DNA of 64,000 bases, taken from NCBI GenBank assembly GCA_019703815.1, contig AP023052.1, positions 2,728,001-2,792,000 on the forward strand, written 5' to 3'. The translations under genes and the position numbers were made by a program. Position 1 is the stretch's first letter, and each line of letters begins with the position of its first letter. A model generated the notes under the pieces. It was given only the letters and a program-made list of their open reading frames with translations, was not told the origin of the DNA and searched no databases. Below, piece by piece: positions 1 through 64,000 of the stretch. The stretch is from Thaumasiovibrio occultus (lineage in GTDB: Bacteria; Pseudomonadota; Gammaproteobacteria; Enterobacterales; Vibrionaceae).

Positions 1-413
1 CGCTGCAAGTACAAGAAACGGCGCTCTGGGTTGGCTTGGATACGGTCCAACATGTGTTGGCGATCCAGTGCTAATACATCAGCTAAGGCATACCAGTAAT
101 CGATATTTTTTTCGATCCCGGCATCGAGAATGACTTTAGGATCGGCTGTCACGGCTTGCACCGGGACACTGATCGCCAATTGCTCACCGTTGCGATCGGT
201 AATGATCCCGCGAGCAGATTCTAATGTGGTGGTGCGAATGGAGCGGCGGTCGCCTTCATAGCGTAAGCGGCCCGGCTCAATAACTTGGATATACGCGGCG
301 CGCGCGATCAAGACGCCAAGCGCAAGGCACATGCCGGTGCAGACGACAATAAAGCGCCAGCGAATAAAGTGTTGGGTTGAGGATGATTTGCGGGAGGGTC
401 TTGGCTCACTCAT
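1..413 (-). CDS. ftsI: Peptidoglycan D,D-transpeptidase FtsI (PBP3), N-terminal part, cut by window start
   Basis: This is the septum-specific transpeptidase that crosslinks peptidoglycan at the division site. Only about the first 137 residues are present: a short basic cytoplasmic tail (MSEPRPSRKS), one membrane segment at about residues 20-42 and the start of the periplasmic pedestal domain, including a run RGIITDRNGEQLA typical of class B penicillin-binding proteins. The catalytic domain lies outside the window. The ATG at 411-413 overlaps the ftsL stop codon as ATGA, so the two are translationally coupled. The order mraZ-rsmH-ftsL-ftsI is the conserved start of the dcw cluster. Identity rests on family motifs and context. 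Confidence 0.95.
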   Translation of the reverse strand, partial: MSEPRPSRKSSSTQHFIRWRFIVVCTGMCLALGVLIARAAYIQVIEPGRLRYEGDRRSIRTTTLESARGIITDRNGEQLAISVPVQAVTADPKVILDAGIEKNIDYWYALADVLALDRQHMLDRIQANPERRFLYLQ

Positions 414-730
414 TGATACACTATCACTTCTTTATCAGTATCAGGGCGCAGCATATGAAGGCGTCCTTCGGCTAATTCTTCGACACGACTGTGCTCCGTG
501 AGGGCGCTCTCTTCAAGCAGCTGGTTTCGCCATTCAATATCAAGCGCATCTTGCTCTTTCAGCAGATCTTCACGGTAAGTGATTAACTCCCGCGTATTGT
601 GCGTCACGGAAACAACGGCCATCGCTGAAATAATATTCATCACCAGTAAAAACAGGGGCAAACGCCCTACCGTCAGCAGATCTTTGCCGATGTGTTTTAC
701 CAGATTGATAGAAGCGGGCCGATGTTCCAT
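410..730 (-). CDS. ftsL: Cell division protein FtsL
   Basis: FtsL is a small bitopic membrane protein that forms the FtsQLB complex, which signals activation of septal peptidoglycan synthesis. The 106-residue product has a short cytoplasmic tail, one membrane helix at about residues 22-40 (GRLPLFLLVMNIISAMAVV), then a periplasmic coiled-coil-like segment rich in Glu, Leu and Arg and a short C-terminal tail. Its size and architecture match the family, which is poorly conserved in sequence. It starts 13 bases after rsmH and overlaps ftsI by four bases. The call relies strongly on position in the dcw cluster. Confidence 0.93.
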   Translation of the reverse strand: MEHRPASINLVKHIGKDLLTVGRLPLFLLVMNIISAMAVVSVTHNTRELITYREDLLKEQDALDIEWRNQLLEESALTEHSRVEELAEGRLHMLRPDTDKEVIVYQ

Positions 731-743
731 GGTCGTCGTTCTC

Positions 744-1694
744 TTATGTCAGTTTTTCTGCCACGCGCAACACTGAGCTGCGAGAGCGAGGGTTATGATC
801 GATTTCCGCTTTCGATGGCTTCAACGCTTTGCCAACGGCTTTCATCGCCGCACTGCCTAGCTCGCGAATTTGCGCTTCCGTTAGCGGCAAACCGTGCGGC
901 ACTTCTGGCCCTTTGCTTTGCTTGCGAATAAAGCGTTTCACCATGCGGTCTTCCAGCGAGTGGAAACTGATCACTGACAAGCGACCGCTCTCAGCAAGCA
1001 CTTCCAGCGCACCCTTGAGCGCCGTGTCGATCTCTTCCAACTCACTGTTGATGTAGATGCGAAACGCTTGGAAGGTGCGCGTTGCTGGGTGCTTGTGTTT
1101 GTCTTTAAACGGCACGGCTTCGGCAACTAAGTTCGCCAGTTGCAAAGTGCGCGTCAGCGGCTCTTTATTTTCATCTTCACGATGTAACACGATGGCGCGC
1201 GCAATACGTTTAGCGAAACGATCTTCACCAAACTCGCGGATCACCCACGCGATATGATCTTCATCTTCGGTTAGCAGCCATTGCGCCACAGACTGACCGC
1301 TGGTTGGGTCCATACGCATGTCGAGTGGCCCATCACGCATAAAGCTAAAGCCGCGCTCGGCATCGTCAAGCTGTGGCGACGATACGCCCAAGTCCAACAG
1401 AACGCCGTCAATTTTGCCGCTCAGACCGCGCTCGGTAATGTATTGTGCAATGCCAGAGAATGGGCCATGGACAATCTCAAAGCGATCATCATTAATCGTG
1501 GCGGCTTCTGCTATCGCTTGTGGGTCGCGGTCAATCGCGATCAAACGTCCCTTTTCCCCCAATCGAGCGAGAATTTGGCGGCTATGACCGCCTCGACCAA
1601 ATGTACCGTCTACATAGATCCCATCAGGCTTGATTGCCAAGCCGTCAATCGACTCATGAAGCAGTACCGAAATATGTGCTGGGGTATCTGTCAT
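744..1694 (-). CDS. rsmH: 16S rRNA (cytosine(1402)-N(4))-methyltransferase RsmH
   Basis: RsmH (formerly MraW) methylates N4 of C1402 in the decoding centre of 16S rRNA, using S-adenosylmethionine. The 316-residue protein starts with the typical [13 protein letters not shown] segment. It carries the SAM-binding loop [11 protein letters not shown] at about residues 28-38, the motif [19 protein letters not shown] near residue 100, and a C-terminal segment [11 protein letters not shown]. Length is normal for the family. It lies 12 bases downstream of mraZ and 13 bases upstream of ftsL in the same operon. The partner enzyme RsmI, which methylates the ribose of the same nucleotide, is encoded nearby at 3060-3923. 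Confidence 0.98.
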
Positions 1695-1706
1695 TGTCTT
1701 ACTTAC

Positions 1707-2159
1707 TTATAGGGTGAAATCAGTTAATCGCTCTGACAGAGGAAACTCTTCAGAGGCGGCAATATCTTGTTCAATTTGCTGCTGCCAGCGCTGCTCTTGC
1801 CAGATCTCTATCTTATTGAGCTGACCAACGACCATCACTTTGCTGTCAAGGCTGGCGTATTGTCTCAGTGTAGGCGCTATTAAAATTCGCCCTTGACCAT
1901 CAATGCGACATTCACTCGCATGGCCAAGCAGTAAACGTTGTAAACGACGCTCGGCAGGATTGAGGCTAGACAGACGAGAGAGACGGTGTTCCACGCGCTC
2001 CCATTCAGGCAAGGGGTAAAGCAGCAAGCAGGGAAGTTGATGATCTATGGTGCACACAAGCTCACCATCGCACAGATGAGTCAACTCATCGCGATAGCGT
2101 TTTGGAATAGCCAATCGGCCTTTTCCGTCCATTGAGACCGCATTTGCGCCACGAAACAT
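1707..2159 (-). CDS. mraZ: Transcriptional regulator MraZ
   Basis: MraZ is a DNA-binding repressor of the dcw operon with two AbrB-like swapped-hairpin domains. The start at 2159 ([15 protein letters not shown]) gives 150 residues and matches the family; an upstream extension in the same frame adds 18 residues that do not look like MraZ. Both DxxxR signatures are visible: DGKGR at residues 11-15 and DGQGR near residue 84. The gene is first in the operon mraZ-rsmH-ftsL-ftsI. About 30 bases upstream of the start lie three TGGG-type repeats at 10-bp spacing, the expected binding site for its own product. Confidence 0.97.
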
Positions 2160-2188
2160 ATGATTTTTTAGCGTGCTAGCGAATAAAC

Positions 2189-2212
2189 ACCACTTTTCCC
2201 CACAAAAACCCA
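2189..2212 (-). promoter_or_regulatory. MraZ operator: three TGGG/TGGT repeats with 10-bp period
   Basis: Read on the minus strand, TGGG (2212-2209), TGGG (2202-2199) and TGGT (2192-2189) occur at exactly 10-bp intervals in front of mraZ. MraZ proteins are known to bind TGGGN repeats separated by about five bases, which gives the same period. The repeats lie just downstream of the predicted transcription start, so binding would block initiation or early elongation. Confidence 0.75.
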
Positions 2213-2218
2213 CCGCAA

Positions 2219-2247
2219 AGTTTACGTTTGCCCATAAGGTTTAGCAA
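2219..2247 (-). promoter_or_regulatory. Candidate sigma-70 promoter of the dcw operon (Pmra)
   Basis: The minus strand shows TTGCTA (2247-2242), a 17-base spacer and TAAACT (2224-2219). Each hexamer matches four of six consensus positions. The predicted start near 2212 would put the MraZ repeats at about +1 to +24. This is a prediction from motif and spacing only. Confidence 0.5.
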
Positions 2248-2530
2248 GCAAGGACAATGAAAAAGCAGCGCTCGCATACGAGAATTGTTGATTCCGCTCC
2301 AAAACCCACCCCGACTCACAACGTGTTTTGCTGATTATTTAGACAACACGCTCAAAAAGGTGATTTTTGACACTGAGTTTACATGTCATCGGCAAACCGC
2401 CGCATCCCGTGTTATGACTGGCTTAGGGAGCGATGACGCCTACCTTAACACCAAGGGTGTCGCTGCGATTTTCAGCCGTCGTACGGACCAACTTGCCACT
2501 GACACCCAAAAAAGCATGTCGCAGATATGA

Positions 2531-2560
2531 AAAAAGGGTAACGCGTTAACGTTACCCTTA
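2531..2560 (-). terminator. Rho-independent terminator of rnpB
   Basis: A perfect 10-bp stem is formed by AAGGGTAACG (2534-2543) and CGTTACCCTT (2550-2559), with a six-base loop. On the minus strand it is followed directly by a T run (2535-2531). It lies about 10 bases past the 3' end of rnpB. Confidence 0.85.
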
Positions 2561-2567
2561 TATAAAG

Positions 2568-2955
<388 letters not shown>

Positions 2956-2962
2956 GCGGCGA

Positions 2963-2991
2963 ACTATACAGGACTCGTTACCCGATGTCGA
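2963..2991 (-). promoter_or_regulatory. Promoter of rnpB
   Basis: The minus strand carries TCGACA (2991-2986), exactly 17 bases of spacer, and TATAGT (2968-2963). A GC-rich discriminator (TCGCCGCC) follows, as in growth-rate-controlled stable RNA promoters. The predicted start at about 2956-2955 coincides with the first base of helix P1, which supports both calls. Confidence 0.85.
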
Positions 2992-3033
2992 TAGCTGTAA
3001 CACGCCAAAACAGTGGAAATTAGCACAACACCC

Positions 3034-3064
3034 TAAGGCTGGCCGAGATGGCCAACCCCTTAGT
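3034..3064 (-). terminator. Hairpin at the end of rsmI, possible weak terminator
   Basis: On the minus strand, CTAAGG and TGGCC pair with GGCCA and CCTTAG around a small internal loop, forming a hairpin that includes the rsmI stop codon. No T run follows, so intrinsic termination is uncertain; it may instead protect the mRNA 3' end. Confidence 0.35.
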
Positions 3065-3923
3065 TGTTCAGTGCTTCTAATCCCCACTTATACAACGCAT
3101 TCTTCTTCACGCCATGAATTTCTGCCGCCAGTGCGGCGGCTTTTTTCAAGGGCAGCTCTTTGGCCAAAATCGCCGTCGTGCGGGTCGCTTCCGGTGGCAG
3201 ATCTGTGCTCTCTTCACGGTGACCCGCGACCAGCACCACCATTTCCCCACGGATCCGGTTACTGTCTTGATTTAACCACTCAATCAGCTCACCGAGCGGC
3301 GCGCCGTGAATAGTTTCAAAGGTTTTGGTCAACTCACGAGCCAATACGACCTGTCGTTCAGCGCCAAGCACTGACAACATGTCATGTAATGAATCCATAA
3401 TTCGGTGAGGTGACTCGTAAAAAATCAAAGTGCGTGGATCGCTACTTAACGCGTCAAAAACGTCTCGACGCCCCTTACTTTTACCCGGCAAAAAGCCTTC
3501 AAAGCTGAAGCGATCGGAAGGCAAACCCGAAGCACTTAACGCGGTGATCACCGCACAAGGCCCGGGTAACGGCACCACATTCACCCCCGCTTGGCGGCAA
3601 CGCGTCACCAAATGGTAACCCGGGTCACTGATCAGGGGCGTACCCGCGTCAGATACCAGTGCGATTGACTTTCCTTGGCGTAACTGCTCAATAAGCACGT
3701 CCGCTTTTTGCTGCTCATTGTGGTCATGCAGCGCAAATGTGCGCGTGTTGATGCCAAAATAAGAGAGTAATTTTCCGGTATGACGGGTATCCTCTGCCGC
3801 AATCAAATCTACGTTGTGTAATGTGTCGATTGCGCGCTGAGTGATGTCACCCAAATTCCCAATTGGAGTTGGAACAATGTACAAGGTTGCGCTTTCACCC
3901 GCACATCTTTTTTGATCAGTCAT
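3060..3923 (-). CDS. rsmI: 16S rRNA (cytidine(1402)-2'-O)-methyltransferase RsmI
   Basis: RsmI methylates the 2'-O of C1402 in 16S rRNA, the same nucleotide that RsmH modifies on the base. The 287-residue protein shows tetrapyrrole-methylase-fold signatures: [15 protein letters not shown] at residues 14-28, [12 protein letters not shown] near 43-54, [14 protein letters not shown] near 93-106 and [17 protein letters not shown] near 118-134. Length is normal. It is transcribed away from lpoA, with which it shares a 64-bp divergent promoter region, and ends about 100 bp upstream of rnpB. Confidence 0.97.
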
Positions 3924-3987
3924 TTGTTTATGTTCTCTTCAGCATTTAAGATAGAGAGTAATTTTTGATACGGTCTAGAATAAAAAA

Positions 3988-5791
3988 ATGTCTATGTTTA
4001 AGGATAAGCGTCAAAGTGTAACACGTCTGCTGGCTAGTATGACATTCGCTGCAACTCTGGCAGCCTGTGGCTCCACGTCACAAGGCCCGACATCGGCTCA
4101 GATTGCTGCACCTGTAACCAAGTCAGCTGACTTTTACCTAGCGAACGCTCAAGGTACCTCTGGCTCCGTTTACGCGGATTGGCAAGTATTGGCGTTGAAA
4201 GCCATGCTTAAAGACGGGCAACTCGATGCCGCTCAACAGCAGCTCGATTTGGTCTCGCGTCTCTCTCTAACCCCAATTCAAATGGCGGAATGGCAATTGG
4301 CCAGCGCTGAATTTTATTACCGCCAAGGTAATACGGATGCTGCGCTCGACAGCCTGAAATTCCAACCGTGGTGGGAACTCGACCCTCAACAGTTCCAACG
4401 CTACCATCAAATGCGTGTGCGTATGGCAGCAGAGATGGGTGACACTCTCACAGAGCTTCGCTCACGCGTTGATTTGGACGAATACCTAACGCCTGATCAA
4501 AAGAACATTAACTGGAACGCATTGTGGGATTCGATCGCCGCAATGACCCCAGAAGAACTTAACACCATTACCCTTGCGGAAGATGAAAGTGTGCTGCGTG
4601 GCTGGCTAGAGCTGCGCGCATTGCAAATCCGTTTTGGTCGCCAACCAGCCGTCTTCCAAGAGGAAGTGGCGCTGTGGCTACAGCAAAACCCAGGCCACCC
4701 TGCAAACAACTACTTGCCGGTTAAACTGCAAGAGTTGAGCGAAATGGAGTTGGCCGATATCTCCAATGTCGCTGTCATCCTGCCGCTCACCGGCAGCTAC
4801 GCCAAACAAGGTGCTGCGGTACGCGATGGTTTCTTTGCCGCGATGTTGGATGATGCCAACCGTGATATCGATTATGAAGTGACCGTGTACGACTCAACAG
4901 CGCAAAGCATGCCTCAGTTGGTTGAAACGCTATACAACCAAGGCGTGGATTACGTTGTCGGCCCATTGATTAAAGACAATATCGAAGCATTCCAGCTTTC
5001 TAACACTATGGGCATTCCGAATTTGGCGCTAAACCTGCCAGACGACATCCCAGTGAGTGCACTGAGCTGTTACTTCACCTTGTCACCAGAAAATGAGGCT
5101 GAGCAGGCGGCAATTCGTCTTTATAACGAAGGTTACGGCTTCCCGCTGGTATTAGCACCTGACAGCGAGTTTGGCCGTCGTGCCAGTGATGCGTTTGATC
5201 GCCAGTGGGCAGAGTTGACCGCTTTCCACTCAGGCCAAGCGTACTACCGTGAACGTAACGAATTACGCCAAGTGATCAACCGTGCGATGGGGCTTTCAGG
5301 TAGCCAACGCCGTGCGGCAGAAGTGAGTGATGTCACCAACACAGACGTGAATTTCCAACCACGCACACGTCGTGACATTGATGCTATCTACATGATTTCA
5401 ACACACCCTGAGATCAGTTTGCTGAAGCCATACATTGAAGTTACTGTGCGCCCTGGCGTGCAGCCACCACCAATGTTTACCAGCTCGCGCAGTAACTTGG
5501 TTGCGATTCGCCCAGACGACATCGTTGAAATGCGTGGCGTGCAATTTAGTGATATTCCGTTGCTGATCAGCGATCCAAACCGCATGATGCCGCGCATTAA
5601 CTCACTATGGCCAAACGCGAACACCTCAATTACCCGCCTTCTGGCGTTGGGGATGGATGCGTACTTGCTAACGCAAGAGCTACCTGAGATGCAGGTATCA
5701 AGTGATTACAAAGTCACTGGCCAAACCGGTGTCCTAAACGTCGGCGATCAGTGCATTATCAATCGTGGTATTGAGTGGGCTGAAGTCACTG

Positions 5792-5817
<26 letters not shown>
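3988..5817 (+). CDS. lpoA: Penicillin-binding protein activator LpoA
   Basis: LpoA is an outer-membrane lipoprotein that reaches through the periplasm to stimulate PBP1a. The 609-residue product has a signal peptide with lipobox LAAC (Cys27), an N-terminal helical TPR-like domain (about 40-250) and a C-terminal domain of periplasmic-binding-protein type. The latter begins near residue 260 with VAVILPLTGSYAKQGAAVRDGFFAA. The length fits Vibrionaceae LpoA, which is shorter than the enterobacterial form. No clear Shine-Dalgarno precedes either in-frame ATG (3988 or 3994), so the exact start is uncertain. It heads the cluster lpoA-yraN-diaA-dolP and overlaps yraN. Confidence 0.95.
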
Positions 5818-7346
<1,529 letters not shown>

Positions 7347-7361
7347 TCGCATCATGCAGAC

Positions 7362-7390
7362 ACAAAAAAAGCAGCCTCGGCTGCTTTTTT
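7362..7390. terminator. Bidirectional terminator between dolP and sspB
   Basis: The stem GCAGC/GCTGC (7371-7375 and 7380-7384) with loop CTCG is flanked by an A run on the left and a T run on the right, which extend the pairing. It can terminate dolP on the plus strand and sspB on the minus strand. Confidence 0.85.
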
Positions 7391-7441
7391 ACGTTCTCGA
7401 TGTTGTCGCTGAAATTACAAAATCAGCCTAAACAACACGAC

Positions 7442-7924
7442 TTATTTAACGACACGCAGAGTCGGTCGGCCTGATGGACGCGGCGGCTCTGGATCATCAT
7501 CTGAATCGTCATCATCTGAGTCAACGGTCGACAAGCTTGGCGCTTCTTCATCGTCAAACTCAGCAAAATCTAACTCTTCATCCTCGTCGATTTCGTACGC
7601 AGGATCAGGCTCAAACATCTTACCTGCTCCATTTTCACGTGCATAAATCGCTACGACCGCGTATATCGGCACAATCACAGAATGAGGGCGACCGCCAAAG
7701 CGGGCTTGAAACATCACCGCTTCATTACCGAGATCTAAATTGCCAACCGCACGCGGAGCAACATTCAGTACGATCTGTCCGTCACGCACGAATTCCAGTG
7801 GTACACGCACGCCAGGAAGGGTTGCATCTACCATCAGGTGTGGTGTCAGATCATTCTCGATCATCCAGTCGTAATACGCCCGCAATAAATACGGGCGTTG
7901 AGGCGTTAAATTAGCGAATTCCAT
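7442..7924 (-). CDS. sspB: ClpXP protease specificity-enhancing factor SspB
   Basis: SspB binds ssrA-tagged proteins and delivers them to ClpXP. The 160-residue protein has the conserved N-terminal domain (RPYLLRAYYDWMIENDLTPH, residues 10-29, and IPIYAVVAIYARENG-like sequence near 85-99). A long acidic linker rich in Asp and Glu follows, and the tail LRVVK at the extreme C-terminus is the ClpX-docking (XB) motif. All functional parts are therefore present. Its ATG overlaps the sspA stop (TAATG), so the pair is translationally coupled. Confidence 0.97.
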   Translation of the reverse strand: MEFANLTPQRPYLLRAYYDWMIENDLTPHLMVDATLPGVRVPLEFVRDGQIVLNVAPRAVGNLDLGNEAVMFQARFGGRPHSVIVPIYAVVAIYARENGAGKMFEPDPAYEIDEDEELDFAEFDDEEAPSLSTVDSDDDDSDDDPEPPRPSGRPTLRVVK

Positions 7925-8562
7925 TACTGACCGGCCAGACGCATCTCACGTTCGGCTTCAGTCAACGAAGCCAAGAAAGAATCACGCTCGAATACTCGCG
8001 TCATGTAATTCTTCACTTCTTTAGCGCCAGTACCAGTCAGCTCAATACCCAGTACAGGCAAGCGCCATAGCAACGGTGCAAGGTAGCAATCGACTAGGCT
8101 GAACTCTTCGCTCATAAAGTATGGGTACTCAGCGAACACTGGAGCTAAAGCCAGTAGCTCTTCACGCAATTGACGGCGTGCACGATCTACTTCATCCACA
8201 GAGCCTTTCGTGATCTTCTCTACCAGTGAGTACCAGTTACGCTCGATGCGGTACATCATCAAACGGCTATTACCGCGCGCAACAGGGTAAACAGGCATCA
8301 ATGGCGGATGCGGGAAACGCTCATCCAGGTACTCCATGATGATGCGTGACTGATAAAGAGCCAACTCGCGATCAACTAAAGTAGGAACCGTGTTATATGG
8401 ATTTAGCTCAACCAGATCTTCAGGAAGATTGTTTGGATCAACCAATTCGATCTCAACGCTCACTCCTTTTTCAGCAAGAACAATACGAGTCTGATGGCTA
8501 TACATATCAGAAGCATCAGAGTAAAGCGTCATTACTGAACGTTTATTGGCAGCAACAGCCAT
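7924..8562 (-). CDS. sspA: Stringent starvation protein A
   Basis: SspA is a glutathione-S-transferase-fold protein that binds RNA polymerase and affects stationary-phase and acid-stress genes. The start at 8562 (MAVAANKRSVMTLYSD) follows a strong ribosome binding site GGAGGGG and gives 212 residues, identical in length to the Escherichia coli protein. An N-terminal thioredoxin-like domain (about 10-85, with the cis-Pro region YNTVPTLVDRELALYQSRII) and a helical C-terminal domain are visible. It lies 33 bp after the petABC terminator and precedes sspB. Confidence 0.97.
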   Translation of the reverse strand: MAVAANKRSVMTLYSDASDMYSHQTRIVLAEKGVSVEIELVDPNNLPEDLVELNPYNTVPTLVDRELALYQSRIIMEYLDERFPHPPLMPVYPVARGNSRLMMYRIERNWYSLVEKITKGSVDEVDRARRQLREELLALAPVFAEYPYFMSEEFSLVDCYLAPLLWRLPVLGIELTGTGAKEVKNYMTRVFERDSFLASLTEAEREMRLAGQ

Positions 8563-8581
8563 TAACCCCTCCGGAACATTA

Positions 8582-8621
8582 AAAATCACAAAAAGCAATG
8601 GAGGCAGTACGCCTCCATTGC
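8582..8621 (-). terminator. Terminator of petABC, just upstream of sspA
   Basis: A perfect 11-bp stem is formed by 8595-8605 and 8611-8621 (GCAATGGAGGC and its complement), with loop AGTAC. On the minus strand it is followed by TTTTT, then GTGATTTTT. It lies 27 bp past the petC stop and ends only 33 bp before the sspA start, so it may act as a terminator or attenuator for reading into sspAB. Confidence 0.85.
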
Positions 8622-8648
8622 GAGATACTAACCGACTAGAATAAACGA

Positions 8649-9389
8649 TTAATGAACGTCACGCCAATATTCTTTCTTCAGCAATATAGTGACGATCAGG
8701 AAGATAACGAGAAAGCCCATTACCATATACCCCAACCGTTGGCGCTCCAGTTTCATCGGTTCCCCAGCATACTCAAGGAAATTGGTAATGTCACGGACGG
8801 CTTGATCGTACTCTTCTGCGGTCAATTCGCCTCGACCGTCAGCTTCAATGCCGACGAACTCTTTGACCATTTCGCCATCAATCAAACGCTCTTCGTACAC
8901 TTTATACGGCGTACCTTGCAGCTCTTCTAGGGCGTGTGGCATGCCCACGCTTGGAAAAACCAAATTGTTAACCCCAAATGGTCGACTAGGATCGACATAA
9001 AATGTGCGCAGATAAGTGTAAATCCAATCGGTGCCGCGAACTCGCGCCACCAAGGTTAAATCCGGCGCCGGATTACCAAACCACTGCTTAGCGTCTGAGT
9101 CCGAGATCGCGTTTTCCATCAAATCGCCCACTTTCGCAGTGTTGTCGAAAATCAGGTTATCTTTCATCAAGTTGATGGGAATATCAAGATCCGTCGCTAC
9201 ACGCTCATAGCGTTGATATTGGGTCGAGTGACAACCAAAACAGTAGTTCATGAACAGCTTGGCACCGTTTTGCAATGATGCTTTATCCGTTAGATCGTTC
9301 TTTGGATCATCAAGCGGAAAACTACTACCACCCGCCGCGCTTGCCAATGATGGCAACAGGGCCATCAAAATAAAAATCCATTTTTTCAT
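8649..9389 (-). CDS. petC: Ubiquinol-cytochrome c reductase, cytochrome c1 subunit
   Basis: Cytochrome c1 carries electrons from the Rieske centre to soluble or membrane-bound cytochrome c in respiratory complex III. From the ATG at 9389 the protein has 246 residues. It has a signal peptide (MKKWIFILMALLPSLASA), the covalent haem site CFGCH (Cys50, Cys53, His54), and a C-terminal membrane anchor at about 220-240. The conserved distal haem ligand Met is plausibly in the segment FPSVGMPHALEEL. The start overlaps the petB stop as ATGA. It is the last gene of petABC. Confidence 0.97.
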   Translation of the reverse strand: MKKWIFILMALLPSLASAAGGSSFPLDDPKNDLTDKASLQNGAKLFMNYCFGCHSTQYQRYERVATDLDIPINLMKDNLIFDNTAKVGDLMENAISDSDAKQWFGNPAPDLTLVARVRGTDWIYTYLRTFYVDPSRPFGVNNLVFPSVGMPHALEELQGTPYKVYEERLIDGEMVKEFVGIEADGRGELTAEEYDQAVRDITNFLEYAGEPMKLERQRLGYMVMGFLVIFLIVTILLKKEYWRDVH

Positions 9390-10651
9390 TTGAATGTCAC
9401 CCTCTCTGGTAATGGTTTCGTTCTTTCGTACTTGCTGTAAACAAAGAGCAAAATGAAGAACATGAAATACCCCACACTGAAAATTCTCGCGAGTAGCGTA
9501 TACAGCTGGGTCGCTGGCAACGCACCGAGAATACCAAGAGCGATAAAACAAATCGTAAATTGAATAATGTTGGCTAGATGCAACTTACTACGGTAGCGGT
9601 AAGAACGCACATTACAACGATCGAGCCACGGTAGCACAAACAGGAAGGCAATCGACGCGCCCATGGCAACAACGCCAAGTAGCTTATCTGGTACCGCACG
9701 TAAAATGGCGTAGAACGGGGTGAAGTACCATACCGGTGCAATGTGCTCGGGGGTCTTCAACGGATTAGCGGCCTCAAAGTTTGGCGGCTCAAGGAAGTAG
9801 CCCCCCATCTCTGGGTTGAAGAAAATCACGTAGCAGAAAAAGAATAAGAACACGGCGACACCGACCAAATCCTTCACCGTGCCATAGGGGTGGAACGGGA
9901 TCGAATCAATAATGTCGTATTTCTTGCTGTAGTACTCATGGAACGTAAAGCGGCTTTCACGCGCTTCACTGCCTTCACTTTTCGGCAGTTTCGTTTCAAT
10001 CCCATCAGGGTTATTCGAGCCGACTTCGTGCAAGGCTAGAATGTGCAGCACGATGAGCAACAGCAAAACAATAGGCAACGCGATAACGTGCAACGCGAAG
10101 AAGCGATTGAGGGTTGCCCCCGAAATAACAAAGTCACCACGGATCCACAACGTGAGATCGTCGCCTATAACTGGGATCGCCCCGAACAGGGAAATGATAA
10201 CTTGCGCGCCCCAATAAGACATCTGCCCCCAAGGTAGCAAGTAGCCCATAAAGGCTTCAGCCATCAGCACCAGGAAGATCAACATGCCAAACACCCACAG
10301 CAATTCGCGCGGTTTTTGGTAGGAGCCGTAAATCAAACCACGGTACATGTGCAGATACACCACTACAAAGAACGCCGACGCCCCCGTTGAGTGCATATAG
10401 CGCAACAGCCACCCGAATTCAACATCACGCATGATGTATTCAACAGAGGCAAATGCGGCCTCACCGGACGACACGTAGTTCATGGTCAGCCATATGCCGG
10501 TCACTAACTGATTTACCAATACCAGCATGGCGAGCGAGCCAAACAGATACCAGAAGTTAAAGTTCTTCGGCATGGGGTATTCAGAGAGATGCTTACGGTA
10601 AGCATTGCCTACCGGTAGACGCTTTTCTATCCAGCCTAATAATGCGTTCAT
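9386..10651 (-). CDS. petB: Ubiquinol-cytochrome c reductase, cytochrome b subunit
   Basis: Cytochrome b holds two b-type haems and both quinone sites of complex III. The start at 10651 (MNALLGWIEKRLPVG) gives 421 residues. At least eight membrane helices are visible. The haem-ligating histidines appear in LRYMHSTGASAFFVVVYLH and in the helix FFALHVIALPIVLLLLIVLH. The quinol-site motif is present as PEHIAPVWYFTPFY, with P-E intact (the PEWY equivalent has PVWY nearby). It starts two bases after the petA stop and overlaps petC by four bases. Confidence 0.97.
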   Translation of the reverse strand: MNALLGWIEKRLPVGNAYRKHLSEYPMPKNFNFWYLFGSLAMLVLVNQLVTGIWLTMNYVSSGEAAFASVEYIMRDVEFGWLLRYMHSTGASAFFVVVYLHMYRGLIYGSYQKPRELLWVFGMLIFLVLMAEAFMGYLLPWGQMSYWGAQVIISLFGAIPVIGDDLTLWIRGDFVISGATLNRFFALHVIALPIVLLLLIVLHILALHEVGSNNPDGIETKLPKSEGSEARESRFTFHEYYSKKYDIIDSIPFHPYGTVKDLVGVAVFLFFFCYVIFFNPEMGGYFLEPPNFEAANPLKTPEHIAPVWYFTPFYAILRAVPDKLLGVVAMGASIAFLFVLPWLDRCNVRSYRYRSKLHLANIIQFTICFIALGILGALPATQLYTLLARIFSVGYFMFFILLFVYSKYERTKPLPERVTFK

Positions 10652-10652
10652 G

Positions 10653-11243
10653 TTATGCCTGCTCCTCGTCAACCCCGACCAGAATGGTTTGGTCATTTAG
10701 ATAGGAATGAGGGGGTACCACCAAATTTAATGGCGCAGGCACCCCTTTGAAGACGCGCCCTGCCATATCGAATTTTGAACCGTGGCACGGACAGAAGAAA
10801 CCAGAAGGCACACCCTCAACTTGTTCGGCAAAACTATTAGGAAGATAAGTAGGTGAACAACCCAAGTGTGTACAGATCCCCACAGCCACGAAGATCTCTG
10901 GTCGAATAGAGCGGTAGCCATTTTGCACATACTCAGGCTGCTGTGGCTCGCTGGAGTCGGGGTCTCTCAATTGCCCATCTAACCCCACCAAGCTGTCGAC
11001 AAGTTGAGAGGGACGCCGCACCACCCATACAGGCTTTCCACGCCATTCAGCGCGAATAATTTGTCCTTCTTCAAGCTTACTAATATCGACTTCAACAGGC
11101 GCGCCTGCGGCTTTGGCTTTAGCACTTGGATTCCACGACATTATGAAAGGTACAGCAACGGCTGCCGCACCGGCACCCCCGACAACCGCTGTCGTTGCTG
11201 TTAAAAAACGACGACGGCCGAGATTTACTGGCGGATTGCTCAT
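10653..11243 (-). CDS. petA: Ubiquinol-cytochrome c reductase, Rieske iron-sulfur subunit
   Basis: The Rieske protein takes the first electron from ubiquinol in complex III. From the ATG at 11243 the protein has 196 residues. It has a twin-arginine-like N-terminus (NLGRRRFLTATTAVVGG) with a membrane anchor that is expected to stay uncleaved. The [2Fe-2S] ligand motifs are CTHLGC (Cys124, His126, Cys129) and CPCHGS (Cys151, Cys153, His154). It is the first gene of petABC. Its start is preceded by two tandem copies of the Shine-Dalgarno-bearing sequence CAAAAGGGAG. Confidence 0.97.
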   Translation of the reverse strand: MSNPPVNLGRRRFLTATTAVVGGAGAAAVAVPFIMSWNPSAKAKAAGAPVEVDISKLEEGQIIRAEWRGKPVWVVRRPSQLVDSLVGLDGQLRDPDSSEPQQPEYVQNGYRSIRPEIFVAVGICTHLGCSPTYLPNSFAEQVEGVPSGFFCPCHGSKFDMAGRVFKGVPAPLNLVVPPHSYLNDQTILVGVDEEQA

Positions 11244-11251
11244 CCAAATTA

Positions 11252-11276
11252 CTCCCTTTTGCTCCCTTTTGAGGAG
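11252..11276 (-). repeat. Tandem 10-bp duplication carrying two Shine-Dalgarno copies before petA
   Basis: On the plus strand CTCCCTTTTG occurs twice in tandem (11252-11261 and 11262-11271); in the mRNA this reads CAAAAGGGAG twice. The copy nearer the start is at usable distance from the petA ATG. Immediately upstream, the leader has CUCCUC (11276-11271), which can pair with either GGGAG copy. Confidence 0.7.
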
Positions 11277-11319
11277 ATACACTGGCATCCCTAGAGCGAC
11301 GGTTTTTTTAATTAATTAC

Positions 11320-11352
11320 AGGCGTGCAATATCATCGTAAATATTACCGCCT
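11320..11352 (-). promoter_or_regulatory. Stem-loop near the 5' end of the petABC leader
   Basis: In the minus-strand transcript AGGCG-GUAAUAU pairs with AUAUUGC-A-CGCCU: 12 pairs including one G-U, with one bulged A and an eight-base loop. It starts within about 10 bases of the predicted transcription start. No T run follows, so it is not a terminator; a role in mRNA stability or regulator binding is an inference. Confidence 0.55.
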
Positions 11353-11365
11353 ATTTGCTAACCAA

Positions 11366-11394
11366 ATCATAAAGAAACCCCTACTTTTTGACAA
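11366..11394 (-). promoter_or_regulatory. Promoter of petABC
   Basis: The minus strand shows TTGTCA (11394-11389), a 17-base spacer and TATGAT (11371-11366). Each hexamer has five of six consensus matches, so this is one of the best sigma-70 promoter candidates in the window. The predicted start is near 11359. Confidence 0.8.
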
Positions 11395-11642
11395 GTTATG
11401 GCTACGTTTTTGCAACATTTTTGGTGAATATTGTGATTCATGATCTCTGCGTGGCTACATTGATGTTCAACCTCGCTGGAAAACTATCAGGCAGAGTTGG
11501 CTCAACATCACACACGATATCGGTGCATATCCAAAGGCGGGGTATCAGAGGGAAAGAAGAGCTTGATGACAAAAGCGTGAAGTGCAGAGTAACGCAGAAA
11601 GGATTTCGCTAACGCTCTAAATTTGAATAAATGTCAGGCAAT

Positions 11643-11672
11643 AAAAAACCCAGCCATAAGGCTGGGTTTTGC
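11643..11672 (-). terminator. Terminator of the rplM-rpsI operon
   Basis: The stem AAAACCCAGCC (11645-11655) pairs perfectly with GGCTGGGTTTT (11660-11670) around the loop ATAA. On the minus strand it ends in a T run. It lies about 40 bp past the rpsI stop. Confidence 0.92.
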
Positions 11673-11708
11673 AACTCTCGCGAGATAATAAATCTGATAA
11701 CAGAAATA

Positions 11709-12098
11709 TTAACGCTTAGAGAATTGTGGACGACGACGTGCTTTACGTAGACCAACTTTCTTACGTTCAACGCGACGTGCGTCACGAGTAACGTAGCCAG
11801 CTGCACGTAGAGCAGGACGTAGAGTCTCATCGTATTCCATCAGTGCACGAGTGATACCGTGACGGATCGCACCTGATTGACCAGTGATACCACCACCTTT
11901 AACAGTGATGAATAGATCAAGTTTCTCAGTCATGTCTACAAGCTCAAGAGGTTGTAGAACAACCATGCGAGCTGTTGGACGACCGAAGTACTCGTTCAGG
12001 CCACGCTTGTTGATTACGATGTTACCAGTGCCCGGCTTGATGAAAACACGAGCTGCTGAGCTTTTGCGACGACCAGTGCCGTAGTATTGTTCTGCCAT
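11709..12098 (-). CDS. rpsI: 30S ribosomal protein S9
   Basis: S9 binds the 3' major domain of 16S rRNA, and its C-terminal tail reaches the P-site tRNA. The start at 12098 ([19 protein letters not shown]) gives 129 residues, the usual size. The conserved region [18 protein letters not shown] (about 68-85) and the basic C-terminal end [18 protein letters not shown], which finishes in the invariant K-R, are intact. It is 15 bp downstream of rplM in the conserved rplM-rpsI operon and is followed by a strong terminator. Confidence 0.99.
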
Positions 12099-12113
12099 TG
12101 TGTTAATCCCCAA

Positions 12114-12542
12114 TTAGATGTCTAGTACTTGCGGCTGTTGTGCCGCGTGGTTGTGCTCAGCACCCGCGTAAACTTTCAGTTTACGGTACATAGCGCGACC
12201 TAGAGGACCTTTTGGCAGCATGCCTTTAACAGCTAGCTCAAGAACCATTTCTGGTTTGTGTGCAATCAGCTTTTCAAAAGAGATAGACTTGATGCCGCCA
12301 ATGTAGCCAGAGTGGCTGTGGTACATCTTGTCTGACTTTTTAGCGCCAGTTACTGCGATTTTTTCAGCGTTGATAACTACGATGTAGTCACCAGTGTCAA
12401 CGTGAGGAGTGTATTCTGGCTTGTGCTTACCACGTAGACGTGATGCAATTTCAGAAGCCAGACGACCTAGAGTTTTACCGTCAGCGTCAACAACGTACCA
12501 GTCACGTTTTACAGTTTCTGGTTTAGCAACGAAAGTTTTCAT
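12114..12542 (-). CDS. rplM: 50S ribosomal protein L13
   Basis: L13 is an early assembly protein of the large ribosomal subunit. The 142-residue length equals that of the Escherichia coli protein. The motifs [20 protein letters not shown] (14-33), [19 protein letters not shown] (about 44-62) and [19 protein letters not shown] (about 107-125) are those of bacterial L13. It is the first gene of the rplM-rpsI operon, with its own promoter about 130 bp upstream, leaving a long leader in which an autoregulatory element could lie. Confidence 0.99.
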
Positions 12543-12673
12543 GCTAATAATTACCCGATTATAAATAGTTTCACTTCAAGGAGCTTTCGCCCCCCACTGT
12601 ATCAGAGCCCAGCGCACCCCTTCGAGTGATGGGTACTCCCGACGAAAAGTCGTACAGGTTTGTGGGTCGCAAG

Positions 12674-12702
12674 ATTATAGAGAAGTGTGGAGAAAAAATC
12701 AC
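12674..12702 (-). promoter_or_regulatory. Candidate promoter of rplM-rpsI
   Basis: A perfect TATAAT lies on the minus strand at 12679-12674, followed by the GC-containing discriminator CTTGCGACCC seen at ribosomal promoters. The -35 region (GTGATT, 17 bases upstream) is poor. The predicted leader before rplM is about 125 nt; no specific riboregulator was recognised in it. Confidence 0.6.
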
Positions 12703-12776
12703 CTTCTTTTTCACAAAAGTCACTGAATTCTTTCCTTGCGCTAATTTTTCACTCGAAAGCCTTAAAAATGCGCAAT

Positions 12777-13883
12777 TTACGGAATATGCGGCTGCGCTAA
12801 GTAGCTCTGGCTCTGCATTTCAATCAGACGCGAACAACAGCGCTGGAACTCAAACACCAAGCCTTTGCCTTGGTAAAGCTGTGCCAATTCGACCTCTGCT
12901 GAGATAATCAATTTCACGTTGCGCTCATAGAACTCATCCACCAGCGCAATGAAACGCCTTGCGGTATCATCATCCGACTCGCCCATCACCGTTACATTAG
13001 CCATGATCACGGTGTGATAGATACGGGCAATTTCCAAATAGTCAATTTGCGAACGTGCCGTTTGGCACAAAGTGTGAAATTCAAAGTACACGACCCCATC
13101 ACATTCGCGCACGGTTGGCAGCAAACGTCGGTTGATTTCTATCGCTTCACCTTGCGAACATGGTTCGACTTTGAGCTGGGAAAAATAGCCATGCAAGTTT
13201 TCGGTCGCGGCTGCATCTAGCGGCGAATGATAGATCTCTGCTTGCTCTAACGTGCGTAAACGATAGTCCACGCCAGAGTCGACATTAAGGATGTCGCAGT
13301 GCTGTTCAATCAGGGCGATCGCAGGCAAGAAACGGGCGCGTTGTAGACCATTTCGATAGAGATCCTGCGGCGGTATATTGGACGTCGCGACAAGGCAGAT
13401 CCCGCGCCGAAATAGCGCATCAAGCAAAGTACCCAGGATCATCGCATCGGTAATATCAGAGACAAAAAACTCATCGAAGCAGATAATATCGGTTTCGTGT
13501 TTAAAGTGCTCAGCGACCAGCTCTAACGGGTTTTCTTCACCACTGAGTTGCTCCAACTCGTGATGCACGCGATGCATAAAACGGTGAAAATGCGCCCGCA
13601 TTTTACGTTCGGTCGGCAAGCAACTGTAGAACGTATCCATTAGATACGTTTTACCACGCCCGACGCCGCCCCACAGATACAAACCCTTTTCAGGTTGCAG
13701 CGCAACATCAGGCGCTCGTAGCCAACGCTGCCACCAAACACGCTCGGATGTTTGTGGTTTTGCAGATAAGGCGATAAAACGGTGATAAAGCGCGTCTAAT
13801 TGCGCTACAGTTTCAGCTTGCGCAGGATCGGAAATAAAGCCGTCGGCAGTGAGATCTTGCTGATATCGTTGAAGAGGGGTCAT
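12777..13883 (-). CDS. zapE: Cell division protein ZapE (AFG1-like ATPase)
   Basis: ZapE is a cytoplasmic ATPase of the AFG1 family that associates with the constricting Z-ring. The 368-residue protein carries Walker A GGVGRGKT (72-79), Walker B IICFDEFFVSDITDA (about 133-147) and an AAA-type sensor segment LVATSNIPPQDLY (about 167-179). Length matches the family. It is transcribed divergently from zapG, with 99 bp between the two starts, an arrangement that is common in gammaproteobacteria. Confidence 0.96.
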   Translation of the reverse strand: MTPLQRYQQDLTADGFISDPAQAETVAQLDALYHRFIALSAKPQTSERVWWQRWLRAPDVALQPEKGLYLWGGVGRGKTYLMDTFYSCLPTERKMRAHFHRFMHRVHHELEQLSGEENPLELVAEHFKHETDIICFDEFFVSDITDAMILGTLLDALFRRGICLVATSNIPPQDLYRNGLQRARFLPAIALIEQHCDILNVDSGVDYRLRTLEQAEIYHSPLDAAATENLHGYFSQLKVEPCSQGEAIEINRRLLPTVRECDGVVYFEFHTLCQTARSQIDYLEIARIYHTVIMANVTVMGESDDDTARRFIALVDEFYERNVKLIISAEVELAQLYQGKGLVFEFQRCCSRLIEMQSQSYLAQPHIP

Positions 13884-13921
13884 AACTTATCCATGTCACA
13901 TCCTGCTAGGCTTCAGTGTAT

Positions 13922-13941
13922 CATGGTTAGAAAATACCATG
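13922..13941. repeat. Short palindrome in the zapE/zapG divergent region
   Basis: CATGGT (13922-13927) and ACCATG (13936-13941) form a perfect 6-bp inverted repeat with an 8-bp spacer, between the divergent genes. It could be an operator, but 6-bp arms are short enough to occur by chance. Confidence 0.35.
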
Positions 13942-13982
13942 TATATTGAAGCTAAGAATTACCTCCCAACGAAGGAGCCTTT

Positions 13983-14435
13983 ATGAACTGGATCAATGCG
14001 CTACCCTTTTTCTTTGCTGGTTTAGTCCTTGGCATTTTGGTGACCAAGTTACTGACTAAGAAATCTAAACAACAAAAAGAGCTGGAAAACGACTTAAAAA
14101 GCGCGAAAGCAGAGCTAGATCAATACCGCCAAGAGCTCGGCGATCACTTTGTGCATAGTGAAAAACTGATGAGCAACATCATTAAGGATTGCAAAAAGCT
14201 CTACACCCAAATGGCAAAAACAAACAACGAGTTATTGCCGAACGTACCGGTTCAAGACAACACATTCACCCTGCTAGAAAACGAAAATGCAGCGGCGAAG
14301 AAAGAGCAAAAAGCAGAAACGGCACAAGACGAGATGACAGCAGAACAACCGAAAGATTACTCCAACGGTTCATCAGGCCTGTTATCAGGCAAAAGCTCTT
14401 TACCGCCACAGCCGGTAGAAGAGAAAGCCAACTAA
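13983..14435 (+). CDS. zapG: Z-ring associated protein ZapG (YhcB, DUF1043)
   Basis: ZapG (YhcB) is an inner-membrane protein that coordinates envelope growth and division; its biochemical activity is not settled. The 150-residue product has an N-terminal membrane helix (NALPFFFAGLVLGILVTKLL, residues 5-24), a coiled-coil region rich in Lys, Glu and Gln (about 28-85, including ELGDHFVHSEKLMSNI), and a low-complexity polar tail. Ribosome binding site AAGGAG precedes the ATG. It is followed by degQ, with a hairpin between them that can terminate zapG transcripts. Confidence 0.93.
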   Translation: MNWINALPFFFAGLVLGILVTKLLTKKSKQQKELENDLKSAKAELDQYRQELGDHFVHSEKLMSNIIKDCKKLYTQMAKTNNELLPNVPVQDNTFTLLENENAAAKKEQKAETAQDEMTAEQPKDYSNGSSGLLSGKSSLPPQPVEEKAN

Positions 14436-14480
14436 GTTAACCGATCTCAATGGATTAGTTTTTCTACAATTGATCCGCTG

Positions 14481-14509
14481 GGAACTAAACTCCAGTAAGA
14501 CAAGTCATA
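14481..14509 (+). promoter_or_regulatory. Candidate sigma-E-type promoter of degQ
   Basis: GGAACTA (14481-14487), a 17-base spacer and TCATA (14505-14509) resemble the sigma-E consensus GGAACTT and TCTAA. The -10 part has two mismatches. Known envelope proteases such as degP are sigma-E controlled in Escherichia coli. The predicted start is near 14516, which would leave a leader of about 27 nt. Confidence 0.4.
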
Positions 14510-14540
14510 GCATTGACGAGTGTGTTACTGGAGTTTTTTT
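14488..14540 (+). terminator. Hairpin with T run overlapping the degQ ribosome binding site
   Basis: AACTCCAGTAA (14488-14498) pairs perfectly over 11 bp with TTACTGGAGTT (14525-14535), followed by a T run to 14540. An inner GTCA/TGAC stem lies within the loop. The right arm contains the degQ Shine-Dalgarno (CTGGAG, 14528-14533), and the degQ ATG is at 14543. It can work as the zapG terminator and would also hide the degQ start site in any read-through RNA. Confidence 0.8.
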
Positions 14541-14542
14541 AT

Positions 14543-15889
14543 ATGAAAAGAAAACCGTTGCTTGCCTTGAGTGCGCTGGCACTCAGTCTTTCAACTTGTT
14601 TAGTCGCCGCCCCGTCCGCTTTCGCGACGCTTCCCTCTACGGTTAATGGTCAAACCCTCCCCAGCTTGGCACCCATGCTCGAGAGAGTGACCCCGGCCGT
14701 GGTGAATATCTTCGTCGAGGGCACACAGACTACGCGTCAACGACGCCATCCCTTGTTTAACGAACCGAACAACAATAGCCGTCGCGGCCGCACTTTCCTT
14801 AGCCTGGGATCGGGCGTAGTGATCGACGCCGATGAAGGTTACGTGATCACCAATCACCATGTCATTGACGGTGCCGACTCCATCCTGATCCAGCTGCACG
14901 ATGGTCGCGAATATGAAGCCGAGCTCATCGGCAGTGATGAAATGGCCGATATCGCTCTACTACAGGTACTTGAATATAGCGACTTAACCGAAGTAGCGAT
15001 TGCCAACTCCGACTCACTGCGAGTGGGCGATTTTGCGGTCGCGATTGGTAACCCGTTTGGCCTCGGACAAACCGTGACTTCCGGGATCATTTCTGCGCTA
15101 GGTCGAAGCGGCTTAAACCTCGACAACTACGAAAACTATATTCAAACTGACGCCGCCATTAATAGCGGCAACTCTGGTGGCGCGCTGGTCAATCTCAACG
15201 GCGAGCTAATTGGTATCAATAATGCTATCTATGGCCCTAATGGCGGCAATGTCGGGATAGGCTTTGCCATCCCCTCGAACATGGCAGCGAACTTGGTCAG
15301 CCAAATGCTAGAGTATGGCGAGGTACGCCGAGGGATGTTGGGCGTACAAGGGCGCGAGCTAACCTCTGAACTTGCCGAATCCTTTGGCTATGACATCAAC
15401 CAAGGCGCGTTTGTCGCTCAAGTCATTCCGGGAACACCGGCAGAAAAAGCCGGCTTGCAAGCCGGTGATGTGATTGTGGCCGTCAACGGTATTGAGGTGG
15501 ACTCCTTCAGCGAATTACGTGCCAAAATTGCCACTATTGGCGCAGAAAAAACGGTAAAGTTAGGGGTCTTACGTGATGGCGAATCCCTAACAGTCGCAGC
15601 GACACTCGTCGAAGCAGGCGCACGCGAAGTGGTGCTCGATGATATTCACCCAGCGTTTGAAGGGGCCGAGCTCGCCAACAGCAACAATGGCGTTGAAGTC
15701 ATGTCTGTCGCGCCTGATTCACCCGCGCAAATAGTGGGAATGGAAGAAGGCGACGTTATTATTGGGGTCCATCGCTTGGGTATCAAGAACATCGATGAGC
15801 TGCGCGAGGTGCTTAATAGGCTCTCAGATCGCACTATTGCCCTGAAAGTGAAGCGGGGGCATTCGTATCTGTACTTGATGATCCGCTAA
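14543..15889 (+). CDS. degQ: Periplasmic serine endoprotease DegQ/DegP family
   Basis: This is a periplasmic HtrA-type protease and chaperone that degrades misfolded envelope proteins. The start at 14543 gives 448 residues: a signal peptide ending near AFA (residue 28), a trypsin-like domain with triad His106 (TNHHV), Asp136 (ADIALL) and Ser211 (GNSGG), and two PDZ domains at about 255-345 and 355-445. The upstream in-frame start at 14513 would place the signal peptide internally. The short loop LA and the position before degS favour DegQ over DegP. A terminator follows at 15915. Confidence 0.94.
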   Translation: MKRKPLLALSALALSLSTCLVAAPSAFATLPSTVNGQTLPSLAPMLERVTPAVVNIFVEGTQTTRQRRHPLFNEPNNNSRRGRTFLSLGSGVVIDADEGYVITNHHVIDGADSILIQLHDGREYEAELIGSDEMADIALLQVLEYSDLTEVAIANSDSLRVGDFAVAIGNPFGLGQTVTSGIISALGRSGLNLDNYENYIQTDAAINSGNSGGALVNLNGELIGINNAIYGPNGGNVGIGFAIPSNMAANLVSQMLEYGEVRRGMLGVQGRELTSELAESFGYDINQGAFVAQVIPGTPAEKAGLQAGDVIVAVNGIEVDSFSELRAKIATIGAEKTVKLGVLRDGESLTVAATLVEAGAREVVLDDIHPAFEGAELANSNNGVEVMSVAPDSPAQIVGMEEGDVIIGVHRLGIKNIDELREVLNRLSDRTIALKVKRGHSYLYLMIR

Positions 15890-15914
15890 GCTATCTCATC
15901 TATTTCATGACGCG

Positions 15915-15943
15915 AAAGGCTCAGTACATACTGAGCCTTTTTT
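15915..15943 (+). terminator. Terminator of degQ
   Basis: AAAGGCTCAGTA (15915-15926) and TACTGAGCCTTT (15929-15940) form a near-continuous 12-bp stem followed by T residues, 26 bp past the degQ stop. It separates degQ from degS. Confidence 0.9.
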
Positions 15944-16082
15944 CATTCCTAGCCGCTCCGGCATCGCTCTGAATATACTCTAACGACTACTGCGCCCACA
16001 TCCGACTCACACCAGTTTCAGCGTAACCACATGGTCAATACCTGCACCTGACAGAGTGTTTTTTCCACTACTTTTCCCTCGA

Positions 16083-16099
16083 TGAGAATGCTATTCTCA
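16083..16099. promoter_or_regulatory. Perfect 7-3-7 palindrome upstream of degS
   Basis: TGAGAAT (16083-16089), GCT, ATTCTCA (16093-16099) lies 36 bp before the degS start. It is a candidate regulator-binding site. The arms resemble a Fur half-site, but the 3-bp centre does not fit the 7-1-7 Fur pattern. Confidence 0.5.
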
Positions 16100-16134
16100 A
16101 GCATCTGAATTTATGCAGCTAGTTGGAGAAAACG

Positions 16135-17202
16135 ATGGGATTTTTCGTTCGGTCTGTAGTCATGGGACTCCTGGCAGCGGCAGTGCTTTTGTTCGCTGTG
16201 CCCGAACTCCGTCACGCTCCAGCTTCATTTCCCAATTTATCGCTCCCCAAGCCCGAAGCAGCGCTTCCCGCTATCGATTCATACAGTTATGCGGTGCGCC
16301 GCGCCTCCCCTGCGGTCGTTAATATTTACAGCCGCCGGTACGATGGCAGCAACCGTCTCTTGCTCAGCACCGAAGGCCTCGGCTCTGGCGTGATCATGAG
16401 CGAAAAAGGCTACATCGTGACGAACAATCACGTGGTTGAGCAGGCCGACCAAGTGGTCGTCGCGCTGCAAGACGGCCGGATTTTCACAGCGCAGCTACTT
16501 GGTACCGACTGGCGCACGGATCTGGCTGTGCTGCGTATACAAGCGGATAACCTGCCCGTGATCCCGGTGAACAATGACTATGCGCCGTCGATTGGGGACG
16601 TGGTTCTGGCCATCGGCAACCCGTATAACCTTGGCCAAACGACCACTTACGGCATTATTTCGGCCACAGGCCGTTCTGGTCTGAGCGCTTACGGCCGCCA
16701 AGATTTTCTACAAACCGATGCGGCGATCAACAACGGTAACTCTGGCGGAGCACTGGTCAACACACGTGGTGAACTCGTCGGGATCAATACCGCTTCGTTC
16801 CAGCAAGCCTACGATGTGGATACCTACGGGATCTCTTTTGCGATTCCTTACCAGCTCACTATCAAGATCATGCAAAAGCTAATCGCCGATGGCAGAGTGA
16901 TCCGTGGCTATATTGGTATCGATGGCCAAGATGTCACGCCGGTCATGTCACACTTGTATGGCGTGGAAGATGTCTCCGGCATCGTGGTGATGGGGATGGA
17001 TCCTAACGGTCCTGCCTTTAACGCCGGCTTTAAAGTGCAAGATTTGCTGCTAGAGATCAACGGCAAACCGGTAATGGGAAAACGCGATGTCCTCGATATG
17101 GTTACCGAGCTTAGACCGGGTTCGACGGTACCAATGAAGATCCTACGCAGCGGTCAGCCGATGACCCTTAATGTGGTGATCGGCCAAGTACAAGATCCTT
17201 AA
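16135..17202 (+). CDS. degS: Outer-membrane stress sensor protease DegS
   Basis: DegS is the membrane-anchored site-1 protease that cleaves RseA when misfolded porins bind its PDZ domain, thereby releasing sigma-E. The start at 16135 follows GGAG and gives 355 residues, the same as in Escherichia coli. An uncleaved N-terminal anchor (FVRSVVMGLLAAAVLLFAVP) precedes the protease domain, with His99 (TNNHV), Asp129 (RTDLAVLR) and Ser203 (GNSGG), and one PDZ domain (about 260-350). A TTG in frame at 16123 is unlikely because it overlaps the ribosome binding site. If the sigma-E-like degQ promoter is real, DegS would lie upstream of its neighbour in one pathway. Confidence 0.96.
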   Translation: MGFFVRSVVMGLLAAAVLLFAVPELRHAPASFPNLSLPKPEAALPAIDSYSYAVRRASPAVVNIYSRRYDGSNRLLLSTEGLGSGVIMSEKGYIVTNNHVVEQADQVVVALQDGRIFTAQLLGTDWRTDLAVLRIQADNLPVIPVNNDYAPSIGDVVLAIGNPYNLGQTTTYGIISATGRSGLSAYGRQDFLQTDAAINNGNSGGALVNTRGELVGINTASFQQAYDVDTYGISFAIPYQLTIKIMQKLIADGRVIRGYIGIDGQDVTPVMSHLYGVEDVSGIVVMGMDPNGPAFNAGFKVQDLLLEINGKPVMGKRDVLDMVTELRPGSTVPMKILRSGQPMTLNVVIGQVQDP

Positions 17203-17320
17203 TTGAGCGATGTTCTCATCGCTCATAGAGCATAGCGTCCAATGCAAAATCAGAGGCCATGGCGAGTTCCAGCAAAGTGTGGTTACACAGCGTGAATTAG
17301 CGCTTCTGATGACCAAATAC

Positions 17321-17349
17321 AAAAAAGGCCTGCAATGCAGGCCTTTTTC
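17321..17349. terminator. Bidirectional terminator between degS and murA
   Basis: AAAAAGGCCTGC pairs with GCAGGCCTTTTT around a three-base loop, with an A run on one side and a T run on the other. It lies between the convergent degS and murA genes and can serve both. Confidence 0.9.
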
Positions 17350-17369
17350 AATGACGCGTTAAATGATGA

Positions 17370-18635
<1,266 letters not shown>

Positions 18636-18893
18636 TTAGGAAAAAGACATTAATTTTTTATCACGCGCCCATTCATCAGGCGTGTAGGCTTTAATGGACA
18701 GAGCATGAATTTCATTGCTCGCGATATGACTCATCAGCGGCGCATAGATCGCCTGCTGCTTTTTGACACGACTCATACCGTCAAAGATCTCACTAACAGC
18801 AATTACTTCGTAGTGACTGCCGTCACCCTTCACATGCACTTCTTGCAATGACAATGCTTCTTGCAAGATTTGTTCAATCTGTGCCGTTTCCAA
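18636..18893 (-). CDS. ibaG: BolA family iron-sulfur metabolism protein IbaG
   Basis: IbaG is a small BolA-like protein that works with monothiol glutaredoxin in iron-sulfur cluster handling and acid stress. The 85-residue protein shows the BolA core [25 protein letters not shown] (about 24-48) and [12 protein letters not shown] (about 64-75). The conserved His in SHYEV is the expected cluster ligand. It lies between mlaB and murA, as in most gammaproteobacteria. The distinction from BolA rests on this position and on the short length. Confidence 0.93.
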
Positions 18894-18909
18894 AGCCTTT
18901 TCCTCTTCT

Positions 18910-19203
18910 TTACTCTGCTATCGGTAACAACGATTCAGCGTGGCTGAGCCGTAGCAAAGTGACTAGTTCTTCCGGGACGTTACGTGCATTCACGTCAACG
19001 CCCGCAGTTTTGAATTCGTTGACCAGATGTATCATCAAAGCCATGCCCGCAGAGTCTACCCGACTTACCTTAGCAAGGTCGAGTACAACCTGTTGAACCT
19101 GAGACACCCATTGCGTTCGCATTTGCCACAGTTGTGGCACAGTGTCTCTGTCGAGTTGACCACTAAAGTGCAAGGCGTTGTCACGCAATTCCACATTAGC
19201 CAT
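18910..19203 (-). CDS. mlaB: Phospholipid transport STAS-domain protein MlaB
   Basis: MlaB is the cytoplasmic STAS-domain subunit that binds the MlaF ATPase and is needed for stability of the inner-membrane MlaFEDB complex. The 97-residue protein has the STAS pattern [20 protein letters not shown] (about 41-60), with the conserved Asp-Ser-Ala-Gly. Its start overlaps the mlaC stop by 8 bp. Position in mlaFEDCB supports the call more strongly than the short sequence alone. Confidence 0.95.
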
Positions 19204-19837
19204 TGTCAGACACTTCTTTGGTGATTGGCTTATTCGCTAGCTCAAGCAATTCATCTGCTACCGCCGCCGCACCGTTGGCACGGATTTTACCGCCCCACTC
19301 GTTCTGCATCGTGGTCAGCAAGCTCACGCCTTCAGCAGTCATATCAAAACCTGACCATGCGCCCGTGCGTGAGTTTTCGCGCATCGCAAAATCAATGCGA
19401 ATAGGTGGACGTTGCGGATCGATAATTTCAACACGCACGGTCACGATGTTGCGGCCTTCTGGCACATCTTGCGCTTGTTCAATCTCGATGGTTTGACCTT
19501 CGTATTGCGTCAACACTTGCGCGTACGATGCCACCATGTACTGAGTGAACGCATCGACAAACTTCTCACGATCGTCTTCGCTGGTCGCTTTCAGTTGCTG
19601 ACCCAGCACACGATAAGCCGCATAACGCGCGTTCACGTACGGTAGGAATTCTTCTTTAACAATGGTGCGAAGGTATTCAGGATCCGCTTCAATTTTGGCT
19701 TGATCAGCCGCCAAGCGCGCGAACGCTTCTTCAGCGACTTGGTTCATCATCACATACGGATTGCTACGGTCTACTTCAGCGGCTGCCGTCCATGACACTA
19801 GCATTAGCATCACGGTCATCATAAATTTTTTCATCAT
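19196..19837 (-). CDS. mlaC: Periplasmic phospholipid-binding protein MlaC
   Basis: MlaC ferries phospholipids across the periplasm between the outer-membrane MlaA complex and the inner-membrane MlaFEDB complex. The 213-residue protein has a signal peptide (FMMTVMLMLVSWTAAAE) and a tgt2/MlaC domain with the conserved ALGxxL-like run (YRVLGQQLKATSEDDREKFVDAF, about 75-97) and SGFDMTAEGVSLLTT (about 166-180). Two adjacent ATG codons are possible starts, with AAGGAAC upstream. It overlaps mlaB and follows mlaD by six bases. Confidence 0.96.
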   Translation of the reverse strand: MMKKFMMTVMLMLVSWTAAAEVDRSNPYVMMNQVAEEAFARLAADQAKIEADPEYLRTIVKEEFLPYVNARYAAYRVLGQQLKATSEDDREKFVDAFTQYMVASYAQVLTQYEGQTIEIEQAQDVPEGRNIVTVRVEIIDPQRPPIRIDFAMRENSRTGAWSGFDMTAEGVSLLTTMQNEWGGKIRANGAAAVADELLELANKPITKEVSDNG

Positions 19838-19843
19838 AGTTCC

Positions 19844-20317
19844 TTACTTATCGCTTCCCATGGAATACAGCACTTGGCCAATCATGTCTTCCAACACCAA
19901 TGCAGGTTTGGTGTCGTAGAGCGTGTCGCCATCACCCAGCATGTCGATGTCATCATCCACAAAGCCAGGCAAAATACCGATGTATTGCTCACCTAACAAT
20001 CCGGCGGTCAATATTGACGCAGAGCTGGTGTCAGGGAAATAGCCAACACTCTGATTAATATCCATAGAGATGACGGGAAGGTAGGTTTCTGGATCCAGTT
20101 CAATTTTACTGACTCGTCCAATGACTACGCCGCCCACTTTCACTGGCGAGCGCACTTGCAACCCACCGATGTTACTGAACTCTGCTTTCAGAGTATAAGT
20201 CTCACCTTTGGAGAACGATGTCACATTGGCAACATTCACCACCAACACCAACAGTGCAACAAAGCCGGCGATAACAAACGCGCCAACGCCCAATTCTAAT
20301 TTTCGACTGTTCTGCAT
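19844..20317 (-). CDS. mlaD: Phospholipid transport MCE-domain protein MlaD
   Basis: MlaD forms a membrane-anchored hexameric ring with a central pore through which lipids pass. The 157-residue protein has one N-terminal membrane helix (LGVGAFVIAGFVALLVLVVNVA, about 9-30) and an MCE domain with GLQVRSPVKVGGVVIGRV (about 52-69). It also has the hydrophobic segment ASILTAGLLGEQYIGI (about 100-115) that forms the pore loop. Length is slightly below the Escherichia coli protein (183), mostly through a shorter C-terminal tail. It lies between mlaE and mlaC in the operon. Confidence 0.97.
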   Translation of the reverse strand: MQNSRKLELGVGAFVIAGFVALLVLVVNVANVTSFSKGETYTLKAEFSNIGGLQVRSPVKVGGVVIGRVSKIELDPETYLPVISMDINQSVGYFPDTSSASILTAGLLGEQYIGILPGFVDDDIDMLGDGDTLYDTKPALVLEDMIGQVLYSMGSDK

Positions 20318-20320
20318 GAT

Positions 20321-21103
20321 CTAGTTCCCAAACATGAGTGCAGTTAACACAAAATCTAACCCTAATACTGCCAGTGAGCCATTCACTACAGTGCTTGTTG
20401 TTGCGCGGCTCAGGCCTTCTGACGTTGGTACGGCGTTGTAACCATTAAACACCGCTATCCAAGTCACGGTTACGGCAAAGAACAATGCCTTAATGAGGCT
20501 GTTACCAATGTCATAACCCAGAGAAACCGACGATTGCATCGAAGCCCAGAAGCTGCCGTGATCGATGCCTTTCCAGTCAACGCCCACCATTTGTGCGCCA
20601 TAAATACCGACCACGATGAAAATCACTGACAGCAATGGCATCGAAATGACCCCAGCCCAAAAGCGCGGCGCAATGACGCGGCGCAGTGGATCCACCGCCA
20701 TCATTTCAAGGCTCGATAACTGCTCCGTGGCTTTCATCAAACCAATTTCAGCGGTCAATGCCGAGCCTGCACGACCAGCAAAGAGCAACGCCGTCACAAC
20801 CGGGCCCAATTCGCGCAACAGTGAAAGTGACACCATTTGGCCAAGGCTATTCTCAGCGCCAAAATCCACCAGCACGATATAACCCTGTAAGCTCAACACC
20901 ATACCGATAAACAGGCCCGAAATGGCAATGATCGCAATCGACAACACGCCTACGAAATACAGCTGACGCACCAGCAAAGGAAACATAATTCGCGGCTGCG
21001 GCTTACCAAAAATCGCCCCCGTCAGCAGTAAACTGGCTTTGCCGATCGTACGGCAAAAGTCCAACGTATTCCGTCCGACCTTGGCGACAAATTCCGTCAT
21101 CAT
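20321..21103 (-). CDS. mlaE: Phospholipid transport permease MlaE
   Basis: MlaE is the inner-membrane permease of the Mla ABC transporter. The 260-residue protein has five to six hydrophobic segments and the family run [37 protein letters not shown] (about 88-124). The Glu-rich [10 protein letters not shown] segment contacts the ATPase. The start at 21103 overlaps the mlaF stop as ATGA; a second ATG at 21100 is possible. It is the second gene of the operon. Confidence 0.98.
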
Positions 21104-21900
21104 AAAAACAGCTCCTGCGCCAACGGGGCACTTGGGTATTGGAAACGCACCGGCCCATCCGCTTCGCCTTGTAAGAACTGACGCACTTTGGGATCGGTTG
21201 AGCCGCGCAATTCATCAGGTGAGCCTGACGCGATGATCCGCCCCCCCGACAATATATGCACGTGATCGGCAATGCTCATCACTTCCGGTACATCGTGGCT
21301 CACCACCACCGAGGTCAGGTTCAACGCATGGTTCAACTCTTTGATCAGCTTCACCAGCACCCCCATGGTGATTGGATCTTGGCCGACAAAAGGTTCATCG
21401 TACATGATAAGTTCCGGATCAAGGGCAATGGCACGCGCCAATGCTGCACGACGCGCCATACCCCCTGAAAGCTCATTGGGCATTAATTGCGCCGCACCTC
21501 GCAAACCAACGGCTTCGAGTTTAAGCTTTACTAGCGTATTGAGAATAGGCTCAGGTAACTGCGTATGTTCGCGCAGGGGAAACGCCACGTTGTCAAAGAC
21601 ATTCATGTCGGTAAAGAGGGCGCCGGATTGGAATAGCATGCTCATACGTTTACGTACGGAATACAATTGACGGCGGGATAGTTGACTAATGACATGCCCA
21701 TCAAAACTAACTTGTCCGGCGTCAGGTAATAACTGCCCACCAATCAATCTTAGTAATGTGGTTTTACCAATTCCTGACGGCCCCATAATCGCAGTCACTT
21801 TGCCGCGAGGCACATCCAGAGAGATATCATTAAAAATTTGACGTTCGCCGCGTGAAAATGACAGGTTTTGGACGGATACCAGTATGTTATCCTGAAGCAT
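21100..21900 (-). CDS. mlaF: Phospholipid transport ATP-binding protein MlaF
   Basis: MlaF is the ATPase of the MlaFEDB lipid transporter that maintains outer-membrane asymmetry. The start at 21900 ([15 protein letters not shown]) gives 266 residues. Walker A is GPSGIGKTT (about 40-48), the ABC signature is [16 protein letters not shown] (about 146-161), Walker B is [13 protein letters not shown] (about 166-178), and the switch His is in VVSHDVPEV. It is the first gene of mlaFEDCB-ibaG-murA and is read divergently from yrbG. Confidence 0.98.
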
Positions 21901-21937
21901 GAAAAATCTCGTCAAATCAGCATGAATGAAGTTTCCG

Positions 21938-21966
21938 ATAATAGGTGGATTAGTGTGCCAACTCAA
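21938..21966 (-). promoter_or_regulatory. Candidate promoter of the mla operon
   Basis: On the minus strand TTGAGT (21966-21961), 17 bases and TATTAT (21943-21938) form a good sigma-70 match 38 bp before the mlaF start. A TTGACA a little further upstream lacks a -10 partner at suitable distance. Confidence 0.65.
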
Positions 21967-21985
21967 GCAACCATGTGTCAAAGAT

Positions 21986-22015
21986 TTGTAAATGCTGCCG
22001 CTAAGTTATGATAAT
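21986..22015 (+). promoter_or_regulatory. Candidate promoter of yrbG and the downstream lpt operon
   Basis: TTGTAA (21986-21991), an 18-base spacer and GATAAT (22010-22015) are a moderate sigma-70 match. The leader to the yrbG ATG would be about 180 nt. Confidence 0.45.
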
Positions 22016-22201
22016 CTATCGACCTTTGTGCGAAAGTAGCGTTCGCGAAATGACTTATTGAGCGACTAATTATTCTTAGTCCAACAGCTTGCACTACCAG
22101 ATAAAACCGTAGCGACTATGATCTCTTTTCAGTGTCCCTTTTTTTAGTTACTACGTTCATTTTATCTCGTGTACTCAGCGCGAATAAACATAGGGGAAGA
22201 C

Positions 22202-23170
22202 ATGTTTGCTGCGGTTGCTTTTTTGATTCTCGGTTTGGCCCTTCTAGTCTGGAGTGCGGATCGGTTGGTTTTTGGGGCTGCCGCCCTTGCTCGTAACTTT
22301 GGCGTGTCACCGCTGATCATCGGTATGACAATCATCGCCATGGGCTCTTCGGCCCCCGAAATGATGGTCTCCGCAACGGCGGCCCTAGAAGGAAAAACCG
22401 ACACCGCCGTGGGTAACGTGATCGGCTCCAACATCGCTAACATTGCACTTATCTTAGGTGTCACTGCTCTCATCAAACCATTACGGATTAGCTCTGGCAT
22501 CCTCAAACGTGAAATGCCATTGATGCTGGCAGTGAGTGTCGTGGCGGGCGCGATTCTATGGGATAAACACCTAGGCTTTTATGAAGGCGTTCTACTCGCT
22601 ATTTTATTTGTCGCTTTTATTCTCGGCATGTTACGGATAAGCATTTTAGAAAAACGCACTAAAAATGATCCGTTAACCGAAGAGCACGAAGCTGAAGTAC
22701 CAAAAGATGTCAGTAACGTGACTGCGTTTATTTGGCTCGCCATTGGTTTAATTATTTTGCCTAATTCGGCCGATTTACTGGTCGACAACGCCGTGTTCAT
22801 TGCGAAGTACTTTGGTATGAGTGACTTGGTGATTGGCCTGACAATTATTGCCATTGGCACCAGCTTGCCGGAGCTAGCAGCATCAATCGCCGGCATCATG
22901 AAAGGTGAAGATGACATGGCAGTCGGTAATATTATCGGCTCAAACGTGTTTAATATTTTAGCAGTGATGGGGATCCCTGGGATTTTAAATCCGTCGTTTA
23001 TCAATCCGCTGGCTATCGAGCGCGATTATATCGTGATGATGTTACTGTCAGGACTGCTGGTTTTAATGTCATTAGAGAAAAAACCGAAAATTTCGCGGAT
23101 AGAAGGTGCGGTACTGTTAACCGGGTTTATCGCCTATCAAATTTATCTGCTTTATAATGTCTCCGCCTAA
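22202..23170 (+). CDS. yrbG: Calcium/sodium antiporter family protein YrbG
   Basis: YrbG belongs to the CaCA (Na+/Ca2+ exchanger) superfamily; its physiological substrate is not well established. From the ATG at 22202, preceded by GGGGAAG, the protein has 322 residues and about ten membrane segments. The two inverted alpha-repeats are obvious: IIAMGSSAPEMMVSATAAL with GNVIGSNIANIALILG in the first half, and IIAIGTSLPELAASIAGIM with GNIIGSNVFNILAVMG in the second. It precedes kdsD, as in Escherichia coli. Confidence 0.93.
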   Translation: MFAAVAFLILGLALLVWSADRLVFGAAALARNFGVSPLIIGMTIIAMGSSAPEMMVSATAALEGKTDTAVGNVIGSNIANIALILGVTALIKPLRISSGILKREMPLMLAVSVVAGAILWDKHLGFYEGVLLAILFVAFILGMLRISILEKRTKNDPLTEEHEAEVPKDVSNVTAFIWLAIGLIILPNSADLLVDNAVFIAKYFGMSDLVIGLTIIAIGTSLPELAASIAGIMKGEDDMAVGNIIGSNVFNILAVMGIPGILNPSFINPLAIERDYIVMMLLSGLLVLMSLEKKPKISRIEGAVLLTGFIAYQIYLLYNVSA

Positions 23171-23182
23171 ACGGAGAACCTT

Positions 23183-24154
23183 ATGTCTGACAGATTTGAT
23201 TACTGTGAGCGCGGTCGCCAAGTTGTAGCGACCGAGCTGGCAGCATTGGAACACCTTTCTCGCTATATCAACGATGATTTCCAACGCGGCTGTGAGCTGA
23301 TCCATGCCAGCCACGGCAAGGTTATCGTCATGGGTATGGGTAAGTCTGGCCTTATCGGCCGCAAGATTGCCGCGACCCTTGCAAGCACCGGCACGGCGGC
23401 ATTTTTCGTTCATCCCGGCGAAGCCAGCCATGGCGATCTCGGTATGATCGAAAACCATGACATCATCATCGCCATCTCTAACAGCGGCGAAGCTCATGAA
23501 TTTCTGAGTCTATTGCCGGTGATTAAGCGTCGCGGGATCAAGCTGATCACCATGACAGGTAAGCCTGAGTCCTCAATGGCAACCGAAGCCGACGTGCACC
23601 TGCAAATTACCGTCCCGAAAGAAGCTTGTCCGCTGGGTCTAGCGCCAACCTCATCGACTACCGCCACGTTGGTGATGGGTGATGCACTCGCTATTGCCCT
23701 TTTAGAAGCCAAAGGCTTTACCAGTGAAGACTTCGCCTTGTCGCATCCAGGCGGCGCATTGGGTCGCAAACTGTTGATGCGCCTTGGCGACATCATGCAC
23801 AGTGGCGACGACTTACCGACCGTCACGCAAGAGGTATCGGTACGTGAAGCGCTGCTTGAGATCTCGCGCAAACGCCTTGGTATGACCGCGATTGTCGATG
23901 AAGCGCAAATGCTACTGGGCATTTTCACCGATGGCGATCTGCGTCGCTTGCTCGATCAACGTCTCGATATTCACACCACTACCATCGGGGAAGTGATGAC
24001 CGCCAACCCGAGAACGTGCGATGTGCACCAGCTAGCGGCAGAAGGCTTACGGGTGATGGAAGAGAAAAAAATCAACGGCTTGCTAGTCACCGACAACGGT
24101 AAATTAGTCGGCGCGCTGAACATGCACGACTTACTAAAAGCAGGGGTCGTTTAA
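23183..24154 (+). CDS. kdsD: Arabinose-5-phosphate isomerase KdsD
   Basis: KdsD converts ribulose 5-phosphate to arabinose 5-phosphate, the first step towards Kdo of LPS. The 323-residue protein has an N-terminal SIS domain (VIVMGMGKSGLIGRKIAATLAST at about 48-70, IAISNSGEAHEFL near 97-109) and a pair of CBS domains in the C-terminal third (MHSGDDLPTV from about 205, and TANPRTCDVHQLA from about 273). Length matches the family. It is followed by kdsC with a TAATG overlap, so two Kdo-pathway enzymes are made together. Confidence 0.97.
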   Translation: MSDRFDYCERGRQVVATELAALEHLSRYINDDFQRGCELIHASHGKVIVMGMGKSGLIGRKIAATLASTGTAAFFVHPGEASHGDLGMIENHDIIIAISNSGEAHEFLSLLPVIKRRGIKLITMTGKPESSMATEADVHLQITVPKEACPLGLAPTSSTTATLVMGDALAIALLEAKGFTSEDFALSHPGGALGRKLLMRLGDIMHSGDDLPTVTQEVSVREALLEISRKRLGMTAIVDEAQMLLGIFTDGDLRRLLDQRLDIHTTTIGEVMTANPRTCDVHQLAAEGLRVMEEKKINGLLVTDNGKLVGALNMHDLLKAGVV

Positions 24155-24711
24155 TGAATACCTACCGTGACACCTTGTATGGCCCTGTAAAGCAAGACAT
24201 CATCGAGCGCGCCGCACACATTAAACTGCTGATCTGCGATGTGGATGGTGTGTTTTCCGATGGCCGGATCTACATGGGCAACCAAGGTGAAGAGTTAAAA
24301 ACCTTCCATACCCGTGATGGTTTCGGGGTCAAAGCTTTGATGAAAGCCGGTATCGATGTCGCCGTGATCACCGGCCGACAATCACAAATCGTGGAAGATC
24401 GCATGCACGCGCTAGGCCTCACCCATGTCTATCAAGGCCAAGATGATAAGCTCGAAGCCTATCACAACATTCTGCGTGCGTTGGAACTTGCGCCTGAGCA
24501 AGTGGCCTATATTGGTGACGATCTGATTGATTGGCCAGTAATGGAAAAAGTGGGCTTGAGTGTGTGTGTCGCCGATGGTCATCCATTGCTCGCTCGCCGC
24601 GCCGATCACATCACCACCATTCGTGGCGGCATGGGCGCCGTGCGTGAGGTGTGCGATCTGATCTTAGAAGCCCGTGGCGAGCTTGATAACCACTTGGTAA
24701 GCAGCACATGA
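24154..24711 (+). CDS. kdsC: 3-deoxy-manno-octulosonate-8-phosphatase KdsC
   Basis: KdsC removes phosphate from Kdo 8-phosphate to give free Kdo. It is a C0-type HAD phosphatase without a cap domain. The 185-residue protein shows motif I ICDVDGVFSDG, with nucleophile Asp29 and acid/base Asp31, motif II ITGRQS (about 73-78), and motif III YIGDDLIDWPVM (about 125-136). It overlaps kdsD by one base and lptC by four bases (ATGA). Confidence 0.97.
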   Translation: MNTYRDTLYGPVKQDIIERAAHIKLLICDVDGVFSDGRIYMGNQGEELKTFHTRDGFGVKALMKAGIDVAVITGRQSQIVEDRMHALGLTHVYQGQDDKLEAYHNILRALELAPEQVAYIGDDLIDWPVMEKVGLSVCVADGHPLLARRADHITTIRGGMGAVREVCDLILEARGELDNHLVSST

Positions 24712-25268
24712 TCCAGCGCCTCTCGATAATCCTGCTCGTTGGCGTGATCCTGTTTTGTGGTGGCTATTTGATGTTTGAATCAAGCCAAGATCAAGCTCAG
24801 GTTGAGCCCAATTTAGAGTTGCCGGTGATCACAGGTAAGCAGATCGCCTCCACCACCTATAACCAACAAGGTGCGCTGCTGTATACCATTGAGGCAGCTG
24901 AGTTGAACTACTACGCCAACAGTGGCGATACCGTGTTTGACGAACCTGTAGTCGAGCTATATCGCGACGGCAAAGATTTAGAATGGCGCTTAAGCGCCAA
25001 CGTGGCACGGTTAGATAAGTCGCAAAACCTACTATTAGATGGTAATGTCAGACTATTCAACCTCTATCCCGATGCCGGTATTGAGTTGATCAAAAGTGAC
25101 GATCTCGGTGTCGCCTTAGTCGAAGGCACTTTCTCCACCGAGAGCTCTGTAGTGATCACCGGCCCAGGTTATGAAAACTCTGGCGTGGGCCTTGATGGCG
25201 ATTTTAACAACTACAACGCCCGTCTATTGAATGAAGTGAAAGGAAGATATGAAGCGATTAGCGATTAG
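24708..25268 (+). CDS. lptC: LPS export system protein LptC
   Basis: LptC is a bitopic inner-membrane protein that receives LPS from LptB2FG and passes it to LptA. The 186-residue protein has an N-terminal membrane helix (LSIILLVGVILFCGGYLMF, about 5-23) and a periplasmic beta-jellyroll. The latter includes LLYTIEAAELNYYANSGDTVFDEPVVELY (about 57-85). It overlaps kdsC by four bases and lptA by 20 bases. Length equals typical LptC. Confidence 0.96.
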   Translation: MIQRLSIILLVGVILFCGGYLMFESSQDQAQVEPNLELPVITGKQIASTTYNQQGALLYTIEAAELNYYANSGDTVFDEPVVELYRDGKDLEWRLSANVARLDKSQNLLLDGNVRLFNLYPDAGIELIKSDDLGVALVEGTFSTESSVVITGPGYENSGVGLDGDFNNYNARLLNEVKGRYEAISD

Positions 25269-25743
25269 TGCCTTGTTAGTATTGGCAACCTCATCTCCAG
25301 CGTGGGCGCTGTCTAGTGATACGGAACAACCGATTTATATCAACGCTGACACCCAAGAACTGGACATGCGAACCAACGTGGTCGAGTTCAAAGGCAACGT
25401 AGTACTTCAACAAGGCTCGATTGATATCCGTGCCAGCCGAGTCGTATTTGAGCGCAATGGCGCAGAAGGGCGTGAAGTGATCCGCGCATTTGGCTCACCC
25501 GCCACCTTCCAACAAAAAATGGACGACGGCACCTTTATTCGTGGCCGCGCGGGTCGTGTAGTTTACACCACCCACAACTCGTATTTGCAGATGCTTGATA
25601 GCGCTAAGCTTGAGCAGTCAGGCTCCACCATCGAAGGTAACACCATCAGCTACCGCATCGACCAACAAAAACTGGTCGCGGAAAGTGAGCAAGGCGGCCG
25701 TGTCACGACCGTTATTCAACCTAGTGCTATCAACTCACAATAA
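25249..25743 (+). CDS. lptA: LPS periplasmic bridge protein LptA
   Basis: LptA polymerises into the hydrophobic channel that carries LPS across the periplasm. The 164-residue protein has a signal peptide (LAISALLVLATSSPAWA) and a beta-jellyroll with the family start QPIYINADTQELDMRTNVVEFKGNVVLQQG (about 27-56), followed by IDIRASRVVF. The gene start overlaps lptC, and lptB follows after 10 bases. All three genes are part of the seven-protein LptABCDEFG machine. Confidence 0.97.
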   Translation: MKRLAISALLVLATSSPAWALSSDTEQPIYINADTQELDMRTNVVEFKGNVVLQQGSIDIRASRVVFERNGAEGREVIRAFGSPATFQQKMDDGTFIRGRAGRVVYTTHNSYLQMLDSAKLEQSGSTIEGNTISYRIDQQKLVAESEQGGRVTTVIQPSAINSQ

Positions 25744-25753
25744 TTAGAACGCT

Positions 25754-26479
25754 ATGGCAATTTTACGCGCACAAAATCTGGCTAAGAGTTACAAAGGCCG
25801 CAAAGTCGTTACGGATGTGAGCCTCGAAGTGAAATCAGGCGAAATCGTTGGTCTGCTTGGCCCTAACGGCGCCGGTAAAACCACCTCGTTTTACATGATC
25901 GTCGGCCTCGTCGCGCGCGATGAAGGCAAGATCATGATCGACGAGCACGATATCAGCTTACAACCAATGCACAACCGCTCACGCATGGGGATCGGTTACC
26001 TGCCGCAGGAAGCCTCGATTTTCCGTCGTTTGTCGGTCTACGACAATATTATGGCGGTTCTGCAAACAAGGGATGATCTCACTCGCGAAGAGCGTCAAGA
26101 CAAGCTTGAAGATCTGCTTGAAGAGTTCAATATTCAGCATATTCGTGACAGTATGGGGATGGCTCTGTCAGGGGGTGAGCGCCGCCGCGTCGAGATCGCA
26201 CGCGCACTGGCCGCCAACCCGAAATTCATCCTTCTTGATGAACCGTTCGCCGGGGTTGACCCCATCTCCGTCGGCGATATCAAGAAAATTATCGAACATT
26301 TACGCGATCGCGGTTTAGGGGTATTGATCACCGACCACAGCGTCCGTGAAACCTTGGATGTGTGTGAGCATGCCTATATTGTTAGTCAGGGCCATATGAT
26401 TGCCCACGGCACACCGGAAGAAGTGTCAAATGACGAGCACGTGAAACGTGTTTATCTCGGCGACCAATTCAGACTATAG
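25754..26479 (+). CDS. lptB: LPS export ABC transporter ATP-binding protein LptB
   Basis: LptB is the cytoplasmic ATPase dimer that powers LPS extraction with LptF and LptG. The 241-residue protein has Walker [11 protein letters not shown] (about 36-45), a Q-loop at [17 protein letters not shown] (about 82-98), signature [15 protein letters not shown] (about 138-152), Walker [14 protein letters not shown] (about 158-170) and switch His in [10 protein letters not shown] (about 194-203). Length equals that of Escherichia coli. It lies between lptA and rpoN, a highly conserved junction. Confidence 0.98.
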
Positions 26480-26534
26480 TTAAAGTACGATATCGGTTGT
26501 ACAACAATAACGACAAACAGGTACACGGAAAACC

Positions 26535-28022
26535 ATGAAAACGTCGCTTCAGCTCAAGCTCGGTCAATCACTCGCTATGACGCCTCAATTACAACAGGCT
26601 ATCCGTCTGTTGCAATTGTCGACGTTGGATCTGCAACAAGAGATCCAAGAAGCGCTTGAGTGCAACCCCCTGCTTGAGCAAGACGAAAGCCATGACGAGT
26701 TACCTGACAACAACAGTAAAGACAACACCACCGAAAAAGAAGTCAGCGCCAGCACTCCAGACGACGATTTTAGTGATAACTTTGGCGACGATGGTATCGA
26801 AGCCTCTGATAAGTTTGAACAAAACTCGATGCCCGATGACTTAGCCGTTGATGCGAGCTGGGAAGACGTGTACAGTGCCAACACCGGCAGCACCGGTATT
26901 GCACTGGACGATGACACGCCAGTGTACCAAGGTGAAACGACCGAAAGTTTGCAAGACTACCTGATGTGGCAAGTCGAGCTCACCCCGTTTAGCGATCTCG
27001 ACCGCGCCATAGCAACCGCCATCATCGATGGCGTCGATGAAAAAGGCTACCTTACCGTTTCCACCCAGGACATTTTAGAAAGCCTCGGTGATGATGAGGT
27101 CGATCTTGATGAAGTGGAAGCAGTATTAAAACGCGTGCAACGCTTTGATCCGCTGGGTGTCGCCTCGCGTAGCCTGCAAGAGTGCTTGCTGCTCCAATTA
27201 TCAACCTATCCTGAAGACACACCTTGGCTAGCCGAAGCCAAATGTTTGCTCACCGATCATATCGCCCTGCTAGCTAACCGCGATTTCCGCCAATTGATGC
27301 GGGACACTAAGCTAAAAGAAGCCGATCTAAAAGAAGCCATGACGCTGATCCACGGGCTAGATCCACGTCCCGGCAATCGCGTGCTGCCAGACGATACCGA
27401 ATACGTGATCCCAGATGTGATGGTGTTTAAGCACAACGGCCAGTGGACCGTCAACATCAATCCCGACAGCGTGCCGCGCATTAAAGTGAACGAGCAATAC
27501 GCGGCGATGAGCAAACACGCCAGCAGTAACGACAGCCAGTTTATTCGTAACCATCTTCAAGATGCGAAGTGGCTGATCAAAAGTTTAGAAAGCCGTAACG
27601 ATACGTTGTTGAAAGTGGCACGTTGTATTGTGCGCTTCCAACAAGACTTCTTTGAATACGGCGAAGAAGCAATGAAGCCGATGGTGCTTAACGATGTCGC
27701 ACTTGAAGTCGATATGCACGAATCCACCATTTCTCGCGTCACCACCAAGAAATACATGCATACCCCACGTGGGATCTTTGAACTGAAGTACTTTTTCTCC
27801 AGCCATGTGAGTACCGATAACGGCGGCGAGTGTTCGTCGACCGCGATCCGTGCCTTGGTGAAAAAGCTAGTCGCCGCAGAAAACCAAGCGAAACCGTTGA
27901 GCGATAGTAAGATCGCAACCTTACTGGCCGATCAAGGCGTCATGGTAGCACGACGGACTATTGCCAAATACCGGGAATCGCTCGGCATTCCGCCATCGAA
28001 TCAGCGAAAACGCCTGATATAG
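26535..28022 (+). CDS. rpoN: RNA polymerase sigma-54 factor RpoN
   Basis: RpoN directs RNA polymerase to -24/-12 promoters of nitrogen, motility and other genes. The 495-residue protein has the Gln/Leu-rich N-terminal region I ([20 protein letters not shown], 5-24) that contacts activators, and an acidic region II (about 50-135). Region III carries the HTH ([21 protein letters not shown]) and ends with the RpoN box [10 protein letters not shown] near the C-terminus. Length is normal. It follows lptB by 55 bp and heads the hpf-ptsN-rapZ-npr set. Confidence 0.98.
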
Positions 28023-28045
28023 GGCCTCAGAAGAAGGAAGATGCT

Positions 28046-28333
28046 ATGCAAATCAATCTAATTGGACATCATGTAGAAGTGACCGACTCAATGCGCGACT
28101 ACGTGCATACTAAGTTCGAAAAACTGGAACGCTTCTTCGATAAGATTAATAATGTGCAGGTCATCCTCACTGTTGAGAAGTTACAACAGGTTGCCGAAGC
28201 AACACTGCACATCAATCAAGGTGAGATTCACGCCAAATCGGACAGTGAAGACATGTACGCCGCTATCGACAGCTTAACTGATAAGCTCGTTCGACAGCTT
28301 AATAAACATAAAGACAAACTGAACAGCCGTTAA
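28046..28333 (+). CDS. hpf: Ribosome hibernation promoting factor (short HPF)
   Basis: HPF binds the decoding centre and promotes formation of inactive 100S ribosome dimers in stationary phase. The 95-residue protein is the short form, with the motif MQINLIGHHVEVTDSMRDYV at the start and EIHAKSDSEDMYAAIDSLTDKLVRQL (about 60-85) at the end. There is no C-terminal dimerisation domain, so it would need RMF to form 100S particles. It lies between rpoN and ptsN, as in Escherichia coli. Confidence 0.97.
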   Translation: MQINLIGHHVEVTDSMRDYVHTKFEKLERFFDKINNVQVILTVEKLQQVAEATLHINQGEIHAKSDSEDMYAAIDSLTDKLVRQLNKHKDKLNSR

Positions 28334-28335
28334 TC

Positions 28336-28791
28336 ATGCAACTCAGTTCCATTCTCAGCTTGGACTGCACTAAAAGCGCAGTCCAATGCTCAAGTAAAAA
28401 GCGCGCACTGGAAATCATCAGTGAAGTCGCAGCCCCACACTTAAACCTTAACCCACAGTTATTGTTCGATAGCCTGTTGTGCCGTGAAAAAATGGGCAGC
28501 ACCGGGATCGGTAACGGTATTGCGATCCCGCATGGCCGCCTCAATAACAGTGATAGAACCGTCGCCGTCCTATTGCAGTGTGAAGAGCCTATTCAGTTCG
28601 ACGCCATCGATAATCAACCGGTCGACATCCTGTTTGCTCTGCTCGTCCCCGAAGAGGAGTGCCAAGTGCACCTAAAAACCCTCTCGGCCATCGCTGCCAA
28701 GCTCAGCGACAAACAAACCTGTCGCAGCCTACGTAACGCCACCTCGGATGAAGAGTTGTACGCAATCCTAACGGCCGAAGAGGCGCAGTAA
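28336..28791 (+). CDS. ptsN: Nitrogen-PTS regulatory protein PtsN (EIIA-Ntr)
   Basis: PtsN is the terminal phosphoacceptor of the nitrogen PTS (PtsP-NPr-PtsN); it regulates potassium transport and stress responses rather than carrying sugar. The 151-residue EIIA type-2 domain has the active-site His66 in IAIPHGR. Further conserved parts are GIGNG before it and HLKTLSAIAAKLSDK (about 113-127). It starts two bases after hpf and is followed by rapZ. Its phosphate donor NPr is encoded two genes downstream. Confidence 0.97.
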   Translation: MQLSSILSLDCTKSAVQCSSKKRALEIISEVAAPHLNLNPQLLFDSLLCREKMGSTGIGNGIAIPHGRLNNSDRTVAVLLQCEEPIQFDAIDNQPVDILFALLVPEEECQVHLKTLSAIAAKLSDKQTCRSLRNATSDEELYAILTAEEAQ

Positions 28792-28806
28792 CGGACGGTA
28801 AACCTC

Positions 28807-29655
28807 ATGAAATTGATGATAGTCAGCGGGCGCTCTGGCGCAGGCAAATCAGTCGCCTTGCGCGTGCTCGAAGATATCGGCTACTACTGTGTGGATAATC
28901 TACCGGTTACCTTGTTGCCGTCGTTTATCGAAACGGTCAAGCACACCCAGCAAGATGTTGCGGTCAGTGTGGATATCCGTAACTTGCCAACCGATCGCAG
29001 CGAAGTCGACTTAACCCTCGACAAGCTCTCGCAAGTGGCTGATGTGCAGGTATTGTTTCTTGATGCCGATCGTAAGGCGTTGATCAAACGCTACAGCGAA
29101 ACCCGTCGACTGCATCCTTTGTCGCGCCAAAACTTCACCTTAGAGCAAGCGATTGACGAAGAAGCCCAACTGCTGGCCGATATTCGTGAACACGCTGACT
29201 TAGTTATCGACACCACCTACCAATCGATCCACGAACTCAGCGAGACCGTTCGCGCGCGCGTGCTCGGACGTGCCAGCCGTGAGCTAGTGATGGTCTTTGA
29301 ATCGTTTGGCTTCAAGCATGGCCTCCCGTCGGATGCCGACTATGTGTTTGACGTCCGATTTTTACCCAACCCTCACTGGGAGCCTGAATTAAAGCCGTTG
29401 ACCGGACTCGATAAACCCGTCGCAGACTTTCTCAGTGGGCATGCCGAAGTGCATCAATTGATATTCCAAATCCGCAGCTTCATTGAAAACTGGCTGCCGA
29501 TGTTGGAAAAAAATAATCGCAGTTACTTAACGGTGGCGATTGGCTGTACTGGCGGGCAGCACCGCTCAGTGTTTATTGCCGAGCAACTAGCAGCCTATTT
29601 CCAAGACAAGCACCACCAAGTACAAACCCGTCACCGCACATTGGAAAAGCAATAA
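28807..29655 (+). CDS. rapZ: RNase adapter protein RapZ
   Basis: RapZ binds small RNAs such as GlmZ and guides RNase E to them; it senses glucosamine-6-phosphate and so tunes amino-sugar synthesis. The 282-residue protein has an N-terminal kinase-like domain with Walker A GRSGAGKS (about 8-15) and Walker B-like [24 protein letters not shown] (about 79-102). The C-terminal domain ends with [20 protein letters not shown], typical of the family. Length is close to the Escherichia coli protein (284). Confidence 0.97.
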
Positions 29656-29683
29656 CGCTATCAGTGCAAGGAACTTACGCGCT

Positions 29684-29956
29684 ATGACACGTCACACACA
29701 AACGGTGCATATTCAGAATCGGCTCGGGCTCCACGCTCGCGCCGCCATTCAATTGGTCGAGCTCGTCCAAAGCTTTGATGCCACTATCACCTTAAAAAAA
29801 GAAGATAAGGAAGCCTTAGTCGAAGGCGTGATGGGCTTATTGCTGCTCGAATCCTCACAAGGCGAAGAGATCACCGTCGAAGCGGAAGGTCCCGATGCTG
29901 AGCCGGCGCTAAAAGCCGTGTGCGAGCTTATTGCCGCCGGTTTTTACGAAGAGTAA
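29684..29956 (+). CDS. ptsO: Nitrogen-PTS phosphocarrier protein NPr
   Basis: NPr passes phosphate from PtsP to PtsN. The 90-residue HPr-like protein has active-site His17 in GLHARAA. The region equivalent to HPr Ser46 reads EGVMGLLLLE, so a glycine (Gly48) replaces the regulatory serine present in HPr and in Escherichia coli NPr. Length equals Escherichia coli NPr. It is the last gene of the rpoN-hpf-ptsN-rapZ-npr group; 203 bp without a clear terminator separate it from mgtE. Confidence 0.95.
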   Translation: MTRHTQTVHIQNRLGLHARAAIQLVELVQSFDATITLKKEDKEALVEGVMGLLLLESSQGEEITVEAEGPDAEPALKAVCELIAAGFYEE

Positions 29957-30159
29957 ACTCTGCGCCAACACCAACCTATTTCGCCAGCCAGATCTTGCGT
30001 TCATTCTCAGGCGCAAACCGACGCCGAACATACGGGCTTCCCTTCCCAATGGGTGAAATCTGCGGCACACTTTTGGTGTTAATTCATTAACATTGAGACA
30101 AAGCCGGCAATATTGCGGTAAAATTCAAACTATTGCTTAGCGCAGAAAGAAGGTAGGTC

Positions 30160-31518
30160 ATGGTGGAAAAAGTAGATCAAGAAACAACACCCCACCAAAT
30201 GCTGCAAGAGGTCCACAGTGCTCTTGAGCATGGCATGTTCGTACATGTCCGCCGCATGTTGCAAGACATGGAGCCGGAAGATATTGCCCATCTACTCGAA
30301 GCCTGTCCTCCGAAAGAACGTTTCATCATATGGCAGCTGACCGACGAAGATGATCACGGTGACATCCTTGACGAACTTTCAGAAGACGTCAAAGATGGCA
30401 TCGTTGCCCGCATGGCGCCAGAAAAACTGGCAGAAGCCACAGAGGGGATGGAAAGTGATGATGTCGCTTACATTCTTCGTAACCTGCCAGATGAAGTCTT
30501 CCAAGAAGTACTGGCGCAGATGGATGCGCAGGATCGCCACCGAATAGAGGCTGCGCTCGCCTACCCAGAAGACAGTGCCGGCGGCATGATGACCACCGAC
30601 TTTGTCACCATTCGCTCTGACGTGAGCGTGGAAGTGGTTTTGCGTTACCTTCGGATGAAAGGCGAACTGCCTGAGGCGACCGACGCCCTTTATGTCGTGG
30701 ATGAAAACAACCATTTGCTAGGCCATTTATCTTTGGCCACGCTTGTCACTTCTCCTTCTGATTCCGCGATTGAAGAGCTCATGGATCCGCCCGATGAAGC
30801 GATCCCAACCGACATGGACGACAGTGAAGTCGCCCAGCTGTTTGAGCGCCGTAACTGGGTCTCCGCGCCCGTGATCGATGCAAACAATTTGCTGGTCGGC
30901 CGTATCACCATCGATGACGTGGTCGATATCATTCGTGAAGACGCAGAGCACAGCATGATGCGCTCCGCAGGTCTAGATGATGAAGAAGATACCTTTGCCC
31001 CAGTGCTAAAGTCGGCCAAAAGCCGCAGTATTTGGTTGGGTGTCAACGTGTTAGCCGCGCTGGCCGCTGCTTCAGTCTCGAACATGTTTGAAGGCACGCT
31101 CGATAAAATGGCGGCGATTGCCGTATTGATGACCATTGTGCCGTCAATGGGTGGCGTGGCCGGTAACCAAACCGTGGCACTGGTAATTCGTGGTTTGGCG
31201 TTGGGTCACATCGGTAGCTCTAACACCAAGTGGCTACTGAGCAAAGAAGCCCGCGTCGGTTTGATCAACGGTTTGCTGTGGGCTGCAACCATTGGCGGTA
31301 TTGTGGTGGTGTGGAAAGGTAGCTGGTTGCTCGGCGGTATTATTGCCGCAGCGATGTTAACCAACCTGTTTGTCGCCGGTATTGCCGGTGTGATGATCCC
31401 GATCTTGATGAAAAAGTTCAATATCGACCCCGCCCTAGCCGGTGGTATGGCACTGACGACCGTCACCGACGTCATTGGTCTTTCGGTCTTCTTGGGGCTC
31501 GCGACGATCTTGATCTAA
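30160..31518 (+). CDS. mgtE: Magnesium transporter MgtE
   Basis: MgtE is a dimeric, Mg2+-gated Mg2+ channel of the inner membrane. The 452-residue protein has the N domain of alpha-helical superhelix type (about 10-130), two CBS domains (about 135-255, including EEIMDPPDEAIPTDMDDSEVAQLF-like sequence) and a connecting helix. Five C-terminal membrane helices follow, with PSMGGVAGNQTVALVIRGLALG (about 327-348) and the pore-lining GGMALTTVTDVIGLSVFLGLA near the end. Intracellular Mg2+ gates the channel by binding between the N and CBS domains. A terminator follows. Confidence 0.97.
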   Translation: MVEKVDQETTPHQMLQEVHSALEHGMFVHVRRMLQDMEPEDIAHLLEACPPKERFIIWQLTDEDDHGDILDELSEDVKDGIVARMAPEKLAEATEGMESDDVAYILRNLPDEVFQEVLAQMDAQDRHRIEAALAYPEDSAGGMMTTDFVTIRSDVSVEVVLRYLRMKGELPEATDALYVVDENNHLLGHLSLATLVTSPSDSAIEELMDPPDEAIPTDMDDSEVAQLFERRNWVSAPVIDANNLLVGRITIDDVVDIIREDAEHSMMRSAGLDDEEDTFAPVLKSAKSRSIWLGVNVLAALAAASVSNMFEGTLDKMAAIAVLMTIVPSMGGVAGNQTVALVIRGLALGHIGSSNTKWLLSKEARVGLINGLLWAATIGGIVVVWKGSWLLGGIIAAAMLTNLFVAGIAGVMIPILMKKFNIDPALAGGMALTTVTDVIGLSVFLGLATILI

Positions 31519-31557
31519 TCTCTCGCCTTAAAAAGCGATTCACTTTCAAAACATAAA

Positions 31558-31585
31558 AAAAGAGCGAGGATCCCCTCGCTCTTTT
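31558..31585. terminator. Bidirectional terminator between mgtE and pmbA
   Basis: AAAAGAGCGAGG (31558-31569) pairs perfectly with CCTCGCTCTTTT (31574-31585) around ATCC. It lies between the convergent genes mgtE and pmbA. Confidence 0.92.
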
Positions 31586-31619
31586 CCGTTTTTGCACTCA
31601 ACTAATAACGGGCTAACCG

Positions 31620-32963
31620 TTATTCACCCGCGATCTTCATCGATTCAATCAGTATCGAACCGGTCTGAATTTGGCTGCGGGTTTCGGTGTCATTACCAAT
31701 CGCCACAATTTGCTGGAACATCTGCTGTAAGTTACCCGCAATGGTAATTTCACTTACTGGGTATTGGATCTGGCCATTCTCGACCCAGAAACCTGCGGCG
31801 CCACGAGAGTAATCGCCCGTCACCGTGTTCACGCCTTGGCCCATTAGCTCAGTCACCAGCAAACCACGATCCAGTGTTTTCAGCATCACATCAAAATCTT
31901 GACCAGTGTTTGATACAAACCAGTTGTGAATACCGCCCGCATGGCCTGTTGGTTGCATGTTCATCTTGCGCGCCGCATAACTGGTCATCAAGTAAGTGCG
32001 CAGCGCGCCACCTTCAATGATTTCCAGATCGCGGGTCGCCAACCCTTCCGAGTCAAACGGCGTACTCGCCATCCCGCGCAGAATATGCGGACGCTCACTG
32101 ATGTTAAGCCAGGTAGGGAAGATCACTTTATCTAAGTGATCCACCAAAAAAGACGACTTGCGATACAAATTCGCGCCACTGATCGCCATCACCAAATGAC
32201 CAAACAGGCCGGTTGCGACGTCGGCAGAAAACATCACCGGTACTTCTTGGGTTTTCAGTTTCTGCGCATCCAAACGTGCCAAAGTGCGCTCTGCCGCTTG
32301 CTGGCCCACGGTTTCAGGTAGCCACAAGTCCGAGACACGACGCGACGTGGTGTAGCTGTAATCACGCTCCATCACGCCGTCTTTACCTTGGGCAATCACG
32401 CAACAACTCAAGCTATGACGGCTCGATGCATAACTGGCTAACATCCCGTGAGAGTTACCGTACACCTTCACCCCGTAATGGCTGTCGTAACTCGCGCCAT
32501 CCGACTGCTTCAAGCGCGCATCAAATTCCAGTGCGGCTTTCTCGGCGCGGATCGCTTGCTCAGCGGCATGATCTGGCTCGGGCTCATCGGGATGGAATAA
32601 ATCGAGATCAGGAATTGAGCGTGCCATCAGCTCGGCAGGAGCGGGGCCGGCAAAAGGATCTTCCGACGTGTATGTCGCAATATCGAGCGCCGCTTTCACG
32701 GTTTGTGCGATGGCATGCTCACTCAGATCTGAGGTAGATGCACTGCCCTTGCGTTGCCCACGGTAAACGGTGATCCCTAAGGCGCCGTCGCTATTAAACT
32801 CGACACTTTCCACCTCACACATGCGGGTCGAAACACTGATCCCGGTGGTTTTAGTGATCGCTACTTCAGCCTGATCGGCATGTTGGCCGGCCAGCGTTAA
32901 CGCTTTGGCTACGGCTTCTTCAAGGGCTTCGCGCTGTGCGGCAACCTGCTGTTTTACGTCCAT
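31620..32963 (-). CDS. pmbA: Metalloprotease subunit PmbA (TldE)
   Basis: PmbA forms a heterodimeric zinc protease with TldD that matures microcin B17 and peptides such as PQQ-type precursors and degrades small proteins. The start at 32963 ([18 protein letters not shown]) gives 447 residues. PmbA lacks the HExxxH motif; that is supplied by TldD. The segment [18 protein letters not shown] and the end [16 protein letters not shown] are typical. Its partner tldD lies nearby at 33717-35165, separated by darP on the opposite strand. Confidence 0.96.
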
Positions 32964-33115
32964 ATCAACTCTTAACTTTAGGTAGACTGCCCCCCATCGC
33001 ATTCGCAATGGACGACCCAATCTATAAAGAATAACACTGCATGTAAGGATTTTACCCCTAAACCACCGATAAACTGATAAAATAACTCCAGCATAATCGA
33101 AATAGAGATGTCAGT

Positions 33116-33640
33116 ATGAGTCGTAAGAACAAACGCGCCCCATGGGAAGAGGAAGAAGAAATCATCTGGGTAAGTAAAACCGAGATGAAACGCGACATGG
33201 ACGCGCTACAAAAGTTGGGTGAAGAGCTCGTTGAGTTGAAACCTGCAGCACTCGCAAAAGTGCCTCTTGAAGAAGACCTACTGGCAGCCATTCAAGATGC
33301 GCAACGCTTCAAAAACGAAGCTCGTCGTCGCCAGCTACAATATGTCGGCCGTCTCATGCGCAGTGTTGATCCTGAGCCAATCCAAGCGGCGCTCGATAAG
33401 ATCAACAACAAGCACGCCCAGATGACCCTTCATCTGCAACGCCTTGAAAAACAGCGTGATGCGATTGTAGAAGGGGCCGATACTGAAATCGAAGCGGTGA
33501 TGGTTGAATTCCCGCAAGCGGATCGTCAGCGTCTACGTCAATTGGCACGCCAAGCGAAAAAAGAAAAATCGACCAATAAGCCGCCAAAAGCGTACCGTGA
33601 AATTTTCCAGTACCTAAAAGAACTGTTCAACGAAGAATAA
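33116..33640 (+). CDS. darP: Ribosome-associated protein DarP (YjgA)
   Basis: DarP (YjgA) associates with the large ribosomal subunit and aids its late assembly around the peptidyl transferase centre. The 174-residue highly charged helical protein has the family start [22 protein letters not shown] (about 9-30) and end [16 protein letters not shown]. There is no membrane segment. It is divergent from pmbA, with which it is often paired, and is followed by a bidirectional terminator. Confidence 0.95.
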
Positions 33641-33674
33641 GTCTTTCAGCGGCTCGTACGTTGTCGAAGCAAGA

Positions 33675-33700
33675 AAAAAGGGGCTATTTAGCCCCTTTTT
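33675..33700. terminator. Bidirectional terminator between darP and tldD
   Basis: AAAAAGGGGCTA (33675-33686) pairs with TAGCCCCTTTTT (33689-33700) with a minimal central loop. It lies between the convergent genes darP and tldD. Confidence 0.92.
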
Positions 33701-33716
33701 CATATTCCATTGGTAA

Positions 33717-35165
33717 TTACTCTGTACCGCCGACGGTCATCGCGTCCAGCTTCAACGTTGGCTGACCGACGCCTACTGGCACGGATTGACCGGCCTTACC
33801 ACAGATCCCCACACCGCGATCAATCGCCAAATCGTTACCGACCATCGACACTTGGTTCATCGCTTCAATCCCGCTACCGATCAAGGTCGCACCTTTCACC
33901 GGACGGGTGATCTTACCTTTTTCAATCAAATAAGCTTCTGAGGTCGAGAACACGAACTTGCCAGAGGTAATATCAACCTGACCGCCACCGAAGTTCGGCG
34001 CGTAGATCCCGCGCTCAACACTGGCAATAATTTCGTCCGGCGCATAGTCACCCGCCAGCATGTAGGTGTTGGTCATACGCGGCATTGGCAAGTGGGCATA
34101 AGACTCGCGACGCCCATTACCTGTTGGCGCCACACCCATTAAACCGGCATTGTGTTTGTCTTGCATGTAGCCTTTCAAGACACCGTTTTCGATCAACACA
34201 TTGTATTGCGCTGGCGTACCTTCATCATCGATAGTGATCGAGCCACGCAAGCCTTGCAGCGTACCATCGTCAACGATAGTGCAGTGCTTAGATGTCACTT
34301 GCTCACCAATGCGACCGCTAAATACGGATGAACCACGACGGTTGAAATCACCTTCTAAGCCATGGCCCACGGCTTCATGCAGCAGTACGCCCGGCCAGCC
34401 TGCGCCTAGTACAACCGGCATGGTGCCTGCTGGCGCGGCGTCCGCATCCAGATTGACCAGCGCCATGCGGATCGCTTCATCCGCGTATTGCAGCGCGACG
34501 GTTTTGCCATTTTCTGAGATCATAAAGTGATCGTAACCAAAACGGCCACCGCCACCCGAGCTACCGCGCTCACGCTTACCCGCGCGCTCCACCAGCACAG
34601 ACACCGACAAACGCACTAACGGGCGAATATCTGCCGCATAGGTGCCATCGGTTGCTGCCACTAGCACTTGCTCGTACACTGCGTTCAAGCTCGCACTGAC
34701 TTCTTTCACCAGCGGCTCTTTGGCGCGAATATACGCATCAATTTCGGTTAACAAATCAATCTTTTGTTGGCGTTCAAACGACGCCAATGGGTTGTCGACA
34801 CCGTAGCGAGCTGGACAACTAACAGGGGCAAGGTCGATGGCGACTTTGCCGGTTGCGCCCGCCTTGGCGATCCCGCGCGCCGCGATCGCACTTTGTGTTA
34901 GCGAGTCACCCGTCAGTTGATCCGCATAAGCGAAACCGGTTTTTTCACCGGAAATCGCGCGCACGCCGACACCGCGATCGATATTGAATGAGCCATCTTT
35001 GATAATGCTGTCTTCCAATACCAGCGATTCATGCCAGCAGCTTTGAAAATACAGATCCGCGTAGTTGATGTCGCGTTGAGCAATCAACTCAAGAATCGAC
35101 GTTAAACGCTGGCGATCCAGATCGGTATTACCGAACAAACTTTGCTCAACGGTCTCCAAACTCAT
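33717..35165 (-). CDS. tldD: Metalloprotease TldD
   Basis: TldD is the zinc-bearing subunit of the TldD/TldE protease. The 482-residue protein carries the metal site [11 protein letters not shown] (about 260-270), equivalent to HExxxH, with a third ligand expected in the C-terminal Cys-containing segment [18 protein letters not shown]. It is the last gene in the long minus-strand series mreBCD-maf-rng-yhdP-nitrilase-tldD, with an 11-bp gap to the nitrilase, a strongly conserved gammaproteobacterial order. Confidence 0.97.
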
Positions 35166-35176
35166 TGGGAATATCT

Positions 35177-36007
35177 CTATCTATTGGATTTATTATTCAG
35201 TGTAACCTGAAAACGACTGTGTGCGGAGACGGGCATACGTTTCCGTAAGACATCGGTGACTGAATGGTCAATTTCAGTACAAATGACACCCGTTTCCCCA
35301 TTTAACTGGGCAAGTACTTCGCCCCACGGGCTGATCACCATCGAATGGCCCCACGTGGTGCGTTGCTTGGTATGTTGACCACATTGCGCCGCCGCTAACA
35401 CCCAGCATTGAGTTTCAATCGCGCGAGCGCGCAGCAGTGTTTCCCAGTGCGCGCGCCCCGTCACTTCAGTAAAGGCAGCGGATACCGTCAACACCTGCGC
35501 CCCTTGTGCGCGCAGTGATTGGTACAGTGCCGGAAAACGCAGATCATAGCAAATTGACAGCCCTAACGCGCCGACGGGCGAGTCCACTACTGCCGTCGTA
35601 TCACCGGCTTGGTAGGTGGCCGATTCATGATAACTCGCCGGATCGTCAGGGATATCAACATCAAAAAGATGGAGCTTGTGATACAAGGCTTGTTGGTTGC
35701 CGTCAGCGTCAACGTAAATCGCGCTCGTGGTTAAGCGATCGCCGCAGCGAAGCGGAAAAGAGCCTAACACCAGCGCCATGTCTAGTCGGCGACACAACGC
35801 GGCGATCCGCTGTTGCCAGATCCCGCTGCCGGGCTGCTCTGCGACCAATTGGTAATCGGCTTGATCCGCAAACAATAACGCATTTTCAGGCGCGACAGCC
35901 AAGGTTGCCCCTTGAATGCGCAGCGTTTCCATCGCGGCGGTAAGAATAGCGAAGTTTTCTTCAATATCTGCACCGCTATTCATCTGAATGACGCCAGCCT
36001 TGGCCAT
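35177..36007 (-). CDS. Carbon-nitrogen hydrolase (nitrilase family, Nit1/NitA-like)
   Basis: The protein is a nitrilase-superfamily amidase, most like the Nit1 group of deaminated-glutathione amidases that repair a side product of glutathione metabolism. The 276 residues show the complete catalytic set: Glu in APENALLF (about residue 41), Lys in [12 protein letters not shown] (about 110) and Cys in [10 protein letters not shown] (about 152). The second glutamate of the family is expected before [15 protein letters not shown]. It lies between yhdP and tldD, its usual place. The substrate is inferred from the family only. Confidence 0.88.
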
Positions 36008-36027
36008 CTTACACCTCCTGTTGCGGG

Positions 36028-39000
36028 TTATTCGTCGTCATCTTTCAGACGGAATTCACCTTGTCGTCTTGAGCGCTCCTGCACCACCGGATTATCGATA
36101 GGCCCAGTGATATCGTAGGTCACTTGCGTAAATACATCGACTACCGGCGAGAGGATAGTCGAGACCGCAAACACCACCAAGGCCGATTGCGGCGCTACCG
36201 CAAACGCTGTCAGCGTGGGCAGACCCGAGGTGAAATCAGGCGAGAAGGTCGCCATTGCGTTCACTTTTTCAGAAATCAAATTGGCGCTACCCGTTACGCG
36301 CAGATCCCCTGCAAGGGTTTGCATCGCGATATCATCGGTGGTGAGTACGCCATTTTCGAGCACCCCCGATCCGGTGAGATAATTAAACGGTAATCCATCG
36401 TCGAACACGCCAGTAAAGTCGAGCTGCATTTTGCGCAAGATAGATTCAAGGCTAAACAGCCCCAGCAAGCGACCGGCACCGCCAACTTTGGCTATCACCC
36501 CTTTGCCCATCTCGGAGCGGATTTCGCCGTTTAATGATTCACGGTGAATTTGCCACGGAGAGCCAAGCCATTCTAGCGATGCGTACGAATTAAATGACGC
36601 GCCCTCTAAGCCGCCAGTGGTGCTAAAGCGTCCCATTAAATCTGAACTATTGCTGCCAGTGATATCAAACACCAACTGGGTTTCGCTGCTGCGCGGACCG
36701 AGTGTCCAGTGACCATCCAAGCTCAATAAGGTGTCGCCGGAGCGCACTTCGAGCTGTTGCACCAGCAAGGTGTTATCTTCACGGCGCACACTGCCGTTCA
36801 CGCTGCCCAAGCGATAACCTTGGATCCAAGCGCTACCGACCGATAGATCCATCTGCGGCATGAGCGCCATAATGGTGCGATCGCTCTCTGTCGGCGCCGG
36901 TGGCGTAGGTCGACTGGCATAGCCTGTGGTGACATCGCCATCGTTATTTGATGCAGGAAAGTGCAAATACGCTTCATCTAACGCGACACGCAATGGCTGA
37001 TCATCCGGCCATGTTGCTTGGCCTTTGAGCTCACGACTGCTGACAATCAGCTTCCACAGTTCAGGTTGTCGACGCAGCGCAGCAGAGACCTGATGCCAGT
37101 TAAGGCCGCCTAGATGCAAGCCACCGAGATCGACATTGACCCATTCAGGTAACCACGCTAAATCACGGGTAGTGAGGCCATTGCGAGACGACGATACCGA
37201 CGGTGAGGCGGTAGCGATCACCTCATTCACTGCGGCAATCCAGCTGTCGCCATCCAAGAAGCTGGCTTTCACTTCGACTCTATCTTCGGTTAAGCGGCCT
37301 TCAAACCACGGCGTGTTACCCACACCAAGATAGCTGCCGACCATGATGGCTTTCGGTGTTGTGAGATCCGATAACCACTGATAGCGCAACTCTGGCGCAG
37401 AAATTCGGCCACTTAACATTGACTGGTTACCACGCACCAAAACATCAAGCACACGTTCGTCGGTCGGTTGCCAATCCAAGGGGTATGGCAAGGTGGATGT
37501 GACTTGCGACAGATCGCCTTGTCCGGTGACGGTATAGCGCACTTGCTCACCGATATCGACAAACACATTACCGCGCCAAGGGAACTCACCACTGAGCGCC
37601 GCTTGCTTGGCGAAACCGATCTGCCCTGCCAACGCGGCCGTGGTCATTTCGCCCGACATAGCCACATCAACTTGGTAATGACCATTGTCCGCTTCGCCGC
37701 CATCTACGCTTAACCGGATCGGTTGACCAAACACTCGGCCATACAGATCGCGGGCACTGATGCGGGTATCATCAAAACGTAAGCGCCCACTGACCCCAGT
37801 TAACTGCAACGCCGGGCTCGTTAACGTCACGCGGTTATTATTGAAAGAGACCACACCCGATGCACTGACCGGACGCGGATCAAACGGCACACTGAGGTTT
37901 AATGTACTGGTGACCGCACCTTGCGGCTGCACGTAATCCAGCGCCACGCCGACGCTGCTTGCCAAAGGCGATTGCATCATATAGTCGCGCACAGCTTGGC
38001 CATCGCTTTGCAGTTGCATCGACAGTTCAAGTACCCCGGCATCCGACAAACTCAGAATGTCACCACGAATAGACTGCGCGGTCGCGCCCAATGTTTTCGC
38101 ACTGTCACTGCGAATAAACAGCGCCTCGTTCTCAAACAGCAATTCAACGTCAGTATCGACTAACTCCGGCCAGCCCGGATAGAAAGCAAAGCGGGTATTT
38201 TCCAAAGTTAAGGCGGTTTGGAAAATGCCCGTCCCCCCTTGATAAGGAAATTGATTCAGTGAACCATACCAGAGTAAGCGCACATCCTTCGACTGCCCGC
38301 CTTGGATCGCATCAGACAAATACTGAGTCAGCTCATCACCCAGTGCCGGCACGGGCAGATAACGCCACGTGGCCGAGGCATCTTTGGCTTTGGCTTCGGC
38401 GTAAAATGCCAGCCACGGCTCACTCTGTGAGGGAAACTCTAAGCGAAACTCCCCGCGTGCGCTGAGGTGTGGCGTTGCCACGGCCACGCTTGAGGAGCGC
38501 AGCCCCCAACCGCTAGGGTCGTGATGCCAACGAATATCAACATCGCCGTCTTCTATCAGCAAAGGGGCTTGGAATACTGCATCATACGACAGGGTTTGAT
38601 CGGCCAGTTGTAGTTGAGCAAACCCTTGGGTTTCATCCCCCGTGACATCCGCATTTAGTCCCCGCACTTCCGGCAACAAGTGCCACGGCGAGCTACCGTA
38701 ATCGCGCAATGAAAACGAGTAACGGAGCGATGTCGTCTCAAAATTAGTCTTATCGGAGTTTGTGTTACCTGAGCTGCCAATGCTGAGACGCAGATCTTCT
38801 AGCCTCCCTTCCGGCTTTAACGTCGTTAATACCTCCGACGCGGAAGGGAACAGAGTGGCTAACGGCTGTAGCGTCGCCAAATCAAGTTGCGGCAGGTTGA
38901 GTTGCCATTGAGAGCCATCCAGCGCCGCCGAGAACGTCAATGTCGGCCACGGCACCTCGTTTAAGGTGAAATCTAATCCTTGGGTGGCGAGTTGCCAGCC

Positions 39001-39936
39001 ACTATCAGTCGGCTTGGCCCACAGCACACCTTGGTTGAGCGTTAACTGCTGCGGTGCACGCTCACCTTGCCAATGGATCTCTGCTTGGGCGATTTCCACC
39101 ACGGCATCGCTGACCTTGCCCTTTTCGAGATCGAGCCACGCTTGGCCGGTGAACTCACCGTGCTCAAGCGAGGTAAATTCATCCAGCGTTTCCGGCAACC
39201 AAGGCGTCACCGCCACTTGATTTGCAGAAGCGTAGACTGTCCCCGTCAGTGCGTAACCAACCGTTGGACTTTGAATGTTTGCGCGGATCTGCACATGGGT
39301 ATCGGGCTCATCCGGCAAGCTAACCGAGCCTTCAAGCAGATGATGGTGCTCGGCATGGTTGACCCATTTCAGTGCTGGAATGGCTAGCTCTTGCTGCTCG
39401 CCGTCCAAACGCCATAGCCAGATCTGGCTATCGGTCAGCACAAAATGCTCAAGTTGTACGAAAAACAGATCCTCAAGTTGCTGCTGAATTTTTACCGGCT
39501 GGGCAGACGCCGTTGCCTTGTCAGGCTGCGGCACAGCAATGTGCGGATTGAGTGCAGGGATCTGGGTTAAATCTAAATCAACCTGATCGAGTTTAAACTC
39601 TTGAAATACCAGTTTGAATTGGAACAGACTGCGCCATAAATCGAGCTGGAGTTCGATGCTCTCTACGGCAATCAGCGGACGCGACTCACCCGGCTGGGTG
39701 ATCGCTAGACCTTCAATCGACAGCGCGGGGCCGGTATTGTGCCACTCGCCATGCAAGGCGCGGCTGTCGATGTGGACTTCCGAATAGCGAGAAGCCCATA
39801 AGCTGATAGGTTGGCGGAACTGATCCAGCTGCGGCAGGAAGAAACGCAGTGACGTCACCAACACCGCTAGCAGCACGAGCAAGGTGAGCAACACCCACAT
39901 TAGCCCCCGCAAACATTTTACACTGACCGTCGCCAT
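36028..39936 (-). CDS. yhdP: AsmA-like envelope protein YhdP
   Basis: YhdP is a very large inner-membrane-anchored protein of the AsmA-like group that works with TamB and YdbH in moving phospholipids to the outer membrane. The 1302-residue product has one N-terminal membrane helix (LMWVLLTLLVLLAVLVTSLRFFLP, about 12-35) and a long beta-rich periplasmic part predicted to form an extended groove. Its C-terminal AsmA-like region holds VIAKVGGAGRLLGLFSLESI and LTAFAVAPQSALVVFAVSTI. Length matches the family (about 1270). It lies six bases downstream of rng. Confidence 0.95.
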   Translation of the reverse strand: MATVSVKCLRGLMWVLLTLLVLLAVLVTSLRFFLPQLDQFRQPISLWASRYSEVHIDSRALHGEWHNTGPALSIEGLAITQPGESRPLIAVESIELQLDLWRSLFQFKLVFQEFKLDQVDLDLTQIPALNPHIAVPQPDKATASAQPVKIQQQLEDLFFVQLEHFVLTDSQIWLWRLDGEQQELAIPALKWVNHAEHHHLLEGSVSLPDEPDTHVQIRANIQSPTVGYALTGTVYASANQVAVTPWLPETLDEFTSLEHGEFTGQAWLDLEKGKVSDAVVEIAQAEIHWQGERAPQQLTLNQGVLWAKPTDSGWQLATQGLDFTLNEVPWPTLTFSAALDGSQWQLNLPQLDLATLQPLATLFPSASEVLTTLKPEGRLEDLRLSIGSSGNTNSDKTNFETTSLRYSFSLRDYGSSPWHLLPEVRGLNADVTGDETQGFAQLQLADQTLSYDAVFQAPLLIEDGDVDIRWHHDPSGWGLRSSSVAVATPHLSARGEFRLEFPSQSEPWLAFYAEAKAKDASATWRYLPVPALGDELTQYLSDAIQGGQSKDVRLLWYGSLNQFPYQGGTGIFQTALTLENTRFAFYPGWPELVDTDVELLFENEALFIRSDSAKTLGATAQSIRGDILSLSDAGVLELSMQLQSDGQAVRDYMMQSPLASSVGVALDYVQPQGAVTSTLNLSVPFDPRPVSASGVVSFNNNRVTLTSPALQLTGVSGRLRFDDTRISARDLYGRVFGQPIRLSVDGGEADNGHYQVDVAMSGEMTTAALAGQIGFAKQAALSGEFPWRGNVFVDIGEQVRYTVTGQGDLSQVTSTLPYPLDWQPTDERVLDVLVRGNQSMLSGRISAPELRYQWLSDLTTPKAIMVGSYLGVGNTPWFEGRLTEDRVEVKASFLDGDSWIAAVNEVIATASPSVSSSRNGLTTRDLAWLPEWVNVDLGGLHLGGLNWHQVSAALRRQPELWKLIVSSRELKGQATWPDDQPLRVALDEAYLHFPASNNDGDVTTGYASRPTPPAPTESDRTIMALMPQMDLSVGSAWIQGYRLGSVNGSVRREDNTLLVQQLEVRSGDTLLSLDGHWTLGPRSSETQLVFDITGSNSSDLMGRFSTTGGLEGASFNSYASLEWLGSPWQIHRESLNGEIRSEMGKGVIAKVGGAGRLLGLFSLESILRKMQLDFTGVFDDGLPFNYLTGSGVLENGVLTTDDIAMQTLAGDLRVTGSANLISEKVNAMATFSPDFTSGLPTLTAFAVAPQSALVVFAVSTILSPVVDVFTQVTYDITGPIDNPVVQERSRRQGEFRLKDDDE

Positions 39937-39942
39937 CCTAAC

Positions 39943-41412
39943 TTACTGCATCACTACATCAAATTGCTCTTGGCTGTAGAGCGGCTCAGCAGAGATCTTC
40001 ACCTCTTTGCCGATAAACACTTCCAGCTCCGCCAGCGCATGATATTCATCATCCGACAGCGCTTCTGCCACGGCTGGCGCTGCGTACACCAAGAACTTAT
40101 CGGCATCGTACGCGCGATTCACACGGGTGATTTCGCGCAGCACTTCGTAACACACGCTCTCCACCGTTTTGGTGGTACCACGACCGTTACAGGTAGGACA
40201 ACCGCCACACAACACGTGCTCAAGGCTTTCGCGGGTACGCTTACGAGTCATCTCAACAAGGCCAAGCTGGGTAAAGCCATTGATGTTGGTTTTCACCCGA
40301 TCTTTCGCCAGCGCTTGTTCAAGCGATTGCAACACGCGGCGGCGATGCTCATCCGACAACATATCAATGAAGTCGATAATGATGATCCCGCCCAAGTTAC
40401 GCAGACGGAGCTGGCGCGCGATCGCTTGTGTTGCTTCGATGTTAGTGTTGAAGATGGTTTCTTCAAGGTTTCGACGACCGACAAAGGCGCCGGTGTTGAT
40501 ATCCACCGTGGTCATGGCTTCGGTTTGATCAATGATCAAATAGCCGCCGGATTTCAGCTCAACTTTACGTTCAAGCGCACGGTGCAACTCGTTTTCCGTA
40601 TCATAGAGATCGAAAATTGGCTGATCGCCACTGTAGTATTCCAGCTTGGGCATTAGCTCAGGCACGAACTCTGAAGTGAACTCTTTTAGCTGCTCAAACG
40701 CCAAACGGGAATCCACCACAATGCGGTCAAGTTCAGTGCCGACAAAATCACGCACAATACGCTGCGCCACACCTAGCTCACCATAGAGCATGGTTTTCGG
40801 CTTGTATTTACCGCGGCGCTCAAGCACTTTGCGCCACAGGTGTTTTAGGAACGCTGCATCGTGTGCCAGCTCTTTATCTTTCGCGCCTTCCGACGCGGTG
40901 CGGATAATAAAGCCGCCCAAATCATCGCAATGCTCGCTGATGATTTTCTTTAAGCGATAGCGCTCTTCTTCTGAATCAATGCGCTGCGACACGCCAACAT
41001 GACCTGCCCCCGGCATAAACACCAAGTAACGCGATGGCAGCGTAATGTCGGTGGTTAAGCGTGCGCCTTTGGTGCCTAGCGGATCTTTCACCACTTGCAC
41101 CACGATGTCTTGCCCTTGGCGTACCAGCTCAGAAATATCTTTGACTTGGAACTGCTGCTTTTCGTTTTCCGACACACATTCGGTGTGCGGCACGATATCA
41201 GAAGCGTGCAAGAAAGCGGCTTTATCAAGGCCAATATCGACGAACGCAGCCTGCATGCCCGGTAATACACGGCTGACCTTACCTTTGTAGATATTGCCAA
41301 CAATGCCGCGCTTGCCTTCGCGTTCAATATGAATTTCTTGCAGGTTGCCATTCTCAATCATGGCCACCCGCGTTTCAGACGGTGTGACGTTGATCAGTAG
41401 CTCTGTACTCAT
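39943..41412 (-). CDS. rng: Ribonuclease G
   Basis: RNase G matures the 5' end of 16S rRNA and degrades some mRNAs. Starting at 41412 (MSTELLINVTPSETRVAM) it has 489 residues, the same as Escherichia coli. An S1 domain (about 35-125) precedes the catalytic domain, with IIIDFIDM (about 343-350) carrying catalytic Asp. The Zn-linker cysteines are in LCGGCPTCNGRG. An ATG one codon upstream (41415) overlaps the maf stop as ATGA but sits only two bases from GAGGAA, so either start is possible. It lacks the C-terminal scaffold of RNase E, which separates the two. Confidence 0.97.
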   Translation of the reverse strand: MSTELLINVTPSETRVAMIENGNLQEIHIEREGKRGIVGNIYKGKVSRVLPGMQAAFVDIGLDKAAFLHASDIVPHTECVSENEKQQFQVKDISELVRQGQDIVVQVVKDPLGTKGARLTTDITLPSRYLVFMPGAGHVGVSQRIDSEEERYRLKKIISEHCDDLGGFIIRTASEGAKDKELAHDAAFLKHLWRKVLERRGKYKPKTMLYGELGVAQRIVRDFVGTELDRIVVDSRLAFEQLKEFTSEFVPELMPKLEYYSGDQPIFDLYDTENELHRALERKVELKSGGYLIIDQTEAMTTVDINTGAFVGRRNLEETIFNTNIEATQAIARQLRLRNLGGIIIIDFIDMLSDEHRRRVLQSLEQALAKDRVKTNINGFTQLGLVEMTRKRTRESLEHVLCGGCPTCNGRGTTKTVESVCYEVLREITRVNRAYDADKFLVYAAPAVAEALSDDEYHALAELEVFIGKEVKISAEPLYSQEQFDVVMQ

Positions 41413-41990
41413 CATTTCCTCAATTGACAAAATTCTTGTAGTAATTCTTCTGTTTCGCACAATGGCAGACCCACCACGGCAAAATAGCTGCCTTCAATAC
41501 GACTGACAAAACGGCCTCCTAACCCTTGAATGCCGTAGCTTCCCGCTTTATCAGCCGGCTCGCCACTTTGCCAGTAGGTGTCGATATCGGCTTCGCTCAG
41601 TGCGCGAAACCACACCTTGGTGGTCACTAAACGTGTCACTTGATGTTGTTCATCTGCCAAAGTCACCGCCGTCATCACTTCATGCTCTCGACCGGAAAGC
41701 AGTGACAACATGCGTAAACAATCAGTGTAATCTATTGGTTTTTCTAAAATTGTGTCGTCTACAACAACTATGGTATCCGCTCCGAGAACCGGGCGAGGAG
41801 ACGAAGAAACTGCGACGCCAGCCAAGGCTTTGTCTTGAGACAAACGACGAACATACATCTCGGCACTTTCGTGATCACGGCGACACTCTTCAACATCCAC
41901 TTTTAAGATGTCAAACTCGATACCAATTTGCGCCAATAGCTCTTTACGACGAGGAGAGCCAGAGGCAAGGTAAATCTTTGGCAGTTGCAT
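41412..41990 (-). CDS. maf: Nucleoside triphosphate pyrophosphatase, Maf family (YhdE-like)
   Basis: Maf proteins hydrolyse non-canonical or excess nucleotides; the YhdE subgroup acts on dTTP and UTP and links nucleotide control with division. The 192-residue protein has the N-terminal motif LASGSPRRKELLAQIGI (8-24), the catalytic segment PVLGADTIVVVDD (about 66-78) and YGIQGLGGRFVSRIEGSYFAVVGLPL. Length and position (between mreD and rng) match YhdE rather than YceF. It overlaps the rng start. Confidence 0.93.
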   Translation of the reverse strand: MQLPKIYLASGSPRRKELLAQIGIEFDILKVDVEECRRDHESAEMYVRRLSQDKALAGVAVSSSPRPVLGADTIVVVDDTILEKPIDYTDCLRMLSLLSGREHEVMTAVTLADEQHQVTRLVTTKVWFRALSEADIDTYWQSGEPADKAGSYGIQGLGGRFVSRIEGSYFAVVGLPLCETEELLQEFCQLRK

Positions 41991-42127
41991 ACATTGCCTC
42001 CAACAAAATGAATGACGAAGCCACTCATTGGCGATAGGTGAATAGTATCGAGGCGCGTATCAGTGTTGATCAGCGCGCCCCGAAAAGTCAGATTTGACGA
42101 AGTCGGGGATCATCCCCGCCTTTCAGC

Positions 42128-42607
42128 TTACTTGATGGTGAACTGACGTCTTACCCGGCGCAGTAGCAAGAACAACCAAGGCCACAGCAAGAAGTTCAGC
42201 AATACCCCCCAAAGATGGCGAATATCGAACACCACAGGGTTGACCAAATACTCCGCCCAAAACTCGATCAGCTTCGCCGCGAGCGAGATAGAGGCGATGA
42301 TTAAGGCTTGTTTCCACAGCGAAAGGTTACGCAATACTTGGAAGTTCAGCGCAATCACGTAGCAGACAATCGACATCGTCAGGCCGCGAACCCCTAATGT
42401 TGAGCCTAGCATCAGGTCCCAGATCAAGCCGAGAACCAAAGCGGTGCCCACATTAACGCGGTGCGGCAACGCCAACACCCAGTATGCGGTAAAGAGCAAG
42501 ATCCACGTCGGGCGAAGGTAGGAAAAATCCCCCGGCCACGGCACCACTTGCAGCAACATGGCGATCACGAACGACAGCCAAATCACAATACGACCATTGA
42601 ACAACAT
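42128..42607 (-). CDS. mreD: Rod shape-determining protein MreD
   Basis: MreD is an integral membrane partner of MreC in the elongasome that directs lateral wall synthesis. The start at 42607 (MLFNGRIVIWLSFVIAML) gives 159 residues and about five membrane segments. WILLFTAYWVLALPHRVNVG and LVLGLIWDLMLGSTLGVRGL are visible; the latter is the family signature. It lies two bases after the mreC stop. A 137-bp gap with a small GC-rich palindrome separates it from maf. Confidence 0.96.
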   Translation of the reverse strand: MLFNGRIVIWLSFVIAMLLQVVPWPGDFSYLRPTWILLFTAYWVLALPHRVNVGTALVLGLIWDLMLGSTLGVRGLTMSIVCYVIALNFQVLRNLSLWKQALIIASISLAAKLIEFWAEYLVNPVVFDIRHLWGVLLNFLLWPWLFLLLRRVRRQFTIK

Positions 42608-42609
42608 GG

Positions 42610-43443
42610 TTAGAGTTCTCCCTGTTGTGTTGGCCACACCAAAAGCAAATAACGTAAGCGATCAAACTTCACCACTGGGCGTGCTTTGATCTGAGCAAAC
42701 GGACGCTGATTATCAAACGAAAACTCGGTCACGATCCCCACAGGGTATCCTTCAGGGAACACGCCGCCTAAACCGGACGACACCAGTACGTCACCAACTT
42801 CGATATCCGTGTTACTTGGCACGTTTTCTAGCTGAATTTCGTCAATCTTGCCGGTACCGGTGGCGATAACGCGAATATCGTTACGCACTACCTGAACCGG
42901 AATGCCGTGAGTGCCATCAATTAACAACAACACTTGGCTGTTGTGCGCGCCAACGTAAACCACTTGGCCGACGATCCCCAATTCGTTGATCACCGGTTGG
43001 CCTTCGTACACCCCATCGATACGACCTTTGTCGATCATCACCTGATGGGTATAAGGATCCGAGTCCACTGCCATCACTGACGCCACCATTTTGCGTTCAT
43101 CACGCACAAACGGTGAGCCCAGCAGGCTGTGAAGACGCTCGTTCTCTTGACGAAGATGTTGATTGAGCGAGACTTCCGACTTCAGTCGTAGCAGTTCATC
43201 ATGCAACACGCGGTTTTCGGCAATCAGCTGAGTACGAGAGCGCACCTGAGTTGTTACACCACCCAGCATCTCTCTTGGCAAATTGGCACCATACTGCAAC
43301 GGCGCAACTGCAGAGTTGAGTAAATAGCGAATATTTGCAAAGGCATCGAGACGACTATCGGCCAGCATAAGGCTGACCGATACAAGAATGGCAAAAAACA
43401 GACGCAGTTGCAGGGATGGACCCCTGCCAAACATCGGCTTCAT
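42610..43443 (-). CDS. mreC: Rod shape-determining protein MreC
   Basis: MreC is a bitopic protein whose periplasmic part activates PBP2-RodA in the elongasome. The 277-residue protein has an N-terminal membrane helix (LRLFFAILVSVSLMLADSRL), a coiled coil (about 70-110) and two beta-barrel lobes. The motifs KMVASVMAVDSDPYTHQVMIDKG, GQVVYVGAHNSQVLLLID and LVSSGLGGVFPEGYPVGIV are typical of MreC. It is shorter than the Escherichia coli protein (367) because it lacks the long C-terminal extension. It follows mreB by 29 bp. Confidence 0.97.
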   Translation of the reverse strand: MKPMFGRGPSLQLRLFFAILVSVSLMLADSRLDAFANIRYLLNSAVAPLQYGANLPREMLGGVTTQVRSRTQLIAENRVLHDELLRLKSEVSLNQHLRQENERLHSLLGSPFVRDERKMVASVMAVDSDPYTHQVMIDKGRIDGVYEGQPVINELGIVGQVVYVGAHNSQVLLLIDGTHGIPVQVVRNDIRVIATGTGKIDEIQLENVPSNTDIEVGDVLVSSGLGGVFPEGYPVGIVTEFSFDNQRPFAQIKARPVVKFDRLRYLLLVWPTQQGEL

Positions 43444-43472
43444 ATTTTCTGCTTACCTGTGATTAGCGTGAA

Positions 43473-44540
<1,068 letters not shown>

Positions 44541-44567
44541 TTATAAGAAATTCGTTAAATTGCGCTA

Positions 44568-44596
44568 AATGTATCAACCGATCACCCTCTGGGCAA
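44568..44596 (-). promoter_or_regulatory. Candidate promoter of mreBCD
   Basis: On the minus strand TTGCCC (44596-44591), a 17-base spacer and TACATT (44573-44568) lie 52 bp before the mreB start. The match is moderate; no intrinsic terminator separates mshQ from mreB, so read-through from the pilus operon is also possible. Confidence 0.45.
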
Positions 44597-44633
44597 GCGG
44601 CCATTGTCTAAACCTGACCTTTATTCGGTTTTT

Positions 44634-47600
44634 TTATTGAGCTTGATGGACAAGCCCTCTCTCACCACGGAAGATCACTCTATCATTTCCTCGATACGAT
44701 CCAAATGTGATAACCGAAGAAGGCGACTCATCGCCCAATTCGCGCCAATTGTATCGCAACCAAGGCTGTACTTTGTTAGGCGTGGGACAAATCTCAGTCC
44801 TGCCTCCCGAATTATTCGGTAAGATTATGTTATCGACGTTTGAACCTTGCGTATCTTGCGCCCCCATACAGAGCCACAAACGCACTTGCTCGCGTAGGCC
44901 GTTAACTCGGCGTATCGCATCGACAAAACTCTCGCCCGACAACACACTACCGTCACCTTGCAAGGCCACAACACCGTTACCTTGCAAGTTCTCTAGATGA
45001 TATGCATCTCCGTCAAACATGGAGGCACTATCACTGCTGCTTAGCACAAACTGATCGCCGTTCCAATATTCGGTACGCAGCGGCACCACCACTTGGGTCT
45101 GCGCTTCATCGACCACGACGTCGTACAACTGCATCCGACCATAACGAATATCGGGGGTCGTATCCCAATAACATTGGGGCTCAAAATCAGTATTGGGCTC
45201 GACGTCTAAACAGTAGACCGACGATTTAAAAGGCACTTGATTTAACGCACGATTTCCACTGCGCGCCGTTGCAGCGTCATGCGAAGTAGTAAAAGACCAG
45301 AAGGTGTTCCCTTCACGGAACGGGCCATCGGGTATCGTGGTCGTCGTCGAGGTGTAATCGCGTCGCCATGTCACATTTTCGCGCCCATCGACCACCATGC
45401 CAGTGTCAGGCTGCCAAACAAAGTCCACATCCGCGTTTATACGACCGCTCAAATCGACGCCAGTTCCATCTTCAACTGCTAAGCCGACCCCGCTTTGATA
45501 TTGGTCAAAAAGGTAATAGTTGCTGGCGTGGCTGCCATTAAGGCCGTGGGCTTTAATATCCCAGTTTAGCGTGAAGGGCTGATCCATATAGATCATTCCG
45601 CCCTGTTGCGTCGGCGGCGTTAAACCAAAGTCGTCAACCGAGAGATAACGCGGATAAAAGCGGCCGACGGTCGTTACCGCTGGGTTCACCGCCATGCCCA
45701 AGTACGTGCCTTGCACCGAGCTGGTCAGTTCAAAATCACCGGATTGATCCCAGCGCTGGCCGTCAACTTGGTAAAACTTGGCATTGTTCTGATTGGAATC
45801 ATGACTGCGAATTATCGCCGGTAAATTGCCATTGTCACCGCGTGGCGGGTAAGACAGCGAAGAAAACAGCGTCTGCCATGTCGCTGGCACGCCATCCGTA
45901 GCAAAGAAATTAGGAGTAACACCTAAAGCGCACAGCTTATCGTTAGCAATTGATACGCTACCGTTGGCATCATTAGGCACATTCACGCCCAGGTTTGTGT
46001 TCCAAACCACAGGTTTGACTCGGTAGCTGAAGGCTTCATCGACATAGGCAAAACCGGTATCTTCAACGCCCGTCGTTAATTTATTGCCATTGGCTGCCGT
46101 GAAATTACACATCGCGAGCGCCAATGGCCGACTGTAAACCGTCGCCGTGCCTTTCAGCCCTTGCCAATCACCGGTGACATTATCGCAATCGCTATCACTG
46201 CACTCTTCGGGCTCCCAGTCAGGATCTTCGACGGTAAAATTTACCACGCCAGCATCACCGTAATTGAGGTTTATATTGTTGGTTGTTGAACGCCCACCTT
46301 TAAATGTTACTTCTATCGTCCTGGGTAGAGCTTTACCTTGGATCTTGAACTGACGCGTCCCTGAGCTTGGGGTGTTGTATGAGAAATTGTCAAAACGAAT
46401 TTCAGCCTTCTCATCATAATCTTCAATGATTTCACAGCGCGCCCCAGTATCAGCGACCGCTTCAAGGTAAACCGAGGTGGGCTTGCCAGCTACCATACGA
46501 ACAGGATCTTGCCCGGCAGCATCGACAACCCGAAAACCGTAAGGGGCGAACATAAACGGGCCAGCCGTATCGGTCAGCGCAGTGTCTTCCACCACTTCGG
46601 CGCTGATTTCGGCCACTTCACCTGCCCGCTCGGTGCTAAGAAACAGCTCGGCTTTACCATTGGAAAATGATAATGGCCGGGTTGAGCACTGCCCGTTACT
46701 GCGCAGCCCCCAGCAATAATCGACGCCGGATGGCGACATCGCCAGCGAGCCTGAAAAATCGGTATCGATAGTGCCGTCAAATTTCAACACCTGAACATCA
46801 ATTGGCATGTCATCGCAAGAGAGCGCATAACCAGTACGCGGGGTGATTTGGAGGGTGCGCTGATCCGGCTGCTCACAAGAAGATATGTCACCCTTAATTA
46901 CTGTATCACCAGATAGCCTCACTGCTTCCGCCGTGATTGCTCCACGGATGATACCTGTATTTATAACCACCTCATATTCACTAATAATATGGGCATTAAT
47001 CTCTAAAGGAGCAAAAGGTGCCCCTTGTCCCTGAGCCGTGATATTACTGCTAGAAGGATGATAAGCGATGATAAGTAAGTCGTTTGGATCTCCACTCTTA
47101 TTAATCGTCGATGCAAACCGCACTAGCATGGTTTGCACATGTAAAATAACTTTCCCCTCAATTTTTACGTCAGATGACTCGATCAATAAATTATTGAAAT
47201 GATATTCACCCGCTTCCAAAGTCACTTTTCTGTTCGCTATCATGTAATCCCCGTAATTTCCAGGGGACAAACGTCGGTGAGAACCAACTATTGCTTCTAG
47301 ATCAGTCGTTACGCTAGGTCTTGAAAAATCGGGCTTATCGACCATCAAACGTTGATTACCTACACAATCAGCAGTTGTACATGTGAGGGCGCTGTTGTCC
47401 TCTTTTTCAACGACCCTGTTTGGTAAAAAACCGATTTGATTACCTTCGTAGGCATTCTCTATCCTTGATGAACCCGAAAATGTAATTATTCCATTCTTAT
47501 CCCAAGTCTGTGCCGCTGTTTTAAAATACTGACACTGCTCAATTGATGCAGGCACTGGCGCGCTCGGCGGCGGAGGTGGCGGTGGTTCCGTTGGCGGTGG

Positions 47601-47684
47601 CGCAAATGCCCAACCCGCCACAGGCATCGCAAATAGCAAACTGAGCCACAGCACTTTTAAATAGCGGGAATACAGCGACATCAT
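44634..47684 (-). CDS. mshQ: MSHA biogenesis protein MshQ
   Basis: MshQ is the very large last protein of the MSHA structural operon, thought to be surface-exposed and possibly part of the pilus tip or base; its function is not established. The 1016-residue product has a signal peptide (LYSRYLKVLWLSLLFAMPVAGWA) and a proline-rich linker (FAPPPTEPPPPPPPSAPVPA, about 26-45). An N-terminal module (about 50-270) has a repetitive beta-strand character, followed by a long Cys-containing region typical of MshQ. The DNA for residues about 50-270 is visibly AT-richer than the rest. The start at 47684 overlaps the mshP stop as ATGA. Confidence 0.88.
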   Translation of the reverse strand: MMSLYSRYLKVLWLSLLFAMPVAGWAFAPPPTEPPPPPPPSAPVPASIEQCQYFKTAAQTWDKNGIITFSGSSRIENAYEGNQIGFLPNRVVEKEDNSALTCTTADCVGNQRLMVDKPDFSRPSVTTDLEAIVGSHRRLSPGNYGDYMIANRKVTLEAGEYHFNNLLIESSDVKIEGKVILHVQTMLVRFASTINKSGDPNDLLIIAYHPSSSNITAQGQGAPFAPLEINAHIISEYEVVINTGIIRGAITAEAVRLSGDTVIKGDISSCEQPDQRTLQITPRTGYALSCDDMPIDVQVLKFDGTIDTDFSGSLAMSPSGVDYCWGLRSNGQCSTRPLSFSNGKAELFLSTERAGEVAEISAEVVEDTALTDTAGPFMFAPYGFRVVDAAGQDPVRMVAGKPTSVYLEAVADTGARCEIIEDYDEKAEIRFDNFSYNTPSSGTRQFKIQGKALPRTIEVTFKGGRSTTNNINLNYGDAGVVNFTVEDPDWEPEECSDSDCDNVTGDWQGLKGTATVYSRPLALAMCNFTAANGNKLTTGVEDTGFAYVDEAFSYRVKPVVWNTNLGVNVPNDANGSVSIANDKLCALGVTPNFFATDGVPATWQTLFSSLSYPPRGDNGNLPAIIRSHDSNQNNAKFYQVDGQRWDQSGDFELTSSVQGTYLGMAVNPAVTTVGRFYPRYLSVDDFGLTPPTQQGGMIYMDQPFTLNWDIKAHGLNGSHASNYYLFDQYQSGVGLAVEDGTGVDLSGRINADVDFVWQPDTGMVVDGRENVTWRRDYTSTTTTIPDGPFREGNTFWSFTTSHDAATARSGNRALNQVPFKSSVYCLDVEPNTDFEPQCYWDTTPDIRYGRMQLYDVVVDEAQTQVVVPLRTEYWNGDQFVLSSSDSASMFDGDAYHLENLQGNGVVALQGDGSVLSGESFVDAIRRVNGLREQVRLWLCMGAQDTQGSNVDNIILPNNSGGRTEICPTPNKVQPWLRYNWRELGDESPSSVITFGSYRGNDRVIFRGERGLVHQAQ

Positions 47685-48166
47685 TGGACGATCTCCTTCG
47701 CCATTAACTCTTGCACCCGAGACACGCGATGATCGCTTGAGCCACATGCGCCGGTGCTGGTCAGTTGGAAATAGCGCACTTCTGGGGTATCGACGTTATA
47801 TTGTGCGCACAGCACATTCACGCTACACCCCGACAGACCGGAAATATTCACCGCCATCGGCGTCGGGGTTTCACTCGGGCACAAACTCACATTCGCCGCG
47901 TTGCTATCAACGGGAAACAACAGATTCATCGCCACTTCGTTACCTGAATGCGCCGCCAGCCACGCGCGTGCACCGAGCACTTCCACCGTAGTGGTATCTT
48001 GTGAAGAAACACCAATGCGCGTTAACGCGACGGCAAACAGCGACATCACCACCATCACAAAAATCACCACCAGCAGCACACTGCCCTGCTGTTGGCGTGG
48101 CCAAGCTCGCGCAACGCGCGGTGTGGAATCACCCTGCGGCTCGTTCAACGAGAAATCACTGCACAT
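47681..48166 (-). CDS. mshP: MSHA biogenesis protein MshP
   Basis: MshP is a minor-pilin-operon protein with a PilX/MshP-type N-terminus. The start at 48166 (MCSDFSLNEPQGDSTPRV) follows AAGGTG and overlaps the mshO end by 11 bp; it gives 161 residues. The hydrophobic segment QQGSVLLVVIFVMVVMSLFAVALTRIG (about 28-54) is the class III prepilin-like helix without the usual FTLIE sequence. Cys-containing C-terminal domain follows. A longer reading from 48220 would overlap mshO more deeply. Confidence 0.85.
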   Translation of the reverse strand: MCSDFSLNEPQGDSTPRVARAWPRQQQGSVLLVVIFVMVVMSLFAVALTRIGVSSQDTTTVEVLGARAWLAAHSGNEVAMNLLFPVDSNAANVSLCPSETPTPMAVNISGLSGCSVNVLCAQYNVDTPEVRYFQLTSTGACGSSDHRVSRVQELMAKEIVQ

Positions 48167-48890
48167 TGAGCACCTTAATACTGTGAGTAAATCGCGCGTT
48201 TTCATCGGTGCGTGATTCATACAAATTCAAATCGACATGCAGCAAACCGTTGCTGTTAAGCCCTGCGCCTTCTGCGCGGAAAGTAAGATCGGCAATGCCA
48301 TCGCTGAGGATCGGCGAGATCTCGACCGCGTTATCGCCCACTGCGCGACGCAGCGTGCCATCGCTGCTGTGACAAAAGCGCACTGGCTCGGAAAACAGAT
48401 AAACACGCTCCGTTGAGGAGCGCGAGTCAGGGTACTTATTGATCGGCAAAGTGAAAGGCGCTTGGCTTCCACTCGCGGCGCCTAACACTTGCGGCGCATC
48501 GGCAAACTGCTGCGGCGTGCCTAACCCAATCGCCACCTGCGTGCCATAGACGCGGTCGCGGTCTTTCCACAGCGCTTCATCGCCATGACGCGGGATCACC
48601 GCCACTTGTGACGGGGTTTTACTGGTATAAAAACCCGACAGAAAAATAGGATAAAATTGTAAGCAATTGCCCGAGACAGACACACTGTTGGGCACCGCAT
48701 GTCGCACTTCTTGCTCTATGCGTGCCAGCACTAAACGCGCTTTACCCTGTAAACGTTCGCGCTCAACCGTTGCGACATACCCTTGCGCGCCTTGTGAAAT
48801 AAACCCAGTGATCGCCAGCGAGATCACCGCAAAGACCATCAGGGTGATCACCATTTCAATCAGAGTAAAGCCACGTAACAAGCGGTTCAT
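48156..48890 (-). CDS. mshO: MSHA minor prepilin MshO
   Basis: MshO is a minor type IV prepilin of the MSHA system, likely in the priming complex at the pilus tip. The 244-residue protein has the prepilin leader MNRLLRG before FTLIEMVITLMVFAVISLAITGF (cleavage after Gly7, Glu at +5) and a globular C-terminal domain. Its ATG overlaps the mshD stop by one base (TGATG), and mshP follows with an overlap. The operon order mshB-A-C-D-O-P-Q is as in Vibrio cholerae. Confidence 0.9.
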   Translation of the reverse strand: MNRLLRGFTLIEMVITLMVFAVISLAITGFISQGAQGYVATVERERLQGKARLVLARIEQEVRHAVPNSVSVSGNCLQFYPIFLSGFYTSKTPSQVAVIPRHGDEALWKDRDRVYGTQVAIGLGTPQQFADAPQVLGAASGSQAPFTLPINKYPDSRSSTERVYLFSEPVRFCHSSDGTLRRAVGDNAVEISPILSDGIADLTFRAEGAGLNSNGLLHVDLNLYESRTDENARFTHSIKVLNVQ

Positions 48891-49528
48891 CAGTAATTAC
48901 TCCGATACGCCGTAAACTGATAGTTGCCGTATTGGCTGGTGAGCACTTCAACCATCACGCGTTTGTGATTGCTTTGCTGGGTTTGCACACTACCGTTGCG
49001 TTGACCGTCATACACCACGCGGATGGTAACCGCGAAATTGGCATACTCATTGGCAGGTGATCCCGGTAACAGCGCGGTGATCGGCCCATCAACTTGGCCT
49101 TGGCACAAACTATTATCACCCCAGCAACTGCCTTGAGGACTGGTCACGTTGTAGTCGTCAACGTCATTAAAACTGTTGGTATTGGCTGCAGTTTCGCCGC
49201 TATCGGCTTTGAGCGCATTAGGCGCAGTGCAGCGCAGCGCGGCTTCTGAGGCACTCGGGTTACAGCGCTCAATCGAGAACGGATCGGAGCGTTGATCAAA
49301 CTGACGGGTCAGAATTTCACTCATCACTGCTTGGCCAAGGGCGGCAGCGCGAGTTTGGTAATACGGCGTGGCGGAGCTGGCAATTTGCGGAAACAGAAAC
49401 TGGCTTAGTCCTGTCATGGCTAACGCCAATAAAACAATCGCTATCACGAGTTCAACAAGGGTTACGCCTTGCTGATAGGCCGCTCTGTACTGACGTCGCT
49501 GATTAGCACACATAGAGATACCCTTCAT
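48890..49528 (-). CDS. mshD: MSHA minor prepilin MshD
   Basis: MshD is a minor prepilin of the MSHA pilus. The 212-residue reading has a rather long leader (MKGISMCANQRRQYRAAYQQG) before VTLVELVIAIVLLALAMTGL, with prepilin Glu at +5; an internal ATG at 49513 would shorten the leader by five residues. It overlaps the mshC end by 26 bp. Several Cys residues in the C-terminal part suggest disulfides. The segment SEILTRQFDQRSDPFS is characteristic of MshD proteins. Confidence 0.88.
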   Translation of the reverse strand: MKGISMCANQRRQYRAAYQQGVTLVELVIAIVLLALAMTGLSQFLFPQIASSATPYYQTRAAALGQAVMSEILTRQFDQRSDPFSIERCNPSASEAALRCTAPNALKADSGETAANTNSFNDVDDYNVTSPQGSCWGDNSLCQGQVDGPITALLPGSPANEYANFAVTIRVVYDGQRNGSVQTQQSNHKRVMVEVLTSQYGNYQFTAYRSNY

Positions 49529-50069
49529 TGTTCATGCAAAGCGATAAACGTTGTTCGCCAATAAAATCAAAACGGCACACCTGGGATGGCTGTGCAATCG
49601 CGCTGTCGCCACCGCAAACACGGCGCGGCGCTTTCGCATTCGATAACTGAATAGGTCGACCTAAGAGATCAAAATAAAGCGGCGCGTTCGCATCAAGATC
49701 GCCACTGAGTTCAAAATGCACGTCGCTGTCGGTCGTGGTTTGAAAGGTGCTGCTCGCGGGGCAGTTCTGTTGCCCTGCTTGGGTCGTTACAGAGAAAGGA
49801 GAGCCAAAGCGTTGGCGATTTACTTCAACACGGCGGCATTCTACGGCCAACTGCTGGGCAGCCGATAGCTGCTCATAATCTCGATAAGCATCAGACCGCA
49901 TTGAGGCAAGTTGTAGCTGGCGTAATTGAGTGATGGCCTGATCGCGGGCGATCTGAGTAGCAAACTGACTGGGGCCCACAAAGCGGGCCCCAGCAGTGAC
50001 AGCTACCACTGCCAAAAGCAAAATCACTACCACCAACTCGACTAAGGTAAAACCGCGTTGGGGGCGCAT
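49503..50069 (-). CDS. mshC: MSHA minor prepilin MshC
   Basis: MshC is a minor prepilin of the MSHA pilus. The 188-residue protein has leader MRPQRG before FTLVELVVVILLLAVVAVTAGARFVG, with Glu at +5. The globular domain contains several Cys and the run CRRVEVNRQRFGSPFSV. It starts 13 bp after the mshA stop and overlaps mshD. Position and N-terminus are typical; the C-terminal domain of this subunit varies widely between species. Confidence 0.88.
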   Translation of the reverse strand: MRPQRGFTLVELVVVILLLAVVAVTAGARFVGPSQFATQIARDQAITQLRQLQLASMRSDAYRDYEQLSAAQQLAVECRRVEVNRQRFGSPFSVTTQAGQQNCPASSTFQTTTDSDVHFELSGDLDANAPLYFDLLGRPIQLSNAKAPRRVCGGDSAIAQPSQVCRFDFIGEQRLSLCMNNEGYLYVC

Positions 50070-50082
50070 TGAGATGCCTTAA

Positions 50083-50547
50083 TTATTTACATGCATTTGT
50101 ATCAACTTTAACTGTTGCTACTGCAGTACTTGTTGCTTGAGTGTAAGTAAGGAAGCACGTACCAGCTGCGCCGCTAATTTCAGTCAAAGTAATATTTGCA
50201 ACTGTAGCTGTTGACGTTGGCAGAATTGCCCAGTTAGCGTCAAAACCTTCAATGGCCTTGTCGATACCGCCTGTGGCTGCTTTCGGATAACCGTATGCTG
50301 TATCTACAGAGTCTGTCGCATTAATCTTCACGCTTGATGAATCTTTAGCTTCATTGCCATCGATCGCAGATTTCGCGTAAACGATTGAGCTAGCACCATT
50401 GATTGCACCAGCTAGACCTTCAAGCGCTGCATTACGTGCATCACCTTGTAGGTTTAGGAAGCGTGGCGCTGCTGTTACCGCCAAAATACCCAAAATAACA
50501 ATAACCACAACCAATTCGATAAGAGTAAAACCGCCTTGACGTTTCAT
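50083..50547 (-). CDS. mshA: MSHA major pilin subunit MshA
   Basis: MshA is the major subunit of the mannose-sensitive haemagglutinin pilus, used for surface scanning and attachment. The 154-residue prepilin has leader MKRQGG, then FTLIELVVVIVILGILAVTA, with Glu at +5 for assembly. The C-terminal disulfide loop is formed by Cys in GTCFLTY and in TNACK. It is the second gene of the structural operon. The mature C-terminal half has many Ala, Thr and Ser and is the part expected to vary most between strains. Confidence 0.94.
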   Translation of the reverse strand: MKRQGGFTLIELVVVIVILGILAVTAAPRFLNLQGDARNAALEGLAGAINGASSIVYAKSAIDGNEAKDSSSVKINATDSVDTAYGYPKAATGGIDKAIEGFDANWAILPTSTATVANITLTEISGAAGTCFLTYTQATSTAVATVKVDTNACK

Positions 50548-50561
50548 AAGTAAAGCTCCAT

Positions 50562-51146
50562 TTATTGCGCTAAATTCACTACCACACGGCCAGATGCCGG
50601 CTTATAGGTAAAAAAATGTACCCCAGCAAGGTTCGATGGGGACGTTTTGGCTGACGCCATTTGATAGTAAGTACAAACATTGACGTTTGTTATTAATGCT
50701 AAATATTGATGTTTATTAACATCAAATTCAGTTCTGGTAGCGGTTTGAGGGGCGTTTTGCATTAACTCCACCATCAAATCTACACAGTCCTGTTCTGTGA
50801 CGGTTAACACCGCGCCTTGTCCATTCTTGGCGAGGGAAAAAGGATGCCCCTCTCGGATCCCGCGCCCGAACGCATCCTTAGTACCGGTTAGCTTAAAGTC
50901 GGTACCATCGTAATTTACGACTGGGTAGCCTTGATTATCTCGGCTGCGGCCATTGGCTTCCCATTGTGCGCGTATGGCTAATACGGCAGAAGAAAAGCCC
51001 CCCGCAACACCTTGAATACTCGCTCTGCGCGCTTCATCGGCGGTATTTAACAACCGAGGTAACAACGCGGCGGCCAATAAGCCAATCACCACGACCACCA
51101 GCACTAACTCAATAAGCGAAAAGCCCCGCGAATACTTCGCTGCCAT
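50562..51146 (-). CDS. mshB: MSHA minor prepilin MshB
   Basis: MshB is a minor prepilin at the start of the MSHA structural operon. The 194-residue protein has leader MAAKYSRG, then FSLIELVLVVVVIGLLAAALLPRLLN, with Glu at +5 and a DEARRASIQGVAGGFSSAVLA run typical of MshB. It lies 14 bp upstream of mshA. The 276-bp gap before it, which in Vibrio cholerae would hold mshF, contains a promoter candidate and an inverted repeat but no gene. Confidence 0.9.
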   Translation of the reverse strand: MAAKYSRGFSLIELVLVVVVIGLLAAALLPRLLNTADEARRASIQGVAGGFSSAVLAIRAQWEANGRSRDNQGYPVVNYDGTDFKLTGTKDAFGRGIREGHPFSLAKNGQGAVLTVTEQDCVDLMVELMQNAPQTATRTEFDVNKHQYLALITNVNVCTYYQMASAKTSPSNLAGVHFFTYKPASGRVVVNLAQ

Positions 51147-51211
51147 TGCATTTCATCCCTGTCACAATCATTGCAACTCGCGCTGCAATGTAATACTGCG
51201 TTGAATGTTTT

Positions 51212-51273
51212 CGGCTTAGTGAGTGTTAACGGTCAAATACATAAATATTTATTAACATTTTGTCACTAAGCCG
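51212..51273. repeat. 11-bp inverted repeat bracketing the mshB promoter
   Basis: CGGCTTAGTGA (51212-51222) and TCACTAAGCCG (51263-51273) are exact reverse complements, 51 bp apart centre to centre. One arm overlaps the predicted -35 element and the other lies at about +9 to +19. A further TGTTAA/TTAACA pair lies inside. No T run follows on either strand. Confidence 0.75.
51238..51266 (-). promoter_or_regulatory. Candidate promoter of the MSHA structural operon (mshB)
   Basis: The minus strand shows GTGACA (51266-51261), 17 bases and TATGTA (51243-51238), predicting a start near 51231 and a leader of about 85 nt. A promoter before mshB is known in Vibrio cholerae, where the locus is split into a secretory and a structural operon. 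Confidence 0.45.
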
Positions 51274-51422
51274 TTGCCCTTCCAAATATTTTTGCTTTCT
51301 TTGCGCAAAAATACATCTCACATCACTGTCGGCGGCGTAATTAGCACCAATTTTATCAATAAATGACTCACAGCATGCAACTTTTTGGCAAATATTGCCT
51401 TAAGCGATGTGAAATCAGTGAA

Positions 51423-52646
51423 CTAGCCCCCCTTGGCTAAATCCATCATGTCCCACATTGGTAAGAAAATACCCAGCGCTAGCAACAGCACCATACCGGC
51501 AACAACCAGCAATAACAGCGGCTCAATGCGCGCAGTTAGGGTTTTTAACTCATAATCCACTTCTCGGTCATAGAAATCAGAGGCTTCCAAAAGCAGATCA
51601 TCAATTTGTCCCGTCTCTTCCCCAACAGCGATCATCTGCTGCACTAACGGGGTAAAGATGCCACTTTGTGCTGCGGTCACCGTCATACTGGTGCCCGCTT
51701 CTATGCCCGATTTCATCGACATTAATCGCAACTCAAGATAACGATTCCCCAACGACTCCGCCGCCAGTTGGATCGCCTGATTGAGTGGCACGCCCGCTTT
51801 GAGCATCAACGAAAAACTGCGAGAAAAACGGGATAACTGCGCTCGATTAACAATGCTACCGACAATCGGCACCCGTAAACGCCAACCATCCCAGCGCTCC
51901 CGCCCAGTCGGCGTTCCCACCCATGCCTTGGTTGCCGCGAACGTAAGAGCCATGCCGCCCAACATCGCATACCAGTAATTAACGAAGAAATTGGACATGC
52001 CAATCAAAATTTGCGTGGGCAGCGGCAGATCGACACCAAACTTTGAAAACATGGTGGCGAACTGCGGGATCACCTTGAGGTTCAAGATCACCAACGCCAA
52101 ACCAATCGCGGTAATGACGAAGATTGGGTAACGCATCGCCGAGCTGATCCGGCGACGGGTTTCCATCTCTTGCTCAAAGTAATTGGCTAGTTGCAGCAGG
52201 GCATCTTCCAATCGACCGGTACTTTCACCGACTGAAATCATCGATACGAAGAGCTCTGAAAACACGCGCGGATGCTCACGCATCGCCACTGACAAGGCGC
52301 GACCATTGGCCAAGTCTGTATGAACTTGAGTGAGTGCGTTGACCAACATTTTATTGGTCGAGCTTTGGGACAAGCCACGGATCGCTCGCAGTAAGGGTAC
52401 GCCCGCCTTAGTTAAGCTGTACATTTGGCGACAAAAAATCACCAACGGATCGAGCGGGATCGGTCGCTTAAAGAGTTCGGCTAGATCGACATCTTGACGT
52501 GCGCTGCCGCGACCTTCGCTAATTTTGGTTGGGGTGATCCCTTGGCGCAGCAAAACTTCTGCCGCAGTATCTAAGCTGCTAGCCTCGATTTTGCCACTGA
52601 CCTCTTTGCCGCCAGCGCCTCGTCCTCGATAACGAAACGTACCCAT
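51423..52646 (-). CDS. mshG: MSHA inner-membrane platform protein MshG
   Basis: MshG is the GspF/PilC-type membrane platform that couples the MshE ATPase to the growing pilus. The 407-residue protein has two repeated GspF domains, the first holding FCRQMYSLTKAGVPLLRAIRGL (about 71-92) and the second FSRSFSLMLKAGVPLNQAIQLAA (about 273-295), and three membrane helices. The ATG at 52646 shares a base with the mshE stop (TGATG); a TTG one codon earlier is less likely. It is the last gene of the secretory part of the locus here. Confidence 0.95.
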   Translation of the reverse strand: MGTFRYRGRGAGGKEVSGKIEASSLDTAAEVLLRQGITPTKISEGRGSARQDVDLAELFKRPIPLDPLVIFCRQMYSLTKAGVPLLRAIRGLSQSSTNKMLVNALTQVHTDLANGRALSVAMREHPRVFSELFVSMISVGESTGRLEDALLQLANYFEQEMETRRRISSAMRYPIFVITAIGLALVILNLKVIPQFATMFSKFGVDLPLPTQILIGMSNFFVNYWYAMLGGMALTFAATKAWVGTPTGRERWDGWRLRVPIVGSIVNRAQLSRFSRSFSLMLKAGVPLNQAIQLAAESLGNRYLELRLMSMKSGIEAGTSMTVTAAQSGIFTPLVQQMIAVGEETGQIDDLLLEASDFYDREVDYELKTLTARIEPLLLLVVAGMVLLLALGIFLPMWDMMDLAKGG

Positions 52647-54391
52647 CAAGACTCCCAGTTATCGCTGATTGGCTGTTGCAATGCATGATGCTCACCATCA
52701 CCCAGCAACATCACTTCATCGAGTGTGGTTAATCCCTGCTCTGCCAACGCCATCGCGCTTTCAACCAGCGGCTTATAACCCTCGCTACAACGGGCAAGTT
52801 GCGCAAACTTCACCGCATCATTGCCACGCAGCGCATCCATCATAGGCACATCGATTTCGAGTAATTCAAACACCCCGATCCGACCTTTATAACCGGTCAG
52901 GTTACAGTTCTGACAACCATTACCTTTGCGGAAGGTTTGCCCCGCCGCGAGAGGAAAACGGCTGCGAACCCAACTGGTTTGCATCGCATCCGGTTGCGCT
53001 GGCTGACCACAATCAGGGCAGATCCGGCGCACCAAACGTTGGGCGAGCACTGCGCGAACCGAGCTCGCCACCAAGTAACCCGGCGCGTTCATGTCTAACA
53101 TACGCAAGGCACTGTCGATGGCATCGTTGGTGTGCAAGGTAGACAACACCAAGTGACCGGTTAGCGCGGCGCGCAGACCAATTTCGACGGTCTCTTCATC
53201 ACGCATCTCACCGATCAAAATGATATCGGGATCTTGACGCAAGAAAGTACGCAGCGCGCTGGAAAACGTCAGGCCAATTTTGCTGTTCACTTGGACTTGG
53301 TTGATCCGCGGCAAGCGATATTCCACCGGATCTTCGGCGGTAATAATTTTCTTCTCTGGCGTATTGAGCTCGCTCAACGCGCCGTACAGGGTGGTGGTTT
53401 TACCCGAGCCGGTTGGGCCGGTAACCAAAATCATGCCGTGCGGGCGCTTTAGCTGGCGACGAAAGCGCACGAGCAGATCATCAGGCATACCAATGTGCTT
53501 GAGATCCAAGATCCCCGCCGATTGGTTCAACAAACGCATCACCACCGCTTCGCCGTATTCGGTTGGCAAGGTGGAGATACGCACATCGACACTGTTACCG
53601 CGCACGCTCACATTAAAACGGCCATCTTGCGGTAAGCGGCGCTCGGAAATATCGAGCCCACTCATCAGCTTCAAACGCAGTACCAGCGCAGACGCCGCAC
53701 TGACTTCATTGAGCAGGGTTTCATGCAACACGCCATCGACGCGCTGGCGAATACGCAGGGCTTTTTTGTCGGGTTCAATGTGAATATCGGAGGCGCCAAC
53801 TTGGATCGCATCTTCAAATAACGAGTTGATCAGCTTAACAACGGTAACTTCTTCGCTGGCATCGTCATCCAACGCGCCGAACGCCATATCGCTCATCGAG
53901 CCGCTTTGATGCTCGGCTTGCAACTGCTCAGCGAATGAGTGAATTTCACGGGTACGGCGGTAGCAGCGATCAAACGCTTGCAGCAGATCTTTTTCCGTGG
54001 CGATCACCAAATCAATCGCGTATTCACTGAGCTGCGCCATTAAGGCTTCTTGGGCACCAAGATCGGCCGGATCACTCATCGCGACACGCAAGCCTTCTCC
54101 GGAATAGCCCACCACCAGCGCACGCAATCGACGAGCATGCACTTCAGGCAATAACTGAACCGCGTCGACATCGACTTGGAAACGGTTCAAATCCAGTACC
54201 GGGATCCCAAGCTGCTCTGATAAAAACGTCAGCAGCTGATCTTCATTGATAAAGCCCAGTTGGATCAGGGTATCGCCAAGCTTACGCCCCGTGCCTTGCT
54301 GTGACTGCAAAGCGTGAGTCAGTTGCTGCTCATTGATCACGCCTTCTTCAACCAGTAGATCCCCTAAGCGTTTACGCAGTTTAATCGCCAT
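52646..54391 (-). CDS. mshE: MSHA pilus extension ATPase MshE
   Basis: MshE is the hexameric ATPase that drives MSHA pilus extension and is the founding member of the MshEN family of c-di-GMP receptors. The 581-residue protein has an N-terminal MshEN domain with the repeated pattern RLGDLLVEEGVINEQQL and LGDTLIQLGFINEDQLLTFL (about 6-58). Next come Walker A GPTGSGKTTTLYG (about 324-336), the Asp and His boxes, and the Walker B-like QDPDIILIGEMRDEET. A tetracysteine zinc site follows (CPDC and CQNC). It overlaps mshN by one base. Confidence 0.96.
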   Translation of the reverse strand: MAIKLRKRLGDLLVEEGVINEQQLTHALQSQQGTGRKLGDTLIQLGFINEDQLLTFLSEQLGIPVLDLNRFQVDVDAVQLLPEVHARRLRALVVGYSGEGLRVAMSDPADLGAQEALMAQLSEYAIDLVIATEKDLLQAFDRCYRRTREIHSFAEQLQAEHQSGSMSDMAFGALDDDASEEVTVVKLINSLFEDAIQVGASDIHIEPDKKALRIRQRVDGVLHETLLNEVSAASALVLRLKLMSGLDISERRLPQDGRFNVSVRGNSVDVRISTLPTEYGEAVVMRLLNQSAGILDLKHIGMPDDLLVRFRRQLKRPHGMILVTGPTGSGKTTTLYGALSELNTPEKKIITAEDPVEYRLPRINQVQVNSKIGLTFSSALRTFLRQDPDIILIGEMRDEETVEIGLRAALTGHLVLSTLHTNDAIDSALRMLDMNAPGYLVASSVRAVLAQRLVRRICPDCGQPAQPDAMQTSWVRSRFPLAAGQTFRKGNGCQNCNLTGYKGRIGVFELLEIDVPMMDALRGNDAVKFAQLARCSEGYKPLVESAMALAEQGLTTLDEVMLLGDGEHHALQQPISDNWES

Positions 54392-55914
54392 TATTGCTCT
54401 CCTGCGCGACGTTGTTGCTGCAGTGCGGCGAGGCGCTGGCGCACAAATTGTTGCGATTGCGCTGAGATCCCGCCAAATTGACCCGCTTTTTGATAAGCCT
54501 GCTCAGCTTGAACAAAGTCACCATCACGATCGGTAGCGATCGCCAATCCCAACCACCAGCGGCCGTCGTTATCTAACTGCTCAGTCAGATACTGGTAGCT
54601 TTCACGCGCCTGATTGTTGCGATTAAGCTGCTGCGCCAATGCGCCGCGCAGTGCGGCATATTCGACGGTTGGCGTGTTCGGCCAATACATCAAGGCGGTC
54701 AGTGCTTGCTGCGGATCTGACTCTTTCGACAAAATTTTCGCCATGGTTAATCGCAGGTGTTGGCTCGCCGGATTGCGCTCAATACCTTGCTTCAACACCC
54801 CTAAGGCGTGATTGGTTTCGCGACGCCCATACAACAAGGCCGCCACTTGGGAGCGCAATGGCTCATCGTCCGGCGCATAATTCAGCGCGGTTTGAAAATC
54901 GGCGAGCGCTTGTTGCAAATCGCCCCGATCCATGGCGGTTTTTGCCCGTTGTTTCGCTTGCGCTGCCAGTTGATCTGACGTTAACGATTCTACCGAGATA
55001 CTGAGCTCGCCTTGTGCGCTCGACGCTGCAAGCTCTTCTTGGTCAGCGCTTGCGGTCGTTGCATTCGCCGCGCGATCAGCATCGGCGATCTCTTGCGACG
55101 CGAGGCCTTGATCTGGCGATGAACTTTGCGCTGGCGATGCAGTATTTACTTCAGGCGCGCTCAATATTTGGCGATCGCTACGCGCTTGCTGGCTGACGTT
55201 TTGCTGCGTTGCCGTTTGCTGAGCTGTCACAGACTGACCGCTTGGCGCTGCTCTTTCACTGTCGAGCGGCAGAGGTTGCACCTTCGCCGCTAATTGATTG
55301 TTCACTGTGGTCGCTGCTTTTAAGTGCGACATCGCCGCAGGCTGAGCGTTTTGCACTCGCGCAAGAACATTGGTCGAAACCGGCGCATCACTGACCGTAG
55401 TCACGTTGACTGGTTGCGCTTCGTTGGCAAGCAACGCGGCGTCTTCAATAAACGCGTCTTTTTCCGACAGGGCGCTAGGCTTTGTCACATTGGTCTCTGC
55501 CACATAGCTATCTGTCACATAGCTATCTGTCACAGCGGTTTCCGGCAAGGCATCAGCTTGTGAGACAACAGCGATGTTCACCGCATTGTCTTGCGCTAAC
55601 TCAGCGCTAGATCCGGTTAGTGCATCCGTTGGCAATTCTGGCAAGGTGACAACAAGTTCACTCTCTAACACCGGCTGTGAAGGCGTGCTCGCAGGCGATT
55701 GAGGGTCGGTTGTAACTGCCGATTGCGGCGCACTTGAGCGTTGACCTAGCCACCAACCACCAGCTGCAACGCCAACCAAAACGGCACATCCGCAGACTAC
55801 CCAAGGCCAGCGGCGAGGAACAGGTCGAATGGACGCTGCTTGTAGTCCCGGACGACCGTCGAGGCTGGTGTCTTTTTCAGACAATTGCTGCAACATCTTA
55901 TTAATGGCGCTCAT
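54391..55914 (-). CDS. mshN: MSHA biogenesis protein MshN
   Basis: MshN is a TPR-containing assembly protein of the MSHA secretory complex. The 507-residue protein has a short cytoplasmic N-terminus (MSAINKMLQQLSEKD), one membrane helix (WPWVVCGCAVLVGVAAGGWWLG, about 35-56) and a long low-complexity linker (about 60-320). C-terminal tetratricopeptide repeats follow (about 320-500, including ALADFQTALNYAPDDEPLRSQVA). A perfect 15-bp tandem repeat lies in the linker. It starts 3 bases after mshM and ends on the mshE start. Confidence 0.9.
   Translation of the reverse strand: MSAINKMLQQLSEKDTSLDGRPGLQAASIRPVPRRWPWVVCGCAVLVGVAAGGWWLGQRSSAPQSAVTTDPQSPASTPSQPVLESELVVTLPELPTDALTGSSAELAQDNAVNIAVVSQADALPETAVTDSYVTDSYVAETNVTKPSALSEKDAFIEDAALLANEAQPVNVTTVSDAPVSTNVLARVQNAQPAAMSHLKAATTVNNQLAAKVQPLPLDSERAAPSGQSVTAQQTATQQNVSQQARSDRQILSAPEVNTASPAQSSSPDQGLASQEIADADRAANATTASADQEELAASSAQGELSISVESLTSDQLAAQAKQRAKTAMDRGDLQQALADFQTALNYAPDDEPLRSQVAALLYGRRETNHALGVLKQGIERNPASQHLRLTMAKILSKESDPQQALTALMYWPNTPTVEYAALRGALAQQLNRNNQARESYQYLTEQLDNDGRWWLGLAIATDRDGDFVQAEQAYQKAGQFGGISAQSQQFVRQRLAALQQQRRAGEQ
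55501..55530. repeat. 15-bp perfect tandem repeat inside mshN
   Basis: CACATAGCTATCTGT occurs twice in direct succession (55501-55515 and 55516-55530). It encodes TDSYV twice in the MshN linker, keeps the frame, and may vary in copy number between strains. Confidence 0.8.
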
Positions 55915-55917
55915 TTT

Positions 55918-56760
55918 TTATCTCCACGCCCAACTGAGCATGCTATCAAGCATCGGCAGTTCGGCGTCGTGGGTATCTCTGATCGCGGCAACAATTGCTG
56001 CGCGACTCACAAAGCCCTGCCGATGCCCATAGGCATGCAGTAAAGCTTTATGACAAATAACATTGATCAATCGCGGGATCCCGCGACTGGCTTTGAAAAT
56101 TAATCGGCAACCGGATAACGAAATTAACTCGTTGCTGCCATTGCTGCACACCAAGCGATGCTCGATATACGCACGGGTTTCCGCCAAACTCAACGGTCGT
56201 AAACCGGCGCTAAAACTGATCCGCTGGCGCAATTGGCGCAGGCTATGCGACGACAAGCGTAAATCCAATTCCGGTTGCCCAACCAGCACGATGTGGATCA
56301 GTTTTTCCTGCTCCGTTTCGAAGTTGGCGAGCAAGCGGATCGCTTCCAGTGCTTCATCACTTAACGCTTGCGACTCATCCAGCACGACCACCGCTTGGCG
56401 TCCGGCTTGGCGCAAACTCACCAATTGGCGCTGCAGTGCATCAATCAGGTTGGCGCCAGTCAGGCTGCTGTCTAAACCAAACTCCACTGCTATCGCTTGG
56501 CGCAGAGTTTCGCCGCTATCACTCGGCGTCGGCAAGTAAGCTAACTCGACCTCGTCAGGCAGTTGTTGGATCAACAATCGGCACAGCATGGTTTTACCGG
56601 TACCCACTTCGCCGGTCACCTTGATGATCCCCTCGCCCATTTGCAACGCCGCCAATACCGTGTTGATCGCTTCAACATGGGGCGGCAGTGCATAAAACAG
56701 CGCAGTGTTCGGGGTCAGGCTAAACGGCAAACGGTTTAGGCCAAAGTGGGCTTCATACAC
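55918..56760 (-). CDS. mshM: MSHA biogenesis AAA ATPase MshM
   Basis: MshM is an ExeA-like AAA ATPase of the MSHA secretory complex, probably linking the secretin to peptidoglycan handling. The 280-residue protein has the family start MYEAHFGLNRLPFSLTPNTA, Walker A GEVGTGKT (about 51-58), Walker B AVVVLDESQALSDEALEAIR (about 120-139) and sensor region LIHIVLVGQPEL. It lacks the C-terminal peptidoglycan-binding domain of longer ExeA forms. It lies between mshL and mshN with gaps of three bases. Confidence 0.94.
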   Translation of the reverse strand: MYEAHFGLNRLPFSLTPNTALFYALPPHVEAINTVLAALQMGEGIIKVTGEVGTGKTMLCRLLIQQLPDEVELAYLPTPSDSGETLRQAIAVEFGLDSSLTGANLIDALQRQLVSLRQAGRQAVVVLDESQALSDEALEAIRLLANFETEQEKLIHIVLVGQPELDLRLSSHSLRQLRQRISFSAGLRPLSLAETRAYIEHRLVCSNGSNELISLSGCRLIFKASRGIPRLINVICHKALLHAYGHRQGFVSRAAIVAAIRDTHDAELPMLDSMLSWAWR

Positions 56761-56763
56761 GGC

Positions 56764-58371
56764 TTACTGCTCCGGGAACCAAGTGTCTAACAGATCGCGA
56801 GAACGTTCGATTTCGTTCTCCCAGGTATCCGCACCGACCACGGTAGGGCGGATCAAGATCACCAGTTCAGTTTTGGTGTGCAAGCGCGAGACATTACGGA
56901 ACAGATGGCCCAATCCCGGTACATCACCGAGCAGTGGCACTTTGCTGACTTGATCGGTGTAACCTGAGCGCATCAAACCGCCGATCACGACCACATCACC
57001 GCTTTGGGCGTGAATAATTGAGTCCGACTCACGAATAGAGCTGCTTGCCAATGGCAGCGACAGCGCGCCTTGGTTGTTGCCCAAATCGATCTGTTTAATA
57101 TCTTCAGTGACTTCAATAACCGCCGGGTGAACATGCAACAGCACGCCGCCTTGATCGTCAATTTGCGGGGTAACATCGAGTGAAATGCCAGAGAAGAACG
57201 GCGTCAGCTCTAGATCTGATGACACATTGTTGTTTTCAGTGCTGGCATCACTTGAAATATTGGTGACGAAGAACTGATCATTACCGACTTTGATCACCGC
57301 TTTTTGGTTATTCGCAGCGGTCACGCGCGGGCTAGAGAGCACATTCACGTCACCTTGGGTTTCCATAAAACTCAGTACCGCTTCAAAGTTGCCATCACCA
57401 ATCGTGATGTTAGTTTGACCGCCTAGCGTGGTACCAATCAAATCTTGCGCCGGTAAGGCCACACCCGTGCCAACCCGATCGACACCGATCACCGTACCGC
57501 CAATCGAAGACGTAATGTTGCTCCAGTTGATCCCTTGCTGATAGCCGTCACTCAAGGTCACTTCCAAGATCTTGGCTTCCAAAATCACTTGGCGGCGCAA
57601 ACGCTCTTGCGACAATCCGAGGAATTGGCGCACCTCACGCAATTGATCAGAAGGCGCACGTACCGTCACTAGGCTAGCTTGCGGTGATACCACCACCGAG
57701 TTGCCTTCTGCATCACCAATGATCGATTGAATGCTGCGCTCAAGCTGAACCCAAAATTCGCTATTACTTTCGGTGGTGATCACCGTGCCGCCAGCTTGCG
57801 AGCCCGTGCCTGAATTCGCGCTTGAATTGGAAGAGTCGCTGTCACCGTAATCGCCGTTGATCAGCGAGCCGGTGCTCACTGATGTCATGGACTTACCGGC
57901 ACGTGTGAGCTGAAGGTAGTCCACGGTGAAGGTTTCTGTGCGCAAACCGGCTGGCAAAACTTGGATAATTTTGCCGCGGCGCTGCACCTGATAGCCGTAG
58001 ATATCAGACACCACCGCCAGCACTTCATCCAGCGTGACAGATTGAAGATTTAAAGTGATGTTACCGCTGACACCGGGGTGCATGACCACGCTGTACTGGG
58101 TGCCTTGCACTAAGCTGCCGAAAAATTGATTTACTTCAATCCCATTGGCATTGATGCTGAAACGCTGCGCATCAACCGCTTGCACGCTGCGTTGTTCCGC
58201 CTGCCATTCGGCGGGCATCAGATCGGCGTTCACCGACGAGGGAATTTGATCCAGCGCTTGATGCTCAGCCAAGGTGTCGTTCAAGGTCTGTTGGATTTCA
58301 GTGGGGGCGCGATGCCCCATCGAACATCCCGTCACAAGCAAGACCAATCCTGCTAATAGTCCTTTTTGCAT
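56764..58371 (-). CDS. mshL: MSHA outer-membrane secretin MshL
   Basis: MshL forms the outer-membrane pore through which the pilus exits. The 535-residue lipoprotein has a signal peptide with lipobox LVTGC (Cys16) and a STN-like domain (about 70-125, VLAVVSDIYGYQVQRRGKIIQVL). Secretin N-domains follow, and then the C-terminal secretin domain with VNVLSSPRVTAANNQKAVIKVG and SGDVVVIGGLMRSGYTDQVSKVPLLGDVPGLGHLF. Both are classical secretin signatures. A Ser/Gly-rich linker (about 170-195) is present. It follows mshK by eight bases. Confidence 0.95.
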   Translation of the reverse strand: MQKGLLAGLVLLVTGCSMGHRAPTEIQQTLNDTLAEHQALDQIPSSVNADLMPAEWQAEQRSVQAVDAQRFSINANGIEVNQFFGSLVQGTQYSVVMHPGVSGNITLNLQSVTLDEVLAVVSDIYGYQVQRRGKIIQVLPAGLRTETFTVDYLQLTRAGKSMTSVSTGSLINGDYGDSDSSNSSANSGTGSQAGGTVITTESNSEFWVQLERSIQSIIGDAEGNSVVVSPQASLVTVRAPSDQLREVRQFLGLSQERLRRQVILEAKILEVTLSDGYQQGINWSNITSSIGGTVIGVDRVGTGVALPAQDLIGTTLGGQTNITIGDGNFEAVLSFMETQGDVNVLSSPRVTAANNQKAVIKVGNDQFFVTNISSDASTENNNVSSDLELTPFFSGISLDVTPQIDDQGGVLLHVHPAVIEVTEDIKQIDLGNNQGALSLPLASSSIRESDSIIHAQSGDVVVIGGLMRSGYTDQVSKVPLLGDVPGLGHLFRNVSRLHTKTELVILIRPTVVGADTWENEIERSRDLLDTWFPEQ

Positions 58372-58379
58372 GCTACAAC

Positions 58380-58715
58380 CTATTGTCTTATGAATTCTGG
58401 AAACATCGTCAGTTCCAACTGACGTCCACCGCGAGTGAGAGTCACTTGTTGCGCCGTGATGGCTTTTACCTGATAGCCGGAGACGCTATCGCCCGGCGCG
58501 ACCAACTCACCACTGATCACGGCCGAACACTGCTCGCGGCACAAAATACTGTCTAAACGTGGCATTGGCGCAGCGGTGGTGCGCGTTGTCGGCGCGACGA
58601 TCTGCGTTTTAGGCTCGGTATAGCCCAGCGGCGCCGTCGGATCGGTGATCGCCCAAGCGCCACTTGAGAGCGCTGCACTGCCTAAAGCCAAGAGTAAAAA
58701 AGCCCACTTACCCAC
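58380..58715 (-). CDS. mshK: MSHA biogenesis protein MshK
   Basis: MshK is a small periplasmic protein of the MSHA secretory complex, comparable in position to PilP-type pilotins. The 111-residue product has a signal peptide (FLLLALGSAALSSGAWA) followed by DPTAPLGY, typical of MshK, and a small beta domain ending in QVTLTRGGRQLELTMF. Two Cys (LCREQC) may form a disulfide. It overlaps mshJ by eight bases and precedes mshL. Confidence 0.87.
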   Translation of the reverse strand: MGKWAFLLLALGSAALSSGAWAITDPTAPLGYTEPKTQIVAPTTRTTAAPMPRLDSILCREQCSAVISGELVAPGDSVSGYQVKAITAQQVTLTRGGRQLELTMFPEFIRQ

Positions 58716-59457
58716 TGATAAATACCTCTCTTGGTCCTAAGGTGTATACCACCAGCCTAACGTGCGCTTTCGGGTACTCCGCCACTTGGTAGTGAAAGCT
58801 TTCCCAGTAGAACACCACGGGCAACTGCTCTAGGGCTTGCAAGTAGTGATAGATATCGACGTAGCGCCCTTCTAACTGGATCTCAAACGGGTGCACGAAA
58901 TAGCCGCCACCTTGCAATGCCGCTGGCGCTGAAGATGAAAAAGGAGCCGTGGCCGCATCGCTCTGGGCAACGTCTTTCTCTTCTGCCGCGCTAGCTTCTT
59001 TCGCCAAAGCTTCTTCTGTCATCGCCTCTTCGCTGACTAAGCGTCTTGCCGGCAACGATTGAAATTTAAGTAGCTGCACGTTTTTTGCCTGACTAAACGC
59101 CTGCTCAATCACTTGCGCCATCAAGCTTGGGGTCACTAAGTGCCCCACTTTGTCTTGCATTGACTCATCCAACAACTCAACGCGCTGCTCCAATGCGGTA
59201 ATGCGTTGATCGATCTCTTTGTCGGGATCAATTTGCAATAGTGCCTGCGTTAAGGTGATTTGCTGTTGCTGAGTGTTAATTTGCCCTTCAACACGGCTGA
59301 TCTCTTGGCGAGTAAACTGCAACTCGTTCCACTTAGGCTCAAGAAATTGCAACGCGCCTAGGTAAAGGATCAGTAACGTACCGGTCGCGAAAATGATGCC
59401 TTTCTCGCGCGAGGAGAGAGCACTGAATTTCTCTTTACTGGTTTGCCAAAACTGCAT
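58708..59457 (-). CDS. mshJ: MSHA biogenesis protein MshJ
   Basis: MshJ is a bitopic alignment-complex protein resembling PilO/GspM. The start at 59457 (MQFWQTSKEKFSALSSREKG) follows GGGAGT and gives 249 residues; the GTG four codons upstream would contain this ribosome binding site. One membrane helix (GIIFATGTLLILYLGALQF, about 19-37), a coiled coil (about 45-95), a variable Ala/Glu-rich linker and a ferredoxin-like C-terminal domain are visible. It lies between mshI and mshK. Confidence 0.88.
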   Translation of the reverse strand: MQFWQTSKEKFSALSSREKGIIFATGTLLILYLGALQFLEPKWNELQFTRQEISRVEGQINTQQQQITLTQALLQIDPDKEIDQRITALEQRVELLDESMQDKVGHLVTPSLMAQVIEQAFSQAKNVQLLKFQSLPARRLVSEEAMTEEALAKEASAAEEKDVAQSDAATAPFSSSAPAALQGGGYFVHPFEIQLEGRYVDIYHYLQALEQLPVVFYWESFHYQVAEYPKAHVRLVVYTLGPREVFISG

Positions 59458-59473
59458 TGTCACTCCCACTCAA

Positions 59474-60925
59474 TTACCGTGACACGGAATGCTGCGCATT
59501 GTGTGTTTGCAACGAAAACGCGAGGCGATCATCTTCGTCGCGCTGAATATTTAACTGACGAAAGCCGCGCTCATACAGGTGCGGCTGGCCTGCAAAATCT
59601 TGCACCCAAATAGGCACATCTTCGGCATTGGCGGTATAGCCGCTGATATCCATCTGCTCGCCTTTGATTGCAATGCGTTGGATTGATATCTCTGGGCGAT
59701 AGATCTGCGCCAGATCGGCCATCACACCGGCGTATCCTACCGCTAAGCTCTTGTCGTGCGTCACCAACGCATTCATCGACAGCTCGGTATCGGCAATATT
59801 TTGCTCTAACCGCGCCGCATAGCGCTGCTTAAACTCTGATGGCTCGCGGCTGGCTAAGAGTTCGCTAAGATCAGTGATTTGGGTTTGCAATTGGCTTCGC
59901 TGTATTTCCAATTGCGATAACTGTGCGGTTTCATCTTGCTGCACCTGCTGTAACCAAGCCCAACCAGCGATCAGACCGACACTGCAGAGCAACCAACAAC
60001 CCACCATTGTATTGAGCGACAACCACTCACGGCGCGGTCGCATATCTTCGGGGTACAGATCGAGCTGCGATGGCATACAACCTGCTGCCGCGATTAACGC
60101 GCCCATCGGCAAGCCGAGATCAGCAAATAGCGGTACCGCTTTGATGCCTAAACGCTGCTCTAACTGTTCGGCGATCTGTTGATCTTGTTCGCGATCACAG
60201 CAAATACTGACTTGGCGCGCAGGGCTGCCTTTCAGTTGCGCCGAGAGATAGTCCAGCGAGCGCTGCATTTCCAGCGCAAGGGATTCCAGCACCAAGGCAT
60301 TGACATTATCGCCACTCAGCGGCGGCTGGATCGAACGTAACTGGCGTTGAAAACAATGGGTTTGTTGATGGAACGCAGCGGCAATGAACGGCGCTTCACC
60401 TTGGCGATAAAACAGCATCTCACTGCCTTCTTTAGCCACCAAGTGCCCCAACACATGCTCTTCTACCGTAACGCCTGCGACGGTAACATTGGCGCTTTCG
60501 CACGCCGCTAAGATCTGACGTAATCTTTCTTTGCGTACGATATAAGCTTGAATCTTGTTGCTTTGGAGATGCTTGGTGCCATCCACCGCCAAATTGGTCG
60601 GCGAGTCATTCACCAGATCTTTCACCAAAAACGGCAACGCGGTTGGCCATTCTTCGCGCGGAACCTCCGGCATATCGAGCTGCAACGATTGATACTGGCC
60701 TTGGCCAAAAACCAACTGCACCGACAGCCCTTCAATACCGGCTTCTTTTACCGCCTCTTTTAACGGCGTGTCCAGTGGCGAAGACCATGTCGCAGCGCGA
60801 AATGCCCAACGAAAGGCACTCGATTCTGGCGTATGTCCGTTCGCGACGTATACGCCATCAGCAAGAATCGCAATCGATGCCTTGCTGGTTTTGCTGCTTT
60901 CGCGGGAAAATAATTTCAATCCCAT
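59474..60925 (-). CDS. mshI: MSHA biogenesis protein MshI
   Basis: MshI combines a PilM-like actin-fold cytoplasmic domain and a PilN-like membrane part, and is the first gene of the MSHA secretory operon. The 483-residue protein starts MGLKLFSRESS. It has a PilM-like region (about 15-290), a membrane helix (MVGCWLLCSVGLIAGWAWL, about 309-327), a coiled coil (about 330-375) and a periplasmic C-terminal domain. The 151 bp between it and csrD should hold its promoter; no strong sigma-70 match was found there. Confidence 0.9.
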   Translation of the reverse strand: MGLKLFSRESSKTSKASIAILADGVYVANGHTPESSAFRWAFRAATWSSPLDTPLKEAVKEAGIEGLSVQLVFGQGQYQSLQLDMPEVPREEWPTALPFLVKDLVNDSPTNLAVDGTKHLQSNKIQAYIVRKERLRQILAACESANVTVAGVTVEEHVLGHLVAKEGSEMLFYRQGEAPFIAAAFHQQTHCFQRQLRSIQPPLSGDNVNALVLESLALEMQRSLDYLSAQLKGSPARQVSICCDREQDQQIAEQLEQRLGIKAVPLFADLGLPMGALIAAAGCMPSQLDLYPEDMRPRREWLSLNTMVGCWLLCSVGLIAGWAWLQQVQQDETAQLSQLEIQRSQLQTQITDLSELLASREPSEFKQRYAARLEQNIADTELSMNALVTHDKSLAVGYAGVMADLAQIYRPEISIQRIAIKGEQMDISGYTANAEDVPIWVQDFAGQPHLYERGFRQLNIQRDEDDRLAFSLQTHNAQHSVSR

Positions 60926-61076
60926 ACTGCTCTATACGCTCCTCGCCCAAACACGACTGTTAATAGACCCAACATTAGGCGTTAATTATTTAATATTACT
61001 GAGTAAAATAGCGTGCCCTTGCTCGAATCGACGCAAACGCAAAAGTGATCTTTATTCCAAAATTTCATCTATTTTT

Positions 61077-62957
61077 TCATTTTCGTCGCAATTCTGCACC
61101 AAAAAATCTCCCTTGGCCTATGGCAATGCCTAGTCGTTGCAAGCACTGCCACTCTTTTTCGGTTTCGACACCCACAGCCACCAGCTGGGTTTCGCTATCG
61201 GCGCAAGAGCCGATCATACTGCGGATAAACAGCTGATTTTCAGAGCGTTGATGGATATCTTTGATCAAACTTCGGTGCAGCTTGATCATGCTCGGATTCA
61301 ACTCTTTGATGTAGTGCGTGCTGACAACGGTTCGGCCAGCGTGATCGATCACTAACTGCCCACCTAAGCCACGCAGTAACTTCGCAAACAAGCGCAAGCC
61401 ATCTAACGAAGCCACCGCGCTACCTTCGGTGATTTCAATACTCAGCCTGGCCACATCATGACGCGGTAAAGCCAATAGCTGATGGCTCAACCAGCGATAA
61501 AACCCTTTGTCGATCAGTGACGACACGCTGACGTTAACCGAGATGGCTTTATCACCATGTTGCAACGCATCAATCGCTTTTATCAGCATCAGCTTGTCTA
61601 GTCGCGGAAGATAACCGATCTCTCGTAGCACGGGCACAAAACGCGATGCCTTAACCAAGACCCCGTTTTCATCTTTAACTCGAGCTAACCACTCATGATG
61701 CAACAGCGTGTTACCTCGATGTACCGGTTGCTCGTAAACAATCACCGCGTTATTGGCAAAAATCGTGTCGAACAGGGTTCGCCAGCGCACATTGCCTTTG
61801 TGCTCGCCTAGTTGGATGTCTTTACGGAAAGCAAACCAGCTATTGGCGCCCTGAAGCTCGGCACTTTTACGCGCCATCGCCGCTTCATCCATCACCCGCA
61901 TCGCCGGCTCACCAGAAAAGCCATAGCTCACACCGATATGGCACCAATTATCTCGGTCGATCTCGGCCGGCGTATCCAGCCGATCAAGGTTCTTTAATAA
62001 CTGATTAATCAGAGTCGAGACTTCCACTTGGGACGGATTAGGCAGCAGCAACGCAAACTCGAACGGGAAATAGCGCGAGAACACCGCATCGATTTCCCGC
62101 TGGGCAAAGTTGCTGATCACCATCGCCACTTCTTTAACAAACTGATCTGCATTGGGATCTTCGTCTTCCCATTGATCATCATCCGCAATTTTTATCCGGA
62201 TCACTGCACCTTGCGCATCGGGCTCACGCAGCAATGCGCTCAAACGGCTATCAAACAGCACGCGATTCGCCGCGCCAGTCAGTTGATCGAGAAAAGTATG
62301 AGTACGGATGAAGGTATCGAAACGGCTGCGCTCTTGCCGTGCATCTTGCAGCTCGGCAATCACTTGATCTAACGCGAGGCTCGCGGTACCCGGCCACTCT
62401 TCTTCTGAGCCTTTTTTGACGATATCCATTCGGCCAGCGAGGATCATTCGCCCACGAGTTTCGAGCAATTCAGAGCCATGCAGTTGCTGACGCAGCCAGC
62501 GGATCCCAAAGGTCATCCCGATAGCGATGATCAGTATCGCTAACGAGGTCGCACTCATCGGCCCTAGCGCGTAGGTGGAATGGGAAAAGGCGTGCGCCGC
62601 TTCAATCTTGATCGTCACGCCCGGATTGCGCACTAAGCTGTACTCGGCTTGAAAGACCGAAGGCTGGGCGACAATTTGGGTTTGCTGGTAATGAAACAGG
62701 ACGCCCGCATCACTGACGACTTCAAAAGACAAGACATCTGCAGCACGCAGAACCCGTGGCAACCAAATCGCGGCGTTCTTGATCCCTTCCGGATCGGCCA
62801 GCTCTTCATCAACCACGGTGACCATACGCGCCAAACTGTTTTCCAACGACGCTTCACCTAAATAACGAAACGTCAACGTACCGCCAATAAACAACACTAG
62901 CATCGCACTGAACACGACTAAGGTGACGAACGCCACCAAGCGGTTGCTTAATTTCAT
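61077..62957 (-). CDS. csrD: Degenerate GGDEF/EAL protein CsrD (MshH)
   Basis: CsrD promotes RNase E-dependent decay of the small RNAs CsrB and CsrC without c-di-GMP turnover. The start at 62957 (MKLSNRLVAFVTLVVFSAML) gives 626 residues, close to the Escherichia coli protein (646). Two membrane helices (about 6-28 and 148-168) flank a periplasmic domain, and a HAMP-like segment follows. A degenerate GGDEF domain has RYFPFEFALLLPNPS where the signature should be, and a degenerate EAL domain has HHEWLAR in place of EAL. The gene is known as mshH when it precedes the MSHA locus. Missing catalytic residues agree with CsrD. Confidence 0.95.
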   Translation of the reverse strand: MKLSNRLVAFVTLVVFSAMLVLFIGGTLTFRYLGEASLENSLARMVTVVDEELADPEGIKNAAIWLPRVLRAADVLSFEVVSDAGVLFHYQQTQIVAQPSVFQAEYSLVRNPGVTIKIEAAHAFSHSTYALGPMSATSLAILIIAIGMTFGIRWLRQQLHGSELLETRGRMILAGRMDIVKKGSEEEWPGTASLALDQVIAELQDARQERSRFDTFIRTHTFLDQLTGAANRVLFDSRLSALLREPDAQGAVIRIKIADDDQWEDEDPNADQFVKEVAMVISNFAQREIDAVFSRYFPFEFALLLPNPSQVEVSTLINQLLKNLDRLDTPAEIDRDNWCHIGVSYGFSGEPAMRVMDEAAMARKSAELQGANSWFAFRKDIQLGEHKGNVRWRTLFDTIFANNAVIVYEQPVHRGNTLLHHEWLARVKDENGVLVKASRFVPVLREIGYLPRLDKLMLIKAIDALQHGDKAISVNVSVSSLIDKGFYRWLSHQLLALPRHDVARLSIEITEGSAVASLDGLRLFAKLLRGLGGQLVIDHAGRTVVSTHYIKELNPSMIKLHRSLIKDIHQRSENQLFIRSMIGSCADSETQLVAVGVETEKEWQCLQRLGIAIGQGRFFGAELRRK

Positions 62958-63013
62958 CCCTGATGCTCTTCTCATAACATCCCAACGCAATCTGGCCTTT
63001 CTTGATATTGTGC

Positions 63014-63036
63014 ATTGTGTATAAAGCAAACACAAT
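63014..63036. promoter_or_regulatory. Inverted repeat in the csrD/LysR divergent region
   Basis: ATTGTGT (63014-63020) and ACACAAT (63030-63036) are exact reverse complements with a 9-bp spacer, 57 bp before the csrD start. It could be an operator for the divergent LysR regulator or another factor. The spacing does not follow the classic T-N11-A rule. Confidence 0.5.
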
Positions 63037-63216
63037 CGCATCCTACTGTGTTTTTAGAATTTGAAAGCGCATGTCTCTTGGTCATTTTGCGACACAAGAG
63101 TGTTAAAAATCGAATGTTGAGTTGTTATAGGAAGAATAAGCCGATTTATTTCAGCTTTTGTTGCGCTAATTCCCGATTCACGCCACCATAGGCGGAAGTC
63201 GAAGGGAGAGGTTGTC

Positions 63217-64000
63217 ATGGACTGGATCACGTGTACCAAAACATATATCACAGTGGTGGAGCAAGGTACGTTAGCCAAAGCGGCCAGTGTGCTGAATACC
63301 ACCAGCAGCGCCTTGTCAAAGCGCCTAGCCTGGCTAGAGCAACAACTCAATGTCCAACTGCTCAAACGTACCACCCGTAGCTTGACCATGACCGACGCGG
63401 GCCAGTTGTTCTACGCTCGTAGCCGCCATCTCTTGCAGGGCTGGCAAGATCTGATCTCCGAAACCCATTCTGCCTATTCTGAGGTGAGCGGCATTTTCCG
63501 CATCGGCGCGCCGTTGTCGATCGGTAACCGCTTTTTGGTCGCCTATATCGCCGAATTTATGCAGCGCTATCCGAAACTGCGGGTCGAGCTACACACGATC
63601 ACGTCTGGTGCGCTGCCGGATCTCAATCTCGATATTTTTATCTGTCGTGAGATCAATGACTTTAATTCCAGCAGCTATATTGCGAAAAAGCTCTACTACT
63701 TCCAACCTAGCTTTTATGCGTCGCCCTCTTATCTAGAGCAACACGATCCCATCGAGACCATTGAGCAGTTGATCACTCATAATATCTTGCTGTTTGGTAA
63801 CCAAAGCGGCGAGCAGATCCATGATTTTGAAAATGGACAGCGTTTAAAGTTGCGCGGCAACTTCACCAGCTCCAACCCAGAAGCGTTGGTCGGGGCGGCA
63901 GTTGCGGGCATGGGGATCATTTTGGTGGGTCAAAACAATGTGCGTCGCGAGCTCGACAAGGGCCTTCTTGTTCCTGTCATGCCCACCTTGAAAAAACCTC
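63217..64000 (+). CDS. LysR family transcriptional regulator, cut by window end
   Basis: A LysR-type regulator, open to the end of the window (261 codons seen). The N-terminal winged helix-turn-helix (about 1-60) reads TYITVVEQGTLAKAASVLN, then SALSKRLAWLEQQLNVQLLK and RTTRSLTMTDAG, as in the family. It is followed by a linker helix (about 60-85) and the start of the effector-binding domain (FRIGAPLSIGNRFLVAYIAEF). The ATG follows GGGAGAGG. It is read divergently from csrD. The target genes and the inducer cannot be told from this sequence. Confidence 0.93.
   Translation, partial: MDWITCTKTYITVVEQGTLAKAASVLNTTSSALSKRLAWLEQQLNVQLLKRTTRSLTMTDAGQLFYARSRHLLQGWQDLISETHSAYSEVSGIFRIGAPLSIGNRFLVAYIAEFMQRYPKLRVELHTITSGALPDLNLDIFICREINDFNSSSYIAKKLYYFQPSFYASPSYLEQHDPIETIEQLITHNILLFGNQSGEQIHDFENGQRLKLRGNFTSSNPEALVGAAVAGMGIILVGQNNVRRELDKGLLVPVMPTLKKP

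Follow-up and report, generated by a model that had tools for sequence, protein, structure and literature searches.

How can degQ, which encodes a periplasmic serine protease, be made to depend on envelope stress when it lies behind the housekeeping gene zapG with no clear terminator between them? The question arises in the window, the whole 64-kb stretch of DNA analysed here, where an inverted repeat overlaps the degQ promoter and ends just before the gene. It was originally predicted to be a terminator hairpin that hides the degQ Shine-Dalgarno sequence.

The degQ promoter probably has a dual use. As DNA it is a sigma-E promoter, and in RNA that reads through from zapG it is an antisense arm that hides the degQ start. 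Support for this reading is provided by the complementarity itself, by conservation and covariation within the Vibrionaceae, by similar designs in other families, by the absence of such pairing at rpoE promoters, and by its frequent absence where a hairpin follows zapG.

In the proposed mechanism, read-through RNA from zapG, presumed to be present, would carry the spacer and -10 sequence as an antisense of the degQ translation start. It would fold back onto that start and so would not be translated. Because the left arm lies inside the promoter, RNA made by sigma-E would lack it; such RNA would begin in the hairpin loop and would be translatable. With read-through RNA silent and sigma-E RNA free, DegQ synthesis would be tied to envelope stress even without a clear terminator after zapG. 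The window genome's T run may, in addition, stop read-through transcription early, just before degQ. The idea that degQ translation would depend on the promoter used is thereby supported as a model, in which the sigma-E start and the effect on translation are predicted elements. What is conserved is the start-hiding stem rather than the T run, and its function is most likely to keep the zapG read-through RNA from being translated.

The gap between zapG and degQ

The features of the locus are collected in Table 1. The upstream gene is presumably zapG; the name comes from the original prediction and from the familiar zapG/yhcB-degQ-degS gene order rather than from a family search.

Table 1. Features of the zapG-degQ region, in window coordinates.
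Feature	Position	Strand	Basis
zapG (yhcB) coding sequence, presumed source of read-through RNA	13983..14435	+	150-aa ORF
sigma-E-type -35 element GGAACTA	14481..14487	+	sequence; equivalent promoter in relatives
Hairpin left arm AAACTCCAGTAA, in the -35/-10 spacer	14487..14498	+	12 perfect pairs
sigma-E-type -10 element TCATA	14505..14509	+	sequence; relatives with similar elements at equal spacing
Predicted sigma-E transcription start zone, centre 14516	14513..14519	+	placed by distance from the -10 element
Hairpin right arm TTACTGGAGTTT, holding the degQ Shine-Dalgarno	14525..14536	+	perfect complement of AAACTCCAGTAA
degQ Shine-Dalgarno GGAG	14530..14533	+	sequence; 9 nt 5' of the ATG
Seven-T run at the stem end, possible added intrinsic terminator	14534..14540	+	sequence
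degQ, DegP/DegQ-type periplasmic serine protease	14543..15889	+	ORF; named from the original prediction and named relatives

Promoters read by sigma-E have a GGAACTT-like -35 element and a TCNNA-like -10 element, separated by 16-17 nt. The degQ promoter agrees with this consensus, its spacer being 17 nt, and it is conserved. The left arm does lie in the promoter spacer, as predicted, and its first base (14487) is also the final base of the -35 element. The stem had been described as 11 perfect base pairs; it is real but one pair longer. Likewise, the seven T residues are present, but the gap between them and the ATG (14543-14545) is two bases rather than three. The Shine-Dalgarno sequence was correctly placed in the right arm.

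The predicted fold of positions 14487-14536 has an energy of -24.4 kcal/mol and contains an inner helix inside the 26-nt loop. A 101-nt fold around the hairpin lies 3.5 sd below its shuffles, none of 200 of which equals it. The window contains nine perfect inverted repeats of 11 bp or more with loops of 3-45, so the repeat by itself is not rare; what is unlikely is its placement.

No terminator was detected from zapG to the degQ promoter in the window genome, and a terminator scan restricted to loops of 3-8 did not list the degQ hairpin. When the stretch from the end of zapG to degQ is folded, a further hairpin is predicted upstream of the -35 element, after zapG and with no T run behind it. 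Ordinary-looking terminator hairpins are found at 15915-15940, after degQ, and at 17322-17348, between degS and murA.

Start hiding in the Vibrionaceae and in other families

Among 197 family genomes searched, 185 have a DegQ match at E <= 1e-140. Upstream regions of degQ were taken from 150 of these; the sample excludes the other matching genomes as well as the 12 that gave no match, eight of which belong to group g10. The window genus, g1, is represented by this genome (G000) and one other species (G001); g7 is taken as Photobacterium and g12 as Vibrio. A first contig scan with ZapG gave no match, nor did a search of plasmids.

A sigma-E-type promoter (score at least 11.5) is present in 146 of the 150 upstream regions, compared with 3 of 150 after shuffling. 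Sigma-E dependence of orthologues in other organisms is supported by published work: in Vibrio cholerae a degP-phoA reporter is reported to fall in an rpoE mutant (PMC8359247), and in V. harveyi DegQ is reported to rise in an rseBC mutant (PMC3285676). Searching the window's own genome with the promoter pattern gave 47 matches against 100 for the reversed control, so this search is uninformative for finding other sigma-E genes.

Start hiding was assessed by thermodynamic RNA folding in 148 of the 150 genomes; G174 and G013 were left out for weak promoter scores, the G013 match also lying at a contig end. Three RNAs were folded for each genome: read-through RNA from 20 nt before the -35 element; predicted sigma-E RNA, beginning 11 nt past the T in the TC of the -10 element; and a read-through RNA whose promoter arm had been shuffled. 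The measure is the energy needed to open the region from the Shine-Dalgarno through about codon 5, ranked among 40 arm shuffles. The first statistics were confined to the Shine-Dalgarno and the leader upstream of it and largely missed Vibrio: among the 75 g12 genomes, the duplex reached 15/300 or better in one and the opening rank was 0-2 in 34. Once codon pairing had been seen in the folds, the test was repeated with the start region to codon 5. Group medians are little changed when the RNA is extended 150 nt upstream of the -35 element or the start is moved by a few bases.

In the window genome, no promoter-arm shuffle hides the start region equally (0/40) or gives an equal duplex (0/300). 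Its start region opens at a cost of 15.1 kcal/mol when the RNA reads through from zapG; the predicted sigma-E RNA needs 6.7 and arm-shuffled RNA needs 6.9 on average. Across the family, 113 of 148 genomes are at rank 0-2, against a chance expectation of about 11 (3 in 41), and 35 fall outside that range. Groups g4 and g8, each a single genome, are both at rank 0-2; the larger groups are given in Table 2.

Table 2. Hiding of the degQ start by group, with median opening energies.
Group	Rank 0-2	All 40 shuffles beaten	Read-through/sigma-E/shuffled (kcal/mol)
g1	2/2	2/2	15.1/5.8/6.9
g7	31/42	31/42	14.5/4.8/7.1
g12	63/75	57/75	18.0/7.1/8.0
g10	6/6	6/6	20.7/7.7/8.6
g3	7/14		16.8/5.2/11.8
g9	2/7		15.1/7.0/11.0

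What the arm covers differs between groups. The predicted hiding of the Shine-Dalgarno holds in g1 and much of Photobacterium, for example CTCCGGTTTACAAGT with ACTTGTTAAACCGGAG; in one clade of this set most of the promoter takes part, over about 20-25 nt with mismatches. In Vibrio and g10 the start codon and codons 2-5 lie under the arm, rather than the Shine-Dalgarno alone. There the spacer, commonly GCAAAGGTTTTT or a near variant, is the partner of codons 2-5 (AAAAAACCTTTGC), with further pairs possible between the -10 box and bases around the ATG.

Conservation of the stem in relatives had been set beforehand as a check on the original prediction. Pairing does recur within the Vibrionaceae, by different sequences and with compensating changes. 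In Vibrio and g10, TCATAA occurs with TTATGATG, TCTTAAA with TTTAAGATG and TCGAA with TTCGATG; GGTTTTT occurs with AAAAACC, GGCTTTT with AAAAGCC and GGTTTCT with AGAAACC. Among 51 representatives, arms pair at -21.3 kcal/mol with their own partners and at -15.3 with swapped ones, a result reached in 0 of 20,000 permutations. The same count of 0/20,000 is obtained within g1+g7 (18 representatives) and within g12+g10+g8 (28), while the four representatives of g3+g9 give no significance (861/20,000). The own partner is in the best quarter for 37 of 51 representatives overall, for 9 of 18 in g1+g7 and for 16 of 28 in g12+g10+g8. Swapping arms without the codons shows nothing in Vibrio (4888/20,000).

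Covariation is also seen in anchored columns of the Vibrio group. Over 57 unique arm pairs from 82 genomes, the best register has 64% standard pairs and the next 49%, and none of 5000 right-arm permutations reaches the best register; standard pairing of the third base of the -10 element with its partner before the ATG is limited to 34 of the 57. Shared ancestry is corrected for in neither the shuffles nor the permutations, yet common descent alone would not make each new arm complement the partner in its own genome. In the Vibrio group, CCTTTG or CCTTTA stands at codons 4-5 in 67 of the 70 genomes that pair and in 4 of the 12 that do not (Fisher p 2e-6), an association that is only suggestive because several Photobacterium genomes retain these codons yet pair the Shine-Dalgarno instead.

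Promoters of rpoE served as a control. Among 26 loci, 18 have a sigma-E promoter and none of the 18 is at rank 0-2, although the match is imperfect because rpoE leaders are longer than most g1 and g7 degQ leaders. The other eight rpoE loci, all in g7 (L153, L155, L157, L159, L161, L165, L166 and L178), have no sigma-E-like promoter within 190 nt. Upstream regions of rpoE vary strongly among Photobacterium species.

Outside the Vibrionaceae, 26 degQ loci were tested from 57 matching genomes. Eighteen have the promoter and three are at rank 0-2, two of them in family f2 and the third with a difference between read-through and sigma-E RNA of only 1.3 kcal/mol. In the f2 genus, 7 of 8 among the loci listed are at rank 0-2, and the duplex test is significant in only one. 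Here AACTGTTTA pairs with TAAACAGTT in L288, and AACTATTTA with TAAATAGTT in L290 and L294; others have a wobble pair or a mismatch.

A further set of 80 named degQ loci contains 28 with the promoter. Five of its six Vibrionaceae are at rank 0-2, as are six of the 22 promoter loci from other families, of which only three differ by more than 5 kcal/mol. These are Pseudoalteromonas luteoviolacea (12.2 kcal/mol; CTCATAGTCTG with CAGACTATGAG), Pseudidiomarina sp. CB1 (11.3 kcal/mol) and a second Pseudoalteromonas (5.7 kcal/mol, duplex not significant). Pseudidiomarina marina is at rank 15, outside the range, and three Shewanella loci and one Aeromonas locus differ by at most 2.9 kcal/mol. Loci of the Enterobacteriaceae (Salmonella, E. 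albertii, Lelliottia, Citrobacter) are no valid negative, since they matched from about residue 23-28 and their starts are miscalled.

The Pseudoalteromonas group was then represented by 30 loci, of 40 genomes found. The promoter is present in 27, one of which (L321) has a miscalled start; rank 0 is reached in 14 and rank 0-2 in 22. The duplex is at 3/300 or better in nine, as with CATAGTCAGTAAAT and ATTTACTGACTATG. Pairing in Pseudoalteromonas involves the bases before and at the start codon.

Other roles for the hairpin

Long stems in read-through RNA could be cut, and the stem might be a site for RNase III or other processing that parts zapG from degQ RNA, or might protect the zapG 3' end. 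For a mere processing site, pairing need not track the translation start. Yet that is what it does, through the Shine-Dalgarno in g1 and g7, the start codon and following codons in Vibrio and the bases before and at the start codon in Pseudoalteromonas, which makes such a site unlikely.

Slightly less probable is a simple transcription terminator of zapG placed very close to degQ, the alternative raised with the original prediction. In this genome the stem is followed by a run of U, as in an intrinsic terminator, and nothing else that would end zapG transcription was detected upstream of the promoter. The run is not conserved with the stem, however. Among 44 genomes of g1 and g7, only G000 has more than five T in the 8 nt past the Shine-Dalgarno; the sister species G001 lacks the seven-T run, as do the Photobacterium genomes examined, most of which keep a stem. 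The name terminator hairpin therefore suits the window genome's T run, a local feature, and not the start-hiding stem common to most of g1 and g7, and a plain terminator is rejected as the conserved function. In Vibrio, moreover, the paired stretch reaches degQ codon 5, an odd place for a terminator.

Terminators of zapG are found elsewhere. They were detected upstream of the promoter, the only region searched, in 14 genomes, mostly with weak pairing at degQ. The median difference between read-through and sigma-E RNA is 2.4 kcal/mol in these 14 and 10.4 in the 130 without a detected terminator (p 3e-6). The effect is also seen within g7+g1 (7 vs 37 genomes, p 0.009) and within g12+g10+g8 (7 vs 75, p 0.0006). 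An earlier, stricter detector used with the Shine-Dalgarno-only measure gave p 0.029 in g1+g7 and 0.57 in g12.

Counting any predicted upstream hairpin among the genomes of the tree set, 21 of 32 non-pairing genomes have one, against 12 of 113 pairing genomes (Fisher p 1.4e-9), the window genome being among the 12. The other 11 non-pairing genomes lack an upstream hairpin as well, nine of them in g3 and g9. On a ZapG tree, 10 independent pairs of genomes differ in the expected way about 3.0 times for upstream hairpins, in the opposite way 0.1 times and not at all 6.9 times (median p 0.25); for detected terminators the values are 2.0, 0.1 and 7.9 (median p 0.5). With only about three of ten pairs informative, a sign test on this tree cannot reach significance. 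The trade-off fits an insulating role for the start-hiding arm and does not prove one.

As a separate observation, six Vibrio-group loci (L089, L109, L126, L122, L118 and L098, in G082, G101, G125, G171, G191 and G189) have an altered zapG-degQ gap. Their sigma-E-like match lies about 110 nt or more before degQ, and a zapG terminator is detected in four of the six.

The inverted repeat could instead act as DNA, either as an operator for a protein or as part of an opposing promoter. A dyad around the -10 and start region is in the usual place for an operator. An operator is nevertheless very unlikely, given that the arm sequence differs among lineages and that the distance from the -10 element to the ATG ranges from 25 to 95 nt among non-Vibrio genomes with the promoter. 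An opposing sigma-E promoter is rejected: no sigma-E-like promoter occurs on the opposite strand in any of the 146 regions (three after shuffling). Least probable of all is an RNA thermometer or small-RNA-controlled leader on the sigma-E transcript, devices that usually take the form of start-hiding hairpins, because the predicted sigma-E transcript lacks one arm and its start region is about as open as that of arm-shuffled RNA.

Known systems and wider meaning

A similar arrangement is known from bacteriophage T4. Longer transcripts of its gene e are described as forming an inhibitory structure that lowers lysozyme synthesis 100-fold, whereas RNAs begun at late promoters just before the gene lack the 5' part and are translated well (PMC3014915). 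The start sites of soc, 49 and I-TevI are likewise described as hidden in long early RNA and free in late-promoter RNA (PMC3014915, PMC2988022).

Judged by its sequence features, the degQ arrangement would work like this class. In both, the promoter lies in the stretch encoding the left arm, and the right arm holds the Shine-Dalgarno, the start codon or both. At degQ, folding predicts a start that is paired in the long RNA, and the pairing is kept by compensating changes, with g3+g9 not significant. The silencing of long RNA and translation of short RNA known for gene e are, at degQ, predictions from sequence and folding. Gene e is a phage late gene, whereas degQ lies on the chromosome, serves envelope stress and has a sigma-E promoter; its design also occurs in several bacterial families, realised with differing sequences. 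A further difference concerns Vibrio and Pseudoalteromonas, whose promoter elements are themselves antisense to the start codon.

A second parallel is offered by transposase genes of the IS10 and IS50 kind, in which fold-back of read-through RNA protects against external promoters; a search of the openly licensed PubMed Central literature found no paper on this protection, and the excerpts of one paper that it listed deal with antisense RNAs and Hfq instead. There, too, an inverted repeat at the start of a gene guards against unwanted read-through. Those are mobile elements, however, and the purpose is silence, whereas the purpose at degQ would be dependence on one sigma factor.

The work on sigma-E-dependent degP and degQ in Vibrio cited above (PMC8359247, PMC3285676) concerns the orthologous gene and the same sigma factor; in the excerpts used here it deals with transcription or protein level, not with start-hiding read-through RNA. 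No description of the arrangement at degQ or degP was found among titles and abstract openings of the openly licensed PubMed Central literature. A note of caution for such predictions comes from pvuIIR, where a predicted start-hiding hairpin is reported to have no effect (PMC2997769).

What appears to be new is the use of this design in a chromosomal stress gene, as a sigma-factor switch instead of a phage timetable, in several families by different sequences. Apparently new, too, is a promoter with a -10 box that doubles as antisense to the start-codon region.

The balance tips slightly towards a broader reading, in which sigma-E promoters have repeatedly evolved with spacer and -10 box antisense to their own start codon, a "self-silencing read-through" that replaces a terminator. 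Codons 4-5 and the -10 box of Vibrio may be constrained by it, and Pseudoalteromonas, a Pseudidiomarina and one further family suggest generality for stress genes behind housekeeping genes. The dual use of the degQ promoter would itself show that two codes can share one promoter, the first for a sigma factor and the second to silence any RNA that runs through it. It would explain how a stress gene without a terminator before it, behind a housekeeping gene, stays stress-specific. Judging such genes by RNA level alone could then mislead, as some of their RNA would be silent. A testable reason is gained for the conserved spacer found in many Vibrio degQ promoters, and the complementarity rule provides a simple genome-wide search for further cases.

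Some degQ leaders contain additional hairpins. Long Vibrio leaders (e.g. L149 and L115, in G107 and G024) have a separate AGGTC...GACCT hairpin between the -10 element and the Shine-Dalgarno, near the predicted 5' end of the sigma-E RNA. In one Photobacterium clade (L013, L014) the loop contains a further hairpin, GCAGG...CCTGC. Both are possibly 5'-end stabilisers. A Vibrio clade (L123, L130 and L110, in G049, G061 and G157) has a strong GAGCCAAC...GTTGGCTC hairpin in the degQ leader. It lies 3' of the predicted sigma-E start and so would be present in both RNAs, as a different solution or an attenuator.
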